Below are positions 1 through 64,000 of a stretch of DNA of 64,000 bases, piece after piece. The number at the start of each line of letters is the position of its first letter. The first letter of the stretch is position 1. The DNA comes from Quadrisphaera sp. DSM 44207 (GTDB lineage Bacteria > Actinomycetota > Actinomycetes > Actinomycetales > Quadrisphaeraceae), in the NCBI RefSeq assembly GCF_900101335.1, contig NZ_FNKA01000004.1:62001-126000 (forward strand). Reading direction: 5' to 3'. A program made the position numbers and the translations under genes. A model generated the notes under the pieces. That model was given only the letters and a program-made list of their open reading frames with translations, did no database searches and had not been told where the DNA came from.

Positions 1-116
1 AGCTCCTCGACGCCGGTCGGCGCCGGCGCGCCGCCCCCGGTCGTCCCGGTCGTCCCGGTCGTCCCGGTCGTCCCGGTCGTCCCGGTCACCTGGGTCGTCT
101 GGGTCGTCTGGGTCAT
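1..116 (-). CDS. N-terminus of an unidentified protein (runs off the window)
   Basis: An ATG at 116-114 overlaps the TGA of the upstream dehydrogenase (ATGA), and GGAGG lies 6-7 bases before it inside that gene, so translational coupling is likely. Only about 38 codons are visible: a Thr/Gln/Gly-rich stretch (MTQTTQTTQVTGTTG...) encoded by 9-bp repeats, then GGGAPAPTGVEEL at the window edge. The repetitive N-terminus looks like a disordered leader before a domain outside the window. Its position implies a role in the same sugar-acid or hydroxy-acid pathway. No family can be assigned. Confidence 0.6.
   Translation of the reverse strand, partial: MTQTTQTTQVTGTTGTTGTTGTTGTTGGGAPAPTGVEE
40..111. 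repeat. 9-bp tandem repeat (8 units) in a coding N-terminus
   Basis: Five copies of GTCGTCCCG are followed by three diverged units ending CTGG. The 9-bp period keeps the minus-strand frame and encodes repeated Thr-Gly-Thr or Gln-Thr-Thr. Copy-number change would lengthen the leader without breaking the frame. Confidence 0.85.
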
Positions 117-1231
117 GTCGGTCCTCCTGCGGACGGCGCGGCAGTGGTGGGCGGCGTCCCGGCGCCGGGGGTGGCCGGGTCCGGCAGCGGGTCGGGCAGC
201 GGGAGACCGAGCTGGCGGGCGAGCTGCTCGAGCTGCTCGACGGTGGAGCGGGCCAGGGCCACGGCCGCGACCCGGGCGTGGGCCCGCGCGGCCTCGACGT
301 CGCCCGGGGCGTGGACGACGGCACCCGCGCGCCCGGAGGAGCGCACCGCCTCCTGCAGCTGCGCCACCCGCCGCTCGGTGTGCTCGCGGCCGGTGAAGGC
401 CGCGGTGTCGACCGCGACGAGCAGGTGGCCGGTGTCCATCCTCGAGGCCGGGTCGGTCCAGATGTCCACGGTCTGGGCGGCGAACGTCGCCTCGGTCAGG
501 GACGCCGCGAGCGCCTCGAGGACGACGGCCAGCGCGGAGCCCTTGTGCCCCCCGAAGGGCACCAGGGCGCCGGCCGCGGCCTGGGCCGGGTCCGTGGTCG
601 GGCGGCCCTGCGGGTCCACGGCCCAGCCGGCGGGGATCGGCGCGCCCTCGTCGCGCGCGGCCACCACCTTGCCGTAGGCCCCGGCGCTGGTGGCCATGTC
701 CGCGGTCAGCGGGACGTCGCCGGCGCTGGGGATCCCCACGGTGAGCGGGTTGGTGCCGAGCACCTTCGCGGCGCCGCCGTACGGGGCCACGGTCGGGCCG
801 GTCGTCGAGGTGAGGACGCCGATGACGCCCTCGGCCGCCAGCTGGTCGGTCCAGAACGCGCCCGCCCCGTAGTGGGTGCTGCGCTGCACCGCGACGACCG
901 CCGCGCCGGAGGAGCGCGCCAGCTGCAGCGCCCGCCGCACCGCGGCGGCGACGGCGACCTGCCCCAGGCCGCCGTCGGCGTCGAGGACGGCGGTGCAGCC
1001 GACCTCGCGCACCCACCGCAGCCGCGGGCGCGCGGTGATGCCGCCGGCGCGCAGGGCCGCCGCGTACAGCGGCAGCCGCAGCACCCCGTGGGAGTGCACC
1101 CCGCGCCGGTCGGCCTCGACCAGCGACGTGCTGGTGAGCTTCGCGTCCTCCTCGGGCACGCCGAGGACCTGCAGCGCCGCGGACCCGAAGTCCACGAGCG
1201 CGTGCGGTGCGAACCGCGGCCCCTCCGACAC
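113..1231 (-). CDS. Ldh2 family malate/L-lactate/ureidoglycolate-type dehydrogenase
   Basis: A 372-residue NAD(P)-dependent 2-hydroxyacid oxidoreductase of the Ldh2 superfamily, which does not use a Rossmann fold. Family hallmarks are visible: GVHSHGVLRLP near the N-terminus, TGPTVAPYGG and LGTNPLTVGIP in the middle, and GGHKGSALAVVLEAL towards the end. A longer frame runs up to 1615, but it crosses the divergent promoter. The GTG at 1231 has AGGAGG seven bases upstream and puts the start just before the conserved region. The Pro/Thr-rich last 25 residues look disordered. It diverges from the kinase/lyase operon at 1434 and is coupled to the gene at 116, so a sugar-acid or hydroxy-acid substrate is inferred. 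Confidence 0.88.
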   Translation of the reverse strand: MSEGPRFAPHALVDFGSAALQVLGVPEEDAKLTSTSLVEADRRGVHSHGVLRLPLYAAALRAGGITARPRLRWVREVGCTAVLDADGGLGQVAVAAAVRRALQLARSSGAAVVAVQRSTHYGAGAFWTDQLAAEGVIGVLTSTTGPTVAPYGGAAKVLGTNPLTVGIPSAGDVPLTADMATSAGAYGKVVAARDEGAPIPAGWAVDPQGRPTTDPAQAAAGALVPFGGHKGSALAVVLEALAASLTEATFAAQTVDIWTDPASRMDTGHLLVAVDTAAFTGREHTERRVAQLQEAVRSSGRAGAVVHAPGDVEAARAHARVAAVALARSTVEQLEQLARQLGLPLPDPLPDPATPGAGTPPTTAAPSAGGPT

Positions 1232-1289
1232 GGCCACCCCTCCTGGTGGGAGTCGCCGGGACGGTACGCACGGTGCCCGGCGCGTGGCA

Positions 1290-1352
1290 AGGCTCCCGGC
1301 ACGCGCGGTGAGGCTCCCGGCGCCCGCGGCGAGGCTCCCGGCGCCCGCGTCG
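1290..1352. promoter_or_regulatory. Three 21-bp direct repeats upstream of the permease promoter
   Basis: Units begin at 1290, 1311 and 1332. Each starts AGGCTCCCGGC and differs only in its last ten bases. The 21-bp period is two helical turns, so bound proteins would lie on one DNA face. The array ends three bases before the -35 box at 1356, between two divergent transcription units, a typical place for an activator or repressor array. Function is inferred. Confidence 0.5.
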
Positions 1353-1355
1353 GTC

Positions 1356-1386
1356 TTGACCGGCGCGACCGCGCCGGGAGTAGCGT
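1356..1386 (+). promoter_or_regulatory. Predicted promoter of the sugar-acid operon
   Basis: TTGACC (1356-1361) and TAGCGT (1381-1386) are separated by 19 bp and resemble actinobacterial housekeeping -35 and -10 boxes. The transcript would begin about 40 bases before the ATG at 1434. Confidence 0.5.
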
Positions 1387-1433
1387 GCTGACACGCGCCG
1401 CGGACCAGCGCGGACGCGGTCGAGGGGGATCGC

Positions 1434-2888
1434 ATGACCGAGCTCGAGTTCCCCGGCGGGGGTCCGTCGTCCGGGTCGGCGGCGGCCCGGTTCCCGAGCA
1501 GGCACCTGGCTCCGCCGGTGGTGCGCGACCTGCCGCCGGCGCCGCGCAGCATCTGGCCGATCATCGGGCCCGGCGTCGTCGCCGCCGGCGTCGGGCTGGC
1601 GAGCGGGGAGTTCATCCTCTACCCCTACATCGCCTCCCAGGTGGGCCTGGTCTTCGTCTGGGCCGCCTTCGTGGGGCTGATCACCCAGTTCTTCATCAAC
1701 ATGGAGATCGAGCGGTACACCCTGGCCACCGGGGAGACCGCGCTGACCGGGTTCAGCCGCTTCTGGCGGCACTGGGGCCTGGTCTTCGCCCTGATGGCGT
1801 ACTTCGCCAACCTCTGGCCCGGGTGGGCGACCAGCTCGGCGACCCTGGTCACCTACCTCGTCGGCGGCGAGGTGACGCCCATCGCGATCGGGATGCTGCT
1901 GTCCATCGGCGTCATCCTCACCCTCGCGCCCGTGGTGTACGTGGCGCTGGAGCGGATCGAGATGGGCAAGGTCGTCGCGGTGCTCCTGCTGCTGGTCATC
2001 GGCCTGACCACCGCCATCGACGCGCAGGCGTGGGGCGACGTCCCGCAGATCGTCACGAACGCCGCGATCCCCTCCGAGCAGCTCGGGTTCGCGCTCCTCA
2101 TGGGCGCGCTCGCCTTCGCCGGAGCCGGCGGCGGGCAGAACCTGTGCCAGAGCAACTGGATCCGCGACAAGGGCTTCGGCATGGGCACCTACGTGCCGCG
2201 CATCGTCAGCCCGGTCACCGGCGAGCCGGAGGCGGCGCCGTCCACCGGCTACGTCTTCGAGCCCACCCAGCGCAACCTGGCCCAGTGGCGGCAGTGGTGG
2301 AAGATGGCGAACGTCGAGCAGCTCGTCACGTTCGTGGCCATCACGTTCCTGACCATCCTCTTCACCTCCCTCCTGGCCTACGCCACGGTGTTCGGGCGGC
2401 CGGGCCTGGCCAGCGACATCACCTTCATCCAGGCCGAGGGCGAGGCGCTGTCGGCCGCCGTGGGCGGCTGGTTCGGCACGCTGTTCTGGGTGGTCGGCGC
2501 CTTCTCCCTCTACGCCGCCGCCGTCGGGATCGTGGACTACACCAGCCGCCTGGGGGCCGACGTCCTCAAGGTCGGGTACCTGCGCCGCGCCACCGAGAGC
2601 AAGATCTACTTCGTCCTCGTCTGGGGCCTGGTGCTCTTCGGCTGCGTGATCCTCCTCGTGGGCGTGACCCAGCCGATCGTGCTGCTGGTCATCTCGGCCG
2701 TCGTCGGCGGCTTCATGATGTTCATCTACTCCGGCCTGCTGGCGGTGCTGAACCGCAGGGTGCTGCCGGAGGCGATCCGCCCCGGCGCCCTGCGGGTCGG
2801 CGCGCTGGTGTGGGCGGTGCTGCTCTTCGGCGTCCTGTCGGCGCTGACCTTCGACCAGCAGATCCGCAACCTCCTCGGCGCGGAGTGA
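1434..2888 (+). CDS. Nramp-family-like membrane transporter, divergent type
   Basis: A 484-residue polytopic membrane protein with about 11 hydrophobic segments and the Nramp fold signature IIGPGVVAAG at the start of helix 1. Metal transporters of this family carry DPGN in helix 1 and MPH in helix 6. Here the matching stretches read LASGEF and AGAGGGQNL, so the usual metal ligands are absent. It heads an operon with a PfkB kinase, a DapA-type lyase and a hydroxyacid dehydrogenase, the position a substrate permease normally holds. I infer uptake of an organic substrate, perhaps a sugar acid, rather than Mn2+ or Fe2+. The start is the ATG at 1434 after a weak purine-rich site. Confidence 0.75.
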   Translation: MTELEFPGGGPSSGSAAARFPSRHLAPPVVRDLPPAPRSIWPIIGPGVVAAGVGLASGEFILYPYIASQVGLVFVWAAFVGLITQFFINMEIERYTLATGETALTGFSRFWRHWGLVFALMAYFANLWPGWATSSATLVTYLVGGEVTPIAIGMLLSIGVILTLAPVVYVALERIEMGKVVAVLLLLVIGLTTAIDAQAWGDVPQIVTNAAIPSEQLGFALLMGALAFAGAGGGQNLCQSNWIRDKGFGMGTYVPRIVSPVTGEPEAAPSTGYVFEPTQRNLAQWRQWWKMANVEQLVTFVAITFLTILFTSLLAYATVFGRPGLASDITFIQAEGEALSAAVGGWFGTLFWVVGAFSLYAAAVGIVDYTSRLGADVLKVGYLRRATESKIYFVLVWGLVLFGCVILLVGVTQPIVLLVISAVVGGFMMFIYSGLLAVLNRRVLPEAIRPGALRVGALVWAVLLFGVLSALTFDQQIRNLLGAE

Positions 2889-2895
2889 GCCGCCG

Positions 2896-3876
2896 GTGAC
2901 GACGCCGGCCAGCCCGCCCACCGCGCCGCCCACCCCGCCGCGGGTGGTCACCGCCGGGGAGACCCTCGCGCTCCTCGCGCCCTCCGGCCCCGGGCGGCTG
3001 CGGCACGCGCGCGACCTGGCGCTGTCGATCGGGGGCGCGGAGTCGAACGTGGCGATCGGCCTGGCCCGCCTCGGGGTGCCGGTCTCCTGGGTCAGCGCGC
3101 TGGGCGAGGACGAGCTCGGCGAGCTGGTCCTGGCCCGCGTGCGCGCCGAGGGCGTCGACACGTCCGCGGTGCGCCGCGTGCCGGGCCGGCCCACCGGCCT
3201 GTACCTGCGCGAGCAGGTGCTCGGCGGGGTGCGGGTGCACTACTACCGGGCGGGCTCCGCGGCGTCCACCCTCGCCCCCGGGGCGCTGCCGCCGGCGGTC
3301 CTGGACGGCGCCGCCCTCCTGCACCTGACCGGCGTCACACCCGCGCTGTCGGACAGCTGCGCCGAGTTCGTCCTGGACGCGGCGCGCAGCGCGCGCGAGC
3401 GCGGGGCGGCCGTCAGCTACGACGTCAACTTCCGCGGCAAGCTGTGGTCGGCGTCGGCCGCGCGGGCCTTCACCGAGCGCGTGCTGCCCCTGGTCGACGT
3501 CCTCTTCGTCGGGGACGACGAGGCGCAGGCGCTGTGGGGGTGGACGGGCGAGGAGCCGCTGGAGCGGCTGGCCGGCACCGGCCCGCGCGAGGTGGTGCTC
3601 AAGCGCGGCGCGCGGGGCAGCGCCGCGCTCGTGGACGGCGAGCGGCTGGAGGAGCCGGCCCTGCCCGTCCCCGTGCTCGACCCGATCGGGGCGGGCGACG
3701 CGTTCGCCGCCGGCTACCTCGCGGCGTGCCTGGAGGGGCGCCCGCCCGCCGAGCGCCTGGCCACGGGCAACGCCGTGGGCGCCTGCTGCGTGCGCAGCAG
3801 CGGCGACTACGAGGGCCTGCCCGGCCGCGAGGAGCTGCGGGCCCTGCTGGAGGGGACGACCGTCCTCGGGAGGTGA
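2896..3876 (+). CDS. PfkB family sugar kinase (2-keto-3-deoxygluconate kinase-like)
   Basis: A 326-residue ribokinase-fold enzyme. The N-terminus has GETLALLAP and GGAESNVAIGLARLG, typical of KDG kinases. The C-terminal motif DPIGAGDAFAAGY holds the anion hole and catalytic Asp. ATP-dependent phosphorylation of a 2-keto-3-deoxy sugar acid is likely. The GTG at 2896 lies seven bases after the permease stop, and the next gene follows within eight bases, so the operon is tight. The exact substrate cannot be read from sequence. Confidence 0.85.
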   Translation: MTTPASPPTAPPTPPRVVTAGETLALLAPSGPGRLRHARDLALSIGGAESNVAIGLARLGVPVSWVSALGEDELGELVLARVRAEGVDTSAVRRVPGRPTGLYLREQVLGGVRVHYYRAGSAASTLAPGALPPAVLDGAALLHLTGVTPALSDSCAEFVLDAARSARERGAAVSYDVNFRGKLWSASAARAFTERVLPLVDVLFVGDDEAQALWGWTGEEPLERLAGTGPREVVLKRGARGSAALVDGERLEEPALPVPVLDPIGAGDAFAAGYLAACLEGRPPAERLATGNAVGACCVRSSGDYEGLPGREELRALLEGTTVLGR

Positions 3877-3883
3877 GGAGCGC

Positions 3884-4852
3884 ATGAGCACCGGCACGAG
3901 CACCGGCACGAGCACCGGCCAGCCGGAGATCACCGGCGTCCACGTCGCGAACGTGACCCCGTTCCGCGACGACGCCGACTCCTCCGTGGACGTCGAGGCG
4001 TACCTGGGCCACGTGCGCTGGCTGGCCGCCGCCGGCGTCGCGGGCGTCATCCCGTTCGGGACCAACGGGGAGGGCCCCTCGGTGGCGGTGCGCGAGAAGC
4101 GCGCCGTCCTCGACGCGCTCCTCGCGGAGGCGCCGGCGGGCCCCGCGGGAGCGCTGCAGGTCATCCCCGCCGTGACCGAGGCCAACCTGACCGACGCGCT
4201 GGACCTGCTGCGGCACCTGGAGGACCTGCCCGTCACCGCGGTGCTGGTGCTGCCGCCGTACTACTTCCCCGCCGAGGCGGCGGGGCTGCGCGCCTTCTAC
4301 GAGCGCGTGCTGGCCGCCACGCGGCACCGCGTGATCGTGTACCACATCCCCAAGTACGCCGTGCCCGTCCCGCACGAGCTGGTCACCGACCTGCCGGTGT
4401 GGGGCGTGAAGGACTCCGGCGGCGAGCCGGGCTACGCCGAGGCCGTGCGCGCCGGCGGCCGCGGGGTGCTCCTGGGCACCGAGGACGACCTGCCGCGCCG
4501 GCTGCTGACCGCGCAGGGCTCGATCTCCGCGCTCGCCAACATCGTCCCCGAGCAGGTCCTCGCCCTCTACGGGCACGTCCACCGCGGGGAGGCGGAGGAG
4601 GCGCAGCGGCTGTCAGCGCACCTGCAGCAGGTGCGGGCGATGACGAAGGAGCACACCTCCGCCGCCGTCCTCAAGGCCGTGGCCCAGGCCCGGCACGGCG
4701 TGCCCCTGGGCACGGTGCGCCCGCCGCTGGTGCCCCTGCCGGCCGGCTACGACGCCGCCGCGGCCGCGGCGCGCGCCACCGCGGTGCCCGGCGCGCCCGC
4801 GCCGGGCCCGGCCGACGGCGGAGGGGGCGCCCGTGCGGGTGCTGGTCACTGA
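3884..4852 (+). CDS. DapA/NAL superfamily lyase or aldolase
   Basis: A 322-residue Schiff-base TIM-barrel enzyme of the dihydrodipicolinate synthase/N-acetylneuraminate lyase family. The family GTTGE loop reads GTNGEG, the catalytic Tyr lies in VYHIPKY (near residue 152), and the Schiff-base Lys in WGVKDSGG (near residue 175). Beside a KDG-kinase-like enzyme it more likely cleaves or dehydrates a keto-deoxy sugar acid than makes lysine precursors. The first residues are a GTST repeat from three 12-bp units (3886-3921). AGGTGAGGAG precedes the ATG. The end overlaps the next gene by 20 bp. Confidence 0.83.
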   Translation: MSTGTSTGTSTGQPEITGVHVANVTPFRDDADSSVDVEAYLGHVRWLAAAGVAGVIPFGTNGEGPSVAVREKRAVLDALLAEAPAGPAGALQVIPAVTEANLTDALDLLRHLEDLPVTAVLVLPPYYFPAEAAGLRAFYERVLAATRHRVIVYHIPKYAVPVPHELVTDLPVWGVKDSGGEPGYAEAVRAGGRGVLLGTEDDLPRRLLTAQGSISALANIVPEQVLALYGHVHRGEAEEAQRLSAHLQQVRAMTKEHTSAAVLKAVAQARHGVPLGTVRPPLVPLPAGYDAAAAAARATAVPGAPAPGPADGGGGARAGAGH

Positions 4853-5789
4853 CGCGGAGTACGAGCCGCTGGACCTGGAGGCCGCCGTGCTCGCCGAGGG
4901 CGGGCACGAGCTGGTCGTGGCGCACTGCCGCACGGCGGCCGAGGTCGCGCAGGCGGCCCGGGGCGCGGACGCCCTGCTCGTGCAGTACGCGCCGGTGACC
5001 GAGGAGGTCTTCGCCGCCGCGCCGTCGGTGCGGCTGGTCAGCCGCTACGGCGTCGGCGTCGACGGCGTCGACCTGGACGCCGCCCGCCGGCACGGGGTGT
5101 GGGTCGCGAACGTGCCGGACTACGGCGTCGCCGAGGTCGCGCTGCACGCGGTGGCGATGCTGCTGGCGCTGCTGCGCGACCTGCCCGGCCGCGACCGCGC
5201 CGTGCGCGAGCACCGGTGGCACTACGCCGCCGGCGCGCCGCTGCACCGGCCGAGCACGAGGGTCCTGGGCGTGGTGGGGCTGGGCCGGATCGGGCGGCTG
5301 GCCGCCGAGCGGGCCGCGCCGTGGTTCGGCGCCTGCGTCGGCCACGACCCCGCCCTGCCGGACGACGCGTGGCCGCCGTCCGTGGAGCGGGCCGGGCTGG
5401 AGGAGGTCTTCGCCCGCGCCTACGCCGTCACGCTGCACCTGCCCCTGACGGCGCGGACCCAGGGGCTGGTCGGCGACGCCCTGCTGGCCCGCCTGCCCGT
5501 CGGCAGCCACCTGGTGAACACCTCCCGCGGCGGCCTGGTCGACCTCGACGCCGTCCTGCGGGCCCTGGAGTCGGGACGGCTCGCCGGCGTCGCCCTCGAC
5601 GTCCTGCCCAGCGAGCCGCCGGACTGGGACCACCCGCTCGTCGGGCACCCGCGCGCGCTGATCACCCCGCACGCGGCCTGGTACTCGCAGGAGTCCGAGG
5701 CCGAGCTGCGGCGCAAGGCCGCCCGCAACGTGCTGGAGTGGGCGCGCACCGGCGAGCCCCTCCACCCGGTGGTGCGCGGGCGCTCCTGA
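4833..5789 (+). CDS. D-isomer-specific 2-hydroxyacid dehydrogenase
   Basis: A 318-residue NAD-dependent dehydrogenase. The dinucleotide loop VGLGRIGRLA is clear. Catalytic residues are the Arg in NTSRGGLVD, the Glu in LDVLPSEPP and the His in TPHAAWYSQES. The C-dehydrogenase/phosphoglycerate-dehydrogenase type interconverts D-2-hydroxyacids and 2-keto acids. The GTG at 4833 lies inside the lyase gene after GGAGGGGGC, so translation is coupled. It is the last gene of the cluster. With the divergent Ldh2 enzyme, both stereochemical types of hydroxyacid oxidation are present. Confidence 0.85.
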   Translation: MRVLVTDAEYEPLDLEAAVLAEGGHELVVAHCRTAAEVAQAARGADALLVQYAPVTEEVFAAAPSVRLVSRYGVGVDGVDLDAARRHGVWVANVPDYGVAEVALHAVAMLLALLRDLPGRDRAVREHRWHYAAGAPLHRPSTRVLGVVGLGRIGRLAAERAAPWFGACVGHDPALPDDAWPPSVERAGLEEVFARAYAVTLHLPLTARTQGLVGDALLARLPVGSHLVNTSRGGLVDLDAVLRALESGRLAGVALDVLPSEPPDWDHPLVGHPRALITPHAAWYSQESEAELRRKAARNVLEWARTGEPLHPVVRGRS

Positions 5790-5821
5790 GGGCGTGCGCG
5801 GCGGCAGCGCAGGGGAGTCGC

Positions 5822-8383
5822 CTACAGCCGGTCGACCGAGAGCACCCGCACCACGGCGGTGCCGGCCTCGTCCGACGCCGCGAGGTCGACCTCGGCGCTG
5901 ATGCCCCAGTCGTGGTCGCCCGCCGGGTCGTCGAAGACCTGCCGCACGCGCCAGCGCTCGCGCTCCTCCTCCACGAGCAGCAGCGACGGCCCGCGCGCGT
6001 CCGGGCCCGTGCCGAGGTCGGCGTGCTCGGCGGAGTAGCCGGCCATCGCCTCCGCCCAGCGCTGCGCGTCCCAGCCGGCCTCGGCGTCGAGCTCGCCGAG
6101 GTCGGCCCAGCGGCGGCGCGCGGCGAGCTCGACGCGGCGGAAGAGGGCGTTGCGCACCAGCACCCGGAAGGCGCGGCGGTTGGCGGTGACGCCGCGCGGC
6201 GGCGGGGGCGGTGCGGCCGGTGAGCCGGCGTCCTCGGGGTGGGTCAGGGCCTCCCACTCGTCGAGGAGGCTGGAGTCGGTCTGGCGCACGGTCTCCCCGA
6301 GCCACTCCAGGACGTCGGTCAGCTCCTCGGTGCGCTGGGCCTCGGGCACGGTCTGGCGCAGCGCGCGGTAGGCGTCGGAGAGGTAGCGCAGCACCAGGCC
6401 CTCGGAGCGGGCGAGGCCGTAGCGGCGCACGAGGTCGCCGAAGCCCATGGCCTGCTCCCACATGTCCCGCACCACCGACTTCGGCGAGAGCATCTCCGGT
6501 GCCAGCCACGGGTGGGTCTGGCGGTAGGTCTCGAACGCGGCCTCGAGGAGCTCGGCCAGCGGCCGGGGCCAGGTGACCTCCTCGAGCAGCTCCATCCGCT
6601 CGTCGTACTCGACGCCCTCGGCCTTCATCGCCGCGACGGCCTCGCCGCGGGCGGCGTGCGCTTGCGCCAGCAGCACCGGGCGGGGGTCGTCCAGGGTCGC
6701 CTCGACGACGGACAGGACGTCGAGGGCGTGCGTCGGGGAGTCCGGGTCGAGCAGGTCCAGGGCGGCGAGCGCGAACGTCGACAGCGGCTGGTTGAGCGCG
6801 AAGTCGGCCTGCAGGTCGACCGTCAGGCGCACGATCCGCCCGGTCTCGTCCGGCTCCGCGAGGCGCTCGACGACGCCGGCGGCGAGCAGGTCGCGGTAGA
6901 TGGCGATGGCCCGCTTGACCAGGCGCACCTGCGCGGGCCGCTCCTCGTGGTTGTCCAGCAGCAGGTGCTTCAGGTGCAGGTAGGCGTCGCCGGGGCGGGC
7001 GATGACGTTGAGCACCATCGCGTGCGTGATCCGCATGCGGCTGACCAGCGGCTCCGGCGGGGCGGCGACGAGCCGCTCGAAGGTGTTCTGGTCCCAGCTG
7101 ACCGTGCCCTCTGGCGGCTTCTTGCGCACCACCCTGCGCCGCTTCTTGGGGTCCTCCCCCGCCTTCGCCAGGGCGCGGGCGTTCTCGATCGCGTGCTCGG
7201 GCGCCTGGACGACGACGGTGCCGGCGGTGTCGAACCCGGCGCGGCCGGCGCGCCCGGCGACCTGGTGGAACTCGCGGGCGGAGAGCAGGCGGGTGCGCCG
7301 TCCGTCGTACTTGCTCAGCGAGGTCATCAGCACGGTGCGGATCGGCACGTTGATGCCGACGCCGAGGGTGTCGGTGCCGCAGATGACGCGCAGCAGGCCG
7401 GCCTGGGCGAGGGTCTCCACCAGGCGGCGGTACTTGGGCAGCATGCCCGCGTGGTGCACGCCGATGCCGGCGCGCACGAGCTTGGAGAGCACGCGGCCGA
7501 AGCCGGCGGCGAAGCGGAAGTCGCCGATGGTCGCGGCGATGGCGTCCCTGGTGGCCCGGTCGGCGACCGGCGTGCTCAGCAGCGCCTGCGCGCGCTCCAG
7601 GGCCAGCGCCTGCGTCGGGTGGACGACGTAGACCGGCGCCTCCCTCGCCTCCAGCAGCTCGTCGATCGTCTCGTGCACCGGCGTCGTCGCCCACCGGTGG
7701 TGCAAGGGCACGGGCCGCTCCACCGACGTCACGAGCGCCGTGGGCCTCCCCGTGCGGCGGGTGAGGTCCTCCCGAAAGCGCGTGACGTCCCCGAGCGTGG
7801 CGGACATGAGGAGGAACTGCGCCTGCGGCAGCTCCAGCAGCGGCACCTGCCACGCCCAGCCGCGGTCGCGGTCGGCGTAGTAGTGGAACTCGTCCATCAC
7901 GACCTGGCGGAGGTCGCAGCCCGCGCCCTCGCGCAGCGCCCGGTTGGCGAGGACCTCCGCGGTGCAGCAGACGATCGGCGCGTCGGCGTTCACGCTCGCG
8001 TCGCCGGTGACCATGCCGACGGTGGCGGCGCCGAAGACCTCGACGAGGGCGAAGAACTTCTCCGAGACCAGGGCCTTCAGGGGCGCGGTGTAGACGGTGC
8101 GCTCCCCGCGGGCGAGGGCCGCGAAGTGCGCGCCCGTGGCCACCAGCGACTTGCCCGACCCGGTGGGCGTGGCGAGGACGACGTTGGCGCCCGTGACGAC
8201 CTCGATGAGGGCCTCGGCCTGCGCGGGGTACAGCTCCAGGCCCCGCTGGCCCGCCCACGCGGAGAAGGCGTCGAAGAGGGCGTCGGGGTCCGCGCCGGCG
8301 CCGTCCGGGCTGCCGGTCGGGCTGCCGGTCGGGTTGCCGGTCGGGGGGGCGGCGGGCGGCAGCAGGCTGGTCAGGACGCTCAT
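5822..8383 (-). CDS. DEAD/DEAH-box RNA helicase, Ski2-like with DUF3516-type C-terminus
   Basis: About 853 residues. Helicase motifs run in order: Walker A ATPTGSGKS, motif Ia YTAPLKALVSEKF, motif II DEFH, motif III LLMSATLGD, then QVAGRAGRAGFDT (motif VI). The C-terminal half matches the DUF3516 region of actinobacterial Ski2-like helicases, which probably act in RNA turnover. DEFH replaces the more usual DEVH. Two in-frame ATGs lie four codons apart; the second (8383) is preferred because GGGAGG lies 4 bases upstream. A Pro/Thr/Gly/Ser linker from a 12-bp repeat sits near the N-terminus. It ends 32 bp from the convergent dehydrogenase. Confidence 0.88.
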   Translation of the reverse strand: MSVLTSLLPPAAPPTGNPTGSPTGSPDGAGADPDALFDAFSAWAGQRGLELYPAQAEALIEVVTGANVVLATPTGSGKSLVATGAHFAALARGERTVYTAPLKALVSEKFFALVEVFGAATVGMVTGDASVNADAPIVCCTAEVLANRALREGAGCDLRQVVMDEFHYYADRDRGWAWQVPLLELPQAQFLLMSATLGDVTRFREDLTRRTGRPTALVTSVERPVPLHHRWATTPVHETIDELLEAREAPVYVVHPTQALALERAQALLSTPVADRATRDAIAATIGDFRFAAGFGRVLSKLVRAGIGVHHAGMLPKYRRLVETLAQAGLLRVICGTDTLGVGINVPIRTVLMTSLSKYDGRRTRLLSAREFHQVAGRAGRAGFDTAGTVVVQAPEHAIENARALAKAGEDPKKRRRVVRKKPPEGTVSWDQNTFERLVAAPPEPLVSRMRITHAMVLNVIARPGDAYLHLKHLLLDNHEERPAQVRLVKRAIAIYRDLLAAGVVERLAEPDETGRIVRLTVDLQADFALNQPLSTFALAALDLLDPDSPTHALDVLSVVEATLDDPRPVLLAQAHAARGEAVAAMKAEGVEYDERMELLEEVTWPRPLAELLEAAFETYRQTHPWLAPEMLSPKSVVRDMWEQAMGFGDLVRRYGLARSEGLVLRYLSDAYRALRQTVPEAQRTEELTDVLEWLGETVRQTDSSLLDEWEALTHPEDAGSPAAPPPPPRGVTANRRAFRVLVRNALFRRVELAARRRWADLGELDAEAGWDAQRWAEAMAGYSAEHADLGTGPDARGPSLLLVEEERERWRVRQVFDDPAGDHDWGISAEVDLAASDEAGTAVVRVLSVDRL
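8307..8342. repeat. 12-bp tandem repeat (3 units) in the helicase N-terminus
   Basis: Units GGGCTGCCGGTC, GGGCTGCCGGTC and GGGTTGCCGGTC encode the Thr-Gly-(Asn/Ser)-Pro linker of the minus-strand helicase. The repeat stays in frame. Confidence 0.85.
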
Positions 8384-8514
8384 GAGGCCTCCCATCCTCC
8401 CCCGCTGCGACCGTGGGCGTGCACGTCCGGCGCGCCCGACCCGCCTTTCGTCGGAGGCGGCCCGCGACGCCCGGGCGATCCGCGGGCGCCCCGCACCCGA
8501 GCACGCTGGACCGC

Positions 8515-9399
8515 GTGATCGAGATCCGGGACCTGACCAAGCGCTACGCCCGCGCGACCGCCGTCGACCGCGCGTCCTTCTCGTGCCGTCCGGGCACGAT
8601 CACGGGCTTCCTCGGCCCCAACGGGGCGGGCAAGTCCACGACCCTGCGCATGCTCACCGGGCTGACGCCGCCCACCTCGGGCACCGCCACCGTGGACGGC
8701 GTCCCCTACCGGGACCTGCCGAGCCCGGGCCGGGTCGTCGGCGTCCTGCTCGACGCCGCCGCCCAGCACCCCGGCCGCACGGGGCGGGAGTCGCTGCGCC
8801 TGAGCGCCGCGGTGCTCGGCGTCCCGGTCCGCTGCGCCGACGCCTCGCTCGAGCGCGTCGGGCTCGCGGGCGCGGCCGGCCAGCGCGTGGGCCGCTACTC
8901 CCTCGGCATGCGCCAGCGCCTGGGGATCGCGCAGGCGCTGCTCGGGGACCCGGCCGTGCTGGTGCTCGACGAGCCGGCCAACGGGCTCGACCCGGAGGGC
9001 ATCCGCTGGATGCGCCGCCTGCTGCGCGAGTTCGCCGACGGCGGCGGCACGGTGCTCCTGTCCAGCCACCTGCTGCGCGAGGTCCAGGCCACCGCCGACC
9101 GGCTCGTCGTCATCGGCTCGGGGCGGATCGCCGCCGAGGGCGACCTGGCGGCCCTGCTCGGGCGCGGCGGCGTCCTCGTCCGCGGCACCGACCCGGACGC
9201 GCTGCTCGCCGCGCTGCGCGCCGCCGGCCTGCCGGTCTCCTCCACCGGCGGCGGGGAGCTGCGGGTGGACGCGGACGCCGAGTCCGTCGGCCGGGCGGCC
9301 GCCGCGGCCGGCGTCGTCCTGACCGGCCTGCGCCCGGCCGAGGACGACGCCCTCGAGGAGTTCTTCCTCGCCCTCACCGCCGGCGAGCGCGCCGCGTGA
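8515..9399 (+). CDS. ABC transporter ATP-binding protein
   Basis: A 294-residue ATPase: Walker A GPNGAGKST, signature YSLGMRQRL, Walker B VLVLDEPANGLDPEG and switch His in SSHLL. The short C-terminal domain fits drug- or antibiotic-export ATPases (CcmA/NodI type). The GTG at 8515 is chosen because it places the start immediately before the conserved IEIRDLTKRY strand; the open frame to 8413 reads as Arg-rich shadow. The permease gene 60 bases downstream completes the exporter. Confidence 0.87.
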   Translation: MIEIRDLTKRYARATAVDRASFSCRPGTITGFLGPNGAGKSTTLRMLTGLTPPTSGTATVDGVPYRDLPSPGRVVGVLLDAAAQHPGRTGRESLRLSAAVLGVPVRCADASLERVGLAGAAGQRVGRYSLGMRQRLGIAQALLGDPAVLVLDEPANGLDPEGIRWMRRLLREFADGGGTVLLSSHLLREVQATADRLVVIGSGRIAAEGDLAALLGRGGVLVRGTDPDALLAALRAAGLPVSSTGGGELRVDADAESVGRAAAAAGVVLTGLRPAEDDALEEFFLALTAGERAA

Positions 9400-9459
9400 C
9401 CCCGTGGTGACCCCGCCGTGACCCCGTCCCCACCCCGTCTCCTCCCGGAAGGACCTGCC

Positions 9460-10254
9460 ATGACCAGTCCCGCGACGTCCCCGGCCGCACCGCCGAGCCG
9501 CACCCGCGCGACGGCCCCGGCGACGGCCCGCCCGTCCCTGGCCGTCCTCACCGGCGTCGAGCTGCGCAAGACCGTCGACACCCGCGCCGGGCGCTGGCTG
9601 CTCGCCGTCATCGCGCTGCTGGCCGCGGCGGCGCTCGGCTTCCTGGTCCTCCGGGACGTGGGGGGGCCGGTGGAGTACGGGACGTTCGCCGGCGTCGCGC
9701 TCTTCCCCGTGCAGCAGCTGCTGCCCGTCCTCGGCGTCCTCGCGATGACGAGCGAGTGGACCCAGCGCACGGCGCTGACCACCTTCACCCTCGTGCCCCA
9801 GCGCGGGCGCGTGGTGGCCGCCAAGCTCGCCGCCGCGCTCGTGCTCACCCTCGCCGTCGTGGGGCTCGTCGCCGCGGCGTCCGCGCTCGCCGTCCTGGCC
9901 GCCGCCGCGACGACGGGCGGGGACGCGGTGTGGGGGGAGGTCGCGCGCCTGCTCGGCGGCGCCGCCGCCGGCTCGGTGCTCATGATGCTCATGGGCGCCG
10001 CGTTCGGGGCGCTGCTGCAGCAGAGCGCTCTGGCCCTCGTGGCCTGGTTCGTGGCGCCGGCCCTGTGGACCGCCGCGTCCACCGCGCTCTGGGCGCAGGG
10101 CGCGCGCTGGCTGGACCCGCTGGGCGCGCTCGGCAGCGTCTCCGAGCTCGACCTCTCCGGCGCCGTCGGGCCGACGCTGGTGGCCCTGGCCGCCTGGGTC
10201 GTCCTGCCGCTGGCGGCGGGCACCGCCCGCACGCTGCGCCGGGAGGTGAGCTGA
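9460..10254 (+). CDS. ABC-2 type transporter permease
   Basis: A 264-residue protein with six predicted membrane segments. The first follows a 55-residue Ala/Pro/Thr-rich cytosolic leader containing VELRKTVDTRAGRW, a common motif before helix 1 of ABC-2 permeases. MTSEWTQRTALTTFTLVP is also typical. It pairs with the ATPase at 8515. GGAAGGAC before the ATG at 9460 supports this start over an earlier GTG at 9418. The exported substrate is unknown. Confidence 0.85.
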   Translation: MTSPATSPAAPPSRTRATAPATARPSLAVLTGVELRKTVDTRAGRWLLAVIALLAAAALGFLVLRDVGGPVEYGTFAGVALFPVQQLLPVLGVLAMTSEWTQRTALTTFTLVPQRGRVVAAKLAAALVLTLAVVGLVAAASALAVLAAAATTGGDAVWGEVARLLGGAAAGSVLMMLMGAAFGALLQQSALALVAWFVAPALWTAASTALWAQGARWLDPLGALGSVSELDLSGAVGPTLVALAAWVVLPLAAGTARTLRREVS

Positions 10255-10302
10255 CCTGCGTGAGCGCTCCCCGCACCGCGCGACTTCCGTAGGGTCGCCC
10301 CC

Positions 10303-10977
10303 ATGACGCCCGTGTCCGTCCTGGCCGCCGCCGACCCGTCGGGGGCTCCCGTCGACGGGGTGGCCGGGTGGGCCGTGGACCTCATGGAGCGCCTCGGCGG
10401 GCCCGGCGCCGGGCTCGCGATCGCGCTGGAGAACCTCTTCCCGCCCCTGCCCAGCGAGGTGATCCTCCCCCTCGCCGGCTTCACCGCCAGCCGCGGCACC
10501 TTCACCGTCGGCGGGGCGCTGTTCTGGACGACGCTCGGCTCCGTCGTCGGGGCGCTGGCCCTCTACGCCGTCGGCGCGGCGTTCGGGCTCCGCCGCACCC
10601 GCGCGATCGCGATGCGGATGCCGCTGGTGAAGGTCGAGGACGTCGACCGCACCGAGGCCTGGTTCCACCGGCACGGCGCCAAGGCCGTCTTCTTCGGCCG
10701 GATGATCCCGATCTTCCGCAGCTTCATCTCGATCCCCGCGGGCGTCGAGCGGATGCCGCTGCTGAAGTTCGTCGCGCTGACGACCGCGGGGTCGCTGATC
10801 TGGAACTCCGTCTTCGTCACGGCCGGCTACGTGCTCGGGGAGAACTGGCACCGCGTCGAGGGGTACGCGGGCACGTTCCAGCGCGTCGTGATCGTCGTCG
10901 TCGTGCTCGCGGTGGCGTGGTTCGTCGTCGACCGCGTGCGCGCCGTCCGGGTGCGGCGCCGCTCGGACGGCGCGTGA
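10303..10977 (+). CDS. DedA family membrane protein
   Basis: A 224-residue member of the DedA/VTT family. It has ENLFPPLPSEVILPLAG, the FFGRMIPIFRSFISIPAG re-entrant region and several hydrophobic helices. DedA proteins work in lipid-carrier recycling and membrane homeostasis; UptA-type members flip undecaprenyl phosphate. The motif TAGFLIWN is present as TTAGSLIWN. TAGGGT 11 bases before the ATG may be a -10 box giving a very short or leaderless transcript. The stop lies inside an inverted repeat (10974-11032). Confidence 0.88.
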   Translation: MTPVSVLAAADPSGAPVDGVAGWAVDLMERLGGPGAGLAIALENLFPPLPSEVILPLAGFTASRGTFTVGGALFWTTLGSVVGALALYAVGAAFGLRRTRAIAMRMPLVKVEDVDRTEAWFHRHGAKAVFFGRMIPIFRSFISIPAGVERMPLLKFVALTTAGSLIWNSVFVTAGYVLGENWHRVEGYAGTFQRVVIVVVVLAVAWFVVDRVRAVRVRRRSDGA

Positions 10978-11032
10978 TCATGGCCGGGGTGCAGGTCCGT
11001 CACCCGACGAGCTGCACCTCGCCCATGATCAC
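10974..11032. terminator. Large inverted repeat after the DedA gene
   Basis: A ten-base outer arm GTGATCATGG (10974-10983) pairs with CCATGATCAC (11023-11032), and an inner arm GGTGCAG pairs with CTGCACC (11012-11018). The hairpin spans 59 bases and overlaps the DedA stop codon. There is no U-tract, so it may be a terminator, an mRNA-stabilising hairpin or a dispersed palindromic element. Confidence 0.5.
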
Positions 11033-11265
11033 CGCGGGGGTGCGCCCGGTGCCAGGCGCTGCAGCGCTGCCGTGGTGAGCAGGAGGAACGCCTGGGCCTC
11101 CACCGACCTGCCCGGCCGGTGGGAGCGCGGTGCCCCGCACACGGGGGTGAGCAGGCCGCCGGCGTCCGCGTGGCGTCCAGCTCGTGAGGTCCGCGCGCCA
11201 TGACGCCCAGCCCGCGTCGATCACGAGGTCGTCGCTCCGACACGCCGGTCGGCGCCGCACCAACC
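11033..11265. other. Gene-poor stretch with a second inverted repeat
   Basis: No intact gene is visible between the DedA gene and the VOC gene. A 17-base arm at 11213-11229 (starting CGCGTCGATCA) pairs with 11263-11279 with one mismatch. On the minus strand around 11050-11130 a short frame reads VEAQAFLLLTTAALQRL and then stops, which looks like the tail of a lost gene, but I cannot assign it. Confidence 0.4.
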
Positions 11266-11883
11266 TCATGATCGACGCGCAGGAGGGGTCAGCAGGCGCA
11301 GGACTTCGCGGCGTCGTTCAACGGCACGGAGCGCTCGATCACCCGGCCGTCCGCGGCCAGGATCGTCACGAGCTCGACGCCGTCCACGACGCCCTCGCTG
11401 ACCAGCTGCACCGGCACGTCGATGCTCACGCCGACGAGGATGCCAGTCGTGCGGCTGCTCGGGCACGAACAGGCGGCTGCTCGGGCACGAACAGGCGGCT
11501 GCTCGGGCACGAACAGGCGGCTGCTCGGGCACGAACAGGCAGAACGGGTGCCCGGCGGGGTCGAGGCAGACGCGGACGTCGTCCTGCGGCTGGTGCTCGG
11601 CCAGCACCGCACCCGCGCGCACCGCGTGCTCGACGGCCGCCTCGAGGTCGTCGACGGCGAGGTCGAGGTGCAGCATCATCTGCTGGTCACCCGGGCCGGC
11701 GGGCCAGGTCGGACGCGCGTACGCGGGCTCGGTCTGGAACGACAGCCCCGTGCCGCCGCCCGGAGGAGTGAGCACGACCCACTCCGGCTCGTCCTGCGCC
11801 GCCTCCCAGCCGAGCAGGCGGCGGTAGAACGCCGCGAGGTCGCGAGCGTCGGGCGCGTCCAGCACGACGCCGGAGAGCACCAT
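11266..11883 (-). CDS. VOC (glyoxalase/bleomycin resistance) protein with repeat-altered C-terminus
   Basis: Residues 1-115 form a normal VOC metalloenzyme/binding domain: [39 protein letters not shown] and [12 protein letters not shown], the usual family end. After this the frame enters four copies of a 22-bp repeat, reads through all three phases and continues as an Arg-rich tail of about 60 residues that resembles no domain. The tail is probably not native. A GTG at 11898 with GGAGGAGGG upstream is an alternative start; the ATG at 11883 is closer to the family start. Substrate unknown. Confidence 0.65.
11289..11429 (-). CDS. Possible small protein (46 aa), or lost C-terminus of the VOC gene
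   Basis: From a GTG at 11429 a 46-residue frame reads [20 protein letters not shown]..., ending NDAAKSCAC. Its composition looks coding: alternating hydrophobic strands, few Arg and Pro. It overlaps the Arg-rich tail of the VOC frame. It is either an independent small protein or the tail reached by the VOC frame when the 22-bp repeat has three copies. No family is recognised. Confidence 0.35.
   Translation of the reverse strand: MSIDVPVQLVSEGVVDGVELVTILAADGRVIERSVPLNDAAKSCAC
11451..11538. repeat. 22-bp tandem repeat, four perfect copies
   Basis: The unit is 22 bp (starting GCGGCTGCTCGGGC) and repeats exactly at 11451, 11473, 11495 and 11517. It lies across the end of the VOC domain. Because 22 is not a multiple of three, gain or loss of a copy changes the downstream frame. 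With three copies the VOC frame would join the frame that ends at 11289. Confidence 0.95.
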
Positions 11884-11955
11884 CCTCGGCTCCTGCACTC
11901 CGCCACCCTCCTCCTCGCGCGCGGTCGCACGCGCGGTGCGGCCACCGTGCCGCGC

Positions 11956-12365
11956 TCAGCGCGACGGCGCGAGGGGACCGACGTAGGCCCACCGACCGGC
12001 CTCGCGCACGAAGCGGCTGCGCTCGGCGACGACCCCCGACCGACCGCGCAGCGAGGAGCGCGCGCGGAACTCGACGACGCCCTCGGCGTCGAGGAACCCG
12101 CCGCCGCTCGTGCCACCACCTCCAGGCCCGTCCAGCGCAGGCCGTCCTCGAGGACGACGCGCGGCGGCCTCGTGCTCGGGTGCCAGGTGGCCAGGAGGTA
12201 GGGCTCGTCGCGCACGGCGTACGCGCTGTAGCGCGAGCGCATCAGGCGCTCGGCGGTCGGCGCAGCGGCGTCACCGCGGTGGAAGCGGCCGCAGCAGGCG
12301 TCGTAGGGCTCACCGAGGCCGCACGGGCACGCCGTGCCCCCGCCGGGCGGCGCAGGAGGCGTCAC
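11956..12365 (-). pseudogene. YchJ/UPF0225-like SEC-C protein gene, frameshifted
   Basis: The first part reads [19 protein letters not shown], then [19 protein letters not shown] and [11 protein letters not shown], the zinc-binding SEC-C start of the YchJ family. After GLEVVA (near 12110) the frame falls into low-complexity Ser/Ala. The next frame continues with [35 protein letters not shown] and a stop at 11956, the normal family C-terminus. One missing G in the GTGGTGGCACG stretch explains it. This is either a true single-base deletion or a sequencing error. The GTG start at 12365 overlaps the stop of the upstream broken gene. Confidence 0.75.
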
Positions 12366-13243
12366 GGCAGCGCCACGCCGGCCAGGCGCACGCCCCGGGA
12401 GGCGGCGAGGCGCTCGGCCTGCTCGGTCAGGGCGGCGCGGACGGCGGCCGAGGGCTCGGCCCACGGCTGCACCTGCACGGTGAGCCGGCCGCCGGACTGG
12501 CGCGGGCGCCACGTGCCGGCCACCTCGCCGTCCACGAGCACCGCACCGGGGCGGCCGAGCACGGGCCACAGCGCCGCGGCGCGCGCCGGGCCGTCGACGA
12601 GCAGCATGCGGTCGCGGGCCTGGAGGAACAGGTCTTACGGGCCGAGGAGGCGGGTGGTGCTCACGGGCCCGGCGGCGAGGCGGTCGACGTCCTCGGCCAG
12701 CACCCAGCGGATCTCGCCCTCGACCTCGACCGCCACGGCGTCGTCCGGCCAGCGGGCCTGCACCTCCTTCACAGGGGCGTCGAGGTGGGCGGCGACGTGC
12801 TCGCACGTGGCGGGCCCGAGCAGGCGCAGGTACCCGCGGACGACGTCGCAGCGCGGGTCGGGCCGCTCGGGGCGGGCGGCGGGGTCGAGGTGCGGAATGC
12901 GCGCAGGTGCGGCGGATCGAGCAGGGCCGTCAGCCGCGAGGACACCTCGCCCTTGACGGTCGGCTGCGTGACGACGGACCGCATGGTGGCGGCGCTGGTG
13001 TCGAGGGCCTCGAGGGGGGTGATGCCGGCGGCCTTCAGCGGCTTGGCCGCGTCGTGGACGCGCTTGCCCGCGTCGGCGTCGGAGAACGGCGCGACGGCGG
13101 CGGCCACGGAGGGCAGGTCGGCGCGGCGGTGCAGGTGCGGGGCGCCGCGGACCGTCCACAGCAGCACGAGGTCGTGCTGCTCGAGGCTCGTCGTGTCGAG
13201 GCCGCGCCGGGCCGGGGGCGCACCTCCACGGCCGACCCGCGCG
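12362..13243 (-). pseudogene. Winged-helix DNA-binding protein (HTH_42/AlkX-like), degraded
   Basis: Three family blocks are recognisable: GLDTTSLEQHDLVLLWTVRG with PHLHRRADLPSVAAA and [19 protein letters not shown] (13200-12910); [20 protein letters not shown] (about 12840-12780); and [15 protein letters not shown] to the end. Between the first and second, the conserved Cys/His and LRAGLELEPGTSPP-type block is missing and the frame shifts, implying a deletion of roughly 100 bp. Before DLFLQARDR an in-frame TAA (12637-12635) stands where the family has Phe. The N-terminus is also missing about 50 residues. Members of this family bind DNA, and some act in crosslink repair. Confidence 0.7.
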
Positions 13244-13331
13244 ACATGTCACCAGACGGGGTTCTGGAGCCGCCAGAACCCCACCTGCTGCCACCTCGCC
13301 GGCCGAGCGGCGCCGCTACGGTGGATGCTCG

Positions 13332-13404
13332 GGGCCTCTAGCTCAACTGGCAGAGCAGCGGACTTTTAATCCGCGGGTTGTGGGTTCGATCCCCACGGGG
13401 CCCA
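13332..13404 (+). tRNA. tRNA-Lys (anticodon TTT)
   Basis: A 73-base cloverleaf: acceptor GGGCCTC/GGGGCCC with one G-U pair, anticodon stem GCGGA/TCCGC with loop CTTTTAA, T-arm GTGGG-TTCGATC-CCCAC. No CCA is encoded. Degraded genes flank it on both sides. Confidence 0.95.
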
Positions 13405-13529
13405 CAAGACATCGACCTCGACCTGCGACGACGCTTCGTGGCTTCCCTCGAGCATGACGGCGACCTCGAGGTCCCATGACGAGCCGCGCGAGCGGTCGTC
13501 CCCGAGCACGTCCTCGCTCGAGGACGCGG

Positions 13530-13743
13530 TCACGGGCCGGCCAGCACCGCCTCCATCGCCTCGACGAGGCGGCCGGCCCACCGAACCGCGTCCTCGGCGG
13601 CCGCTGCGAACATCGCGATCGGGCTGTAGGAGGAGTTCGTCGTCACCGCCAGCAGCCGGCGGAGGTCGTCGGCGCAGCGCGACCGGCACTGGCCACGGAG
13701 GCCAGGAGTCGGGGCGCCTCGTCGTGGGCCTCTCCACGGGCAC
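13530..13743 (-). pseudogene. Remnant of a HEPN-like partner protein
   Basis: Two pieces in adjacent frames, GEAHDEAPRLLASVASAG and CADDLRRLLAVTTNSSYSP, followed by a tail with MFAAAAEDAVRWAGRLVEAM, resemble the C-terminal helical part of actinobacterial HEPN-type proteins encoded beside MNT nucleotidyltransferases. The N-terminal helices are missing and there is a frameshift near 13680. It starts about 15 bases after the nucleotidyltransferase stop, the usual order. Identification rests on pattern and position only. Confidence 0.45.
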
Positions 13744-13758
13744 TGACCCCGCCGCCCC

Positions 13759-14379
13759 TCACCTCACCGGCTCTCCCACCGGGCGCCCGCCCTCGTCTAC
13801 CGGCTGCGTCCTGGGCCGCCCGGCTGCCGGCTCGCTCAACAGGTGCTTCAGGGCCGGGCCAGCCAGGGTGAGCGCGTCGCTGGACCAGGAGCGCGCCAGC
13901 GGGTCACCCGCCGCCACCATGCGAGCCAGTCCTGCGCGGTCGACCACGAGGACCTGCGCGGTGTTGCCGGTGCGGGACCGCACGTGGTCGACGAGCTCGT
14001 CGACCACGGCGTCGCGCTGCTCGGTGCTGACCTCCTCGGGCAGGACCAGGGCGAGGTCGACGTCGCTGTCAGCGGTGGGCTGCCCGCGCGCCACCGACCT
14101 GAACAGCGCCACCGTGGCTCGCTCTCCCGAGCGGCTGGCGACCAGCTGGCCGACCGCCGCCTGCACCCGGGCCCTGGCGGTCAGCACCTGCTCGACCGGC
14201 GCTCACAGGGCGTGCTCGCGCTGCAGCTCGTACAGGCGCGCGTGGGAGGAGTCGTGGGAGGACACCAGACCGATGTGCTGCAGGCGCAGCAGAGCCCTGC
14301 GCGTCGAGGACGGGCTCGTGGGTGCCCTCGGGCGGCGGGTCCGCGCTCCGGCGGCCAGCCGGTCGTCCGCCACGAGCAT
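13759..14379 (-). pseudogene. HTH-nucleotidyltransferase (MNT-type), nonsense-interrupted
   Basis: From ATG 14379 (GGTGGAGCG upstream) the frame gives MLVADDRLAAG, a helix-turn-helix recognition region (SSTRRALLRLQHIGLVSS, LYELQREHAL), a TGA at 14205-14203, then in the same frame APVEQVLTARARVQAAV and FRSVARGQPTADSDVDLALV. The last is the minimal nucleotidyltransferase motif GSxARG-x(n)-SDxDL with G changed to R. A TGG-to-TGA change would explain the stop, and the HTH segment is also short. With the next remnant it looks like a dead HEPN/MNT toxin-antitoxin-like module. Confidence 0.65.
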
Positions 14380-14563
14380 CGCTCCACCTGCAGCCGACGC
14401 TCGGTCCGGCGCGGAAGGGGCCCGTGCCGGGCTGGATCGTCCCCATCCGGGCATTCCGGACGTTCCCGGCACCATCCACCCGGACTACGGTCGGTGCGGC
14501 GGTGTCGAACTCCACCGATACGACCACAGGACGGATAAATCTAGTCACGGAGAGGGAACGCCC

Positions 14564-15157
14564 ATGGTCTCTCGCAAACGCACAGCACCCCATCAGTCAC
14601 GGATCGCAGCCGCACGGGGGCGGACCGGCGACCGGGGCGCTTCGACGCTGGACCTCATCCGCGAGGACGTCCGGACGCACCGGGGCAGCAGGGTCTCAGC
14701 CGGGGTGCACGCGCTCGCGGTGCACCGGCTCGGAACGGCTCTGCACGGCAGCAGCAGGCCGGCCGCGCGCCTCGCCCGCCCGCTGTACCGGATGGCCCGC
14801 GCGCTCGTCGTCAGCGTCTACCACGTCGAGCTGCCGGCCACCGCCCGCATCGGCCGCCGCCTGTTCATGCCCCACCCCCACGGCATCGTCGTCGTGCCCG
14901 GGGCGACCCTCGGCGACGACTGCATGATCCGCCACAACGTCACCGTCGGAGCCGGCTCGGACACGCGCGGCGGCACCCCCACGATCGGCGACCGCGTGCA
15001 GTTCGGGCCCGGCTCGATCGTGATGGGCGACGTCCACGTCGGAGACGACGTCCTCATCGGCCCGGGAGCCGTCGTCATCCACGACGTCCCCGCGGGCAGC
15101 CGGGTGCTCGCGCCGGCCGCGACGGCCCGCCCCGCGAAGAGCCGGCGCGCGGCCTAG
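14564..15157 (+). CDS. Serine O-acetyltransferase-like hexapeptide-repeat protein
   Basis: A 197-residue protein with a basic N-terminus, helices with LDLIREDVRTHRGS typical of CysE-like enzymes, and a left-handed beta helix (ARIGRRLFMPHPHGIVVVPG, IRHNVTVGAGSDTRGGTPTI, FGPGSIVMGDVHVGDDV). The catalytic His is probably in MPHPHGIVV. Such proteins acetylate serine or, in polysaccharide clusters, sugars; no cys or sugar genes are next to it. GGAGAGGGAACG precedes the ATG. The upstream 60 bases are A/T-rich for this genome, consistent with a promoter. Confidence 0.8.
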   Translation: MVSRKRTAPHQSRIAAARGRTGDRGASTLDLIREDVRTHRGSRVSAGVHALAVHRLGTALHGSSRPAARLARPLYRMARALVVSVYHVELPATARIGRRLFMPHPHGIVVVPGATLGDDCMIRHNVTVGAGSDTRGGTPTIGDRVQFGPGSIVMGDVHVGDDVLIGPGAVVIHDVPAGSRVLAPAATARPAKSRRAA

Positions 15158-15230
15158 GCAGCACCACCGCGCCCGGGCGGGGCCCGGCCGCCGACGGGCC
15201 CGGCCGCCGCGGCGTCGCTAGCGTGGCGCG

Positions 15231-15737
15231 ATGGACTCCCCCGCCGTGCTCGCCGACGCCTTCGGCCGCGTCCGCGAGGCCGTCCACGAGGCCGTGGAGG
15301 GCCTGGGCCGCGAGGAGCTGGCGCACCGCCCCGGCGGCGGCGCGAACTCCATCGCCTGGCTGGTCTGGCACCTCACCCGCGTCCAGGACGACCACGTCGC
15401 CGAGGCCGCCGGCCGCGAGCAGGTGTGGACGGCGCAGGGCTGGGCGCAGCGCTTCGCCCTGCCCTTCGACGACGCCGCGACCGGCTACGGGCAGTCCAGC
15501 ACCGAGGTCGGCGCGGTGCGGGCCGACGCCGAGGCGCTGCTCGGCTACCACGACGCCGTGCACGAGCAGACCGTGGACGTCCTGCGCTCGACGGGCGAGG
15601 CGGACCTCGACCGCGTCGTCGACGACTCCTACGACCCGCCGGTCACCCTCGGCGTCCGGCTCGTCAGCGTGGTCGGCGACGACCTGCAGCACGCCGGCCA
15701 GGCCGCCTACGCGCGCGGGCTCTTCGACCGTGGCTGA
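15231..15737 (+). CDS. DinB-superfamily mycothiol-dependent enzyme
   Basis: A 168-residue four-helix bundle protein. NSIAWLVWHLTRVQDDHVAE carries the first metal-binding His of the DinB/DUF664 fold, and DDLQHAGQAAYARGL near the end carries the last. Family members are metal-dependent thiol transferases that use mycothiol, the actinobacterial glutathione analogue. The start of the next gene overlaps its last codons, so the two are co-translated. Substrate unknown. Confidence 0.8.
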   Translation: MDSPAVLADAFGRVREAVHEAVEGLGREELAHRPGGGANSIAWLVWHLTRVQDDHVAEAAGREQVWTAQGWAQRFALPFDDAATGYGQSSTEVGAVRADAEALLGYHDAVHEQTVDVLRSTGEADLDRVVDDSYDPPVTLGVRLVSVVGDDLQHAGQAAYARGLFDRG

Positions 15738-16587
15738 CGGCGCGGCTGACGGCGCGGCTGACGGCGCGGCGGGGCTGCGCGACGTCGCCGTCCCCACCCC
15801 GGACGGCGGCACGCCGGGCCTGCGCGGGGTGCTCGGGGTGCCCGCCGGGACCGGCCCGTGGCCGGGGGTCGTCGTCGTCCACGAGGCGTTCGGCGTCGAC
15901 GACGTGATGCGGCGCCAGGTGGCGCGCGTGGCGAGCGCCGGCTACCTGGCGCTGATGCCGGACCTGTTCACCGCCGGCGGGCCGCGCCGGTGCCTGGTGA
16001 CCGCGTTCCGCGCCCTGGCCGCCGGGCACGGGCGCGCCGTCACCGACGTCCAGGCCGCCCGCTCGCTGCTGCTGGAGCGCGAGGACTGCACCGGGCGGGT
16101 CGGCGTGCTCGGCTTCTGCATGGGCGGCGCCTTCGCGCTCGTGATGGCCTCGCGGGGGTTCGACGCCTCCTCGGTGAACTACGGCGCCCTGCCGCGCGAC
16201 CTCGACGCCGCCGTGGCGGGCGCGTGCCCGGTCGTGGCCAGCTACGGGGAGCGCGACGCGTTCCTGCGCCGCGCGCCGGCCCGGCTGGAGGCGGCGCTGG
16301 AGCGGGCCGGCGTCCCCTGCGACGTCCGCTCGTACCCCACGGCCGGGCACAGCTTCCTCAACGACGCCGAGGTCGGCCCCCGCCCGCTGCGGCCGGTGAT
16401 GCGCCGCGTGCTGGGCGTGGGGCCGGACCCGGTGGCGGCCGCCGACGCGTGGCGGCGCATCGAGGCCTTCTTCGCCGAGCATCTGCGCGACGAGCCGGCC
16501 GGCCCCGACCCGCTCGGCCCCGGCCCGCTCGGCCCGGACCCGCTCAGCTCCGACCCGCTCAGCCCCGGGGAGCCATCGCCGAGATGA
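15730..16587 (+). CDS. Dienelactone hydrolase family protein
   Basis: A 285-residue alpha/beta hydrolase. The nucleophile Cys lies in [11 protein letters not shown], the acid Asp in YGERDAF, and the His in TAGHSFLND, the dienelactone hydrolase triad. [12 protein letters not shown] and YLALMPDLF are also family marks. The first residues ([13 protein letters not shown]) come from three 12-bp repeats at 15732-15767, and the C-terminus is a Pro/Gly/Asp/Leu repeat. The GTG at 15730 overlaps the DinB stop. Its end overlaps the convergent agmatinase by 29 bp. Confidence 0.85.
15732..15767. repeat. 12-bp tandem repeat (3 units) at the hydrolase start
   Basis: Three exact copies of GGCTGACGGCGC encode the ADGA repeat. 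The first copy overlaps the stop of the DinB gene. Confidence 0.9.
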
Positions 16588-17536
16588 GCTCGTAGACCGC
16601 GTGCGAGGCCGCCACGCCGGTGATCTGCGCGTGGTCGTAGGCCGGGGCGACCTCGACGACGTCGGCGCCGACCAGGCGCAGGTCGGCGAAGGAGCGCAGC
16701 ACCTGCAGCAGCTCGCGGCTGGTCAGCCCCCCGGCCTCCGGCGTGCCCGTGCCGGGGGCGAACGCGGGGTCGAGGACGTCGATGTCGAGGGAGACGTAGA
16801 CCGGCCGGTCGCCCACCCGGGCGCGCACGCGCTCGACGACGCCGCGCCAGCCGATGTCCTCGGTCTCCTCGGCGCCGACGACCTGGAAGCCGAGCACCCC
16901 GTCCTCCACCAGGTCCTGGTCGGAGTACAGCGGGCCGCGGATGCCCACGTGCGCGCACGCGCTCGTGTCGAGCAGCCCCTCCTCGCTCGCGCGGCGGAAC
17001 GGCGTCCCGTGGGTGTAGGGCTCGCCGAAGTAGGTGTCCCACGTGTCCAGGTGGGCGTCGAAGTGGACGACGGCCACCGGGCCGTGCCGCTCGGCCACCG
17101 CGCGCAGCAGCGGCAGCGCGATCGTGTGGTCGCCGCCGATGGTCACCAGGCGCCCGCCGCCGCTGGTGAGGTCGAGCGCCGCGGCCTGCACCTCGCGCAC
17201 GGCCGACGGGATGTCGAAGGGGTTGACGGCGACGTCGGAGGCGTCGACGACCTGCTGGGCGGCGAAGGGCAGCACGCCCTGCACCGGGTTGTACGGGCGC
17301 AGCAGGCGCGAGGACTCGCGCACGTGCGAGGGGCCGAAGCGGGCGCCGGGGCGGAAGGAGACGCCGGAGTCGAACGGCACGCCGAGCACCGCGACGTCGA
17401 AGCGGTCGACCTGGTCCAGGCGCGGCAGGCGGGCGAAGGTGGCGGGTCCCGCGTAGCGGGGCACGCGGGTGGCGTCGACGGGGCCGGTCGGCTCGGTCAA
17501 CGGCTCGATCGTCGGCTCGGTCGACGGCTCGGTCAC
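16559..17536 (-). CDS. speB: Agmatinase / ureohydrolase
   Basis: A 325-residue binuclear-manganese ureohydrolase. Metal ligands are seen in [20 protein letters not shown] and [19 protein letters not shown]. Agmatinase converts agmatine to putrescine and urea; guanidinobutyrase-type activity is possible because the motifs are shared. GTG 17536 with GAGGAG upstream is chosen over an earlier ATG at 17611. The acidic N-terminal leader ([15 protein letters not shown]) is low-complexity. A divergent XRE-cupin regulator starts 208 bases away. Confidence 0.85.
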
Positions 17537-17654
17537 GTCGGGCTCCTCGGTCGGCGGGTGGGCAGCAGCGCCCTGCGACGCAGCGGCCTGCGACGAGGAC
17601 CGTACGGGCACCCGCCGGTCCCGGCGAGCGCCGTCGCGCCAGGTCGGGACCTAC

Positions 17655-17670
17655 GGCCCGTTTCAGGGCC
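17655..17670. promoter_or_regulatory. Inverted repeat between agmatinase and its divergent regulator
   Basis: GGCCC (17655-17659) and GGGCC (17666-17670) flank a six-base spacer in the divergent promoter region. It is a possible operator for the XRE-cupin protein. Arms this G+C-rich also arise by chance here. Confidence 0.3.
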
Positions 17671-17744
17671 CTCCTCCCGTGGTTACCTCCCTCGCGCGGC
17701 GCTGTCGGCTCCCGGCGGCGCCGTCCGCGACCTCGGAGGTGACC

Positions 17745-18350
17745 GTGCACCGGCAGACGTCCCTCGCGGCCGACGCCGCCGAGGCCGCCGTGGGCGCGCG
17801 GCTGAGGGCGGCGCGGCTCGCGCAGCGCCGCAGCCTCACCGACGTCGCGGCGGCGGCGCGCCTGACCAAGGGGTTCCTCTCCCGGCTCGAGCGCGGGCAG
17901 ACGAACGCGTCCGTCGCCGCCCTCGTGCGCCTGTGCGACGCCCTGGACATCCCGCCCGGCCGCCTCTTCGAGGCCCCGCCCGTGGGGGAGGTCGTGCGCG
18001 CCGGCGCCTACCCGCCGTTCAGCTTCGGCGGCGACGGCCTCGTCGAGCACCTGCTCACCCCCCGCGGGGAGCGGCGCCTGCAGGCGATCATCAGCCAGAT
18101 CGAGCCGGGCGGCGGCAGCGGCGAGGAGCAGTACGCCCTCACCAGCGACGTCGAGTTCGTCTTCGTCCTGGCCGGCCGGCTCGAGATCACCTTCGAGCAC
18201 GAGGTGACGCAGCTGGGCCCCGGCGACGCCTTCACCTACCCCCCGGGGACGCGGCACAGCTTCCGGTCGCTGGAGCAGGACGGGCCCACGCGCGTGCTGT
18301 GGGTGGTCTCCCCCGCGCTGCGGGACGACGGCGCCGCCGAGCTGCGCTGA
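17745..18350 (+). CDS. XRE-family transcriptional regulator with cupin domain
   Basis: A 201-residue protein. Residues 18-75 form a lambda-repressor-type HTH (VGARLRAARLAQRRSLTDVA, LTKGFLSRLERGQTNASVAA) and the rest a cupin-2 barrel (VFVLAGRLEITFEHEVTQLG, GDAFTYPPGTRHSF). HTH-cupin regulators such as PuuR sense small metabolites, including polyamines. Divergence from agmatinase suggests control of polyamine or guanidino metabolism. GTG 17745 has GGAGG five bases upstream. Confidence 0.85.
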   Translation: MHRQTSLAADAAEAAVGARLRAARLAQRRSLTDVAAAARLTKGFLSRLERGQTNASVAALVRLCDALDIPPGRLFEAPPVGEVVRAGAYPPFSFGGDGLVEHLLTPRGERRLQAIISQIEPGGGSGEEQYALTSDVEFVFVLAGRLEITFEHEVTQLGPGDAFTYPPGTRHSFRSLEQDGPTRVLWVVSPALRDDGAAELR

Positions 18351-18464
18351 GGCCCCGGCGCCGCGCTGCGCGGCCGGGGGCTCCGGCCGCGCGTCGGTAG
18401 GGTGGACGGCGGACGCCGCGCCGGGGCGCCGTCCTCCCCACCCGCCGTCCGACCGGGAGCGCCG

Positions 18465-19157
18465 ATGCCGAACTCCGTGGCCGTGGTCACCGGGGCCGCC
18501 CGCGGGCTGGGCGCCGCCGTCGCCGCGCACCTCGCCGAGCACGGCTGGGCCGTCGCGGGGATGGACCTGCAGCCCTCGCGCACCGCGCTGCCGCTGCGGG
18601 TCGACGTCACGGACGCCGAGGCCCTGGGCGCGGCGGTCACGCGCGCGGAGGGCGAGCTGGGGCCGGTCACGGGCCTGGTCACGGCCGCCGGGGTCTACGA
18701 GGCGGTCCCCGTGGGGGAGATCACCGACGCGCAGTGGGAGCGGGTGCTGCGCGTGAACCTCGCCGGCACCGCCAACGCCTGCGCGGCGGTGGTGCCCGGC
18801 ATGGTCGCGCGCGGGCGCGGCGCGGTCGTCACCGTCTCCTCCGACCTCGGCCTGGGCGGCAGCGAGGGCGACGCGCACTACGCGGCGAGCAAGGGCGCCG
18901 TCGTCGGGCTCACCCGCAGCCTCGCGGAGGAGGTCGCCGACGCGGGGGTGCGGGTCAACAGCGTCGCACCCGGCGCGGCGGACACCCCCATGATCGGGCC
19001 GGACTCCCCGTGGCGGGCCGCCGCGTTCCTCGACGCGCTGCCGCTGCCGCGCCTGGTGCGCCCCGACGAGGTCGCCGCCGCGTGCCGCTTCCTCCTGGAG
19101 GCGCGCGGGGCGTTCGTCGGCCAGGTGCTCAGCCCCAACGCCGGAGCGACGATCTGA
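18465..19157 (+). CDS. SDR family oxidoreductase (FabG-like)
   Basis: A 230-residue classical short-chain dehydrogenase: cofactor loop VTGAARGLGAAV, NAG-type motif in TAAGVYE, catalytic Ser in TVSSDLG, and YAASKGAVVGLTRS with the catalytic Tyr and Lys. The Asp after strand 2 (GMDLQPS) favours NAD over NADP. TAGGGT about 65 bases upstream is a possible -10 box. Its stop overlaps the ATG of a catalytically degenerate SDR, so the two are coupled. Confidence 0.85.
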   Translation: MPNSVAVVTGAARGLGAAVAAHLAEHGWAVAGMDLQPSRTALPLRVDVTDAEALGAAVTRAEGELGPVTGLVTAAGVYEAVPVGEITDAQWERVLRVNLAGTANACAAVVPGMVARGRGAVVTVSSDLGLGGSEGDAHYAASKGAVVGLTRSLAEEVADAGVRVNSVAPGAADTPMIGPDSPWRAAAFLDALPLPRLVRPDEVAAACRFLLEARGAFVGQVLSPNAGATI

Positions 19158-19747
19158 TGGCCGCGGCGTCCGGCAGCGCCGCCGCGCTCGTCGCGGGCCC
19201 GGACGACGCGCTCGCCCGCGCGCTCGTGCAGCGCCTCGGCGCCGGCGGGGCGCGCGTGCGCACCCTCGCCGAGGACGGCGACCCCGCCGCGGCGCTGGCG
19301 GACCCGGGCGGGGTGCGCGTGCTCGTCGTGCGCGTCGGGCTCCTGCCCGGCGGGCGCTTCCCCGACGCGGACCCGGCGGCGTGGTTCGAGGCCGTCGACG
19401 CCGAGCTGCTGCGCCTGCACCGGCTCGTGCGCGCCGCGCTGCCGGGCCTGCGCGCCTGCGGGGACGGGCGCGTCGTCGTCCTCGGCGCGGGCTGGGACGC
19501 CGCGGACCTGCCGCGCTCCACCGCCGCGGGCGCCCTGCACGGCGGCGTCGTGGCGTACGTGAAGACCCTCGCCCGCGAGCTCGGGAGGGACGGCACCTGC
19601 GTCAACGAGGTCGTCATCCCCCCCGACGCCGAGGCGGTCGGCGTCGACGACGTCGCGGACGCCGTGGCGCTGCTGGCCGGCCCGCACGGCGGCGCCGTCA
19701 CGGGCCAGCTGCTGCGGTGCGGCCGCGGTGGCGACCTGCGGCCCTGA
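19157..19747 (+). CDS. Degenerate SDR-like protein, partner of the preceding SDR
   Basis: A 196-residue Rossmann-like protein starting at the TGATG overlap. It keeps the SDR layout (ALVAGPDDALARALVQRLG, then VVVLGAG, then GGVVAYVKTLARELG and a C-terminal VTGQLLRCGRGG). The glycine-rich loop is altered and the catalytic Tyr of YxxxK is replaced (ALHGGVVAYVK). It is unlikely to be catalytic alone. Known heteromeric SDRs such as BbsCD pair an active and an inactive subunit, and the coupling fits that model. Confidence 0.7.
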   Translation: MAAASGSAAALVAGPDDALARALVQRLGAGGARVRTLAEDGDPAAALADPGGVRVLVVRVGLLPGGRFPDADPAAWFEAVDAELLRLHRLVRAALPGLRACGDGRVVVLGAGWDAADLPRSTAAGALHGGVVAYVKTLARELGRDGTCVNEVVIPPDAEAVGVDDVADAVALLAGPHGGAVTGQLLRCGRGGDLRP

Positions 19748-19766
19748 GCGCCCGTAGCCTCCTGGC

Positions 19767-20594
19767 GTGCTGCACCTGCGCGTCATCAGCCCGCCCGCGC
19801 TGACCGACGCCGCCGTCGCGGTCCTGGCGGGCCGCTCCTCGTGCACCAACCTCGTCGTCCTGCCCGGCGCGGGGCAGCGCCCGCAGGGCGACCTCGTGCT
19901 CGCAGACGTCGCGCGCGAGGGCGCCGACGCGGTGCTGCGCGACCTGCAGGGCCTCGGGCTCGCCGAGCGGGGGTCGATCGCCGTGGAATCGGTGGACCTC
20001 TCGCTGTCGGCGGCGGCCGAGCGCGCGCAGGCGCAGGCCCCCGGCCACGGCAGCGACGCGGTGGTGTGGGAGGACCTCGTCGCCCGCACCCGCGAGGAGT
20101 CCGCGCTGTCGGGCGCCTACCTGGTCCTCTTCGCGGTCGCCACGGCGCTGGCCGGCGTCGCCGTCCTGACCGACTCGGCGATCCTCGTCATCGGCGCGAT
20201 GATCGTCGGCCCGGAGTACGGCGCGCTCGCCGCGATCTGCGCGGGCGTCGTCCTGCGGCGCGGGGCCGCGGTGCGCCGGGCGGCCGCGGCGCTGGCGGTC
20301 GGCTTCCCCGTGGGCGTCGTCGCCACCGTGCTGTCCACGTGGGGCCTGGACGCCCTCGGGCTCGTCAGCGCCGCCGTCGCGCTGGCGTACGCCGTCAGCG
20401 CCGACGCGGCCGCCACCCGGCCCGAGCTCCTCGGCCAGGCGTGGACCTCGGTGGAGCAGCTGCTGCTGAACCTGCTCGGGATCCTGCTCGCGGGCACCCT
20501 GACGCTGTGGGCGCAGCAGCGGCTGTGGCGCCGCTGGGGCGGCCGGCCGGCCCGGGCCCGCCGGCGACCCGGCAGCGGCGCGTCCCGGCGCTGA
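19767..20594 (+). CDS. DUF389 membrane protein, possibly internally shortened
   Basis: 275 residues. An N-terminal soluble domain is followed by SGAYLVLFAVATALAGVAVL, ILVIGAMIVGPEYGALAAI and further helices, the DUF389 signature. Function is unknown. Compared with my memory of family members (about 310-340 residues), the segment after ALGLVSA moves directly to AVALAYAVSADAA, skipping one or two helices. The frame is intact. A TAGCCT-type -10 lies just before the GTG start. Confidence 0.7.
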   Translation: MLHLRVISPPALTDAAVAVLAGRSSCTNLVVLPGAGQRPQGDLVLADVAREGADAVLRDLQGLGLAERGSIAVESVDLSLSAAAERAQAQAPGHGSDAVVWEDLVARTREESALSGAYLVLFAVATALAGVAVLTDSAILVIGAMIVGPEYGALAAICAGVVLRRGAAVRRAAAALAVGFPVGVVATVLSTWGLDALGLVSAAVALAYAVSADAAATRPELLGQAWTSVEQLLLNLLGILLAGTLTLWAQQRLWRRWGGRPARARRRPGSGASRR

Positions 20595-20597
20595 GCG

Positions 20598-21251
20598 TCA
20601 CAGGTCCAGCAGCGCCACCGCGCGCACCGGGGCGCCGTCCGCGTGCGCCAGGGCCAGCGGCAGCATGCTCACCAGCGGCTCGCGCACGCCGTCCAGGGCC
20701 GCCAGGTTCGTGAGGTTCTCGGCGATGACGCCGCCGGCGCCGAGCACGGCCTCGTGGACGGGCAGGCCCGCGCCGCCGTCGAGGACGGTCTCGTCGGGGT
20801 TGAGGGTGTCCACGCCGAGGGTGGGCACGCCCGTGGCGAGGACCCGCTCGGCCGCCTCGGCGTCGAGGTAGGGGTGCTGCAGGTAGCGCTCGGAGCGGAA
20901 GTGCACCGACCAGCCGGTGTGCAGCAGCACCATCCGCCCCGGCCCCATCCGCTCCGCGGACGGCTGCAGGTCGGCCCACGTGATGCGCTCGCGCGGGCCG
21001 CGGCCGCGCACGTCGACGACGACGGCGGGGCCGGCGAACAGCGCGAGGTCGCACTCGTCGACGCGCGCGCCGTCCGCGACGACGTGGAACGGCGCGTCCA
21101 CGTGCGTGCCCGTGTGCGTGCCCATCGCCACGTGGGCGACGTTGAACCCGTCGGCGTCCAGGGTGGCCGCCGGGGACGTCGTGAAGACGGGGTCGCCCGG
21201 GTAGACCTGGACGGTCTCGTCGAGGCGGTGCGACAGGTCGACGATCCTCAT
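20598..21251 (-). CDS. Cyclase family / kynurenine formamidase-like hydrolase
   Basis: A 217-residue metal-dependent hydrolase with the hallmark HTGTHVDAPFH plus DLSHRLDETVQVYPGDP at the start. Relatives hydrolyse N-formylkynurenine, isatin or other amides and lactones. The Glu of VIAENLTNLAAL is probably catalytic. It is the last gene of a leftward run with an NCS1 permease (11-bp gap) and an aminotransferase, which suggests turnover of an imported nitrogen compound. Confidence 0.85.
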   Translation of the reverse strand: MRIVDLSHRLDETVQVYPGDPVFTTSPAATLDADGFNVAHVAMGTHTGTHVDAPFHVVADGARVDECDLALFAGPAVVVDVRGRGPRERITWADLQPSAERMGPGRMVLLHTGWSVHFRSERYLQHPYLDAEAAERVLATGVPTLGVDTLNPDETVLDGGAGLPVHEAVLGAGGVIAENLTNLAALDGVREPLVSMLPLALAHADGAPVRAVALLDL

Positions 21252-21261
21252 CGCCCCAGTC

Positions 21262-22626
21262 TCACGCCCGGCCGCCCACCTGCACAGGGCGCCGCGGCGC
21301 GCCGTCGACGGGGCCGCGCCCGAGCGCGAGGCCGAGGTAGAGGACGGCGGTGACCGCGAAGACGGGGACCGTGGCCCCGACGGGCAGCGGGCTCACGCTC
21401 GTCCAGTAGTAGGCCAGGCCCGCGCCGACGGCGAAGGCGGCGATCGCCTCGGGGTTGACGCCGCCGGAGGACCAGTAGGCGCCGCCGCGCTCCGCGAGCA
21501 GGTCCGGCACGGAGTACCGGCGCCGGCGCAGGACGTAGTGGTCCACGACCATGATCGCGAAGACGGGGACGAAGAGGGCGCTGATGAGGAACAGGAAGCC
21601 CACGAAGCTGCCGAGGACGCCCTGCCAGAGCGCCCCGAGGATCGAGGTCGCCCCGAGCACGAGCACGACCCGCAGGAAGTCGGCGCGGGGCCGGATGCCC
21701 AGGTACGACATGACCATGCCGTAGACCACGAGCGTGTTCGTCGCCATCACGGAGACGACGATGACGAGCGCGAGCGGCAGGCCGAAGCCGGAGACGACCA
21801 CGGTGGGGTCGAAGCTGACCGCCTCGCCGCCGGTGAGCGCGACGTGGCCGAGGGCCGTGGCCCCCAGCGCCATCGCGATCGTCGTGGACGCCGTGTAGCC
21901 GATCGCGGTGCCGAGCACCCCGGCGCGCTGGGAGCGCGCGTGCCGGTTGAAGTCGGCGGACAGCACGGTCCAGGAGATGGCGGTGGCCACGACGACGTCG
22001 AAGGCCACGGCCGTCGTCATCACGGCCGGGTCGGCCGGCAGCGAGGCGAAGCCGGACAGGCCGACGTCCGCGAAGGCGGTGACCAGGACGACGGCGGCCA
22101 CTGCCAGCATCACGACCGCCAGCCACGGCTCCACGCGGGAGATGCCGGCGTGCCCGAACAGGGCGAGGGCCACGACGACCGCCTGGCACAGCACCGAGAA
22201 CAGCACGGGGCTGGAGAAGCCGGTGGCCTGCTGCACGACGTGGTCCACGGTGATGCCGGCGAGGATCGCCTGCACCCAGCTCCACCCCATGAGCACGACG
22301 AGGTTGAACGCCGCGGGCAGGTACCCGCCGCGCCGGCCGAACGAGGCGCGCGCGAGCACCATCGTGGGCAGCCCCGTGCGCGTTCCCATGGCGCCGACGG
22401 CGACGAGCACGCTGCCGCCGACGAGGGTGCCGAGGAGGATGACCAGCAGCGCCCGGCCGTAGGGCAGGCCCGGCACGAACAGCGTGCCGGTGAGCAGCGT
22501 GGTGACGACCATGTTCGCCGCCAGCCACACCATCGCGGTGCGGCCGAGCGACATCGTGCCGGTGGCGGGCCCGTCGTCCAGGGAGTCCGCGCGGGCGGCG
22601 GCGGACAGGCGCTGCCTGAGGCTCAT
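21262..22626 (-). CDS. NCS1 family purine/cytosine permease
   Basis: 454 residues with about 12 membrane helices. GTMSLGRTAMVWLAANM, LVLMGWSWVQAILAG and TISWTVLSADFNRHARS (read as TAISWTVLSADFNRHA) are typical of NCS1 nucleobase/hydantoin/thiamine transporters of the CodB branch. The Asn/Asp-rich loop around SADFNRHARS is conserved. The substrate is probably a nucleobase-like or cyclic amide compound, consistent with the cyclase-family hydrolase downstream. The ATG at 22626 follows AAAGGCACC. Confidence 0.85.
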   Translation of the reverse strand: MSLRQRLSAAARADSLDDGPATGTMSLGRTAMVWLAANMVVTTLLTGTLFVPGLPYGRALLVILLGTLVGGSVLVAVGAMGTRTGLPTMVLARASFGRRGGYLPAAFNLVVLMGWSWVQAILAGITVDHVVQQATGFSSPVLFSVLCQAVVVALALFGHAGISRVEPWLAVVMLAVAAVVLVTAFADVGLSGFASLPADPAVMTTAVAFDVVVATAISWTVLSADFNRHARSQRAGVLGTAIGYTASTTIAMALGATALGHVALTGGEAVSFDPTVVVSGFGLPLALVIVVSVMATNTLVVYGMVMSYLGIRPRADFLRVVLVLGATSILGALWQGVLGSFVGFLFLISALFVPVFAIMVVDHYVLRRRRYSVPDLLAERGGAYWSSGGVNPEAIAAFAVGAGLAYYWTSVSPLPVGATVPVFAVTAVLYLGLALGRGPVDGAPRRPVQVGGRA

Positions 22627-22697
22627 GGGGTGCCTTTCGAGGTGGGCGCTGCGGCGCCGCCCGGCGGGCGGAGGCGGGCGGGGGGCGGGGGGCGGGG

Positions 22698-24131
22698 TCA
22701 GACGGTCGACTGCTGCTGCACCGGCGCCTGCTGCGCGGGCGCGGCCGGCGCCTGCACCCCCGCGGGCGCCGGGCCCTGCGCCACGGCGTCGAACGCCTCG
22801 TCGAGCACGTCCAGGCCCTCGAGCAGCAGGTGCTCGGGCATCACGAGCGGCGGCAGGAAGCGCAGGACGTCGCCGTGGGTGCCGGCGGTGAGGACCACCA
22901 GGCCGCGGGCGTGGCACGCCTTCGCGACCGCGGACGTCGTCGCCGGGTCGGGCTCGGTGGTGCCGGGGCGCACCAGCTCCACGGCGAGCATCGCGCCGCG
23001 CCCGCGCACGTCGCCGACCACCGGGTGCCGCTGCGCCAGGGCGCGCAGCCGCGGCACGAAGACCTCCTCGATCCGGCGGGCCGCGCCCGCGAGGTCCAGC
23101 TCGCGCATGGTCTCGATGGACGCCAGGGCCGCGGCGCACGCGACGGGGTTGCCGCCGTAGGTGCCGCCCAGGCCGCCGGTGTGGACGGCGTCCACCACCT
23201 CGGCCCGGCCCGTGACCGCGGCCAGCGGCAGGCCGCCGGCGATGCCCTTGGCCGTGACGATCAGGTCCGGGACGACGCCCTCGGCCTCGCACGCGAACCA
23301 GGCGCCGGTGCGGCAGAAGCCGGTCTGCACCTCGTCGGCCACGAACAGGGCGCCGGAGCGCCGGCACCACTCGGCCAGGGCCGGCAGGAACCCCGGCGCG
23401 GGCACGATGAAGCCGCCCTCGCCCTGCACCGGCTCGACGAGCACGGCGGCGACGCGCTCGGCGCCGACGGCGGACTCGATCGCGGCGATCGCGCGGGCGG
23501 CCGCCTGCTCGCCGGTCAGGCCCGGCTCGTCGCGGTAGGGGTAGGACATCGGCACGCGGTGCACGTCGGGCGCGAAGGGCCCGAAGCCGCGCTTGTAGGG
23601 CATGTCCTTGGCCGTCAGGGCCATCGTGAGGTTGGTGCGGCCGTGGTAGGCGTGGTCGAAGACGACCACCGCGCTGCGCCCGGTGGCGTGCCGGGCGATC
23701 TTCACGGCGTTCTCCACCGCCTCGGCGCCGGAGTTGAACAGCGCCGACTTCTTCGCGTGGTCGCCCGGCGTCAGCTCCGCGAGGCGCTCGCACACCCGCA
23801 CGTACGGCTCGTACGGGGTGACCATGAAGCAGGTGTGCGTGAAGGCGGCGACCTGCTGCTGCACGGCCTCCACGACGCGCGGGGCGGAGGCGCCGACGGA
23901 GGTGACGGCGATGCCGGAGCCGAAGTCGATGAGGGAGTTGCCGTCGACGTCGAGCAGGACGCCGCCCCCGGCGCGCTCGACGAAGACGGGGAAGGTGGTG
24001 CCCACGCCGTCGGAGACCGCGGCGCGGCGGCGCTCCAGGAGCTCGCGCGAGCGCGGGCCCGGCAGCTCGGTGAGCAGGCGGCGCTCCTGCGCCAGGTCGC
24101 TCGGGCGCGCCAGCGCGCTGGTACCGGTCAC
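22698..24131 (-). CDS. gabT: 4-aminobutyrate aminotransferase
   Basis: A 477-residue class III PLP aminotransferase. LFNSGAEAVENAVKIARHAT, FDHAYHGRTNLTMALTAK, EPVQGEGGFIVP, FVADEVQTGFCRTG and the PLP Lys in IVTAKGIAGGLP are all present and match GabT closely. It moves the amino group of GABA to 2-oxoglutarate. GTG 24131 has GGAGGGAAC upstream. The last 35 residues are an added Ala/Pro/Gln-rich tail. Putrescine from the nearby agmatinase could feed GABA, but the linking enzymes are not in this window. Confidence 0.88.
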   Translation of the reverse strand: MTGTSALARPSDLAQERRLLTELPGPRSRELLERRRAAVSDGVGTTFPVFVERAGGGVLLDVDGNSLIDFGSGIAVTSVGASAPRVVEAVQQQVAAFTHTCFMVTPYEPYVRVCERLAELTPGDHAKKSALFNSGAEAVENAVKIARHATGRSAVVVFDHAYHGRTNLTMALTAKDMPYKRGFGPFAPDVHRVPMSYPYRDEPGLTGEQAAARAIAAIESAVGAERVAAVLVEPVQGEGGFIVPAPGFLPALAEWCRRSGALFVADEVQTGFCRTGAWFACEAEGVVPDLIVTAKGIAGGLPLAAVTGRAEVVDAVHTGGLGGTYGGNPVACAAALASIETMRELDLAGAARRIEEVFVPRLRALAQRHPVVGDVRGRGAMLAVELVRPGTTEPDPATTSAVAKACHARGLVVLTAGTHGDVLRFLPPLVMPEHLLLEGLDVLDEAFDAVAQGPAPAGVQAPAAPAQQAPVQQQSTV

Positions 24132-24235
24132 GTTCCCTCCAGGCTCGAGGCGCCGGCGGGCGCCGGCACCGGGACGAGCCTGCCACCCCGGGCGGGCGCG
24201 GCACGAGGGGCCGGCGCCCCGCGCGGTCGAGGCGC

Positions 24236-24394
24236 TCAGTCCAGGGGGTCGACGACCCGGTCCCGCACCGCGGGGGCGCCGGTCACCACCGGCATCGAGG
24301 AGGGGGCGCGCAGCACGACGCCGCGCCGGCGACGGCGGGCCGCGGCGAGCTGGCGCTCCTGGATCAGGTGGGCGCGCCGGACGGCGCGGGCCAC
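24236..24394 (-). CDS. Possible small basic protein
   Basis: A 52-residue frame from GTG 24394: basic helix VARAVRRAHLIQERQLAAAR followed by four further Arg residues, then SSMPVVTGAPAVRDRVVDPLD. It sits at the far end of the Asp23 operon and looks more coding than the other frames, but the ribosome site is weak. It could be a cytosolic adaptor or chance. Confidence 0.3.
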   Translation of the reverse strand: MARAVRRAHLIQERQLAAARRRRRGVVLRAPSSMPVVTGAPAVRDRVVDPLD

Positions 24395-24453
24395 CCGCGA
24401 GGCCTCGTCGGGCTCCGCGGGCGGGTCCGCGCCGTCCGGCGCCGTGCCGCGGC

Positions 24454-24615
24454 TCAGAGCCCCAGCCCCGCCTCGTCGACCTCGCGGTGGAACCGCGTGC
24501 CGGCCAGGCCGCCGAGGACGGCCCCGACCGGGCTCGCGGCGGCGGCCACGGCCGCGACGAGACCACCGGTGCCGGCCCCGTCCCCGGGAGCGCCCAGGCC
24601 GTCCGCGGTGCTCAT
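24454..24615 (-). CDS. Small hydrophobic-centre protein at the end of the Asp23 operon
   Basis: 53 residues from ATG 24615: MSTADGLGAPGDG, a Gly/Ala/Val-rich middle (GGLVAAVAAAASPVGAVLGG) and an acidic tail ending EAGLGL. The middle could be a short amphipathic or membrane segment. It lies 78 bases after the AmaP gene in the same direction. No family is recognised. Confidence 0.4.
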   Translation of the reverse strand: MSTADGLGAPGDGAGTGGLVAAVAAAASPVGAVLGGLAGTRFHREVDEAGLGL

Positions 24616-24693
24616 GCCGCAGCGCTACCCGCTGCCGCGCCGGTCAACCGGCCGGCAGGTCTCGATCGGATCACGTCCGCAGCGGCCCGCCGC

Positions 24694-25269
24694 TCACCTC
24701 AGGTTGCGGGAGGCGGAGCGCGTCGCGGCGGGGCGCAGCTGGACGTCGACCGGCAGGTCCGGGTCGTCGAGCGCCTGGCGCACGTGCGGCACCGTCTGCT
24801 CCTCCAGGTGGTCGCGCACCGCGGCCAGGTCGGCCCGGTCGCTGAGCTCCACCACCAGGGAGAGCCGGTGCGCGCCCTCCCCGTGCAGCGACGCGGACGC
24901 GCCGGCGACGCCCCGCACCGCGGAGACCTCGTGCTCGACGGCGTCGGCGACGGCTCCGGCGTGCAGGGTGGTCACCCCGTCGCGCTCGTCCTCGGTCAGG
25001 TCGATGCGGCTGGTGCGGTCGGTGCGCAGCTGCGCCGCCAGCCACCGCAGCGCGAGCAGCGCCACGAGCAGGCACACGGCCGCCAGGGCCCACCAGGCCC
25101 ACGGCTGCGTCGAGAAGAGGTCCCGCAGGGGCTGCCACAGCACGGGGCCGCCGGCGGCCCGGGCCCCGAAGGCGCCGAGGCCGAGGGCGAGCCCCAGGCC
25201 GCCGGCGGCGAGCAGCAGCAGGGCGAGCAGGGCCAGCAGCGTGCGGTTGAGGCCGTTGACGCGCTTCAT
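24694..25269 (-). CDS. amaP: Alkaline shock response membrane anchor protein AmaP-like
   Basis: 191 residues with two membrane segments (LLALLALLLLAAGGLGLALG and WWALAAVCLLVALLALRWLA) and a C-terminal cytosolic domain ending LPVDVQLRPAA. In Staphylococcus aureus AmaP anchors Asp23 at the membrane. Here the Asp23-like genes lie just upstream in the same operon, and the ATG overlaps the stop of the DUF6286 gene. Confidence 0.75.
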   Translation of the reverse strand: MKRVNGLNRTLLALLALLLLAAGGLGLALGLGAFGARAAGGPVLWQPLRDLFSTQPWAWWALAAVCLLVALLALRWLAAQLRTDRTSRIDLTEDERDGVTTLHAGAVADAVEHEVSAVRGVAGASASLHGEGAHRLSLVVELSDRADLAAVRDHLEEQTVPHVRQALDDPDLPVDVQLRPAATRSASRNLR

Positions 25270-25817
25270 CGGGACTCCTCACGGGTGAGCGAGACCTGCG
25301 GGCGCAGGGTGCCCGAGAGGCCGAGCTCCTCGAGCCGCTGGGCGACGTTCGCGGTGACGCGCTGCTGCAGGTCGCCCTCCGAGCGCAGCGCCGTGCGCGC
25401 CCGCACGACCGCCTTGCGGCGGCTGACGCGGGCGTCGGCGCGGCTGACGCCCGGCGCGCGGCGCGCCGCCGCGGCGAGGGTGCGCTCGATGCCGCGGCGG
25501 GAGGCCGTCACGCGCACACCGGCCGGGGTGCCTCCGCCGCGCGCGGCCAGCGGCAGCGACGAGGGGCGGCCGCGGCGCAGCGCGGCGAGCAGCAGGAGCA
25601 GCCCGAGCACGACGAGGCCGGCGAGGACGGCCTGCACCACGGGCTGGTCCCAGGTCCGCTGGTCCAGCCAGCTCGCCCACTGCTCGTGCGGCACGAGCCA
25701 GGAGGGCCGCCCCAGCTGGGCGAGCACGACCTCGACGACGGCCAGCAGGCCGCCGAGCAGGAGGGCGAGCGCCAGCAGCGCCGACAGCACGCGGTTGAGG
25801 ACCGCCACGGGGCTCAC
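25266..25817 (-). CDS. DUF6286 membrane protein
   Basis: 183 residues: hydrophobic segments VLSALLALALLLGGLLAVVE and VVQAVLAGLVVLGLLLLLAA, then a soluble domain (GIERTLAAAARRAPGVSRAD, LRPQVSLTREESR). This family co-occurs with Asp23 and AmaP in actinobacteria. It resembles the next gene in having two N-terminal helices and a small alpha/beta domain, so the pair may be distant paralogues. GTGA overlap with the Asp23 gene upstream. Confidence 0.7.
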   Translation of the reverse strand: MSPVAVLNRVLSALLALALLLGGLLAVVEVVLAQLGRPSWLVPHEQWASWLDQRTWDQPVVQAVLAGLVVLGLLLLLAALRRGRPSSLPLAARGGGTPAGVRVTASRRGIERTLAAAARRAPGVSRADARVSRRKAVVRARTALRSEGDLQQRVTANVAQRLEELGLSGTLRPQVSLTREESR

Positions 25818-26233
25818 CGCACCCTCGGGCCGCGGCGGACGGGGACGTCGAGGCTGGTGACCTCGAGGTCGACGTGGTCGACGCGCACGCCCGTGGTGGC
25901 GGCGACCTCCTCGCGCACGACCCGGCGCACCTGGTCGGCGACCGCCCTGACGGACGCGGGCCAGCGCACGGCGACGGTCGCCTCGACGGTGGCGGTGCCG
26001 CCGTGGACGGAGGCGCTCACGGACGCCTCGTCCTCGGTGCGGGAGGAGCCGACGTTGACGCCCAGCACGCGGCGCGGCGCGGCGGTGGCCTCGGGAACGA
26101 GCGTGACCGCGTACCCGGCCACCCGCTCGACGACCCGGTCGGCCACCTCGAGGGTGCCGCGGTCCGCCGGGGAGGGCAGGTCCGAGGGCAGGTCCTGGGC
26201 GAGCTGCAGCGCCGTCCCGGCCGCGGCGCTCAC
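25814..26233 (-). CDS. Asp23/Gls24 family envelope stress response protein
   Basis: 139 residues. GTLEVADRVVERVAGYAVTL is the family start; SVSASVHGGTATVEATVAVR and DQVRRVVREEVAATTGVRVD complete the alpha/beta unit. Asp23 proteins polymerise under the membrane and respond to envelope stress. GTG 26233 overlaps the stop of the small membrane gene upstream. A longer in-frame start exists, but its translation is Arg-rich shadow. Confidence 0.75.
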   Translation of the reverse strand: MSAAAGTALQLAQDLPSDLPSPADRGTLEVADRVVERVAGYAVTLVPEATAAPRRVLGVNVGSSRTEDEASVSASVHGGTATVEATVAVRWPASVRAVADQVRRVVREEVAATTGVRVDHVDLEVTSLDVPVRRGPRVR

Positions 26234-26418
26234 GGCGAGCCGCGGCGGGCGCCGCCGCCGAGGTACTGGGTCAGGTCGAGCTGGCCGGCGGCGACCTTGC
26301 CGACGACGTAGCCGACGGCACCGAGCAGGGCGACGCCGCAGAAGGCGTCGAACCCGCCGATGACCCAGGCGATGCCGAGGAGCAGGCCGGTGAGCAGGCC
26401 CACCGTGGTGGGGGGCAT
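26230..26418 (-). CDS. DUF2273-like small membrane protein
   Basis: 62 residues: two hydrophobic segments (TVGLLTGLLLGIAWVIGGF, GVALLGAVGYVVGKVAAG) and a short polar tail. Small two-helix proteins of this type (DUF2273) sit in Asp23 operons of firmicutes and actinobacteria. GGAGGTTCC precedes the ATG. A stabilising role for the membrane complex is inferred. Confidence 0.7.
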   Translation of the reverse strand: MPPTTVGLLTGLLLGIAWVIGGFDAFCGVALLGAVGYVVGKVAAGQLDLTQYLGGGARRGSP

Positions 26419-26450
26419 GGGGAACCTCCGGGAGGAACGGGACGGGGCTC

Positions 26451-26723
26451 TCAGAGCACCCGGGGCGGACGGCGCCCGCGACCCCGGGCGAGCCGGGGCA
26501 GCAGGCGGGAGGAGCGGCGAAGCAGGAGCCGGAGCGGCGGAGCGAGCCGGCGCAGGCCGCGCGGGCGCCGGACGAAGACGACCTCACCGGCGCCGCGCGG
26601 GGCCCGCTGGAGCTCCTGCAGGGCCCGGACCAGCTCGGCGGGGTCGCCGCCGAGGTCCGGGTGGTGGGCCCGGAGCAGCGCGCGCCGGCGGCGGCGCTGC
26701 TCCGGGTCCTCGGGGGCGGGCAC
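26451..26723 (-). CDS. Small protein with J-domain-like HPD motif
   Basis: 90 residues. The first 45 contain RRALLRAHHPDLGGDPAELV followed by RALQELQ, which copies helix II - HPD loop - helix III of a J domain, the part that stimulates DnaK ATPase. Helix I and the C-terminal DnaJ regions are absent. The rest is Arg/Leu-rich. It lies between Asp23 and DUF2273-like genes, 5 bases from the first. A link between chaperone and envelope stress is inference. Confidence 0.55.
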   Translation of the reverse strand: MPAPEDPEQRRRRRALLRAHHPDLGGDPAELVRALQELQRAPRGAGEVVFVRRPRGLRRLAPPLRLLLRRSSRLLPRLARGRGRRPPRVL

Positions 26724-26728
26724 GGCGC

Positions 26729-27097
26729 TCAGGCCGGGCCGGAGGGCAGCGCCGCCGGCCCGGCCGCGGCGCTCGCGGCCTCCTCGGCGGGCAGCCTCAC
26801 GTCGGCGACGAGGACGTCGACGGGACGGCCGCCCACGAGCGGCGCGACGGCGGCGCGCACCTGCCCGGCCACCACGGCCGCGGGCACGCCCCAGGCGGCG
26901 ACGACGGCGACCTCCACGGGCCCCTCGCCGTCCACCCGCACGCCCGCCACGCGGCGGCCGGGCAGGTACGTGGCGACCTGGCGCAGGCCGCCGGAGTGCA
27001 GGTCGGCGACGGCCGGGCAGGCGCGCACCGCAGCGGCGACGGCGTCGGCCCGCGCCGCTCCCGCCCCGGTGCGCGCAGGGCTCGTCGGGGTGCTCAC
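26729..27097 (-). CDS. Asp23-like small protein
   Basis: 122 residues. AVAAAVRACPAVADLHSGG, VAGVRVDGEGPVEVAVVAAW and VAGQVRAAVAPLVGGRPVDV fit a single Asp23-type unit lacking the usual start. It overlaps the main Asp23 gene by GTGA. The divergence suggests a specialised partner of the two more typical copies. Confidence 0.6.
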   Translation of the reverse strand: MSTPTSPARTGAGAARADAVAAAVRACPAVADLHSGGLRQVATYLPGRRVAGVRVDGEGPVEVAVVAAWGVPAAVVAGQVRAAVAPLVGGRPVDVLVADVRLPAEEAASAAAGPAALPSGPA

Positions 27098-27555
27098 CGG
27101 ACGCGCGCCGGCTCCGGCTGCTGGGCGTCGTCGGTCGGCAGGTGGATGTCGTTGACCGCGATGTTGACCTCGGTCACCTGCAGGCCGGTCATGCCCTCGA
27201 CCTGGCCGATCACGTTGCGGCGCACCGCGCGGGCGACCTCGGCGATGGACACGCCGTACTCGGTGACCAGGTCGAGGTCGATGGCGGCCTGCCGCTCGCC
27301 GACCTCGACGGAGACGCCCTGGCCCGTGGACTGCGAGGAGCCGGGGATGCGCTCGCGCAGGGCGCCGAGCGCGCGGGCGGCGCCGCCGCCCATCTCGTAG
27401 ACGCCGGCGACCTCGCGGGCCGCCAGGCCGGCGATCTTCTGCACGACGCCGTCGGCGATGGAGGTGCGGCCCTCGCTGGTCTGCAGGCCGGACGGCGCGG
27501 CCTGGGCCACGGCGCTCGTCTGGTTGGAGGTGCTGGAGGTGGTGGGGCTGCTCAT
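27094..27555 (-). CDS. asp23: Asp23/Gls24 family envelope stress response protein (operon lead gene)
   Basis: 153 residues. A Ser/Thr/Gln-rich leader is followed by GRTSIADGVVQKIAGLAARE, VSVEVGERQAAIDLDLVTEYG and ARAVRRNVIGQVEGMTGLQV, a full Asp23 domain. GAAGGAGAG precedes the ATG. It is the first of at least seven closely spaced leftward genes and lies only 59 bases from the divergent ECF sigma gene. Such proteins form a membrane-associated scaffold in cell-envelope homeostasis. Confidence 0.88.
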   Translation of the reverse strand: MSSPTTSSTSNQTSAVAQAAPSGLQTSEGRTSIADGVVQKIAGLAAREVAGVYEMGGGAARALGALRERIPGSSQSTGQGVSVEVGERQAAIDLDLVTEYGVSIAEVARAVRRNVIGQVEGMTGLQVTEVNIAVNDIHLPTDDAQQPEPARVR

Positions 27556-27571
27556 GGTGCTCTCCTTCGCG

Positions 27572-27610
27572 GGGTGGACCCGGGTGGACGCGTCCGGGTG
27601 GATACGTTCG
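27572..27610. promoter_or_regulatory. Divergent control region of the Asp23 operon and ECF sigma gene
   Basis: GGGTGGA occurs three times (27572, 27582, 27596). On the minus strand CGAAC (27610-27606) and CGTC (27590-27587) are 15 bp apart, close to an ECF promoter (GAAC, N16, CGTC). It would start transcription just before the Asp23 ATG at 27555. Autoregulation by the adjacent sigma factor is inferred. Confidence 0.4.
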
Positions 27611-27614
27611 GGGC

Positions 27615-28268
27615 GTGCCGCTCCCCTCCGCCGAGCGCGGGACCGACCCGTCGTCGGCGGGCCGCGGGAGCGGTCCACCCCCTTGGACCCCGTCCGGCGC
27701 GGATGGTTACAGCCCTCTTCCACCCGATCCGGCGCCCGAGCTCGAGGCCGCCCTCGTCGAGCACGCGCGCGAGGGCGACGAGGACGCGTTCGCGCAGCTC
27801 GTGCGCCTGCACCAGGACCGCGCCTACGCGGTGGCGCTGCGGATGACGGGGCGCCCGCAGGACGCCCAGGACGTCGTCCAGGAGGCGCTGCTGTACGCGT
27901 GGCGGGGGCTGCCGCGCTACCGCGGGGAGGCCCGCTTCGGCACGTGGCTGATCCGCATCGTCATCAACCGGTGCCACGACCTGCGCCGCCGGGCGCGCGA
28001 GGCGCTCCCGCTGCCCGAGGACGACGGCGCGGCGGGCACGGCGCCCGGCGCGGACGCCGTGGTCGTCGCGGCGGGCCGGCGCGACGCGGCGATCGAGGCC
28101 ATCGCGCGGCTGCCGTTCGACCAGCGGGCCGCCCTGGTGCTGCACACCTTCGGCGGGTGGTCGCACGCGGAGGTGGCGCGCACCCTGGGGACCACGGAGG
28201 GAGCGGTCAAGGTCCGGGTGCACCGAGCACGACGGGCCCTGCTGGAGCAGCTGGAGGAGTGGCGGTGA
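27615..28268 (+). CDS. ECF RNA polymerase sigma factor
   Basis: 217 residues. Region 2 is at about residues 45-115 (FAQLVRLHQDRAYAVALRMT, DAQDVVQEALLYAWRGL, TWLIRIVINRCHDLRRR) and region 4 at about 160-215 (AIARLPFDQRAALVLHTFGG, SHAEVARTLGTTEGAVKVRV). A 40-residue Pro-rich leader precedes them. Its stop overlaps the GTG of a zinc-motif/Asp23 protein, the usual place of a cognate anti-sigma factor. It probably controls this envelope-stress island. Confidence 0.88.
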   Translation: MPLPSAERGTDPSSAGRGSGPPPWTPSGADGYSPLPPDPAPELEAALVEHAREGDEDAFAQLVRLHQDRAYAVALRMTGRPQDAQDVVQEALLYAWRGLPRYRGEARFGTWLIRIVINRCHDLRRRAREALPLPEDDGAAGTAPGADAVVVAAGRRDAAIEAIARLPFDQRAALVLHTFGGWSHAEVARTLGTTEGAVKVRVHRARRALLEQLEEWR

Positions 28269-28939
28269 GCGTCGGCGCGGCACCCGGGGAGCAGGAGCGC
28301 CTGCCCTGCGGCACGGACCACGAGGAGCTGGTGGCCCAGGTGGTCGACGGCGCCCCGGCGCGCGACCCCGCGCACCAGGGCGCCTGCCCGCACTGCCGGG
28401 CGGTGCTGGCGCAGCTGCGCCAGGCATGGGCCCCGGTCCTGCAGCTGCAGCGCGAGCACGTGCGCGCTCCCGCGCAGCTGCTCGCGGACGTCGTGGCGCG
28501 CGTGCGGGCGCTGCCGCGCAGCACCTGGTACGCGGTGCTGCCCACCGAGGACGGCGAGACGCGCATCTCCGCGCGCGTGGTCGGCGCGGTGGCGCGGCTG
28601 GCCGCGCAGGAGGTCCCGTCGGTCTCCCTGGCGCTCGGGCGCGGCCGCGCGGCCGCCGGGGGGACCGACGGGGCGGCGGGCGCGGACGGCGCGGAGGCGA
28701 CGCACGTCGGCGTGGCGGGCTCGAGCGTCGTCGTCGACGTGCGCGTCGTCGTCACGATGGGCACGCACCTGCCGAGCGCCGCGCAGCGCGTGCGGGAGGT
28801 CGTCACCCGCCGGCTGGCGCAGGTGACGGGCCTGTCGGCCAGCGCGGTCGACGTCACCGTCGTCGACGTCGCCCTCGACGGCTTGGGCGAGGTGCGGGCG
28901 GACGATGCTGGGGAGCCCCGTTCCGGGCCCGCCGGGTGA
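28265..28939 (+). CDS. Zinc anti-sigma-like motif joined to an Asp23-like domain
   Basis: 224 residues. The N-terminus has His37-x3-Cys41-x2-Cys44 (AHQGACPHCRAVLAQL), the exact spacing of the zinc-binding anti-sigma (ZAS) motif. The C-terminal part (ARVVGAVARLAAQEVPSVSL, VDVRVVVTMGTHLPSAAQRV, RRLAQVTGLSASAVDVTVVD) has Asp23-domain features. No membrane segment is obvious. It is coupled to the ECF sigma gene by GTGA. I infer a soluble anti-sigma factor that senses state through Asp23-type interaction with the divergently encoded envelope proteins. Confidence 0.7.
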   Translation: MSVGAAPGEQERLPCGTDHEELVAQVVDGAPARDPAHQGACPHCRAVLAQLRQAWAPVLQLQREHVRAPAQLLADVVARVRALPRSTWYAVLPTEDGETRISARVVGAVARLAAQEVPSVSLALGRGRAAAGGTDGAAGADGAEATHVGVAGSSVVVDVRVVVTMGTHLPSAAQRVREVVTRRLAQVTGLSASAVDVTVVDVALDGLGEVRADDAGEPRSGPAG

Positions 28940-28965
28940 GACGCCTCACACCGCGCTCGCAACGG

Positions 28966-28991
28966 GGTTCCCCGACGCCGGCACGGGGTAT
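28966..28991 (+). promoter_or_regulatory. SigB-like promoter
   Basis: GGTT (28966-28969), 16-bp spacer, GGGTAT (28986-28991): close to the actinobacterial general-stress SigB-type consensus (GNTT, N14-16, GGGTAT). It lies in the gap before the PGPGW membrane protein gene. Confidence 0.45.
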
Positions 28992-29057
28992 CGCCGCCCT
29001 CCGGGCGCACCTGCGCCCGCGGGAGCGACCGCTGGTGGCGGCGGAGAGGACGGGCCC

Positions 29058-29546
29058 ATGGCCAAGCGCATCGCGGTGACGGTCGTCGGAGCGGTGCTGC
29101 TGCTCATCGGCGTGGCCCTCATGGTCCTGCCCGGCCCCGGCATCCTGCTCATCGTCGCCGGCCTCGCCGTGCTCGCCTCCGAGTACGCCTGGGCGCGCCG
29201 GCTGCTGCGCCGGGCGCGGGCGCGCGCCGAGCAGGCGCAGCGCGCCGCGGTGAGCAGCCCCATGCGCACGGCGGCCAGCGTGGTCTTCGCCCTCGGCATG
29301 GTGGGCCTCGGCATCGCGATGCAGGTGGTGCCGGACGTCGCCTGGCCGGTGCGGGACGACCTGCTCGACGCCGTGTGGCGCTCGCTGACCGGCTGGGTGC
29401 TCATCGTCACCGGGCTGATCCTGCTGGTCACCACGGCCGTGGCGCTGCGCGACGGGCGCCGCGCCGCCCGGGCCGGAGCGGGCCGCTCCGCCGCGGACGG
29501 CGGTGCGCACCAGCCCGTCGGCACCGGCGCGCGCCCGCTCGGCTGA
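29058..29546 (+). CDS. PGPGW family membrane protein
   Basis: 162 residues with four membrane segments. VLPGPGILLIVAGLAVLASE followed by YAWARRLLRRAR matches the PGPGW/TIGR02611 actinobacterial membrane family. A second hydrophobic pair follows (VVFALGMVGLGIAMQVVP, GWVLIVTGLILLVTTAVAL). Function unknown. The upstream stress-type promoter and the location after the Asp23 island suggest an envelope-stress role. Confidence 0.75.
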   Translation: MAKRIAVTVVGAVLLLIGVALMVLPGPGILLIVAGLAVLASEYAWARRLLRRARARAEQAQRAAVSSPMRTAASVVFALGMVGLGIAMQVVPDVAWPVRDDLLDAVWRSLTGWVLIVTGLILLVTTAVALRDGRRAARAGAGRSAADGGAHQPVGTGARPLG

Positions 29547-29558
29547 GGCCCGCGCACC

Positions 29559-29590
29559 CTCACCCACCGCTCACCCACCGCTCACCCACG
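29559..29590. repeat. 11-bp tandem repeat between genes
   Basis: CTCACCCACCG occurs twice in tandem, followed by a 10-base partial copy, in the 70-bp gap before the ankyrin gene. Confidence 0.8.
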
Positions 29591-29618
29591 GCACCCACTG
29601 CGTACCTACGCTGGTGGC

Positions 29619-30023
29619 GTGAGCGCTGAGGACCTGGACGAGGAGACCCTCGCCTTCGCCTCCCGGATGTTCGACCTGGCGCGCTCCGGTGCGGCCGAGG
29701 AGCTCGCCGGGTACGTGGACGCCGGCCTGCCGGTGGACCTGACCAACGACAGAGGCGACACCCTCCTGCTGCTCGCGGCCTACCACGCGCACCCGGACGC
29801 CGTCCGGGTGCTGCTCGCGCGGGGCGCGGACACCTCCCGGACCAACGACCGCGGCCAGACGCCCCTGGCGGCCGCGGTCTTCCGGCGATCGAGCGAGGTC
29901 GTGACCGCCCTGCTGGCGGCCGGGGCGGACCCGGACGCCGGCTCGTCGTCCGCCCGCGAGACCGCCCGCTTCTTCGAGCTGCCCGAGATGGAGGCGCTGC
30001 TCCCCCGCGACCCGCGCGGCTGA
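29619..30023 (+). CDS. Ankyrin repeat protein
   Basis: 134 residues with about three ankyrin repeats (GDTLLLLAAYHAHPDAVRVL, LARGADTSRTNDRGQTPLAA, VVTALLAAGADPD) and an acidic N-terminus. Short bacterial ankyrin proteins are often encoded near catalases; here catalase lies 5 kb away. The GTG at 29619 lies behind a TACGCT-like -10 (29605), which would give a near-leaderless message. Confidence 0.85.
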   Translation: MSAEDLDEETLAFASRMFDLARSGAAEELAGYVDAGLPVDLTNDRGDTLLLLAAYHAHPDAVRVLLARGADTSRTNDRGQTPLAAAVFRRSSEVVTALLAAGADPDAGSSSARETARFFELPEMEALLPRDPRG

Positions 30024-30062
30024 GGAGCGCTGAGCCTCCCCGCACGGGGTAGTGCCCCCCGC

Positions 30063-30518
30063 ATGACCCCGCTGCTGTCCGCGGCGCTGCCCCGCAGCCC
30101 CGCCTCCGCTCGCGAGGCCCGGCGCCTGCTCGACCGGGCCCTGCGCGAGCTGGGCCGGGCAGCGGCGCCGCGGGCGCCCGTCGCGGAGCTGCTCGTCTCG
30201 GAGCTGGCCACCAACGCCATCCGCTACGGGTCCGGGGAGAGCTTCGGGTGCACGCTGAGCGCGTCCGGCGACCTGCTGCGCGTGGAGGTCTGCGACGCCA
30301 ACCCCGCCCTGCCCACGCCCCGGTGCTCGCGGCCCTCGGACGTCGGCGGCCGCGGGCTGGAGCTCGTGGCGATGCTGTCCGCCGACTGGGGCGCCGCACC
30401 GGTCGACGGCGGCAAGGTGGTCTGGTGCGAGGTGGCGCTGGACGCTCAGCCCGAGGCCGCGACCGTGAAGGGCAGGGTGCGGGCGACGTCCCCGTTCACG
30501 GACAGCACCAGCCCGTAG
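30063..30518 (+). CDS. Anti-sigma/RsbW-like histidine-kinase-type ATPase
   Basis: 151 residues of a GHKL ATPase: N box LLVSELATNAIRYG, G1 region VCDANPALP and G2 GGRGLELVAML. Single-domain proteins of this kind are serine kinases/anti-sigma factors acting on anti-sigma antagonists of SigB/SigF type. No STAS partner is adjacent. Its 3' end overlaps a convergent gene by 73 bp. Confidence 0.8.
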   Translation: MTPLLSAALPRSPASAREARRLLDRALRELGRAAAPRAPVAELLVSELATNAIRYGSGESFGCTLSASGDLLRVEVCDANPALPTPRCSRPSDVGGRGLELVAMLSADWGAAPVDGGKVVWCEVALDAQPEAATVKGRVRATSPFTDSTSP

Positions 30519-30841
30519 CCGCCGGGCACCGGCAACGGGGCCACCACGGTGACGGCGAAGCTGGCCGAGGAGCGCCCGGTGCCCTCCAGCTGCTCCGGGC
30601 CGGGCTCGAGCAGCCACTCGGCGACCACGGGGATGTCGCCGTCCGGGGTCATCGCCCCCAGGGAGAGCTGCGCGGCGGGCTCGCGGCGCCCCATCCAGAC
30701 CCGGCCGGCCACGGACAGCACCTGCTGGGCGGGCAGCGCGGGGGCGAGGACGACGGCGCGGTGCGCGCCGACGACGGTGAGGGTCCCGTCCCCGTCGACG
30801 CGGGCGAAGTCGGCCAGCACCGCGTAGTCCAGCTCCGCCAT
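30446..30841 (-). CDS. DUF6941 family protein
   Basis: 131 residues: AELDYAVLADFARVDGDGTL, then LTVVGAHRAVVLAPALPA and a beta-rich domain ending GGYGLVLSVNGDVARTLPFTV. The opening matches the DUF6941 actinobacterial family, whose function is unknown. The 3' overlap with the ATPase gene may give antisense interference. Confidence 0.7.
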   Translation of the reverse strand: MAELDYAVLADFARVDGDGTLTVVGAHRAVVLAPALPAQQVLSVAGRVWMGRREPAAQLSLGAMTPDGDIPVVAEWLLEPGPEQLEGTGRSSASFAVTVVAPLPVPGGYGLVLSVNGDVARTLPFTVAASG

Positions 30842-30877
30842 GGTGTGCGCAGTCTAGGGGGCGGGTACCAGCACGCC

Positions 30878-31327
30878 GTGCCGAAGACGACGGACGACCG
30901 GCAGGACGGCTCGCGGGAAGACCCGCCCGAGGACCTGCCCAGCACGCTGGAGCGCTCCGACGGGCACGCGCAGCGCACGTTCGCGGCCGCGCGCGCCTCG
31001 GCCGAGGAGACCTACCACGACGCCCAGCGCGCCAACCGCGTCGCGTGGGCCGCGGTCGAGCACGGGCACGAGAAGGTCGGCGACCACTGGGAGCCCAAGG
31101 AGGGCGGGCGCCGCGGGCCGTCCGACGCCCAGGCCGAGGGCGGGGCCGGCACCGACCGGCCCACGGCCGGCGGCGTGGACGCGGGCGCGACGAAGGCGCA
31201 CCTGCAGGACGTCGCCCGCCGCCTCGGCGTCCCGGGCCGCTCGCGGATGTCGAAGGAGGAGCTCGTCGAGGCGATCGGACGGGCGAACGACCGGGCGACG
31301 CGGCAGGCGCGCGAGCGCTCCTCCTGA
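30878..31327 (+). CDS. ChaB-like protein with Rho-N/SAP-like C-terminus
   Basis: 149 residues. EDLPSTLERSDGHAQRTFAA and TYHDAQRANRVAWAAVEHGH match the ChaB helical domain. The C-terminal KAHLQDVARRLGVPGRSRMS followed by KEELVEAIGRAN resembles a Rho N-terminal or SAP nucleic-acid-binding unit. The linker is Gly/Pro-rich. ChaB was first linked to cation transport regulation, but its function is uncertain. The GTG start is at 30878. Confidence 0.75.
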   Translation: MPKTTDDRQDGSREDPPEDLPSTLERSDGHAQRTFAAARASAEETYHDAQRANRVAWAAVEHGHEKVGDHWEPKEGGRRGPSDAQAEGGAGTDRPTAGGVDAGATKAHLQDVARRLGVPGRSRMSKEELVEAIGRANDRATRQARERSS

Positions 31328-31373
31328 CCCGGTCCTGAACCGGTCCTGAGCCGCGCCTGGTCCGGTCGGCGGC

Positions 31374-31556
31374 TCAGTGGCCGAGCATCTCCGGGTCGCC
31401 GTCCGGGTCGTCCTCGTCGTCCGGGTCGTCCTGCACCGACGCGGTCTCCGCGACGCCGTCGACCGGTGGCGTGCCGCTCGTGTCGGGCGGGGAGGGCAGG
31501 TTGCCGGGGTCGGCGTCCGGGTCGAGCGGGGCGTCGGGCTCGGTGTTCTCGCTCAT
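31374..31556 (-). CDS. Small acidic hypothetical protein
   Basis: 60 residues, very acidic (Asp/Glu/Pro-rich; DDPDDEDDPDGDPEMLGH at the end), predicted disordered. ATG 31556 is chosen over an upstream in-frame start at 31589. Composition alone gives no function. Confidence 0.5.
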   Translation of the reverse strand: MSENTEPDAPLDPDADPGNLPSPPDTSGTPPVDGVAETASVQDDPDDEDDPDGDPEMLGH

Positions 31557-31608
31557 GCCCCGAACCTGCCACGGGAGGGGTGGCCCCACACCTCGAGCGG
31601 GCGCCGGC

Positions 31609-32547
31609 TCAGCCCTCGACCTCGGTGAGCACGCGGGGCACCTGCGGCAGCAGCTCGCGGGCGAGGAAGCCCAGCGGCCCGACGCCGGCGGCCAGGCGGT
31701 CCCCGGCGCGCCCGTGCAGGTGGGCGCCCCAGACCGCCGCCTGGGCCGGCTCCGCCCCGCGGGCGGCCAGGCCCGTGACGATCCCGGCGAGCACGTCGCC
31801 GCTGCCGGAGACGCCCAGGCCCGTCCCGCCGGTCCGGTCGCACCAGGTCCGCCCGTCCGGGGCGGCGATCCACGACTCGCCGCCGCCGCACGAGACGACC
31901 GCGCCCGCGGCGCGGGCGAGCGCCAGCGCGTGCGCCGCGGGCTCGCGCACCACCGCCTCGCGCTCGACGCCCAGGGTGAGCGCGAGCTCGGTGGGGTTCG
32001 GGGTCAGCAGCGCCCGCCCGCGCAGGGAGCCCAGGCCGCTCCCGCCGTCCCGCAGCCGCGCGCCGACCCAGGCGTGCGCGGCGGCGTCGAGGACGACGGT
32101 GCCGACGGCGTCCGGGCCCAGCTGCGGGACGAGCGCGTCGAGCAGCTCGCGCACGGCGTCGACGTCCCGAACGCCCGGGCCCAGCAGCACCGCGGAGCTG
32201 CCCTGCGCGGCCTCCGCCACCCGCTGCGCGGCGGAGGGCGCGACGTCGCCGTCCGGCGTCTCCGGCAGGGGCAGCACGAGGGCCTCCGGCAGCGCCACGG
32301 CCACCGCCCGGGCCACCGAGGCGGCCGTGGCGACCTGCAGCTTGCCCGCGCCGGAGCGCAGGGCCGCCTCGGCCGCCAGCATCACCGCGCCCGGGGTCTG
32401 GTCGCTGCCGCCGACGACGAGGACCCTGCCGCGCGCGTCCTTGCCGACGCCCGGCGGCGGAAGGCGCCAGGCCCGCAGGACCGCCGGGGTGACGGGGGTG
32501 GCGCTGGCGGGCGCGGCGCCCTCAGGCGGGGGTGGCGACGTCGGCAT
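31609..32547 (-). CDS. nnrD: ADP-dependent NAD(P)H-hydrate dehydratase
   Basis: 312 residues of the ribokinase-like NnrD family. VLVVGGSDQTPGAVMLAAEA, GSGAGKLQVAT-like segment (RSGAGKLQVATAAS), LLTPNPTELALTLG and the nucleotide-binding GVSGSGDVLAGIVTGLAARG are present. It repairs damaged NAD(P)HX together with an epimerase, which is not seen nearby. The start overlaps the phosphatase gene upstream by 26 bp. Confidence 0.88.
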   Translation of the reverse strand: MPTSPPPPEGAAPASATPVTPAVLRAWRLPPPGVGKDARGRVLVVGGSDQTPGAVMLAAEAALRSGAGKLQVATAASVARAVAVALPEALVLPLPETPDGDVAPSAAQRVAEAAQGSSAVLLGPGVRDVDAVRELLDALVPQLGPDAVGTVVLDAAAHAWVGARLRDGGSGLGSLRGRALLTPNPTELALTLGVEREAVVREPAAHALALARAAGAVVSCGGGESWIAAPDGRTWCDRTGGTGLGVSGSGDVLAGIVTGLAARGAEPAQAAVWGAHLHGRAGDRLAAGVGPLGFLARELLPQVPRVLTEVEG

Positions 32548-33316
32548 CGGGCTCCTCGGTGACGGCCTCGGCGGAGCGGTCCACCGCCGTGGTGTCGGCG
32601 TACGCCTCCAGCACCACCCCGGCGGGCGTGCGGGCGTAGCGCGTGACGGCGCAGTTGGCCTGCGGGGTGATCGCGTCGACCTCGAGCGCCGTGGCCTCGT
32701 CGAGGCCCTCGAGGACGATGCGGAAGGACATGATCACCGCCTGGTGCGCGACGAGGAGCAGGCGCTCGCCGTCGTGCTGCGGCAGGGTCAGCCCGACGGC
32801 GCTGCGCACCCGCAGCGCGACGTCGGCCCAGCTCTCCCCGCCCGACGGGCGGTACCACATCTTGCCCACGCGGCGCCGGCGCTCGGCCTCGGCGGGGAGG
32901 TCCTCGCGGACGCCGCGGCCGGTCAGGCCGTCGAGGACGCCCAGGTCGCGCTCGCGCAGCCGCTCGTCGCTGCTGACGGGCACCCGCAGGCCGCTCGCGC
33001 GCAGCACGCCCTCGGTCGTCTCGACCGCGCGGCGGTACGGCGAGGTGATCACGGCGGTGGGCCGCTCGGCCTCGGGCAGGTCGGCGATCCAGCGACCCAC
33101 GGCCTCGGCCTGGCGGCGCCCGCGCGGCGTCAGGGGCACGTCGGCGTCGCGCAGCGCCAGCTCCAGGCGCGCGGCGCCGGCGCGGTGGGCGGCCGCGCTG
33201 GCCACGTTGCCCTCGCTCTCCCCGTGCCGCAGCAGCCACAGCGCGGCGGGGAAGGGGGCCCCGGCGCGGACGGCGGGCGCCGGGGCCAGGGAGCTGACGG
33301 GCCGGTCGGCGTCCAT
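32522..33316 (-). CDS. Histidine phosphatase family protein
   Basis: 264 residues. Catalytic core LLRHGESEGN (phospho-His), SPYRRAVETTEG, RERDLGVLDGLTGRG and the second His in LLVAHQAVIMSFR. Length and insert (RRRRVGKMWYRPSGGESW) fit the actinobacterial phosphoglycerate-mutase-like phosphatases, close to fructose-2,6-bisphosphatase types. Substrate unknown. ATG 33316 is preferred; upstream codons are low-complexity Arg/Ala shadow. Confidence 0.82.
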   Translation of the reverse strand: MDADRPVSSLAPAPAVRAGAPFPAALWLLRHGESEGNVASAAAHRAGAARLELALRDADVPLTPRGRRQAEAVGRWIADLPEAERPTAVITSPYRRAVETTEGVLRASGLRVPVSSDERLRERDLGVLDGLTGRGVREDLPAEAERRRRVGKMWYRPSGGESWADVALRVRSAVGLTLPQHDGERLLLVAHQAVIMSFRIVLEGLDEATALEVDAITPQANCAVTRYARTPAGVVLEAYADTTAVDRSAEAVTEEPDADVATPA

Positions 33317-33449
33317 GGCCCGGGACGCTAGCCGAGCCCCTCGGCAGCGGCTCGGGGTGCCGCCGGCAGGGTGTCGCGAGCGCTGCGGACGGGGGGAGGC
33401 GCGGGGGTGCGGGTGGCCGCGCCGGCCCGGGAGCGCCAGGATTCGGCCC

Positions 33450-34316
33450 GTGAAGCGATCCGCAGACCGAGCCGCCGACCGCGCCGCCCGCCGCGCCGCC
33501 GACCTGGCCGCCGCCCGCGCCGCCGAGCGGGAGGCCGAGCGCGAGGCGGCGCGCGAAGCCGGCCGCGCCGCCATCGCCGCCTACCTGGCCGACCGGGCCG
33601 ACCGGGCCGCTCGCCGCGGCGCCGGCTGGGGCGCCGACGGGGACGCCGACGGGGGTCCCGAGCGGGCTGCGGGCCGCTCGGCCTCCCGCGCGGCGCGCGC
33701 CGCCGAGCGGGCGGACCGCGCCGCGCGCAGCGCCGTGGATGCCACCGCCGAACGCCTCGAGCGCCTCGAGGAGAGCGGGAGCGAGGACCGGGAGGGCGAG
33801 GAGCGCCGCGGCTCCGGCGGCCTGCTGCCGCTCGCGCTCGGGCTGGGGGCCGGCGTGCTCGCGGCCGTGGCGCTCGCCGCGCGCTCGCGCCTGCCGCAGC
33901 CGCTGCCGGCGAACCCGACCGGCCGCGTCGGGGAGCCGGGGCCGCAGTGGACCGTCGAGGAGTCGGTGGTGATCCACCAGCCCGCCGGCACGATCGCCGC
34001 GCACCTGCACGAGCACGGCGGCCTGCCTGGCCTGCGCGGCCCCCTCGACGGCCCGCCCATGGACCGGATCGACTGGGAGGTGCCCGGCGAGGGCCTGTGG
34101 CGCGTCGTCGTCCACGGCCTGCCCGGCGCCGACCACACCGAGGTGTCGCTGTCCTTCGCGCCGCAGGCCCCGGAGCCCGACGAGCGCCTCCGTGCCGCGG
34201 TGGCCACGCTGGCCGGCGCGAACCACGCCGTGCGGGCCCGGGCTCGGGAGGCCCTCGAGGACCTCAGGCGCACCCTGGAGCGCCGCGGCACGAGCCGGCG
34301 TCCCGGCGAGCGCTGA
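33450..34316 (+). CDS. Ala/Arg coiled-coil, membrane and SRPBCC-like protein
   Basis: 288 residues from GTG 33450 in three parts. Residues 1-115 are an Ala/Arg/Glu repeat (ADRAADRAARRAADLAAARA...), a likely long helix or coiled coil. One membrane segment follows (LLPLALGLGAGVLAAVALAA). The C-terminal 140 residues (WTVEESVVIHQPAGTIAAHL, DRIDWEVPGEGLWRVVVHGL, EVSLSFAPQAP) resemble a polyketide-cyclase/SRPBCC ligand-binding fold. I recognise no described protein with this architecture. It is not in an obvious operon. Confidence 0.6.
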   Translation: MKRSADRAADRAARRAADLAAARAAEREAEREAAREAGRAAIAAYLADRADRAARRGAGWGADGDADGGPERAAGRSASRAARAAERADRAARSAVDATAERLERLEESGSEDREGEERRGSGGLLPLALGLGAGVLAAVALAARSRLPQPLPANPTGRVGEPGPQWTVEESVVIHQPAGTIAAHLHEHGGLPGLRGPLDGPPMDRIDWEVPGEGLWRVVVHGLPGADHTEVSLSFAPQAPEPDERLRAAVATLAGANHAVRARAREALEDLRRTLERRGTSRRPGER

Positions 34317-34358
34317 GCCGCCCGGCCCGCGGGCCCGCGCCGTCCCCGGGCCCCTTCT

Positions 34359-34388
34359 TTTGACTCGTTCCAGAGAACGGGGTCGAAT
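34359..34388 (+). promoter_or_regulatory. Promoter and operator of the Fur-family/catalase operon
   Basis: TTGACT (34359-34364) and TCGAAT (34383-34388) are 18 bp apart. Between them CGTTC (34366-34370) and GAACG (34375-34379) form a perfect inverted repeat with a 4-base spacer. The GTG start at 34395 follows the -10 by six bases, so the transcript is probably leaderless. The Fur-family protein encoded first is the obvious ligand. Confidence 0.65.
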
Positions 34389-34394
34389 GGGGGC

Positions 34395-34913
34395 GTGGCC
34401 ACCTCCTCGCCGGACGCCGACGCGCTGCGCGCGGCCGGGCTGAGGGTCACGCGCCCCCGGCTGGCCGTGCTGGCGACGCTGCGCGAGGCCCGCTCCCGCG
34501 GCGAGCACCTCGCCGCCGCCGACGTGGCCGCGAGGGCCCGCCGGCGGATCGGCGCGCTCTCGACCCAGGCCGCCTACGACTGCCTGGACGCCCTCGTCGG
34601 CGCGGGCCTGGCCCGCCGCACCCGCCCGGCCGACGCCGCGAGCGCGACGTACGAGGCGCGCGTCGGCGACAACCACCACCACCTGGTCTGCCGCCGCTGC
34701 GGCACGACGGCGGACGTCGACTGCACCGTCGGCGCCGCGCCCTGCCTGCTGCCCGCGCCCGCCGCGCTGCCGCCCGGCTTCGTCCTCGACGAGGCCGAGG
34801 TGACGTTCTGGGGCACATGCGCCGCCTGCGCGCCACCCGCTGCCGCCCCGCCGGGCGACCCGACCAGCCAGACCCCCGCCCACCGCACCAGCCAGGAGGA
34901 GACCCGTGACTGA
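34395..34913 (+). CDS. Fur family transcriptional regulator (CatR/FurA-like)
   Basis: 172 residues. The N-terminal winged helix ([40 protein letters not shown]) is followed by [18 protein letters not shown] and a C-terminal CAAC, so metal and structural zinc sites are present. CatR and FurA repress the catalase gene behind them until peroxide inactivates the regulator. Its stop overlaps the catalase GTG by 8 bp. The Pro/Thr tail is non-conserved. Confidence 0.9.
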
Positions 34914-36564
34914 CGTCGCCAGCCAGCCGCCCGCCGAGGGCGATCCGCGCCGCGTGCTGACCAACCGCCAGGGCCACCCGGTCTACGACAACCAGAACCA
35001 GCGCACGGTCGGGGCCCGCGGCCCGGCGACCCTGGAGAACTACCAGTTCCTGGAGAAGATCAGCCACTTCGACCGCGAGCGGATCCCCGAGCGCGTCGTC
35101 CACGCGCGCGGCTTCGTCGCGTACGGCTACTTCGAGGCCACCGGGCAGTGGGGCGACGAGCCGATCGAGCGCTACACCCGCGCGAAGCTGTTCGACACCC
35201 CCGGCAAGCGCACCGACCTCGCGATCCGCTTCTCCAGCGTCATCGGCGGCCGCGACTCCTCCGAGGCCGCCCGCGACCCGCGCGGCTTCGCGATCAAGTT
35301 CTACACCGAGGACGGCAACTGGGACCTCGTCGGCAACAACCTCGGCGTCTTCTTCATCCGCGACGCCATCAAGTTCCCCGACGTCATCCACTCCCTCAAG
35401 CCGGACCCGGTCACCTTCCGCCAGGAGCCCGCGCGCATCTTCGACTTCATGTCGCAGACGCCCGAGGCGATGCACATGCTGGTGAACCTGTTCAGCCCCC
35501 GCGGCATCCCGGCGAACTACCGCACCCAGCAGGGCTTCGGCGTCAACACCTACAAGTGGGTCAACGCCGAGGGCGAGACCAAGCTCGTCAAGTACCACTG
35601 GATGCCCAGGCAGGGCGTGAAGTCCCTGACCGAGGAGGACGCCGCCAACATCCAGGCGACCGACCTCGGGCACGCCTCCAAGGACCTCTACGAGGCCATC
35701 GAGCGCGGCGACTTCCCCGAGTGGGACCTGGTCGTGCAGCTGATGGACGACCACGACCACCCCGAGCTGGACTTCGACCCGCTCGACGACACCAAGCTGT
35801 GGCCGGAGAACGAGTTCCCGCCGAAGAAGGTCGGCACGATGGTGCTGGACCGCAACGTGCGCCACCACTTCGCCGAGAACGAGCAGATCGCCTTCGGCAC
35901 CGGCGTCCTCGTCGACGGCCTGGACTTCTCCGACGACAAGATGCTCGTGGGCCGCACGTTCTCCTACTCCGACACGCAGCGCTACCGCGTCGGGCCGAAC
36001 TACCTGCAGCTGCCGGTGAACCGGGCGAAGAACGCCCGCGTGGCCACCAACCAGCAGGGCGGCCAGATGATGTACTCCGTCGACGACCCGGGCGAGAACC
36101 CGCACGTGAACTACGAGCCGTCGATCACGGGCGGGCTGCGCGAGGCGCAGTACCCGACGCACGACGAGCAGGGCCCCGTCATCACCGGCCGGCTCACCCG
36201 CAAGCGGATCCCGCGCACGAACGACTACACCCAGGCCGGCCAGCGGTTCCTGCTCATGGAGCCGTGGGAGCAGGACGACCTGGTGGCGAACCTCGTCGCC
36301 AACATCTCCCAGGCCGTCCGGCCGGTGCAGGAGCGCATGGTCTGGCACTTCTTCATGTGCGAGGACTCCCTGGGCCAGCGCGTCGGCGAGGGCCTGGGCA
36401 TCTCCGCGGACGACGTCCGGCACCTGCCGCCGCTGGCGAGCCAGACGCTGTCCGAGGCCGAGCTCGAGCGCGCCGCGAACCTCGGCAAGAACGGCCCCCG
36501 GGACGTCGAGGGCCTGCAGATGACGCACTGCGTGCCGAACGAGCACGTCGTCGTGACCCGCTGA
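34906..36564 (+). CDS. katA: Monofunctional haem catalase
   Basis: 552 residues, a large-subunit-side catalase with C-terminal extension. Distal His lies in [12 protein letters not shown], distal Asn in [14 protein letters not shown], and the proximal Tyr in [15 protein letters not shown]. It dismutates H2O2. GGAGGAGACCC precedes the GTG inside the fur gene, so it is translationally coupled and shares its peroxide-responsive promoter. Two strong hairpins follow the gene. Confidence 0.95.
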
Positions 36565-36600
36565 CCGCGCGCCCGCGCCCGCCGGCGCGGCCGGCACCGC

Positions 36601-36632
36601 AGGGCCCCGTCCTCCTCGGAGGGCGGGGCCCT
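36601..36632 (+). terminator. Catalase operon terminator hairpin
   Basis: AGGGCCCCG (36601-36609) pairs with CGGGGCCCT (36624-36632), extended by CCTC/GAGG around a four-base loop. It lies 37 bases after the catalase stop. There is no T-run, which is common in this G+C range. Confidence 0.75.
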
Positions 36633-36665
36633 GCGCCGTCCGCCCCCTCGCGCTCACTCCCGCCT

Positions 36666-36727
36666 CTCCTCCGTGATCTTGCGCCTCCGGACCGGACCTG
36701 GTCCGGAGGCGCAAGATCACGGAGGAG
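36666..36727. terminator. Perfect 28-bp inverted repeat between convergent genes
   Basis: Arms 36666-36693 and 36700-36727 are exact complements with a six-base loop; the core contains CCGTGATCTTGCGCC. It lies between the catalase and the convergent kinase gene (stop at 36738) and can act in both directions. Its length and perfection exceed what termination needs, so it may belong to a dispersed palindrome family. Confidence 0.8.
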
Positions 36728-36737
36728 GGGAAGCGGG

Positions 36738-38495
36738 TCAGGCGGCGGGGCGGAAGGTCGGGGCGATCCGGTCGAACAGCGCCCGGTCCTCCTCCCACGC
36801 CCCCTCGCGCCCGGAGAAGTACAGCGCGTACGCCTGCGCGTCGTCGACGAGCAGGTTGCGGTTGACCACGCGCGTGCTCTGCCCGTGGCGGAACTCCCAC
36901 TCGGCGCCGTCCTGGTACCCCTCGAGGGCGATGCGCTCGAGGCGGATCCGCTCGTAGCCGTCGAGGCGCTCGGCGACGCTCGGCTCCTGGGCCCGCCAGT
37001 CCGCCAGCGCGTCGGGCTGCGGGGTGTCGGTCTGGTCGACGAGCAGGTAGCGGGAGGTGTCGGGGTCGCGGAAGTACACCCGGGGCCCCTCCCGCTCCGC
37101 CTGCCAGCCGGCGGGCACCGCGACGCGGAAGCCGGTCTCGTCGGTGTACGGCTCGAAGCCGTCGGGCACCTCCGCAACGGGCGTGGAGAGCTCCTCGACC
37201 GGGGACGACGCGGCGGACGGCGCTCCCGAGGACGGCGCCGCGGCCGACGGGGCCGACGGGGCCGTCGGCGCGACAGGAGCGGCCTGCGCCGGCTGCTCCT
37301 GCGAGGCGCTCGAGGTGGCCGCCGGCTCCTGCGGCGCCGCGCTGGACGCCGGCGCGGACGGCGCCGCGCCGGCGGTGTCCCGCTCGTCGTCGGCGAGCAG
37401 CGAGGCGCCGAGCACGGCGCCCAGAGCCAGCACCCCGGCGCCCGCGGCGAGCAGCGCGCCGCGCCGCCCGGTCCGTCCGGGACGCTCGGGTCGACCGGCG
37501 GGCCCGGGTCGTCCGGCGGGCTCGGGGCTCGCGGGGCGGGACGGCGGGGGCGGCGGGGGCGTCCAGCGCGGCGGTGGCGCCGCGGCGCCGGTCGCTGCGG
37601 CCCCGGTCGCCCGAGCCCCGGTCGCTGCGGCCTCCGCCTGCCTGGCGGCGGGCGCTGCGGCGACGTCGCCCGTCCACCGCGCGGCGCGCTCGAGCAGGGG
37701 GCGCGCCTGCGCCGCGGTCAGGCGCTCGTCGGGGTCCTTGCGCAGCAGCCCCTCGATCACGGGCGCCAGCGGGCCCGCGCGCGGGGCGGGCGGCACGTCG
37801 TCGGCGACCACCGCGGTGAGCACGGCCAGCGCGCCGGGCCCGTCGAAGGGGGGCCGGCCCTCCACGGCGGCGTAGAGGGTGGCCCCGAGCCCCCACAGGT
37901 CGGACGCCGGCCGGGCGGGCCCGCCGTGCGCCCGCTCCGGCGCCAGGTACGCGGGCGAGCCGAGGACGACGCCGACCTCCGTCAGCGCCGCCTCACCGGG
38001 GGCCTGGGCGATGCCGAAGTCCGCGAGCACCACCCGGCCCCCGGGGCCGCGCATGACGTTGCCCGGCTTGACGTCGCGGTGCAGCACCCCGACCGCGTGG
38101 GCGGCCTCCAGGGCGTCGAGCACCCCGAGCCCGATGCGCGCGGCCTCCTGCGGCGGCAGCGAGCCGCGCTCGTCGATGACGTCGGCGAGCGTGAGCTCCT
38201 CGAGGCGCTCCATGACGATCCACGTGCGCTCGCCCTCCTCGACGACGTCGTAGACCGTCATCACGGCGGGCGAGGCGATGGCCGCCGCGGCGCGCGCCTC
38301 GCGGCGGGTGCGCTCGACGACCACCGCCCGCTCCTGCGCCGGCAGGCCCGCCGGCGGGAGGACCTCCTTGAGGGCGACGTCGCGGCGCAGGACGTCGTCC
38401 CGGGCGGCCCACACGGTGCCCATGCCCCCGGAGCCCAGGCGCGAGGAGATCCGGTAGCGCCCCGCGACCACGCGTCCGGCGCCCTCGGTGACCAC
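36738..38495 (-). CDS. Membrane Ser/Thr protein kinase (PknB-type)
   Basis: 585 residues. Kinase domain about 13-280: P-loop LGSGGMGTV (20-28), Lys43, HRDVKPGN (139-146), DFG (159-161). Then a Pro/Ala-rich juxtamembrane linker, one membrane helix (RGALLAAGAGVLALGAVLGA) and an extracellular part: 100 Ser/Ala/Pro residues, then a folded domain of about 150 (GFRVAVPAGWQAEREGPRVY, FRHGQSTRVVNRNLLVDDAQ). No PASTA repeats. The extracellular domain resembles those of other actinobacterial kinases of unknown ligand. GTG 38495 has GCAGG just before it. Confidence 0.88.
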   Translation of the reverse strand: MVTEGAGRVVAGRYRISSRLGSGGMGTVWAARDDVLRRDVALKEVLPPAGLPAQERAVVVERTRREARAAAAIASPAVMTVYDVVEEGERTWIVMERLEELTLADVIDERGSLPPQEAARIGLGVLDALEAAHAVGVLHRDVKPGNVMRGPGGRVVLADFGIAQAPGEAALTEVGVVLGSPAYLAPERAHGGPARPASDLWGLGATLYAAVEGRPPFDGPGALAVLTAVVADDVPPAPRAGPLAPVIEGLLRKDPDERLTAAQARPLLERAARWTGDVAAAPAARQAEAAATGARATGAAATGAAAPPPRWTPPPPPPSRPASPEPAGRPGPAGRPERPGRTGRRGALLAAGAGVLALGAVLGASLLADDERDTAGAAPSAPASSAAPQEPAATSSASQEQPAQAAPVAPTAPSAPSAAAPSSGAPSAASSPVEELSTPVAEVPDGFEPYTDETGFRVAVPAGWQAEREGPRVYFRDPDTSRYLLVDQTDTPQPDALADWRAQEPSVAERLDGYERIRLERIALEGYQDGAEWEFRHGQSTRVVNRNLLVDDAQAYALYFSGREGAWEEDRALFDRIAPTFRPAA

Positions 38496-38655
38496 CCTGC
38501 ATGCAAGCACCCGCCGCGCCGCGGTGCACATCGGCCCACGGGGACCGCCGCGGGACCGGCGGGGTCGTGCGCAGGACGGGCGGCAGGAGCACTCAGGAGC
38601 CGTCTTCGGGCCCGGTTCGCACGCAGGAGCGGCCCGGAGGCGTAGCGTTCCCGCC

Positions 38656-38879
38656 GTGCTGGTGAGCGAGCGCGTGTACGCGTCGCTGCGCGACGAGGTC
38701 GTCGCGGGCCACCCGCTGCCCGGCGACGACCTCGGCGGGGTCGAGCAGCCGTCCACCTGCGGGCGAGCCTGCGCAGCGTCCTCGCCGGCCTGCGCCGCGC
38801 CGAGCCCGGGACGACGCCCCCGCCCGCGCCGTCACCAGCACCCCGGCCCGCACCCCGACCTCCCGGAGCCCGCCCGTGA
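38656..38879 (+). pseudogene. GntR-family regulator, internally deleted
   Basis: From GTG 38656 the frame reads [20 protein letters not shown] and LPGDDL, the start of a GntR/FCD regulator. Then, in another frame, [18 protein letters not shown] and a Pro-rich tail end at TGA 38877, overlapping the prpD start. Those are the first and last parts of a regulator of about 230 residues; the recognition helix and almost the whole effector domain are gone. Position says it once regulated the methylcitrate operon. Confidence 0.7.
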
Positions 38880-40405
38880 TCCGCCACCCCGTGCGCGTGC
38901 ACCCCAGCGCCGAGCCCCTGCCCCGCGAGGAGCAGCTGGCCTGGAGGATCGCCGAGCTGGCCGCCGACCGCACCGCCCCCGTGCCGGACGAGGTCGCCGA
39001 CATGGTCGTCAACCGGGTGATCGACAACGCCGCCGTCGCGACGGCGGCCCTGGCCCGCGAGCCCGTGGCCGCCGCCCGCGCCCAGGCGCTCGCCCACCCG
39101 TACGACCCCGGCGCCACCGTCCTCGGTGTCCCGCAGCAGCAGCGCACCAGCCCCGAGTGGGCGGCGTGGGCCAACGGCGTCGCCGTGCGCGAGCTGGACT
39201 TCCACGACACCTTCCTCGCCGCGGACTACTCCCACCCCGGCGACAACATCCCGCCCGTGCTCGCCGTCGCCCAGCACCTGGCGCGCCGCCGGGGCCTGAC
39301 CGGCGCGGACGTCGTCCGGGCCGTCGCCACCGCCTACGAGGTGCAGGTCGCGCTCGTGCGGGCGATCAGCCTGCACCGGCACAAGATCGACCACGTCGCC
39401 CACCTCGGGCCCTCCGCGGCGGCGGGCGTCGGGGCGCTGCTGGGCCTGGACGCCGCCACCACCTTCCAGGCCGTCGGGCAGGCGCTGCACACGACGACGG
39501 CGACGCGGCAGTCGCGCAAGGGCGAGATCTCCACGTGGAAGGCGCACGCGCCCGCCTTCGCCGGCAAGGTCGCCGTCGAGGCCGTGGACCGCGCGATGCG
39601 CGGGCAGACCTCCCCCACCCCGATCTACGAGGGCGAGGACGGCGTCATCGCGTGGCTGCTCGACGGGCCCGGCGCCCGCTACGAGGTGGAGCTGCCCGGC
39701 CCCGGCGAGCCGCGGCGGGCGATCCTCGACACCTACACCAAGGAGCACTCCGCCGAGTACCAGGCGCAGGCGATCATCGACCTCGCGCGGCGCCTGCGCG
39801 CGCAGCACCCGGAGGCCGCCGACCCCGACCGCGTGGCCTCGATCGTGCTGGCCACGAGCCACCACACCCACACCGTCATCGGCTCGGGCGCGAACGACCC
39901 GCAGAAGTACGACCCGAGCGCGTCGCGGGAGACCCTGGACCACTCGATCCCCTACATCCTCGCCGTCGCCCTGCAGGACGGCGCGTGGCACCACGTCGAC
40001 TCCTACGCCCCCGCGCGGGCGGCCCGCCCCGACACGGTGGCGCTGTGGCGGAAGGTCACCACGACCGAGGACCCGGAGTGGACCCGCCGCTACCACTCCC
40101 CCGACCCGGCCGAGAAGGCGTTCGGGGGCCGGGTGGAGGTCACCCTCGTCGACGGCACCCGGATCGTCGACGAGATCGCCGTCGCCGACGCGCACCCGCT
40201 CGGCGCGCGCCCGTTCGCCCGGGAGCAGTACGCGGCGAAGCTGCGCGCGCTCGCGGCCGGCGTGCTCGAGGACGCCGAGGTCGAGCGCTTCCTCGACGTC
40301 GCGCAGCGCCTGCCGTCGCTCGGCCCGGACGAGCTCGCCGACCTGACCGTCACGGCGCCGCCGGGCGTCCTGGACGCCGTGCGCACCCCCGAGGGGATCT
40401 TCTGA
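38876..40405 (+). CDS. prpD: 2-Methylcitrate dehydratase (MmgE/PrpD family)
   Basis: 509 residues of the PrpD family. [56 protein letters not shown] and [20 protein letters not shown] match closely. It dehydrates 2-methylcitrate to 2-methylaconitate in propionyl-CoA breakdown. The GTG at 38876 overlaps the stop of the ruined regulator gene, and the stop overlaps the prpB start, so prpD-prpB-prpC is one coupled operon. Confidence 0.93.
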
Positions 40406-41310
40406 TGCTCTACTCGACGACCCCGCCGTCCGCCAAGCGCGCCGCGCTGCGCCGGCGCCTGGCGAGCGGGGAGCTGCTGCGCTTCCCCGGCGCGTTCAAC
40501 CCGCTCTCGGCGCGGCTGGTGCAGGAGAAGGGCTTCGAGGGCGTCTACGTCTCCGGCGCCGTGCTGGCGGCCGACCTGGGCCTGCCCGACATCGGGCTGA
40601 CGACGGCCACCGAGGTCGCCGGGCGCAGCCAGCAGATCGCCCGCGTGACCGACCTGCCGGCGCTCGTGGACGCCGACACCGGGTTCGGGGAGCCGATGAA
40701 CGTCGCGCGCACCGTGCAGGCCCTCGAGGACGCCGGCGCGGCGGGCCTGCACGTCGAGGACCAGGTCAACCCCAAGCGGTGCGGGCACCTGGACGGCAAG
40801 GCCGTCGTCGACACCGCCACGGCGGTCAAGCGCATCCGCGCCGCGGTCGACGCCCGGCGCGACCCCGACCTGCTCCTCATGGCGCGCACCGACGTCCGCG
40901 GCGTGGAGGGCCTGGACGCGGCGCTGGACCGGATGAGGGCGCTCGTCGACGCCGGCGCCGACGCGATCTTCGCCGAGGCGATGGCCGACCTGCGCGAGTT
41001 CGAGGCCGTGCGCGCCGCCGTCGACGTGCCCGTGCTCGCCAACATGACCGAGTTCGGGCGCTCGGCGCTGTTCACCACCGCCCAGCTCGCGGACGTCGGC
41101 GTCAACATCGTCATCTTCCCGGTCTCGCTGCTGCGGATCGCCATGGGCGCGGCCGAGCGCGCCCTCGACGTCCTCGCCGCCGAGGGCACCCTGGAGCCGG
41201 TGGTGCCGGCGATGCAGACGCGGGCGCGCCTGTACGAGCTGGTCGACTACGGCGGCTACGAGCGCTTCGACTCCTCGGTCTTCGACTTCCCCGTCCCGGG
41301 GGCGTCGTGA
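40405..41310 (+). CDS. prpB: Methylisocitrate lyase
   Basis: 301 residues, isocitrate lyase superfamily. LLRFPGAFNPLSARLVQEKG, VDADTGFGEPMNVARTVQAL, the catalytic KRCGH motif in QVNPKRCGHLDGK and MARTDVRGVEGL are conserved. It cleaves 2-methylisocitrate to pyruvate and succinate. ATG 40405 shares a base with the prpD TGA (TGATG). Confidence 0.94.
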   Translation: MLYSTTPPSAKRAALRRRLASGELLRFPGAFNPLSARLVQEKGFEGVYVSGAVLAADLGLPDIGLTTATEVAGRSQQIARVTDLPALVDADTGFGEPMNVARTVQALEDAGAAGLHVEDQVNPKRCGHLDGKAVVDTATAVKRIRAAVDARRDPDLLLMARTDVRGVEGLDAALDRMRALVDAGADAIFAEAMADLREFEAVRAAVDVPVLANMTEFGRSALFTTAQLADVGVNIVIFPVSLLRIAMGAAERALDVLAAEGTLEPVVPAMQTRARLYELVDYGGYERFDSSVFDFPVPGAS

Positions 41311-42416
41311 GCGAGATCCGCAAGGGCCTGGCCGGCGTCGTCGTCGACACGACGGCGATCTCGAAGGTCGACCCCGAGACCAACTCGCTGCTCTACCGCG
41401 GCTACCCCGTGCAGGAGCTCGCCGCCCGCCGCGGGTTCGAGGAGGTCGCGCACCTGCTCTGGCACGGGGAGCTGCCGACGCCGGGCGAGCTGGCCGCGCT
41501 GCAGGCGGCCGAGCGCTCCTCTCGGGCGCTGCCGGACGCCGTCCGGGCCGTCGTCGACGCCCTGCCCGCGAGCGCCCACCCGATGGACGTCGTGCGCACC
41601 GCCGTCAGCGTGCTCGGCGCGAGCGACCCCACCGCCGGGGACTCCTCGGCCGAGGCCAACACCGCCAAGGCGGTGCGGCTGCTCGCGCAGCTGCCGACCG
41701 TCGTCGCGCACGTGCAGCGGCGGCGGCGCGGGCTGGAGCCGGTGCCGCCGCGCGACGACCTCGACCACGCGGCGAACTTCCTGCACATGGCGTTCGGGGC
41801 GGTGCCCGACCCGGTCGTCGTCGACGCCTTCCGCACCTCCCTCGTCCTCTACGCCGAGCACTCCTTCAACGCCTCCACGTTCACCGCGCGCGTGATCACC
41901 TCGACGCTGTCGGACCTGCACTCCGCCGTCGTCGGCGCCATCGGCGCCCTCAAGGGCCCCCTGCACGGCGGCGCGAACGAGGCCGTGATGCACGTGCTGG
42001 AGGAGGTCGGCGACGCCTCGCGCGCCGAGGCGTGGCTGGACGACGCGCTGGCCGCCGGGCGCAGGGTGATGGGCTTCGGGCACCGCGTGTACAAGCACGG
42101 CGACTCCCGCGTGCCGACGATGAAGGCGGCGCTGGACCGCCTCGTGGCCCACTACGACCGGCCCGACCTCGCGGCCCGCTACGACGCGCTGGAGCGGGCG
42201 GTGGGAGCGCGCAAGGGCATCGAGCCGAACCTGGACTACCCCTCCGGCCCGGCGTACCACCTCATGGGCTTCGACACCGAGGTCTTCACGCCGATCTTCG
42301 TCGCGGCCCGGGTGACCGGGTGGACGGCGCACGTCATGGAGCAGCTGTCGGCCAACGCCCTGATCCGCCCGCTCAGCGAGTACGTCGGGCCGGAGGAGCG
42401 CTCCCTGCCGGCGTGA
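41307..42416 (+). CDS. prpC: 2-Methylcitrate synthase
   Basis: 369 residues of the citrate synthase family. Catalytic His residues lie in LHGGANEAV and GFGHRVYK, and the Asp in GFDTEVFTPIF. KGLAGVVVDTTAISKVDPET at the start is typical of the short 2-methylcitrate synthases. It condenses propionyl-CoA with oxaloacetate. GTGA overlap with prpB. Citrate synthase side activity is likely. Confidence 0.93.
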   Translation: MSEIRKGLAGVVVDTTAISKVDPETNSLLYRGYPVQELAARRGFEEVAHLLWHGELPTPGELAALQAAERSSRALPDAVRAVVDALPASAHPMDVVRTAVSVLGASDPTAGDSSAEANTAKAVRLLAQLPTVVAHVQRRRRGLEPVPPRDDLDHAANFLHMAFGAVPDPVVVDAFRTSLVLYAEHSFNASTFTARVITSTLSDLHSAVVGAIGALKGPLHGGANEAVMHVLEEVGDASRAEAWLDDALAAGRRVMGFGHRVYKHGDSRVPTMKAALDRLVAHYDRPDLAARYDALERAVGARKGIEPNLDYPSGPAYHLMGFDTEVFTPIFVAARVTGWTAHVMEQLSANALIRPLSEYVGPEERSLPA

Positions 42417-42470
42417 GGCGCCCGCCGCTCGGTGAGCCGGACCCCGACGCCGTGCCCGAGGATGGGCGAC

Positions 42471-43274
42471 GTGCCGGTCCCGCGCGAACCCGCCCGCGAC
42501 GCCGCTGCCGAGCCCGCCGTCGACCTCAACGCCGACCTCGGCGAGGGGCTGGGGGTGTGGCGCCTGGGGGACGACGCGGCGCTGCTCGACCTGGTCAGCA
42601 GCGCCAACGTCGCCTGCGGCTTCCACGCCGGTGACGCGGCCACCCTGCTCGCCGCGTGCGAGGGCGCCGCGCGGCGCGGCGTCGCGGTGGGGGCGCAGGT
42701 CTCCTACCGCGACCTCGTCGGCTTCGGCCGCCGGTTCGTGGACTACGAGCCCGCCGACCTGACCGCCGACGTCCTCTACCAGCTGGGGGCCCTCGACGGC
42801 CTGGCCCGCGCCGCCGGCACCCGGGTGCGCTACCTCAAGCCGCACGGCGCCCTCTACCACGCCGTGGTGCACCACGAGGCGCAGGCCGCCGCCGTCGTCG
42901 AGGCGGTCCGGCGCTACGACGCGGCGCTGCCCGTGCTCGGCCCGCCCGGCTCCGCGCTGCTGCGCGCCGCGCAGGGGGCGGGGCTGCGCGCCGCGCCCGA
43001 GGCGTTCGCCGACCGCGGGTACACCCCGGCCGGCACCCTCGTGCCGCGCGGGGAGCCCGGCGCGCTGCTCGCGGACGCCGGCGAGGTCGCGGCGCGCGTG
43101 CTCGCCCTCGTCACCGAGGGCGTCGTGCGCGCCGTGGACGGCACGCCCGTGGCCGTGGCCGCCGAGTCGGTGTGCCTGCACGGCGACACCCCGGGCGCCG
43201 TGGCGATGGCGCGGGCGGTGCGCGAGCGCCTGCAGGAGGCCGGCGTTGCCGTGCGCCCCTTCGCGGGCGGCTGA
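42471..43274 (+). CDS. pxpA: 5-Oxoprolinase subunit A (LamB/YcsF family)
   Basis: 267 residues. [48 protein letters not shown] and [13 protein letters not shown] are the family signature. With PxpB and PxpC it cleaves 5-oxoproline to glutamate using ATP, a housekeeping detoxification. GTG 42471 is chosen because GAGG lies at a good distance; an ATG at 42462 is possible. It begins 54 bases after prpC, so it could be read from the same transcript. Confidence 0.9.
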
Positions 43275-43275
43275 C

Positions 43276-43941
43276 GTGCGCGTCCTGCCCGTCGGCGACG
43301 CCGCGCTGCTCGTCGAGCTCGACGACCTGGCCGCCGTGCTCGCCGTCCACCGCGCGCTGAGCGCGGCGCCGCCGACCGGGGCGGTCGACCTCGTGCCCGC
43401 CGCCCGCACGGTGCTCGTGCGCGCCGGCGCGCCGGGAGCGCTCGACGCCGCCGCCGTGGCCGCCGCCGCGGGCGCCGCCCTGGCCGCGGCGGACGGCGCG
43501 GACGCCGGGGCGGACGGCGGGGCCCGCGACGTCGGCGCGGACGGCGGCGAGGTCGTGGAGGTGGTCGAGGTCCCCGTCGTCTACGACGGGGAGGACCTGG
43601 CGGAGGTGGCGCGCCGAACCGGCCTGAGCACCGCCGGCGTCGTCGCCGCGCACACCGGCTCGACGTGGACGGTCGCCTTCTCCGGGTTCGCTCCCGGCTT
43701 CGGCTACCTCGTCGGCGGCGACGAGCGGCTGCGCGTGCCCCGCCGCGCCGAGCCGCGCACCCGCGTGCCCGCCGGCGCGGTCGCCCTGGCCGGGGAGTTC
43801 ACCGGTGTCTACCCGCGCCCCTCCCCCGGCGGCTGGCAGCTGATCGGGCGCACGTCCCTGCCGGTCTGGGACGCCGAGCGCGACCCGCCGGCCCTGCTGC
43901 GCCCCGGCGTCCGCGTGCGGTTCACGGCGGTGGGCGCGTGA
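43276..43941 (+). CDS. pxpB: 5-Oxoprolinase subunit B (KipI-like)
   Basis: 221 residues. [16 protein letters not shown] at the start and [40 protein letters not shown] and [16 protein letters not shown] at the end mark PxpB/KipI. An acidic/Gly-rich insert (about residues 73-95) is unusual. GTG 43276 follows the pxpA stop by one base. Confidence 0.9.
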
Positions 43942-44888
43942 GCGCGCCTGCCCCCACCGGCGCCCGGGCGCTGCACGTCCTGGCACCCGGCCCGCACGCC
44001 GCGGTGCAGGACCTCGGGCGCCCGGGGCGCGCGGCGCTCGGCGTGGGGGCCTCCGGCGCGGCCGACCGCGCGGCGCTGCGCCGGGCGAACCGGCTGCTGG
44101 GCGACCCGGAGGGCACCGCGGCGGTGGAGACCACGCTCGGCGGGCTGCGCGTGCGCGCGGAGGGCGACCTGCTGGTCGCGGTCACCGGCGCCCCGGTGCC
44201 CGTGATGGTCAGCGGGCGCGGGAGCGTGCGCACCGCGGGCACCGAGGAGGTGCTGCGCCTGCGCGCCGGCGAGGAGCTGGCCCTCGGCACGCCGACCAGC
44301 GGGCTGCGCGGCTACGTCGCCGTGCGCGGCGGGATCGCCGTCCCGCCGGTGCTGGGCAGCCGGTCCACCGACGTCCTGGCCGGGCTCGGTCCGCCGCTCC
44401 TGGCCGCCGGGACGGTGCTGCCGGTGGGTCCCGCGCCCGCCGCGCCGCCCGTGCTCGACGCGCTGCCGGTGCCGGCGCCGCCCGCGGGCGACCTCGTGCT
44501 GCGCGTGGTGCTCGGGCCGCGCGACGACTGGTTCACCCCCGAGGCCGTGCGCGCGCTGCTGGGCGCGGCGTGGACCGTGGGGCCGGCCAGCGACCGCGTC
44601 GGCATGCGCCTGCTCGGGCCGGCGCTGGCGCGCACCCGTGCGCAGGAGCTGCCCAGCGAGGGCCTCGTGCGCGGCGCGCTGCAGGTGGCCGCCGGCGGGG
44701 CGCCCACGCTCATGCTCGCCGACCACCCCGTCACGGGCGGCTACCCGGTGATCGCCGTCGTGCTCGACGCCGACACCGACGCGGCCGCGCAGGCGCGCCC
44801 GGGGCAGCGGCTGCGCTTCACGCGCGCGGCGGGGTCGTCTCCGGCGCGCTCTGCGGGGACGGCGCGAGCGTCCCCGACCCCTCGGTAG
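43938..44888 (+). CDS. pxpC: 5-Oxoprolinase subunit C (KipA-like biotin-dependent carboxylase fold)
   Basis: 316 residues. [76 protein letters not shown] and [18 protein letters not shown] are conserved PxpC segments. GTGA overlap with pxpB. Its last 71 bases overlap the convergent small gene; those residues form a non-conserved Ser/Ala/Arg tail. Confidence 0.9.
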
Positions 44889-45159
44889 CGGCGCGCCCGC
44901 CGCTCTCCCCGCGGCTGGCGAGGGCGTCGTCGCGGGCGCCGCCGGGCCCCTCGGTCGTCCCGGGGACCTCCGTCGCCCCGGCCCCGAGGGCCTCCCGCCG
45001 CTCGTAGAGCGCCTCGAGCACCGGCATCCGCCGGCCGTGCAGCTCCTCCTCGGCGATGAGGGCGTCCACCTGGCTGGCCGGCAGGTCGGCGACCCGGGCG
45101 ACCACCTCCTCGGTGGACAGGCGGTCGACGTCGGGGATCGGCGAGTCGCTGGTGCTCAT
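44818..45159 (-). CDS. DUF8129-like small protein, copy 2
   Basis: 113 residues: MSTSDSPIPDVDRLSTEEVV, ASQVDALIAEEELHGRRMPV and LEALYERREAL form a helical domain, followed by a disordered Gly/Thr/Pro tail. It is a paralogue of the gene at 45198. Its 3' end overlaps pxpC. The helical domain resembles the small actinobacterial DUF8129 family; function unknown. Confidence 0.65.
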   Translation of the reverse strand: MSTSDSPIPDVDRLSTEEVVARVADLPASQVDALIAEEELHGRRMPVLEALYERREALGAGATEVPGTTEGPGGARDDALASRGESGGRAATEGSGTLAPSPQSAPETTPPRA

Positions 45160-45197
45160 GGCGCCTTCCTACCCGATCGACCGCCCGCCCGCCGCGC

Positions 45198-45530
45198 TCA
45201 GCGGGGCTGGGCGGGGTTGGTGGGGTCGCCCTGCGACGGCGGGTTGATCTTCGGGCCCTCGGTGGCGGGGCTCGCGACGGAACCGCCGCCGGGCGCCGGC
45301 GGCGCCTGCAGGTCGATCGCGGCGGCGTCCCCGCCGCTGGGGGTGGCACCGGCGTCCAGCTGCTCGCGGCGCGCGCGCAGCACCTGCAGGACGGGCGCCC
45401 GACCGCCGTGCTGCTCCTCGAACGCGATCAGGGCGTCGACCTGCGGCGCGCTCAGGCTGCGGATGCGCGCCGTCACGTCACCCAGCGGCAGGTGGTCGAA
45501 GTCCGGGATCGGCAGGTCGCTCGTGCTCAT
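45198..45530 (-). CDS. DUF8129-like small protein, copy 1
   Basis: 110 residues: MSTSDLPIPDFDHLPLGDVT, APQVDALIAFEEQHGGRAPV and LQVLRARREQLDAG, then a disordered tail. The first 60 residues align with the downstream gene at roughly half of positions, so this is a tandem duplication with diverged tails. Confidence 0.65.
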   Translation of the reverse strand: MSTSDLPIPDFDHLPLGDVTARIRSLSAPQVDALIAFEEQHGGRAPVLQVLRARREQLDAGATPSGGDAAAIDLQAPPAPGGGSVASPATEGPKINPPSQGDPTNPAQPR

Positions 45531-45585
45531 GACCGGCTCCTACCCCGCGGGCGCGGCGGCTCACCGGGGCGGGGCGCCCGGCGGG

Positions 45586-46023
45586 TCAGCGGCGCAGCAG
45601 CCGGACGGCGAGGGCGGCCAGCCCCGCGGCGACGAGGAGCTCCTGCGGCCAGCGGCGCGGGGACTCGCGCTGCAGCCGCTTGTGGAAGGCGTCGAAGCGG
45701 GCCGGGTACGGCGAGGCGCCGAAGAACAGCTGCGACGGCTTGTCGAGGTCCGGCGCCGCCGCCCCGGCCATGCCGGCGAGCACGGCGAGGCGGCGCGGGC
45801 GCGGCGCCAGCGCCGTCCCGGCCGCCAGGGCGGCCAGCCCTGCCAGGCCGTCGACGACGGCGACGCGCAGGAACACGTGCTCGCGCTCGTCCCCCCAGTG
45901 CGGCGCGGCGTCGAGGAGCAGGTGGCTGACGGCGCCCGCGACGAAGGCGGCCGCGGGACGGCGCCCGAGCGGCCCCGCGGCGGCCAGGACGGCGCCCGAG
46001 AGGACGTGGTTGGTCACCAGCAC
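45586..46023 (-). CDS. YdjM/DUF457-like membrane protein
   Basis: 145 residues. TNHVLSGAVLAAAGPLGRRP and AGAVSHLLLDAAPHWGDERE carry the His/Asp pattern of the YdjM/DUF457 metal-dependent membrane hydrolase-like family, and LAVLAGMAGAAAPDLDKPSQ a third motif. Three or four hydrophobic segments are present. GTG 46023 is the only plausible start. Function unknown. Confidence 0.6.
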   Translation of the reverse strand: MLVTNHVLSGAVLAAAGPLGRRPAAAFVAGAVSHLLLDAAPHWGDEREHVFLRVAVVDGLAGLAALAAGTALAPRPRRLAVLAGMAGAAAPDLDKPSQLFFGASPYPARFDAFHKRLQRESPRRWPQELLVAAGLAALAVRLLRR

Positions 46024-46101
46024 GGGCCCAGCATGCCGCCGTCCGGGCGGTCGCGGGGCGCTCGACGTGCGGGGACGCCGCCGGCGGCCGACGATGCGCC
46101 G

Positions 46102-46443
46102 GTGGCGAACCACCCGCAGGGCCTGGACGACGTCCGCGACGACTGGCGGTCGGCGGTCAACATGACGCCGGAGGAGCTGGAGGACTGGCTGTCCACCGAG
46201 CAGTCCCAGTCGGTCGGTGACACGTCCGGGGACGGCGAGTCCACCGGGCACCGCTCGGGCCGCCGGATCGTGGAGGTCCTGCGCACGAAGCAGGCCGACC
46301 TCACCGACGACGACGTCGCGCACATGCGCAAGGTCGTCGGCTACGTGCACCGCCACCTCGCGCAGCGCCCGTCCGGGGACGTCACCGAGACGAAGTGGCG
46401 CTACTCCCTGATGAACTGGGGCCACGACCCCCTGAAGGACTGA
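46102..46443 (+). CDS. DUF3140 family protein
   Basis: 113 residues: WRSAVNMTPEELEDWLSTEQ, SQSVGDTSGDGESTGHRSGR, RIVEVLRTKQADLTDDDVAH and MRKVVGYVHRHLAQRP, ending in YSLMNWGHDPL. This matches the actinobacterial DUF3140 family of DNA-binding-like small proteins. It lies eight bases before topoisomerase IB. Confidence 0.8.
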   Translation: MANHPQGLDDVRDDWRSAVNMTPEELEDWLSTEQSQSVGDTSGDGESTGHRSGRRIVEVLRTKQADLTDDDVAHMRKVVGYVHRHLAQRPSGDVTETKWRYSLMNWGHDPLKD

Positions 46444-46451
46444 CCCGCACC

Positions 46452-47498
46452 GTGCCCCGCCTGCGCACCGTCTCGCCCGACACCAGGGGCTGGACCCGCC
46501 GCCGCTCCGGCCGCGGCTTCACCTACCTCGACGCCGTCGGCGACCGCCTGCCCCCCGCGGACGCCGAGCGCTGCCGGGCGCTCGTCATCCCGCCGGCGTG
46601 GAAGGAGGTGTGGATCTGCCCCGCGCCCAACGGCCACATCCAGGCCGTCGGCACCGACGACGCCGGGCGCCGCCAGTACCTGTACCACCCGCTGTGGCGC
46701 GAGCAGCGCGACCGCGCCAAGCACGAGCGCATCCTCGAGGTCGCCGAGCGCCTGCCGGCGGCGCGCACGCTGGTCTCCGAGCACATCGCGCTGCCCGGCA
46801 TGCCGCGCGAGCGCACCCTGGCCACGGCGTTCCGCCTCCTCGACCTCGGCTTCTTCCGCGTCGGCGGCGAGGGGTACGTCGAGTCCGGCGGCAGCTACGG
46901 GCTGGCGACGATCGAGAAGAAGCACGTGCGCCTGGACGGGTCGCTCGTCGTCTTCGACTACGTCGCCAAGCACGGCAAGCAGCGCGTCCTGGCGCTGGCC
47001 GACGAGTCGGTGCACGACGTCGTCGGCACGCTGCTGCGCCGCCGCGGCGGGGACGACGACCTGCTGGCCTACAAGGACGCCGGCGGCTGGCACGACATCA
47101 CCAGCAGCGACATCAACGCCTACGTCAAGGACGTCGTCGGCGGCGACGTGTCGGCCAAGGACTTCCGCACCTGGCACGCGACCGTGCTCGCCGCCGTGGC
47201 GCTCGCGGTCTCCACGCACGCCGCGGAGAGCCCGACCGCGCGCAAGCGCGCGGTCTCGCGCGCCATGACGGAGGTCTCCGAGTACCTGGGCAACACGCCG
47301 ACCGTGGCGCGGGCCTCCTACGTCGACCCGCGCGTGGTCGACCTCTTCGAGGACGGCACGACGATCGAGCCGGCCCTGAGCGAGCTCGGGCTCGAGGCCT
47401 CCTTCGGGCAGCCCGCCACGCACGGGGCGATCGAGCGCGCCGTGCTGGACCTGCTGCGCACGCCGCCGCCGAGCGTGCGGCGGGCCCGGCGCCGCTGA
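46452..47498 (+). CDS. DNA topoisomerase IB (poxvirus type)
   Basis: 348 residues. Opening GWTRRRSGRGFTYLD, PPAWKEVWICPAPNGHIQAV and GTDDAGRRQYLYHPLWREQR, then catalytic ATIEKKHV and KDFRTWHATVLAAV, and the nucleophile Tyr in ARASYVDPRVVDLFEDG. It relaxes supercoils by forming a 3'-phosphotyrosine link. Short bacterial type IB enzymes are common in soil actinobacteria. GTG 46452 is nine bases after the DUF3140 stop. Confidence 0.92.
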   Translation: MPRLRTVSPDTRGWTRRRSGRGFTYLDAVGDRLPPADAERCRALVIPPAWKEVWICPAPNGHIQAVGTDDAGRRQYLYHPLWREQRDRAKHERILEVAERLPAARTLVSEHIALPGMPRERTLATAFRLLDLGFFRVGGEGYVESGGSYGLATIEKKHVRLDGSLVVFDYVAKHGKQRVLALADESVHDVVGTLLRRRGGDDDLLAYKDAGGWHDITSSDINAYVKDVVGGDVSAKDFRTWHATVLAAVALAVSTHAAESPTARKRAVSRAMTEVSEYLGNTPTVARASYVDPRVVDLFEDGTTIEPALSELGLEASFGQPATHGAIERAVLDLLRTPPPSVRRARRR

Positions 47499-47528
47499 GG
47501 GCCGCCGGCCGCTGCCGAGGGCGGCGCC

Positions 47529-47894
47529 TCAGCCCCAGCCCAGCTCGTGCAGGCGCTCGTCGTCGATGCCGAAGTGGTGGGCGACCTCGTGCACGACCGT
47601 GACGGCGACCTCGTCGGCGACCTCCTCGCGGCTGCCGCACGCGCGCAGCGTCGGGCCGCGGAAGACCGTGATGCGGTCGGGCAGCGCCCCGGCGGCCCAC
47701 CACTCCCCGCGCTCGGTGAGCGGGGTGCCCTCGTAGAGGCCGAGCAGGTCGTCCGGCTGGTCCTCCGGCGGCTCCTCCTCGACGAGGACGACGACGTTGG
47801 ACATCATCCGGGCCAGCTCCTGCGGCAGCTGGTCCAGCCCGTCGGCGACCGCCTCCTCGAACTCACCCTCGGTCATCTCCACCACGGCGACCAT
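47529..47894 (-). CDS. Zincin-like metallopeptidase (PF06262/DUF1025)
   Basis: 121 residues. EMTEGEFEEAVADGLDQLPQ at the start, GLYEGTPLTERG, RITVFRGP and the zinc motif VVHEVAHHFGIDDERLHELG (HExxH plus downstream Asp) define this minimal metallopeptidase family. Substrate unknown. Confidence 0.88.
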   Translation of the reverse strand: MVAVVEMTEGEFEEAVADGLDQLPQELARMMSNVVVLVEEEPPEDQPDDLLGLYEGTPLTERGEWWAAGALPDRITVFRGPTLRACGSREEVADEVAVTVVHEVAHHFGIDDERLHELGWG

Positions 47895-47990
47895 CGTGCC
47901 GCCCGCGCCGGCGTCCGGTGTCAGGGCGACGACGCCCTCGCGCCCGCCGACGTGCTGACACGCGCTGGCAGGACGCCGGCGGGCGGGCGG

Positions 47991-48851
47991 TCAGGCGGCG
48001 CTGAGGCGGGCGACCTCGTCGGCGCTCAGCTGCAGGTCGGCGGCCTCGGCGGAGGCCCGCGCCGTCTCCGGGCGGCTGGAGCCCGGGATCGGGACGACGC
48101 GCTCGCCCAGCGCCAGCATCCACGCGATCGTGACCTGCTGGGGGCTGACCCCGCGCGCCCGCGCCACCTCGGCGAAGGCCGCGTGCCGGCTGCCGAGCTC
48201 GGAGGCGCTGGAGATCCCGCCGAGCGGGCTCCACGGCAGGAAGGCGACGCCCATCTCCTCGCACAGGCGCAGCTCGGGCTCGCTGGAGCGGAACGCCGGC
48301 GAGAACTGGTTCTGCACGCTCACCAGCCGCCCGCCGAGCACCTCCTGCGCCTGCCGGATCTGCTCGGGGCTCGCGTTGGAGATCCCGGCCATCCGGATCG
48401 TGCCGGCGTCCAGCAGCTCGGCGAGCGCGCCGAGCGACTCCGCGTAGGGCACCTGCGGGTCGGGCCGGTGCAGCTGGTACAGCCCGATGGCGTCGACGCC
48501 CAGGCGCTGCGCGGACGCCTGGGCGGCCTCCTTCAGGTGGCCCGGGCTGGAGTCGATGGTCCACGACCCGTCGCCGGGCCGCAGGTGCCCGCCCTTGGTC
48601 GCCACCAGCACCGCGGAGGCGTCCCCGCCCCAGGTGCGCAGGGCCTCGGCGACCAGCTCCTCGTTGTGCCCGACCTCGTCGGCGTGCAGGTGGTACGCGT
48701 CCGCGGTGTCGATCAGCGTCACCCCCGCGTCCAGGGAGGCGTGGATCGTCGCGATCGACCGCTCGCGGTCCGGGCGGCCCTCGATCGACATGGGCATCGC
48801 GCCCAGCCCGACGGCCGAGACGGTGGTGTCACCGATGGTGCGGGTCCTCAT
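47991..48851 (-). CDS. Aldo/keto reductase
   Basis: 286 residues, TIM-barrel NADPH oxidoreductase. Catalytic Asp and Tyr lie in DTADAYHLH, Lys in VATKGGHLRP, His in LYQLHRPDPQ; the cofactor site IPGSSRPETARASAEA is at the end. It reduces aldehydes or ketones; no neighbour narrows the substrate. ATG 48851 follows GAGGAGCACCCACC. Confidence 0.88.
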   Translation of the reverse strand: MRTRTIGDTTVSAVGLGAMPMSIEGRPDRERSIATIHASLDAGVTLIDTADAYHLHADEVGHNEELVAEALRTWGGDASAVLVATKGGHLRPGDGSWTIDSSPGHLKEAAQASAQRLGVDAIGLYQLHRPDPQVPYAESLGALAELLDAGTIRMAGISNASPEQIRQAQEVLGGRLVSVQNQFSPAFRSSEPELRLCEEMGVAFLPWSPLGGISSASELGSRHAAFAEVARARGVSPQQVTIAWMLALGERVVPIPGSSRPETARASAEAADLQLSADEVARLSAA

Positions 48852-48980
48852 GGTGGGTGCTCCTCGGGATGGGGGGAGGTCTGCTCGGGCCTGTTGCCGC
48901 TACCCGCCCGAACACCCGCTATGCTCGTGCCCGTCCTCGACGGTCCGACGTCCCGGGCCCGCTCGCCAGGGGGCGTCCCA

Positions 48981-49053
48981 GCCCCCATCGTCTAGCGGCC
49001 TAGGACACCGCCCTTTCAAGGCGGCAGCGCGGGTTCGAATCCCGTTGGGGGTA
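48981..49053 (+). tRNA. tRNA-Glu (anticodon TTC)
   Basis: 73 bases: acceptor GCCCCCA/TGGGGGT, anticodon loop CTTTCAA on a CCGCC/GGCGG stem, T-loop TTCGAAT. First of three tRNAs within 290 bases. Confidence 0.95.
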
Positions 49054-49090
49054 CGGCACCACCGGTCACGCTGGGCTCACGCCCTCGCAA

Positions 49091-49164
49091 GGCCCCGTAG
49101 CGCAGTTGGTTAGCGCGCCGCCCTGTCACGGCGGAGGTCGCGGGTTCAAGTCCCGTCGGGGTCG
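49091..49164 (+). tRNA. tRNA-Asp (anticodon GTC)
   Basis: 74 bases: acceptor GGCCCCG/CGGGGTC with a G-U pair, anticodon loop CTGTCAC, T-loop TTCAAGT. It lies 37 bases after tRNA-Glu, in the same direction. Confidence 0.95.
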
Positions 49165-49188
49165 CTCCGCACGCCTCGTGCTCCACGA

Positions 49189-49264
49189 GGCCAGGTAGCT
49201 CAGCTGGCAGAGCGTCCGACTGAAAATCGGAAGGTCGGCGGTTCGATCCCGCCCCTGGCCACCA
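49189..49264 (+). tRNA. tRNA-Phe (anticodon GAA), CCA encoded
   Basis: 76 bases: acceptor GGCCAGG/CCTGGCC, anticodon loop CTGAAAA, T-loop TTCGATC, and a genome-encoded CCA. An integrase remnant lies just downstream, so its 3' end may have been an attachment site. Confidence 0.95.
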
Positions 49265-49395
49265 CAGCGCGTGACGCTGACCGGCGGGGATGGCACTCCG
49301 TGAGCGGCAGTGCCCGCCCCATCGGGCCCAGGTGCAGCAACGGGTGCAGCCACCGCTCGGCACGGATCGACTGCTGAGGCGCCCCTCGAGCCGGT

Positions 49396-49860
49396 TCAGC
49401 GCCGTCCGCTGCTCGTCGAGGACGACGGAGGCGTGGATCTCCGTCGTACCGTGGTGGTGAAGACCAGGCCGCAGCCCGGGGTGCCGGCGGCGAGCAGCTC
49501 TGCGGCCTGGTGGGCCCGATGGGCCTCGAGGGCTCGGACGCAGACACCGGGCAAGGGCACCTGCCGGTCGGAGGCCCGCGACTCGGTCGGCACCGGCTGC
49601 AGCTCGGCGTTGACCCGCTGGAGGCTCTGGCGGACCTCGAGGACCCCGCGGTCGAGGTCGACGGCGTCCCAGGACAGCCCCAGCAGCTCCGTGCGGCGCA
49701 GACCGGGGTGGAGCGCGAGGACGTACAGCACCTCGAGTCGGTCACCCTCGGCGTGGTGGAGCAGGTGCCGGCTCCGCCCGATGCTCAGGCCCCGGTCGAC
49801 CTGGTAGCGAGGGCCCGGGAGGCGGTCCTCCGGCTCGATGAAGTGGCCAGCGTCATCGTG
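49396..49860 (-). pseudogene. Tyrosine recombinase (phage integrase) remnant
   Basis: GDRLEVLYVLALHPGLRRTE, LLGLSWDAVDLDRGVLEVRQ and VPLPGVCVRALEAHRAHQAA form the first half of an integrase catalytic domain, including the Arg of ARG-TE (LRRTELLGL). The C-terminal HxxR and Tyr motifs are missing: after LVFTTT the frame runs into low-complexity and stops. The arm and core-binding domains upstream are not recognisable. The position 130 bases from tRNA-Phe fits the scar of a departed island or prophage. Confidence 0.7.
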
Positions 49861-50283
49861 AGGTCCGTGCCCTGACCTGGGCCGGGCAGCTGTGCGGGCC
49901 CCCGGCGCGTCCGACGGGCACCGCGAGGAGGGTCCCCGCAAGCATCGGCGACTCCTCGGCGACCTCGGCCCGGCGGACGGCATCGACTGGGGTTGGTTCT
50001 GCTCAGCGGCGCCGGCCCGCCCCTGCCCGCTCAGCACACCGGCTGCCGTGGTGTCGACGACTGACGTGCCCGGGGCCTGTCATCGTTGATCCTCAACACC
50101 ACTCGTCGACGCGCCTGACCTGTGCCGACGCGGTCGCCGCCGTGAGCGTCGGCGACCCGTCGTCTTCCACCGCAGACGAGGGTCGCCGGAGCACGTCCTG
50201 GCGAGCCGCCACCCCTGCCCCCCACAGTCGCTGCGCGCGCGAGGCGGCGGTCGACGACGGCTCGACGCGAGGCCTCGCCGAGG
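49861..50283. other. Gene-free scar region downstream of the integrase remnant
   Basis: I see no intact coding sequence here. Open frames have poor composition and no recognisable domain. It probably belongs to the same decayed insertion as the integrase fragment. I did not find a second copy of the tRNA-Phe 3' end by eye. Confidence 0.45.
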
Positions 50284-51801
50284 TCATACCTGCTGGAGGT
50301 GAGGTGCGGCCGGTGTGAAGGCGGCTGCTGGCATGATCGGCTCGCGCCGGATCGCCCGCGCTGAGAGGTGGTAGACGCCGCGGGCGTCGCGGTCGAACTC
50401 GGGCCAGGGCAGTGTGCCGTCGGTGGCGTAGGAGACCCAGAGGCCGTGGACGTGGTCGGCCAGGTCCTGGGGCGGGGCGGTGCCGGTCAGGCCGCGGGGT
50501 CCGGTGGTGGTGTGCAGGGTGTCGAAGACGAACGGCAGGTCGACCCCGTGCGCCGCGCCGAGCCGCCCACCGGCTGCGGGCGACCTCCAGTCGAGCTCGT
50601 AGACGTGGGTGCGGCCCTGGTGCGCCTCGGCGTACTGGCGTGACGGCCAGCGGAAGGCCATGTCGGTCAGGACGCGGGCGAGGACCTCCCCGCCGCGCTC
50701 GCCGGGCCCGCCGGGCCCGTGGTCGGCGTAGGCGGCGAACAGGGCGCGGGAGCGGGGGGCCACGCGCCCGAGCAGCCACCGCGCGGCCCACCGCGGCAGG
50801 AGGTCGAGGCGGGTGGGGGCGAACCAGGAGTTCGCCTCCTGCGCCGTCGTCCCGATCAGGACATCGACGTCGGCGCCCGCTCCCGCCGCCAGGGCTTCGA
50901 GCGGGTGGCGGGGGAGGACGTCGTCGCCGACCACGGGGTTGACCACGCCGAGGCCGAAGGAGGGGTCGACGCCGTCCTCGTCCCGCAGGTCCACCCGCCC
51001 CGGGCGTGACACCCGGCTCAGCGCGGCCACGCAGCGCTCGGCGTCCGCGGAGCCGAAGCCCTCGACGTCGGCGGGCACACCCAGCACCCGGGCGACCGCG
51101 GCGACGGTGCGGCGCGCCACGTGCAGGGAGTAGACCGCCGATCCGTGCCCGCTCTGGATGACGGCGCGCCGGAAGAGCTCGGTGGTCAGGGGGCTGGTGA
51201 CCAGGCAGGCGACGGCGATCCCACCGCCGGACTCCCCGAAGACGGTGACGTTGGCCGGGTCGCCGCCGAAGGCTGCGATGTCGTCCTGGACCCAGGTGAA
51301 GGCGGCGATCGTGTCGCGCAGCCCCAGGTTGGTCGGCGCACCGGGGATGGGCAGGAACCCCTCGACGCCGAGGCGGTAGTTGAGGCCCACGGCCACCACG
51401 CCGTCGCGCGCGAAGGCGGTGCCGTCGTACGCCGGCGCGTCCTTCGTGCCCAGCACCAGGCCGCCACCGTGGACGTAGACCACCACCGGGCGCGACCGGC
51501 TCCCGGTCGGCGCCCACACGTTGAGGGTCAGGAAGTCGTCCCCGCGCCGCCACCGAGCCCCCGAGACCGGGAAGACGTCGAGGCTTGCGAGGGAGGTGCT
51601 GGCCCGCTGCGGTGCGCTCGGCCCGGGCTCGAGCGCCTCGCGCACCCCCGACCACGCCGGCACCGGTCGGGGCTCGGCGAAGCGCAAGGCACCGACCGGT
51701 GGCGCGGCGTACGGCACCCCCAGGAAGGTCGCGACGCCGTTCGTGGACCTCCCCCGCACGATGCCCGAGCTCAGCGCGACGTCGATCGGTGTCCTGCCCA
51801 T
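50284..51801 (-). CDS. Type B carboxylesterase
   Basis: 505 residues of the carboxylesterase/lipase family. Oxyanion hole VVVYVHGGGLVLG, nucleophile elbow VTVFGESGGGIAVA, catalytic Glu region DEDGVDPSFG and His in RLGAAHGVDLPFVFDT. VATFLGVPYAAPPVGALRFAEP is the family start. ATG 51801 has GAGGCGATCACC upstream; an in-frame ATG further up at 51951 overlaps the TetR gene. It diverges from a TetR regulator 106 bases away with shared operators. Confidence 0.88.
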   Translation of the reverse strand: MGRTPIDVALSSGIVRGRSTNGVATFLGVPYAAPPVGALRFAEPRPVPAWSGVREALEPGPSAPQRASTSLASLDVFPVSGARWRRGDDFLTLNVWAPTGSRSRPVVVYVHGGGLVLGTKDAPAYDGTAFARDGVVAVGLNYRLGVEGFLPIPGAPTNLGLRDTIAAFTWVQDDIAAFGGDPANVTVFGESGGGIAVACLVTSPLTTELFRRAVIQSGHGSAVYSLHVARRTVAAVARVLGVPADVEGFGSADAERCVAALSRVSRPGRVDLRDEDGVDPSFGLGVVNPVVGDDVLPRHPLEALAAGAGADVDVLIGTTAQEANSWFAPTRLDLLPRWAARWLLGRVAPRSRALFAAYADHGPGGPGERGGEVLARVLTDMAFRWPSRQYAEAHQGRTHVYELDWRSPAAGGRLGAAHGVDLPFVFDTLHTTTGPRGLTGTAPPQDLADHVHGLWVSYATDGTLPWPEFDRDARGVYHLSARAIRREPIMPAAAFTPAAPHLQQV

Positions 51802-51821
51802 GGTGATCGCCTCATTCCGAT

Positions 51822-51886
51822 GGAGTGCTGAATCCAGGCACTCCGCGCCAAGGTGGCACTTGGTATCAAGACGGTGCTGAGTGCCA
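51822..51886. promoter_or_regulatory. Two inverted repeats between esterase and TetR genes
   Basis: GGAGTGC (51822-51828) pairs with GCACTCC (51838-51844). TGGCACT (51854-51860) pairs with AGTGCCA (51880-51886). All arms share the core GCACT/AGTGC, as expected for repeated half-sites of one dimeric regulator. TATCAA (51864-51869) between the second pair may be a -10. Confidence 0.6.
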
Positions 51887-51907
51887 GTGCGACGGTAGGG
51901 TGATCGC

Positions 51908-52510
51908 ATGAGCGAGCAGGTGGTCGCGGGCGGCCGCCTGTGGGACCGCACCCGGCGTGCGGTGCAGGAGCAGGTGGTGGAGGTCGCGCTGTCGCTGTTC
52001 GCCGATCAGGGCTTCGACGCCACGACGATCGACCAGATCGCCCGCGCCGCGGGGATCTCCCGCCGCACCTTCTTCCGCTACTTCGGCACCAAGGAGGACC
52101 TCGTCCTCGGCGACACCGACGAGCAGCGCCGGGTGCTGGCCGCGGCCCTGGAGGCCAGGCCACCGCACGAGGACCCCTGGACCGCCCTGCGGCGCGCCGC
52201 CGAGGCGCTGCCCGAGGCGCAGGTGCCTCCGGCACGGGCCCTCGCCGTCGCCCAGCTGGTCGTCACCAGCGCGTCGTTGGAGGCGAGGCACCTGCAGAAG
52301 CACGCGGCGTGGCAGGAGGTGCTGGCCCCACTGGTCGCCCGCCGCATGGGCCTCGACACCTCGCCGGCCCCCGACGTGCGCGCCACGGCCGTCGTCGCCG
52401 CCGCGCTGGCCTGCCTCGACGTCGCCACGCGCGCGTGGCTGGGCAGCGGGGGTCGCCGCTCGCTCGAGGACCTCTACGCCGATGCCGTCGACGCTGTCAG
52501 GGGCAGCTGA
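51908..52510 (+). CDS. TetR family transcriptional regulator
   Basis: 200 residues. The HTH is at about 20-65 (VEVALSLFADQGFDATTIDQ, IARAAGISRRTFFRYFGTKE). The ligand domain has the MftR-like layout (ALAVAQLVVTSASLEARHLQ). It most likely represses the divergent esterase gene, and itself, through the repeats at 51822-51886. The cytochrome P450 gene downstream has a different operator sequence. Confidence 0.87.
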   Translation: MSEQVVAGGRLWDRTRRAVQEQVVEVALSLFADQGFDATTIDQIARAAGISRRTFFRYFGTKEDLVLGDTDEQRRVLAAALEARPPHEDPWTALRRAAEALPEAQVPPARALAVAQLVVTSASLEARHLQKHAAWQEVLAPLVARRMGLDTSPAPDVRATAVVAAALACLDVATRAWLGSGGRRSLEDLYADAVDAVRGS

Positions 52511-52583
52511 CGCCAGCCGAGCAGACGTTGCAGGCACGACTCGGAGATCCCGAAGCGCGGGCGGACGACCGTGGACTCGCACT

Positions 52584-52603
52584 AATGCAAGACCTCTTGC
52601 ATT
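52584..52603. promoter_or_regulatory. Palindromic operator upstream of the cytochrome P450
   Basis: Nine-base arms AATGCAAGA (52584-52592) and TCTTGCATT (52595-52603) are exact complements with a 2-base spacer, 30 bases before the P450 ATG. It is A/T-rich in a G+C-rich surround. Its half-site differs from that of the adjacent TetR (GCACT), so another regulator is likely. Confidence 0.65.
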
Positions 52604-52632
52604 CCGGCTCGTCTCGCTCGTAGGTTCAGCTC

Positions 52633-53841
52633 ATGACGGACGTGGTGGAGAGTTCCGAGGTCTCGGTCCTGCTCGACGAGCTGACGCGGGCGGCCGGCAG
52701 GGAGGACCCGTACTCCCGCTACTCCCGGCTCCGCGAGATCGCGCCCGTCGTCCGCGCCGACGACGGCACGCTGGTGGTCACCGGGTACGCCGGCTGCGTC
52801 GCGGTCACGCGCGATCCCCGGTTCGGCAACCCGCCGTCGCAGGCGATGGAGTTCATCGCTCCCGGCTGGGAGGACCACCCGGCCACGAGGCTGCTGTTCA
52901 CCAGCATGCTGATGACGAACCCGCCTGATCACACCCGCCTGCGCCGCCTGGTCAGCTCCTCCTTCACCGCCCGCCGGGTGCAGGCCCTGCAGCCTCGCAT
53001 CGCCGAGATGGTCGAGGACCGCCTGGACCACGTGGACGGCGAGATCGACTTCGTCGAGGCGTTCGCCCTGCCCTTCCCGGTCGACGTCATCAGCGAGCTG
53101 GTCGGCGTTCCCGAGGCTGACCGGGCCCGGTTCCGGGGCCTGGTCCGCGACTGGGGCCGCATCCTCGAGGCGGTCACGCCCGAGGCGCTGCAGAAGGCCG
53201 ACCCGGCCGCGGCCGCGATCCGCGACTACCTGGCGGACCTGGCGCAGGAACGCCGTGAGGAACCGGGCGAGGACCTCATCAGCGCCCTCGTCGCCGTCGA
53301 GGAGGGCGAGCAGCTCACCGAGGACGAGCTGGTGACCATGGTGGCCCTGCTCTTCGCCGCGGGCTTCGCGACCACCACGAACCTGCTCGCCAACAGCCTC
53401 GTCTGCCTGCTGCGCGATCCTGACCAGCTCGCCCGCCTGCGCGCCGACCCCGCTCTGGCGCCGTCCGCGGTGGAAGAGCTCCTGCGGTACGACAGCCCGG
53501 TGCAACTGGTCAGGCGCATGGCCCTCGAGGACACCGAGATCTCCGGCGCACGGATCCGCGCCGGAGAGCGCGTCGTCGCCCACCTCGGCGCCGGCAACCG
53601 CGACCCGCAGCGCTTCGCCGACCCCGACCGCCTGGACCTCACTCGCGCGGACAACGCGCCGCTGTCCTTCGGTGGTGGCATCCACTACTGCCTGGGTGCG
53701 CCGCTGGCCCGCTTGGAGGCCCAGACCGCGATCCCGGCGCTGGTGACGCGCTTCCCGAACCTGCAGCTGACCGGTGCGCCCGCACGGCGCGACAGCCTGG
53801 TCATCCGCGGCTACACCGCCCTGCCGATCAGCGTGGGCTGA
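52633..53841 (+). CDS. Cytochrome P450
   Basis: 402 residues, bacterial class I. The I-helix reads LLFAAGFATTTN (AG-x-x-T), the ExxR pair EELLRYDSPVQLVRR, and the haem loop LSFGGGIHYCLGAPLARLEA with the Cys near residue 355. Opening DPYSRYSRLREIAPVV is typical of the CYP107/105-like groups. It inserts one oxygen atom into an unknown substrate and needs ferredoxin and reductase, neither encoded here. A palindromic operator precedes it. Confidence 0.92.
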   Translation: MTDVVESSEVSVLLDELTRAAGREDPYSRYSRLREIAPVVRADDGTLVVTGYAGCVAVTRDPRFGNPPSQAMEFIAPGWEDHPATRLLFTSMLMTNPPDHTRLRRLVSSSFTARRVQALQPRIAEMVEDRLDHVDGEIDFVEAFALPFPVDVISELVGVPEADRARFRGLVRDWGRILEAVTPEALQKADPAAAAIRDYLADLAQERREEPGEDLISALVAVEEGEQLTEDELVTMVALLFAAGFATTTNLLANSLVCLLRDPDQLARLRADPALAPSAVEELLRYDSPVQLVRRMALEDTEISGARIRAGERVVAHLGAGNRDPQRFADPDRLDLTRADNAPLSFGGGIHYCLGAPLARLEAQTAIPALVTRFPNLQLTGAPARRDSLVIRGYTALPISVG

Positions 53842-53873
53842 CCCTCGAGGCAGGTGAGAGGGGCGTGGCCTGA

Positions 53874-54842
53874 TCAGGAGGCCGCGTGCTGGTGCGGGGT
53901 GGAGAACGCGCGCCGGTAGGCGGCCGGGCTGGTGCCGACGACGGCAGCGAAGCGCTCCCGGAAGGTGGTCGCCGAGGCGAAGCCGACCTCGGTGGCGATG
54001 CGCTCGATCGGGTGGGCGGTGGTCTCCAGCAGGTGCTGGGCGCGGTGGATGCGGGCGCGGTGCAGCCAGGCCAGGGGAGTGGTGCCGGTCTGCTCGGCGA
54101 AGCGGCGCGAGAGGGTGCGGGTGCTCATCCGCGCCTGGGCGGCGATCGCGGCCAGGTCCAGGTCATCGGCGTGGTGCTCCTCCACCCACGCCAGCAGCGG
54201 GGCCAGGGACGAGCCCTCGGGGGCGGGTGGGGCGTGGGTGATGAACTGCGCCTGGCCGCCGGCGCGCTCCAGCGGCATCACCGACAGGCGGGCGACCTCG
54301 GCGGCGACGGCCGCGCCGTGGTCGCGGCGGACCAGGTGCAGGCACAGGTCCAGGCCGGCGGCGGCACCGGCGGAGGTCAGCAGCTGGCCGTTGTCGACGT
54401 AGAGCACGTCCGGGTCGACCTCGACCTGCGGATGGCGACGGGCCAGCGCGTCGGCGCCGGCCCAGTGGGTGGTGGCGCGGGTGCCGTCCAGCAGGCCGGT
54501 GGCGGCCAGGGTGAAGGCGCCGGCGCAGATGGAGGCGATGCGGGTGCCGGCGGCCGCGGCCTGGCGCAGGGCCGCCAGCACGTCCGGGTCGACGGGCGCG
54601 GTGGGGTCGGCCACACCGGGGACGATGACCGTGTCCGCCTCGACCAGGGCGTCCAGGCCCCGCTGCGGGCGCAGCCGGAAGGCGCCGGCGTCGACGTCGC
54701 GGTCCGGGCCGCTCGCCGCGGCGGTCAGCACGCGGTAGGCGCTGGTCCCGTCGGGCAGTCGGGTGCGCCCGAAGGTCTCCAGCGGCACCGCCAGGTCGAA
54801 GGCGATGACGCCGTCCAGTGCGAGGACGACCACCGTGTGCAC
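53874..54842 (-). CDS. GlxA-type AraC family transcriptional regulator
   Basis: 322 residues. N-terminal DJ-1/PfpI-like domain (VVLALDGVIAFDLAVPLETF, SICAGAFTLAATGLLDGTRA with the nucleophile-elbow Cys) followed by two AraC HTH motifs (LDLAAIAAQARMSTRTLSRR, IERIATEVGFASATTFRERF). GlxA regulators sense small metabolites. It diverges from a stand-alone DJ-1/PfpI protein, its probable target; only about 90 bases separate the starts. Confidence 0.9.
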   Translation of the reverse strand: MHTVVVLALDGVIAFDLAVPLETFGRTRLPDGTSAYRVLTAAASGPDRDVDAGAFRLRPQRGLDALVEADTVIVPGVADPTAPVDPDVLAALRQAAAAGTRIASICAGAFTLAATGLLDGTRATTHWAGADALARRHPQVEVDPDVLYVDNGQLLTSAGAAAGLDLCLHLVRRDHGAAVAAEVARLSVMPLERAGGQAQFITHAPPAPEGSSLAPLLAWVEEHHADDLDLAAIAAQARMSTRTLSRRFAEQTGTTPLAWLHRARIHRAQHLLETTAHPIERIATEVGFASATTFRERFAAVVGTSPAAYRRAFSTPHQHAAS

Positions 54843-54936
54843 CGCATGACACTACCCCCGCCCTGGCGAGATGCCGTCGCTCGTTGGCGTTCTCGCCACT
54901 GCCGGGACGCCGGTCGTCCTGCCTGGCCTGCGAGGC

Positions 54937-55701
54937 ATGGACCTCGTGCCGCCGAACTCGCCCGCCCTGCCGGATCCGTCCACGTCGCCCGACCCGACCG
55001 ACCCGTTCGCCGCATCCACTGCTGCGCGGCCCCTGCGGACGCAGGTGGTCCTCTTCGACGGCTTCGACCTGCTGGACGTCATCGCCCCGTTCGAGGTGCT
55101 GCACGCCGGCGGGGAGGCCGCCGGGAGTGCGCTGGTCGTCGAGCTGGCCAGCGCCGAGGGCCCGCGCGAGGTCCTCAGCGGCACCGGCGGAGTGAGCCTG
55201 CGCGCTACTGCTGCCCTGGACCCGGGCGCGGACGTCCTCGTCGTGCCCGGCGCCTCCGGCCCGGTGGACGACCCGCAGGAGCTGGGCCTGGAGACCATCC
55301 CGGTGCTGCTTTCGCGGACCTCGGACACCCCGCTGCCGGCCCTGGTGGGCCAGGCGATGGCTCGGGAGGGGACCGTGGTGGCCACCGTGTGCGGCGGCTC
55401 CCTGGCGCTGGCGATGGCCGGGCTGCTGGTCGGGCGGCGCGCGGTGACCCACCACCTGGGCATGGACGTCCTGGAGGCCACCGGCGCGCTCCGGGTGCGC
55501 GCCCGCGTCGTGGAGGACGGGCGGCTGATCAGCGCCGGCGGGGTCACCTCTGGCCTCGCCCTCGGCCTGCACCTGCTCGAGCGCCTGCTCGACCCGCAGG
55601 TGACCTTGGACGTGGCGGAGCTCTTCGAGCACGAGCGGCGCGGCACCACCTGGCGCGCGCCCACCCCGGCAGCTCCCGCCGGTCCGGGGCCCAGGGCATG
55701 A
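54937..55701 (+). CDS. DJ-1/PfpI family protein (isonitrile hydratase-like)
   Basis: 254 residues. A 35-residue Pro-rich leader, then QVVLFDGFDLLDVIAPFEVL, VLVVPGASGPVDDPQELG, TVVATVCGGSLALAMAGLLV with the elbow Cys, and RRAVTHHLGMDVLEATGALR. The fold is shared with the divergently encoded GlxA regulator. Members hydrate isonitriles or act on other small molecules. ATG 54937 is used; ATG 54871 is possible. Its last base pairs overlap the next gene (ATGA). Confidence 0.82.
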   Translation: MDLVPPNSPALPDPSTSPDPTDPFAASTAARPLRTQVVLFDGFDLLDVIAPFEVLHAGGEAAGSALVVELASAEGPREVLSGTGGVSLRATAALDPGADVLVVPGASGPVDDPQELGLETIPVLLSRTSDTPLPALVGQAMAREGTVVATVCGGSLALAMAGLLVGRRAVTHHLGMDVLEATGALRVRARVVEDGRLISAGGVTSGLALGLHLLERLLDPQVTLDVAELFEHERRGTTWRAPTPAAPAGPGPRA

Positions 55702-56042
55702 GCGGCATGAGCGGGGCGGGTGGTGCCAGCCGCGCCGAGGGCTCGTGGCAGCTGGTCATCCGCACCCCGGTCGGCCGCCAGGACGTCGTGCTGGACCTCG
55801 CCCAGGACGAGGCCGGTGGCCTGGGGGGCACGGCCCGCAGCAAGGACGAGACCGTCTCCTCGGAGCGCGTGCACCTGGACGGCGACCGGTTGACCTGGTC
55901 GCAGTCGATCACACGGCCGATGCGCCTGCGGCTGGACTTCGAGGTCGTCCTGGACGGGGACCGGCTGCACGGGCACTCCCGCGCCGGGCGGTTGCCGCGC
56001 TCGAGCGTCACCGGTCAGCGCACCAGCCACCCAGGAGCATGA
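55698..56042 (+). CDS. Conserved small beta-rich protein of unknown function
   Basis: 114 residues: GSWQLVIRTPVGRQDVVLDL, GGTARSKDETVSSERVHLDG and LTWSQSITRPMRLRLDFEVV form repeated beta strands, ending GHSRAGRLPRSSVTGQR. The TP-x-G, GTARS and W-x-Q-x-ITRPMRL pattern recurs in small actinobacterial and proteobacterial proteins without known function. Coupled to the DJ-1 gene by ATGA. Confidence 0.7.
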   Translation: MSGMSGAGGASRAEGSWQLVIRTPVGRQDVVLDLAQDEAGGLGGTARSKDETVSSERVHLDGDRLTWSQSITRPMRLRLDFEVVLDGDRLHGHSRAGRLPRSSVTGQRTSHPGA

Positions 56043-56329
56043 ACGCACCGCTGGCAGCCTGGACGTGCCGGTCGACTCCTCGGGTCGCGTTCCTGAAGTC
56101 GGTGCTCGAGCGCTTCGCGGAGCACGCGTTCTGAGCGGGTCCTCTGCTCGAGGTGGGCTCGATGCCGTCCTGCCCAGGGCGGCATCGGCGATGAGCGCGT
56201 CTTCGAGGTCGGCGTCCTGCTCCTCACGGCCGAGAGGACCGCCCAGGCTGGTGGTGGGCAGTGCGGGCGGGCCAGGCCCTTGGCGATCGCTCCGGTGATG
56301 CCCAGGTAGCGGCCGAAGTCGCTGGCGAC
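56043..56329. other. No intact gene
   Basis: About 290 bases between the small beta protein and the convergent aminopeptidase. A minus-strand frame around 56340-56260 reads VASDFGRYLGITGAIAKGLA and then loses coding character, a likely gene fragment that I cannot name. Confidence 0.35.
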
Positions 56330-57823
56330 TCAGGGGAGCTCCGACGTCCAGTCCGGGTGCCCGGGCATGGGGGGCGTCGTGCTGCCGTACACCCAGCTGT
56401 CGACGTAGGGCTGCAGGTCGCGTCCTGCCACCTCGCTCGCGACCCTGGTGAAGTCCGCCGTGCTCGCCGAGCGTCCCCGGTGCTCGGCGAAGAAGGCCTG
56501 CTCGATGCGCGCGAAGACGTCGGGCCCGACCAGCTCGCGCAGCCCGTACAGCGTCAGGGCGCCGGGGGCGTTGGTGTCGAAGAGCACGCCGAGCGACGAC
56601 GTGAGCCGGCCGGGGGGTCCGCTCTGCTGGCGCTGGGCCGCGTCGGCGGCGTACACCTCCCGCATCGTCGCGTCCAGGTCCTGCCCGCCGTGCTCGGAGG
56701 CCCACAGCCACTGGTAGTAGGTCGCGTGCCCCTCGCTGAGCCACATGTCGTCCCAGGTGCGCACCGAGACGGCGTTGCCGAACCACTGGTGGACCAGCTC
56801 GTGCACCATGGTCGGGGCCTCCTGGTCCCCGGGCAGCCCCAGCTCGGCGGCGGAGAGCGTCGAGAGGGTCGCCGTCTCCAGCGCGACGCCGTTGTAGTCG
56901 CTGTCGACGGCCAGGACGCCGTAGCTGTCGAAGGGGTACTCCACCCCCAGCGCGGACTCCACCCACTGCAGCTGCTCCGCGGTGTCGTCGGCCGACGCCG
57001 CCAGCTCGGGCCGGTCCGCCGGGATCCAGCTGGTGATCGGCAGCCCGCGCGGACCCTCCTGGGCCACCGGCCGGAAGCGCCCCACCGCGACCTGCACGAC
57101 GTGGGTGGGGATGTCGTCGTCGGTGCGGTAGGTGACCGTCCGCGTGCCGGGTCCTTCCGGTGCCTCGGAGACCAGGGTGCCGTTGGCGACCACCTGCAGG
57201 TCCGAGGGCGCCGTGACGCGGAAGGTCGTGCGCGCCTTGTCGCCGGGCACGTCGTTGCAGGGGAAGAACAGGTGCGCCCGGTCCGGCTGGCCCATCAGGG
57301 CGAACCCGTCCGGGGTCTCGATCCAGCTCTGCCAGGGCCAGTCCGTCCCCGCCGGCAGGTCCAGGGCCGGTGACGGCGGGTTCGCCGCGCGGTCCGCGGT
57401 GAAGTCGACGCGGGTGGTGAAGGTGCGCCCGGGCGGCAGGGGGTGCTCGGGCGTGACGACCAGCTTCTCGGTCCCCGGCAGCAGCCGGAAGCCGGCCGGG
57501 TGCCCGTCGACGACGACCGCCGAGACCTCGCGCGCAGCGGCGTCCAGGCTGAACTCGGTCAGCTGCTGCTGCGCGACCGCCGTGACCAGGACGGAGCTGG
57601 TCATCGTCGTCGCGTCCGGGCGGTAGTCGTAGCTGACGTCGTAGGCCGTGGCGTCGTACCCCGTGGTGCCCAGGGCGGGGAACAGCCGCTCCCCGGCGCC
57701 GGGCTCCTCCTGCGCGGCGGTCGCCTGGCCGGCGCACGAGGTCGCGCCCAGCAGCAGCGCGGTCGCGGTCGACGCCGCCGCGGTGCGCCACGACGCGCTC
57801 GCAGGTGGGGTCCTGAAGGCCAT
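56330..57823 (-). CDS. M1 family metallopeptidase, predicted lipoprotein
   Basis: 497 residues. Signal peptide with lipobox-like LLLGATSC (Cys near residue 24), so it is probably a cell-surface lipoprotein. The beta domain (residues about 40-230) is followed by the catalytic part: exopeptidase loop GVALETATLS and the zinc site HELVHQWFGNAV...WLSEGHATYYQW (HExxH-x18-E). It removes N-terminal residues from peptides. It lacks the long C-terminal domain of aminopeptidase N. ATG 57823. Confidence 0.88.
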   Translation of the reverse strand: MAFRTPPASASWRTAAASTATALLLGATSCAGQATAAQEEPGAGERLFPALGTTGYDATAYDVSYDYRPDATTMTSSVLVTAVAQQQLTEFSLDAAAREVSAVVVDGHPAGFRLLPGTEKLVVTPEHPLPPGRTFTTRVDFTADRAANPPSPALDLPAGTDWPWQSWIETPDGFALMGQPDRAHLFFPCNDVPGDKARTTFRVTAPSDLQVVANGTLVSEAPEGPGTRTVTYRTDDDIPTHVVQVAVGRFRPVAQEGPRGLPITSWIPADRPELAASADDTAEQLQWVESALGVEYPFDSYGVLAVDSDYNGVALETATLSTLSAAELGLPGDQEAPTMVHELVHQWFGNAVSVRTWDDMWLSEGHATYYQWLWASEHGGQDLDATMREVYAADAAQRQQSGPPGRLTSSLGVLFDTNAPGALTLYGLRELVGPDVFARIEQAFFAEHRGRSASTADFTRVASEVAGRDLQPYVDSWVYGSTTPPMPGHPDWTSELP

Positions 57824-57858
57824 GGTGTCCAGCTCCCTCGGTCGTGACGTCGGTCCCT

Positions 57859-57920
57859 CGACGCTAGGGAGCGTCGCCGCGCGGCCGCATCGCCCATTGG
57901 TCGGAGCCGTTCGGAGCCGT
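57859..57920. promoter_or_regulatory. Palindrome and direct repeat upstream of the aminopeptidase
   Basis: CGACGC (57859-57864) and GCGTCG (57871-57876) flank TAGGGA. TCGGAGCCGT is then repeated in tandem at 57901 and 57911. Both lie in the divergent gap between the aminopeptidase and the phosphatase genes and could be regulator sites. Confidence 0.4.
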
Positions 57921-58075
57921 TCGGTGCCCGGCTCGTCGGCGTCGCCGCAGGCAGTCCGCGCGGTCCTCCCGGGGGTGGCGTGCTCAGCGGGACCCCGCGC
58001 GCCGCGGCGTGCGACTTCGGGCGGACCCGAGGTGGCGGAGTTGGTGGGGCGGCCCCGCGCCTCTACCCTCCCCGA

Positions 58076-59374
58076 GTGCGCCGGCCGTGGATCCTCGCTG
58101 CGCTGCTCGCCCTCCCCGCGCTGGCCACGGTCGCCCAGGCGGCGGTCGGGACCCGCTTCCTGTCCCTGTCGGTCTACGCCTTCGCCCCGCTCGTGGCCAG
58201 CATGCTGTTCCGCTGGCGGCTCACCGCGGTCTGCTGCGCGTACGTGCTGGCCCTGGCGGTGCCGATGACGCTCGCCGACGACACGTTCTCCCCGCTGGTC
58301 GACCTCGCCCGCGTCACCTCCGTGGTGCCGCTGCTGGTGCTCGCCGTCGTCAACGCCGTCCTCCGCGAGCGGCGCGAGGCGCGGCTGCGCGACGTGACCG
58401 CCGTGGCGCGCGTCGCCCAGGACGCGATCCTGCGCGAGCTGCCGCCGGTGGTCGCCGGCGTGCCGCTGGCGGCCCGGTACCGCTCGGCGGCCGCCGAGTC
58501 GCGGGTGGGCGGCGACCTGTACGAGGCGGTCGCCGCGCCGGCCGGGCTGCGCCTGGTCGTCGGCGACGTGCGCGGCAAGGGCCTGGAGGCGGTGCGCACC
58601 GCCGCGCACACCGTGGCGGCCTTCCGCGAGGCGGCGCACGCGCCGGGCGCCTCCCTGCCGGACGTCGTCGCCGCCGTGGACGCCAGCACCTCGCGCCACC
58701 TGGGCGAGGAGGACTTCGTCACCGCCGTAGTCGCCGAGCTCACCGACGCCGGGGTGCTGCGCCTGGCCAACTGCGGCCACCCGGCCCCGGTGGTCCTCAC
58801 CCCGGACGGGCGGGCCGCGGAGCTGGCCCCGGCGCGCCCGACCACGCCGCTGGGGCTGGGCCCGCGCCCGGTGGTGGAGGAGCACCAGCTGGCGCCCGGG
58901 ACCCGGGTGCTCTTCTACAGCGACGGGCTGATCGAGGCCCGCGACCGCGCGGGCGCGTTCTTCTCCCTCGACCAGCACGTCGGCGTCCTCGCCGGCGGCA
59001 GCCTCACCAGCGCCCTGGACCGCCTGCTGGCGGAGCACGCGTCCTTCTCCCGCTCCCTGGCCGACGACCTGGTCGTGCTGGTCCTGGAGGTGCCGGCGGT
59101 CCTGCCCCAGCCCCGGCCCGGCCGGGCGGGCGCGCAGCGGGCGGGCGCCTGGCCCGTGCCGCCGCGCACCATCACGATCCGGCTCCCGCGCGGCGGCCGG
59201 CCGTCGGCGAGGGCGTGGGGCCCGGCCGACGACGCCGCGGTCGCCGCCGGGAGCGGCGCGAGAGCCGGCCAGACCTCCCAGACCTCCCGGAGCCCTCGGA
59301 CCTCTCAGACCTCCTCGTCGGGGCCCTGCCCGGGGATTCCGGCCAGCAGCGCGCGCACCTCCGACTCGCGGTAG
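58076..59374 (+). CDS. SpoIIE/RsbU-type PP2C protein phosphatase, membrane-anchored
   Basis: 432 residues. Three or four N-terminal membrane helices (WILAALLALPALATVAQAAV, LSVYAFAPLVASMLF, LTAVCCAYVLALAVPM, VVPLLVLAVVNAVLRE), then a PP2C domain: ARYRSAAAESRVGGDLYEAV, LVVGDVRGKGLEAVRTAAHT, LRLANCGHPAPVVLTPDGRA and LFYSDGLIEARDRAG. Such enzymes dephosphorylate anti-sigma antagonists in general-stress signalling; an RsbW-like ATPase is at 30063. The C-terminal 70 residues are low-complexity and overlap the bldC gene. Confidence 0.87.
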   Translation: MRRPWILAALLALPALATVAQAAVGTRFLSLSVYAFAPLVASMLFRWRLTAVCCAYVLALAVPMTLADDTFSPLVDLARVTSVVPLLVLAVVNAVLRERREARLRDVTAVARVAQDAILRELPPVVAGVPLAARYRSAAAESRVGGDLYEAVAAPAGLRLVVGDVRGKGLEAVRTAAHTVAAFREAAHAPGASLPDVVAAVDASTSRHLGEEDFVTAVVAELTDAGVLRLANCGHPAPVVLTPDGRAAELAPARPTTPLGLGPRPVVEEHQLAPGTRVLFYSDGLIEARDRAGAFFSLDQHVGVLAGGSLTSALDRLLAEHASFSRSLADDLVVLVLEVPAVLPQPRPGRAGAQRAGAWPVPPRTITIRLPRGGRPSARAWGPADDAAVAAGSGARAGQTSQTSRSPRTSQTSSSGPCPGIPASSARTSDSR

Positions 59375-59520
59375 CGCCGGTGCCCGCCCAGCGTGCGGAT
59401 CGACGTCAGCTTGCCCGCCTTGGCCCAGCGAGTGACGGTCTTGGGGTCCACGCGGAAGAGGGCGGCGACCTCGGCCGGGGTCAGCAGAGTCTCGGCCTGG
59501 GGTGCCTGCACGGTGCTCAT
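59305..59520 (-). CDS. bldC: BldC family MerR-type transcriptional regulator
   Basis: 71 residues: LLTPAEVAALFRVDPKTVTR, WAKAGKLTSIRTLGGHRRYR and ESEVRALL, nearly the whole of the BldC consensus. BldC is a stand-alone MerR-like winged helix that binds as asymmetric head-to-tail multimers and times development in Streptomyces. AGGAGGAGACGCG precedes the ATG. Its 3' end is antisense to the end of the phosphatase gene. Confidence 0.94.
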   Translation of the reverse strand: MSTVQAPQAETLLTPAEVAALFRVDPKTVTRWAKAGKLTSIRTLGGHRRYRESEVRALLAGIPGQGPDEEV

Positions 59521-59763
59521 CGCGTCTCCTCCTGTGCCGCGTGCGCACCACGGCGTGGTGCGGGCGGGCGCTCGCGTCGGGTCGACCGCCCGGCCGGAGC
59601 GGATGCCCGCTCCGGCCGTCTGGACGATTCGGGAGAATGGTGACCCACCGTGGTCGTCCATGTGCGGAGACTCGCCGAACTGGTGCCGCTGATCGCGTGT
59701 CGCCGGGGTGTCGCCGCGCCGCCGGGGACGATGGGGCTGCGCCGATCGCGCGGCTGCGGTGAT

Positions 59764-59789
59764 GGAACGAGCGGTGAGCCTGTATCGTT
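59764..59789 (+). promoter_or_regulatory. ECF-type promoter upstream of DUF3073
   Basis: GGAAC (59764-59768) and CGTT (59786-59789) with a 17-bp spacer match the general ECF sigma promoter pattern. The overlapping TATCGT (59783-59788) could instead be a housekeeping -10. Confidence 0.4.
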
Positions 59790-59866
59790 CAGTCCCTGGA
59801 GAGCCAACCGCTCCGGGGCCGCCCCACGGGCCTGTCCCGGCCACGACGCATGAGGGGGTCGACGCC

Positions 59867-60067
59867 ATGGGGCGCGGCCGTCAGAAAGCCAAGCAGACGA
59901 AGGTCGCCCGGCAGCTGAAGTACTACAGCCCGGAGACCGACTACAACGCTCTGCAGCGCGAACTCGGCGGTGGAGGGTCCGCGTACGTCGAGCACGACGC
60001 ACCCGCGGACACCGACACCGGGGACGACGCCGACCCCTACGAGGACTGGAACCGCCGCTCCGGCTGA
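59867..60067 (+). CDS. DUF3073 family protein
   Basis: 66 residues: MGRGRQKAKQTKVARQLKYY and SPETDYNALQRELGG, then an acidic tail (DPYEDWNRRSG). The MGRGRQKAKQTKVAR start is diagnostic for this actinobacterial family, usually beside purM, bldC or related genes as here. Function unknown. GAGGGGG precedes the ATG. Confidence 0.93.
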   Translation: MGRGRQKAKQTKVARQLKYYSPETDYNALQRELGGGGSAYVEHDAPADTDTGDDADPYEDWNRRSG

Positions 60068-60091
60068 CGCGGGCGGCGCTGGCGCCGGGCG

Positions 60092-61222
60092 TCAGGCGGG
60101 GTGGGTCCCCACCAGCCGGACGCCGCCGCCGTCCACGCCCTTGGCCCCGCGCACCGCGCCGTCCGGCGACCCGGTGCTCCTGCTCGCCGTCACGCGCCCG
60201 GCGACCCACGCCGGGACGCCGGCGGCGCTGAGGGAGCGCAGGACGGCGTCCACGCCGTCCGGCGCGACGACGGCGACCATGCCGACGCCCTGGTTCAGGG
60301 TGCGCTCGACGTCCTCGGGCGGCACGCGCCCCAGGTCGCGCACGAGCGAGAACACCGGCGGCGGGGTCCACGTGGCGCGGTCGACCTCGGCGTCCAGCCC
60401 CGGCGGCAGCACGCGCGCGAGGTTGGCGGCCAGCCCGCCGCCCGTCACGTGCGAGAACGCGCGCACGCCGCACCGGGGGTCGCGCGCGAGCGCCAGGCAG
60501 GGGCGGGCGTACAGGCGCGTGGGCTCGAGGAGCTCCTCGCCGAGGGCGCGCCCGAGCTCGGGCACGTGCCGCTCCAGCGACCACCCGGCGTCGGCGACCA
60601 CGCGGCGCACGAGCGAGTAGCCGTTGGAGTGCAGCCCGGAGGACGCCAGCGCGACCACGGCGTCCCCGTCGCGCACGCGGTCGGGCCCGAGGAGGTCGTC
60701 CGCCTCCACGACGCCCGTCGCGGCGCCGGCGACGTCGTACTCGTCGGGGCCCAGCAGCCCCGGGTGCTCGGCGGTCTCGCCGCCGACGAGCGCCGCGCCG
60801 ACCTCGGTGCAGGCGCGGGCGATCCCGGCGACGACCGCGGCGATGCGCTCGGGCACCACGCGCCCGCACGCGACGTAGTCGGTCATGAACAGCGGCTCGG
60901 CGCCGCACACGACGAGGTCGTCGACGACCATGGCGACGAGGTCCTGCCCGATGGTGCCGTGCTCGTCCATGGCCCGGGCGATCGCGACCTTGGTGCCCAC
61001 GCCGTCGGTGCTGGTGGCCAGGAGCGGGCGGCGCAGGCCCAGCAGCCGCGAGGCGTCGTAGAGGCCGGCGAACCCCCCGATGCCGCCGAGCACCTGCGGG
61101 CCGTGGGTGGCCGCGACGGCCGCCCGCATCAGCGCGACCGCCCGGTCGCCCGCCTCGACGTCGACGCCCGCGGCCGCGTAGGTGGTGGGCGGTGCGGCGT
61201 CCTGGCCCGCCGCGCCGCTCAC
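60092..61222 (-). CDS. purM: Phosphoribosylformylglycinamidine cyclo-ligase
   Basis: 376 residues, AIR synthetase, fifth step of purine synthesis. TYAAAGVDVEAGDRAVALMR, LLATSTDGVGTKVAIARAMD, DLVAMVVDDLVVCGAEPLFM, GGETAEHPGLLGPDEYDVAG and FSHVTGGGLAANLARVLP are conserved. The GTG at 61222 overlaps the purF stop (GTGA), so the pair is coupled. Confidence 0.95.
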   Translation of the reverse strand: MSGAAGQDAAPPTTYAAAGVDVEAGDRAVALMRAAVAATHGPQVLGGIGGFAGLYDASRLLGLRRPLLATSTDGVGTKVAIARAMDEHGTIGQDLVAMVVDDLVVCGAEPLFMTDYVACGRVVPERIAAVVAGIARACTEVGAALVGGETAEHPGLLGPDEYDVAGAATGVVEADDLLGPDRVRDGDAVVALASSGLHSNGYSLVRRVVADAGWSLERHVPELGRALGEELLEPTRLYARPCLALARDPRCGVRAFSHVTGGGLAANLARVLPPGLDAEVDRATWTPPPVFSLVRDLGRVPPEDVERTLNQGVGMVAVVAPDGVDAVLRSLSAAGVPAWVAGRVTASRSTGSPDGAVRGAKGVDGGGVRLVGTHPA

Positions 61223-62769
61223 AGGGCGGACGGCGCAGGGACGGACGGCGCAGGGACGGACGGCGCAGGGACGGACGGCGCGGGGACGTCCAGCTCCAGC
61301 TGGCCCTGCTGCGCGCCGGCCGCCTGGCCGGTGAGGCGGACGTCGTCCGGCAGCCCGGCGGGGTAGGAGCCGGTGAAGCACGCGGTGCACAGGCGCTCGC
61401 GCGGCTGCGCGGCGGCCTCGACCATGCCGTCCAGGGAGATGTGGCCGAGGGAGTCGGCGCCGATGCTCGCGCACACCTCCCGCACGGCCAGGCCGGAGGC
61501 GACGAGCTCCGCGCGGCTGGCGAAGTCGATGCCGTAGAAGCACGGCCACTTCACGGGCGGCGAGGAGATGCGCACGTGCACCTCGGCGGCGCCGGCCTCG
61601 CGCAGCATCCGCACCAGCGCCCGCTGGGTGTTGCCGCGCACGATCGAGTCGTCGACCACGACGAGGCGCTTGCCGGCGATGACGGAGCGCAGCGGGTTCA
61701 GCTTCAGCCGGATCCCCAGCTGCCGGATCGTCTGGCTCGGCTGGATGAACGTGCGGCCGACGTAGGAGTTCTTCACCAGGCCCTGGCCGTACGGGATGCC
61801 CGAGGCGTCGGCGTAGCCGATCGCCGCCGGCGTGCCGGACTCTGGCACGGGGATCACGAGGTCGGCCTCGACGGGGTGCTCCCGGGCCAGGCGCCGGCCC
61901 ATCTCCACGCGCGCCTCGTGCACGGGGCGGCCCGCGATCGTGGTGTCGGGGCGCGCGAGGTAGACGTACTCGAAGACGCAGCCGGTCGGCGTCGCGGGCG
62001 CGAAGCGGGAGACGCGCAGGCCGTCGGCGTCGATGGCGACGAGCTCGCCGGGCTCGACCTCGCGCACGGAGCTGGCGCCGACGATGTCCAGGGCCGTCGT
62101 CTCGCTCGCGACGACCCAGCCGCGCTCGAGGCGCCCGAGGACCAGCGGGCGCACGCCGTGCGGGTCGCGGGCCGCGTACAGGGTGCTCTCGTCCATGAAG
62201 ACGAGGCTGAAGGCGCCGCACAGCAGGGGCAGCACCTCCATCGCCGTGGCCTCGAGCGTGTGGTCGAGGTCGCCGGTCAGCAGGGCCGTGACGAGCGCGG
62301 TGTCCGTGGTGTTGCCGCGCGCGATCTCCGCGCCGGCGGCGGCGCCGTAGCGCTCGGCCACCAGGCGCCGCAGGTGGGCCGTGTTCGTCAGGTTGCCGTT
62401 GTGCGCCAGCGCCACCGTGCCCGCGGCGGTCGCGCCCAGCGTCGGCTGGGCGTTCTCCCACTGGCTGGCGCCGGTCGTGGAGTAGCGGGTGTGGCCGATC
62501 GCCACGTGGCCCCTCAGCCCCTGCAGCGACGCCTCGTCGAAGACCTGGGAGACCAGGCCCATGTCCTTGTAGACGAGGATCTGCTCCCCGGTGCTGGCGG
62601 CGATGCCCGCCGACTCCTGCCCCCGGTGCTGGAGGGCGTAGAGCCCGAAGTAGGCGAGCCGGGCGACCTCCTCGCCCGGCGCCCAGACCCCGAAGACGCC
62701 GCAGGCGTCCTGGGGGGCCTTCTCGCCCGGCATCAGGTCGTGGCTGAGTCGTCCGTCCGCGCGGGCCAC
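61219..62769 (-). CDS. purF: Amidophosphoribosyltransferase
   Basis: 516 residues, first committed step of purine synthesis. The N-terminal nucleophile glutaminase (QDACGVFGVWAPGEEVARLA, FGLYALQHRGQESAGIAA) is followed by the PRPP-binding LVVVDDSIVRGNTQRALVRM. The Cys of DACGVFG becomes the N-terminus after propeptide removal. GTG 62769 matches the usual actinobacterial start (ARADGRLSHDL). The C-terminus carries four VPAPS-type repeats from a 15-bp tandem array, an addition not in the family. Confidence 0.95.
   Translation of the reverse strand: MARADGRLSHDLMPGEKAPQDACGVFGVWAPGEEVARLAYFGLYALQHRGQESAGIAASTGEQILVYKDMGLVSQVFDEASLQGLRGHVAIGHTRYSTTGASQWENAQPTLGATAAGTVALAHNGNLTNTAHLRRLVAERYGAAAGAEIARGNTTDTALVTALLTGDLDHTLEATAMEVLPLLCGAFSLVFMDESTLYAARDPHGVRPLVLGRLERGWVVASETTALDIVGASSVREVEPGELVAIDADGLRVSRFAPATPTGCVFEYVYLARPDTTIAGRPVHEARVEMGRRLAREHPVEADLVIPVPESGTPAAIGYADASGIPYGQGLVKNSYVGRTFIQPSQTIRQLGIRLKLNPLRSVIAGKRLVVVDDSIVRGNTQRALVRMLREAGAAEVHVRISSPPVKWPCFYGIDFASRAELVASGLAVREVCASIGADSLGHISLDGMVEAAAQPRERLCTACFTGSYPAGLPDDVRLTGQAAGAQQGQLELDVPAPSVPAPSVPAPSVPAPSAL
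61228..61287. repeat. 15-bp tandem repeat (4 units) at the purF 3' end
   Basis: Units of 15 bp (GGACGGCGCAGGGAC) begin at 61228, 61243, 61258 and 61273; the last has one change. In frame, encoding a VPAPS repeat just before the stop. Confidence 0.95.
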
Positions 62770-62801
62770 GCGACCATGGTGGCACAGCCGGGCGGGTGGG
62801 C

Positions 62802-63068
62802 TCAGCGCCGCCGGGCCGCGAGCACCGCCGCCAGGGCCCCCAGCAGGCCGCCGCCGAGCCCCAGGACGACGCACAGGTAGCCGAGCACGGTGCCGTAGCT
62901 GTACTCCCCCTCCGGCTGGGAGAAGGTCAGCACCAGCGCGGCCAGCAGGCCGGCGAGCACGCCCACGGCGACGAACCGGCCGTAGCGGGGCTCCCGGCGG
63001 ATCCGGCCCCGGCGCACCGGCTCGCCCGGACGCGGGCCCGCGGGCTGCTCACCCTCCGGCTGGCTCAC
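62802..63068 (-). CDS. Small two-helix membrane protein
   Basis: 88 residues: a charged N-terminus (RRGRIRREPRYGRF), then hydrophobic segments VAVGVLAGLLAALVLTFS and VLGYLCVVLGLGGGLLGALA separated by QPEGEYSYGT. Small actinobacterial proteins of this layout lie beside purF. GTG 63068 overlaps the sterol-carrier gene by 20 bp. Function unknown. Confidence 0.75.
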   Translation of the reverse strand: MSQPEGEQPAGPRPGEPVRRGRIRREPRYGRFVAVGVLAGLLAALVLTFSQPEGEYSYGTVLGYLCVVLGLGGGLLGALAAVLAARRR

Positions 63069-63477
63069 CCGACGACCGTACCGGCGGCTCGGCGGGCGCC
63101 GTCAGCGGCAGCCACGGCGACAGGTCCGCGCGCTGCCCGCTGGCGCGCACGCGCCCCTGGGCGAGCGCGTCGGACCACGCCAGGTCGCCCGCGGCCAGGG
63201 CCAGCCAGGTCGCCGCGTCGGCCTCGACGACGTTGGGCGGGGTGCCGCGCGTGTGCCGCGGGCCCGGGACGCACTGGACCACCCCGAACGGGGCGACGCG
63301 CACCTCGACGGTGTGCCCGGGCGCGCGCAGCGCGAGGTCCTCCAGCGTCGAGCGCACGGCCGTGGCCGTGGTGGTGCGGTCGGCGGCCGTCGGGTCCGCG
63401 CGCCAGGCTGCGAGCGCGGCCCGGCCGGCGACCGGGTCGGTGCGGCGTCGGGCGGGCACGCTCCCACTGTGCCTCAC
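63049..63477 (-). CDS. Sterol carrier family protein (SCP_3-like)
   Basis: 142 residues. RAALAAWRADP, TLEDLALRAPGHTVEVRVAP, PFGVVQCVPGPRHTRGTPPN, VVEADAATWLALAAGDLAWS and VRASGQRADLSPWLPL match the small bacterial sterol-carrier-like family found next to purF in actinobacteria. It probably binds a hydrophobic ligand. GTG 63477 overlaps the stop of the upstream gene. Confidence 0.82.
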   Translation of the reverse strand: MRHSGSVPARRRTDPVAGRAALAAWRADPTAADRTTTATAVRSTLEDLALRAPGHTVEVRVAPFGVVQCVPGPRHTRGTPPNVVEADAATWLALAAGDLAWSDALAQGRVRASGQRADLSPWLPLTAPAEPPVRSSGEPAGG

Positions 63478-64000
63478 CACGGCGAGAACAGGACGGCGAG
63501 GTGGGCCTGCGCCAGGGACGCGTCGAGGAGGACGGCGAAGCCGACGGCGAACCCGCCGTCCGGCGCGGCGAGCCTGTCCCGCAGCACCTCGGCGGCACCC
63601 GCGGGCGAGCCGTCGACGACGGCTGCGAGCTCGGCGTCCGCCAGCGGGACGGCGGCGCGGTGCCCGCCCCGGCGATCGCAGCGAGTCCACCCGGGCGGCA
63701 CGGGCTCGCCCGGGTCCCACGGCAGCGCAGCGGTGCGCAGGGCGAAGCTGCCCTCGCCCGCGCGGGACAGCTCCACCCACGGACCGTCCGCCGGGTGCCC
63801 GCACGCGGCGCGCGGGAGCGCGGACACCGCGAGCCCGAGCTGCCGCGCCAGGCGGGCGCGCGCTCCCCGCAGCTGGTCGACGAGGCCCGCCCCGGGCACC
63901 AGAGGCACCTGCAGGCCGACGACGTCGCGCTCCCGGACCGCGACGACGCGCTCCGCGCCGTCGACCGGCAGGTGGTCGCGCAGGCGCTGCAGCAGCTCCT
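63474..64000 (-). CDS. Unidentified protein, C-terminal part (runs off the window)
   Basis: At least 175 codons are open to the window edge, reading ELLQRLRDHLPVDGAERVVA and VRERDVVGLQVPLVPGAGLV, and ending ASLAQAHLAVLFSPW. Composition looks coding, with alternating hydrophobic and acidic positions. The visible GTG at 63908 is probably internal because good coding character continues upstream. Co-translation with the sterol-carrier gene is likely. I do not recognise the family. Confidence 0.6.
   Translation of the reverse strand, partial: ELLQRLRDHLPVDGAERVVAVRERDVVGLQVPLVPGAGLVDQLRGARARLARQLGLAVSALPRAACGHPADGPWVELSRAGEGSFALRTAALPWDPGEPVPPGWTRCDRRGGHRAAVPLADAELAAVVDGSPAGAAEVLRDRLAAPDGGFAVGFAVLLDASLAQAHLAVLFSPW

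What the first reader, a model, noticed from the sequence alone, without database searches (positions are those of the whole stretch)
24236..29546. Asp23/AmaP envelope-stress island with its own ECF sigma factor and a hybrid ZAS-Asp23 anti-sigma
A leftward operon carries three Asp23-like proteins, AmaP, DUF6286, a DUF2273-like protein, a J-like protein and perhaps two more small proteins. Only 59 bases away and divergent is an ECF sigma gene coupled to a protein with an exact Hx3Cx2C anti-sigma motif fused to an Asp23-like domain. This suggests that the sigma factor is held by a protein able to join the Asp23 scaffold, so scaffold state could directly set sigma activity. I know of no described system with that wiring.
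Basis: partly seen in the sequence, partly recalled or inferred. Interest (0 to 1): 0.8.

Follow-up and report, generated by a model that had tools for sequence, protein, structure and literature searches.

The report
Sigma switch tied to Asp23 scaffold
A high-GC actinobacterium, like many Streptomyces and Nocardia, carries a small gene switch that probably turns on the genes for a membrane-lining protein scaffold, and the protein that should hold the switch off is itself part scaffold protein, so the cell may sense its own scaffold.

Summary
Window 28265-28939 encodes a protein with an N-terminal zinc-type anti-sigma domain and a C-terminal Asp23 domain; it overlaps ECF sigma gene 27615-28268 by four bases and lies divergent from an Asp23/DUF6286/AmaP operon. 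The C-x21-H-x3-C-x2-C ligands recur in distant relatives, and a profile of the domain has the zinc anti-sigma factor RslA as best PDB match (E 1.3e-4); fold comparison also ranks RslA first, but weakly.

"No described system" is too strong: a 2022 review (PMC8999054), citing a paper I could not read, says groups ECF286 and ECF292 sit beside Asp23-family proteins predicted to be anti-sigma factors, mechanism unknown.

New here: a promoter-like motif (GTnAC-N16-TGTCnAA) lies before many sigma and asp23 genes of relatives, and the window's best-scoring position of 127,940 lies before its asp23 operon, though with a modest score. So sigma probably makes the scaffold genes while its inhibitor carries a scaffold domain: a closed loop. 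Zinc ligands are missing in several lineages while the Asp23-like domain stays, which argues against redox sensing as the general signal. Binding of the hybrid to sigma or to the scaffold is untested.

The parts
27094..27555 (-). asp23A: main Asp23 protein, first gene of the leftward operon
   Evidence: Pfam Asp23 107.3 bits; 74% identical in G144
26729..27097 (-). short Asp23-like protein
   Evidence: Pfam Asp23 15.5 bits, below cut-off; 62% identical in G144
26451..26723 (-). small protein with truncated J-domain-like HPD stretch
   Evidence: no family match; 61% identical over 61 aa in G144
26230..26418 (-). DUF2273-like small membrane protein
   Evidence: 14.6 bits, below cut-off; 80% identical in G144
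25814..26230 (-). asp23B: second Asp23 protein
   Evidence: Pfam Asp23 39.6 bits
25266..25817 (-). DUF6286 protein, AmaP-related
   Evidence: Pfam DUF6286 82.9 bits; NCBIfam AmaP 43.8 bits, below cut-off 55
24694..25269 (-). AmaP, predicted membrane anchor of Asp23
   Evidence: NCBIfam AmaP 62.4 bits, cut-off 55
27682..27712 (-). ECF-type promoter-like site before asp23A (GTAAC-N16-GGTC-CAA)
   Evidence: best score (12.5; next 11.3) of 127,940 window positions with a matrix trained on other loci, whose own sites score 22.9 or more; pattern widened at one position occurs once in the whole genome
27615..28268 (+). ECF sigma factor; start codon uncertain
   Evidence: Sigma70_r2 70.2 bits, Sigma70_r4_2 64.3 bits; starts; tree
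28265..28939 (+). hybrid, probable anti-sigma factor: N-terminal zinc anti-sigma domain plus C-terminal Asp23 domain
   Evidence: Asp23 50.1 bits; model pLDDT 80.4, pTM 0.56; 4-base overlap with sigma gene
28295..28519 (+). anti-sigma (ASDI/ZAS) domain, residues 11-85: three-helix bundle, linker, fourth helix
   Evidence: model pLDDT 88.0; profile hits RslA E 1.3e-4, RsiW 0.053; Foldseek rank 1 RslA at E 5.9; Z 3.8 RslA and 2.5 ChrR
28307..28396 (+). zinc ligands C15 (28307), H37 (28373), C41 (28385), C44 (28394)
   Evidence: C15, C41, C44 invariant and H37 at 90% or more in 12 sequences, the window and 11 chosen relatives
28529..28873 (+). Asp23 domain of the hybrid, residues 89-203
   Evidence: Pfam match 96-202; strands and helices in the model
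29058..29546 (+). PGPGW / TIGR02611-like membrane protein downstream; link to the system not shown
   Evidence: Pfam PGPGW 66.1 bits; open frame begins at 28905

Best explanation
The sigma factor directs transcription of the neighbouring asp23-AmaP operon, and in Streptomyces, Nocardia and Pseudonocardia also of its own operon. The overlapping gene makes a soluble anti-sigma factor whose N-terminal zinc domain (three-helix bundle plus a fourth helix) clamps the sigma factor, and whose C-terminal Asp23 domain is the sensory and tethering part that joins or competes for the membrane-bound Asp23/AmaP lattice. When the lattice is intact, the hybrid is held in a form that keeps sigma; when the lattice is short or disrupted, sigma is released and refills it: a homeostatic loop with very few targets. 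Shown by computation: gene pair, fusion, similarity to zinc anti-sigma factors, shared motif before sigma and asp23 genes. Inferred: sigma binding (about 0.85 likely), sigma driving asp23 (about 0.85 in the family, 0.75 in the window), Asp23 domain reading the lattice (about 0.5), sign of the loop (about 0.6 given the previous step).
For: A hybrid-type gene overlaps the sigma stop by 4 or 10 bases in 106 of 107 loci (four of the 107 are repeat fetches of the window; I took the start codon nearest to a 4-base overlap). Zinc anti-sigma relation: profile best PDB hit RslA, RsiW also listed; Foldseek rank 1 RslA, and of 32 chains re-aligned the only two at Z 2 or more are RslA and ChrR. Same sigma type with a stand-alone version of the anti-sigma domain and no Asp23 part in G209, so the domain is a module. 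Motif: 42 hits of the extended pattern, 39 in the 330-nt upstream windows that make up 3.9% of the strand length searched; window rank 1 of 127,940 lies before asp23A; two plasmids not used in training: ranks 1 and 2 before sigma and asp23A, and rank 1 before sigma. All three Asp23 matches over cut-off in the genome lie in this island. In S. aureus AmaP anchors Asp23, Asp23 forms filaments, and deleting asp23 or amaP induces the cell wall stress response (passages of PMC6954212), the sign expected of the loop.
Against: Foldseek E-value for RslA is 5.9, equal to that of an unrelated thioesterase at rank 2, and Z is only 3.8. Three C2H2 zinc-finger proteins score between RslA and RsiW in the profile search, and no Pfam model matches the window's N-terminus above its cut-off. 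The window site scores 12.5, below every training site (22.9 or more) and little above the next window position (11.3), and has GGTC where the pattern has TGTC; the window's own sigma gene has no site (best + strand site ranks 652); in G043 none of the five best sites lies close before asp23A, and in G144 the site ranks third. In four of nine genomes with the pair (G026, G043, G556, G459) the strict pattern is absent from the locus. Some pairs have no strong Asp23 gene nearby: L107 and Pseudonocardia plasmid L189 (L067 and L071 are short contigs), and in 9 of 64 divergent named loci it lies 2.8-3.0 kb away. One other ECF of the window's genome (L155) falls inside the sigma group on the quick tree. 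Nothing here tests binding.
Confidence: 0.6

Rival explanations
1. Redox switch: the zinc cluster is the sensor, as in RsrA, RshA or ChrR; oxidants eject zinc and free sigma, and the Asp23 domain is only a fold scaffold or localiser.
For: All four ligands kept in the window and in 11 of 23 loci found without the Cys pattern; soluble zinc anti-sigma factors often sense redox (PMC7406223 and PMC8999054, passages).
Against: Ligands fully or partly lost in 12 of those 23 loci, 4 state changes on the sigma tree, while the Asp23-like domain and the gene pair stay. PMC7406223 notes zinc can be structural, as in RsiW.
Confidence: 0.2
2. Titration with positive feedback: newly made Asp23 binds the hybrid and pulls it off sigma, so the circuit amplifies and latches on under envelope stress.
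For: Same anatomy as the best explanation; the motif lies before asp23 and, in several genera, before sigma itself.
Against: In S. aureus loss, not gain, of Asp23 or AmaP turns on the stress response (PMC6954212).
Confidence: 0.2
3. The hybrid is not an anti-sigma factor: it is an accessory scaffold protein with a structural zinc site, and sigma is controlled by its own transcription.
For: Deposited annotation names such proteins Asp23/Gls24 family (4 of 5 records, one 'hypothetical protein'); fold similarity to RslA is weak by E-value.
Against: Profile match to RslA and RsiW, overlapping gene order with sigma, stand-alone N-terminal domain beside the same sigma type.
Confidence: 0.1

Closest known systems
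ECF groups ECF286 (model: Streptomyces rimosus WP_003983642.1) and ECF292 (Mycolicibacterium cosmeticum WP_036395736.1), as told in PMC8999054
   Same: ECF sigma gene beside a soluble Asp23-family protein predicted to be its anti-sigma factor; here 79 of 80 named loci, mostly Streptomyces, have the sigma gene beside the hybrid in the fetched DNA
   Different: The passages seen give no mechanism, no zinc domain and no target for these two groups; the defining paper (10.1093/nar/gkaa1229) was not held, so whether it mentions them is unknown
Zinc class I anti-sigma factors (ASDI/ZAS): RslA, ChrR, RsiW, RsrA
   Same: C/H-x(n)-H-x3-C-x2-C, three-helix bundle, linker, fourth helix; gene next to its ECF sigma
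   Different: C-terminal domain is Asp23 instead of a cupin (ChrR), a membrane span or another sensor; no Pfam anti-sigma model matches the window protein
Asp23/AmaP envelope system of Staphylococcus aureus
   Same: asp23 and amaP in one operon (PMC6954212); a DUF2273 protein there too is recalled
   Different: There asp23 is under SigB (recalled), and I know of no sigma/anti-sigma pair with an Asp23 domain in that organism (recalled)

Membership tests
Zinc-type class I anti-sigma factors (ASDI/ZAS) | H-x3-C-x2-C with an upstream Cys or His ligand | tested here: met
   C15, H37, C41, C44 in the window; conserved in chosen relatives, lost in some lineages
Zinc-type class I anti-sigma factors (ASDI/ZAS) | three-helix bundle, flexible linker, fourth helix (PMC7406223) | tested here: met
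   helices 19-28, 35-40, 42-63, then 70-85 or 70-82 in the two models; predicted, not solved
Zinc-type class I anti-sigma factors (ASDI/ZAS) | similarity to solved ASDI structures | tested here: inconclusive
   sequence profile E 1.3e-4 to RslA; fold rank 1 but E 5.9, Z 3.8
Zinc-type class I anti-sigma factors (ASDI/ZAS) | gene adjacent to its ECF sigma | tested here: met
   4-base overlap in the window; 106 of 107 loci
Zinc-type class I anti-sigma factors (ASDI/ZAS) | binds and inhibits the sigma factor | not testable with these tools
   needs a binding or transcription assay
Asp23 protein family (PF03780) | score over Pfam's gathering cut-off | tested here: met
   50.1 bits against 28; of 58 hybrid-type sequences 31 match Asp23 and 20 match DUF6286 at E 0.01 or better
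Asp23 protein family (PF03780) | oligomer formation and anchoring by AmaP | not testable with these tools
   reported for S. aureus Asp23
ECF286 or ECF292 | sigma sequence falls in the group by its published model | not tested
   models and reference sequences not on hand; Streptomyces rimosus was not among the 80 loci kept of 138
ECF286 or ECF292 | soluble Asp23-family protein encoded next to the sigma gene | tested here: met

The most novel reading that the evidence does not exclude
The anti-sigma factor is a doped subunit of the Asp23/AmaP lattice: it co-assembles with Asp23 under the membrane, so lattice occupancy or strain is read directly by an embedded anti-sigma domain, and the sigma factor has essentially one job, to rebuild that lattice. 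This would be a cytoskeleton-like polymer that measures itself and controls its own synthesis, and it would work with or without zinc.
Probability: 0.3. Interest if true: 0.8.

Novelty: new variant of a known kind. Interest (0 to 1): 0.55.

Why it matters
The molecular function of Asp23 is still called unclear, and deletion of asp23 or amaP in S. aureus strongly induces the cell wall stress response (PMC6954212, passages); how is not explained in what I read. Here a probable transcription-factor inhibitor carries an Asp23 domain and the sigma factor appears to target the asp23 genes, so one can ask genetically what the lattice senses, with very few promoters as read-out. It also offers the poorly understood groups ECF286/ECF292 a testable mechanism and a candidate promoter, if the window's sigma belongs with them.

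Tried and rejected
Reading the cluster as chance: rejected. Zinc as the general sensor: made unlikely by its loss in several lineages. Searching fold libraries with the whole hybrid: the Asp23 domain filled the list with MamM C-terminal domains (best Z 11.0, rmsd 1.5, 75 residues); no anti-sigma chain is among the 50 rows shown, so the N-terminus was modelled alone. Foldseek's list of 11 for that model holds no anti-sigma factor besides RslA. Plasmid DNA search with the window island at high identity: no match. A sigma-direction promoter in the window: none found. Genus-level search for closer relatives: only the window's own genome. First motif scans gave patchy results before the N16 spacing became clear. 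A lone PDB search with the single hybrid protein gave one hit, RslA, at E 0.1. My first notebook entry numbers the ligands 38, 42, 45; 37, 41, 44 is right.

Literature: searches. In their listings I saw no paper besides PMC8999054 that links Asp23 proteins to an ECF anti-sigma factor; the listings are capped and the library lacks most subscription papers. PMC8999054, PMC9769785, PMC6954212, PMC11350273 and PMC7406223 were seen as passages found by terms; all others as search listings.

Choices that shaped counts: the 80 named loci were picked by patterns that include the Cys motif, so their zinc tally is biased and only the 23 other loci are quoted for it. Those 23 came from searches with the window hybrid or a profile led by zinc-bearing members and hold near-duplicates such as L006/L007 and L012/L014/L017; L005 is not among them because its sigma gene is split. 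Alignment A7 left out L068, L074 and L082 because my expression for the Cys pair missed them, and left out the lineages without zinc ligands except L010, L035 and L037; one row (L083) was cut at the wrong place by the same expression. The 128 asp23 upstream regions include Asp23 genes far from any such sigma gene. The motif pattern was set after looking at upstream regions; its tests outside the training set are the window, L161-L163 and the two plasmids, one of them from Streptomyces like much of the training set. In one search one position was widened after I had seen the window site.
Full report
WHAT IS THERE. The window lies in a 3.2-Mb, high-GC genome; that it is an actinobacterium is inferred from its relatives. 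The leftward operon holds Asp23 (27094-27555), a short Asp23-like protein, a small HPD-containing protein, a DUF2273-like protein, a second Asp23, DUF6286 and AmaP. The weak members are supported by synteny: genome G144, in another family of the same order, has the same order of genes with 52-80% identity. Divergently, an ECF sigma gene is followed, with a four-base overlap, by the hybrid. The three Asp23 matches over cut-off in the whole genome are all in this island, and one of them is the hybrid.

THE HYBRID. Residues 11-85 form helices 19-28, 35-40, 42-63 and 70-85, followed by the Asp23 domain 89-203 (AlphaFold2, mean pLDDT 80.4, pTM 0.56, 58 sequences; N-terminus alone 88.0, pTM 0.69, 48 sequences). 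This is the layout of class I anti-sigma domains as described in PMC7406223 (bundle of helices 1-3, flexible linker, helix 4; passages). The profile of the N-terminal domain has as best match in 177,635 distinct PDB sequences the M. tuberculosis anti-sigma factor RslA (E 1.3e-4); RsiW is listed at 0.053, with three unrelated C2H2 finger proteins between. Foldseek against 350,542 PDB chains ranks RslA first, but with E 5.9, the same as the unrelated rank 2; of 32 chains re-aligned only two reach Z 2, RslA (Z 3.8, rmsd 4.0, 60 residues) and ChrR (Z 2.5, rmsd 11.4, 67 residues), both zinc anti-sigma factors. The fold evidence is weak alone; that sequence and fold comparison both put a zinc anti-sigma factor first is the argument. 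No Pfam model matches the window's domain above its cut-off, and the weak matches of the other members are scattered, zf-HC2 once at 0.023. Deposited annotation names such proteins Asp23/Gls24 family in 4 of 5 plasmid records.

HOW WIDESPREAD. In 198 genomes of the order 70 had any match to the hybrid at E 0.001, most of the rows to the Asp23 domain alone. In 396 genomes of the phylum 162 matched the profile at 1e-5; among the rows shown, matches that begin in the anti-sigma domain and run through the Asp23 domain come from 9 genomes including the window's, and G209 has the anti-sigma domain without Asp23. In the named collection 138 stretches encode a relative and the best 80 were kept, Streptomyces and Nocardia: 76 of 80 have sigma and a strong Asp23 gene (64 divergent, 12 on the same strand), 3 have sigma without one in the fetched DNA (two on short contigs, one not), and 1 has no sigma in the fetched DNA. 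In 55 of the 64 divergent loci the Asp23 gene is next to sigma, in 9 it lies 2.8-3.0 kb away; in the 12 Nocardia loci it lies about 1.4-1.5 kb downstream. In G026 sigma and asp23A are about 4.6 kb apart. Of 107 loci with this sigma type, 106 have a hybrid-type gene overlapping the sigma stop by 4 or 10 bases (four are repeat fetches of the window). Sigma, hybrid, Asp23 and a DUF6286-Asp23 gene sit together on linear plasmid p1 of Streptomyces longhuiensis; a Pseudonocardia plasmid has sigma and hybrid without a further annotated Asp23 gene within 5 kb.

ZINC. In 12 sequences (the window and 11 chosen relatives) C15, C41 and C44 are invariant and H37 nearly so. In the 23 loci not chosen by the Cys pattern, 11 keep all four ligands, 1 has Arg for His, 3 keep only the last Cys, and 8 have lost the region. 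On the sigma tree (quick method, 51 rows) this needs 4 changes; the window's sigma, on a long branch, groups with two zinc-bearing relatives at support 82, and one other ECF of the same genome falls inside the group, so the group is not cleanly separated. The Asp23-like domain and the gene pair persist where zinc is gone, so zinc is more likely structural or a lineage feature than the general signal.

THE TARGET. Upstream regions share GTnAC-N16-TGTC. GTGAC-N16-TGTC with at most one mismatch occurs before 44 of 104 sigma genes (shuffled mean 7.65, highest 14) and 30 of 128 asp23 genes (4.45, highest 8). The extended pattern GT[ACG]AC-N16-TGTCnAA has 42 hits in the loci held then; 39 lie in the upstream windows (22 sigma, 17 asp23), which are 3.9% of the strand length searched. 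A matrix from 35 such sites, none from the window, puts its best score among 127,940 window positions at 27712-27682 on the minus strand, about 127 bases before asp23A. The score is modest: 12.5, next position 11.3, lowest training site 22.9. That the top position falls in the right place would happen by chance in well under 1% of cases (300 of 127,940 positions, my estimate). In G026 the top site (15.1, next 4.6) is also just before asp23A; in G144 an exact pattern match there ranks third; in G043 none of the five best is close before asp23A. In two plasmid records not used in training the top sites are before sigma and asp23A (S. longhuiensis, 34.5 and 23.5, next 5.9) and about 250 bases before the annotated sigma start (Pseudonocardia, 18.1, next 8.9). 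In 11 whole genomes the strict pattern has 21 hits against 14 for the reversed control; 7 of the 21 lie at the sigma/asp23 locus of five genomes, including both hits of G301 and the only hit of G144; four genomes with the pair (G026, G043, G556, G459) have none there. The other 14 hits are at background level, which suggests a very small regulon. In the window's genome the pattern, widened at one position, occurs once, before asp23A.

MECHANISM. Sigma most likely drives the asp23 operon; the hybrid most likely holds sigma through its N-terminal domain; the Asp23 domain is the conserved candidate sensor. In S. aureus Asp23 is anchored by AmaP, forms filaments, and deletion of either gene induces the cell wall stress response (PMC6954212, passages). 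A loop in which a missing or damaged lattice frees sigma would fit that sign. Binding, release and sign are inferred, not shown.

PRIOR WORK. [quoted passage not shown] The source classification was not held. So the pairing is known as a prediction. The anti-sigma/Asp23 fusion, the zinc losses and the asp23-directed motif were not seen in the listings and passages of searches, which cannot exclude that the 2021 paper or its supplement holds them. I therefore call it a new variant of a known kind.

Noticed in passing
L161 (G144:C83), about 3480-8957: In genome G144 the same sigma gene is split by about 5.5 kb holding ORFs that read like a DDE transposase, an ATPase, a serine recombinase, an arsenite-permease-like protein, an ArsR-like and a CadD-like protein (names from reading, no family search), while the anti-sigma gene and the asp23 operon stay intact: a natural sigma disruption.
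   Followed up: partly
L044 / L164 (G209:C224): Same sigma type followed by a 115-aa anti-sigma domain without Asp23, then an MscS-like channel ORF, and a YeaQ/GlsB-like small membrane protein upstream (the last two names from reading).
   Followed up: partly
window 26451-26723; L161 1863-2060 (-); L059 2477-2881: A truncated J-domain-like protein with an HPD stretch sits in the Asp23 operon of the window and of G144, and a similar stretch lies near an Asp23 gene in another genome of the phylum; no Pfam model matches the first two.
   Followed up: partly
window 27572-27603: Three copies of GGGTGGA(C/T) between the divergent starts, just outside the asp23 promoter-like site.
   Followed up: no
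L006 and L007, asp23-sigma intergenic region: A palindrome TGTGA-N6-TCACA, like a CRP site, between the divergent genes of L006, with one change in L007, two relatives of the same family as the window.
   Followed up: no
L188 5648-5983 and 4944-5651: In Streptomyces longhuiensis plasmid p1 a small ORF with an Asp23-like end (from reading) follows the hybrid, and the hybrid there lacks the His of the zinc motif.
   Followed up: no
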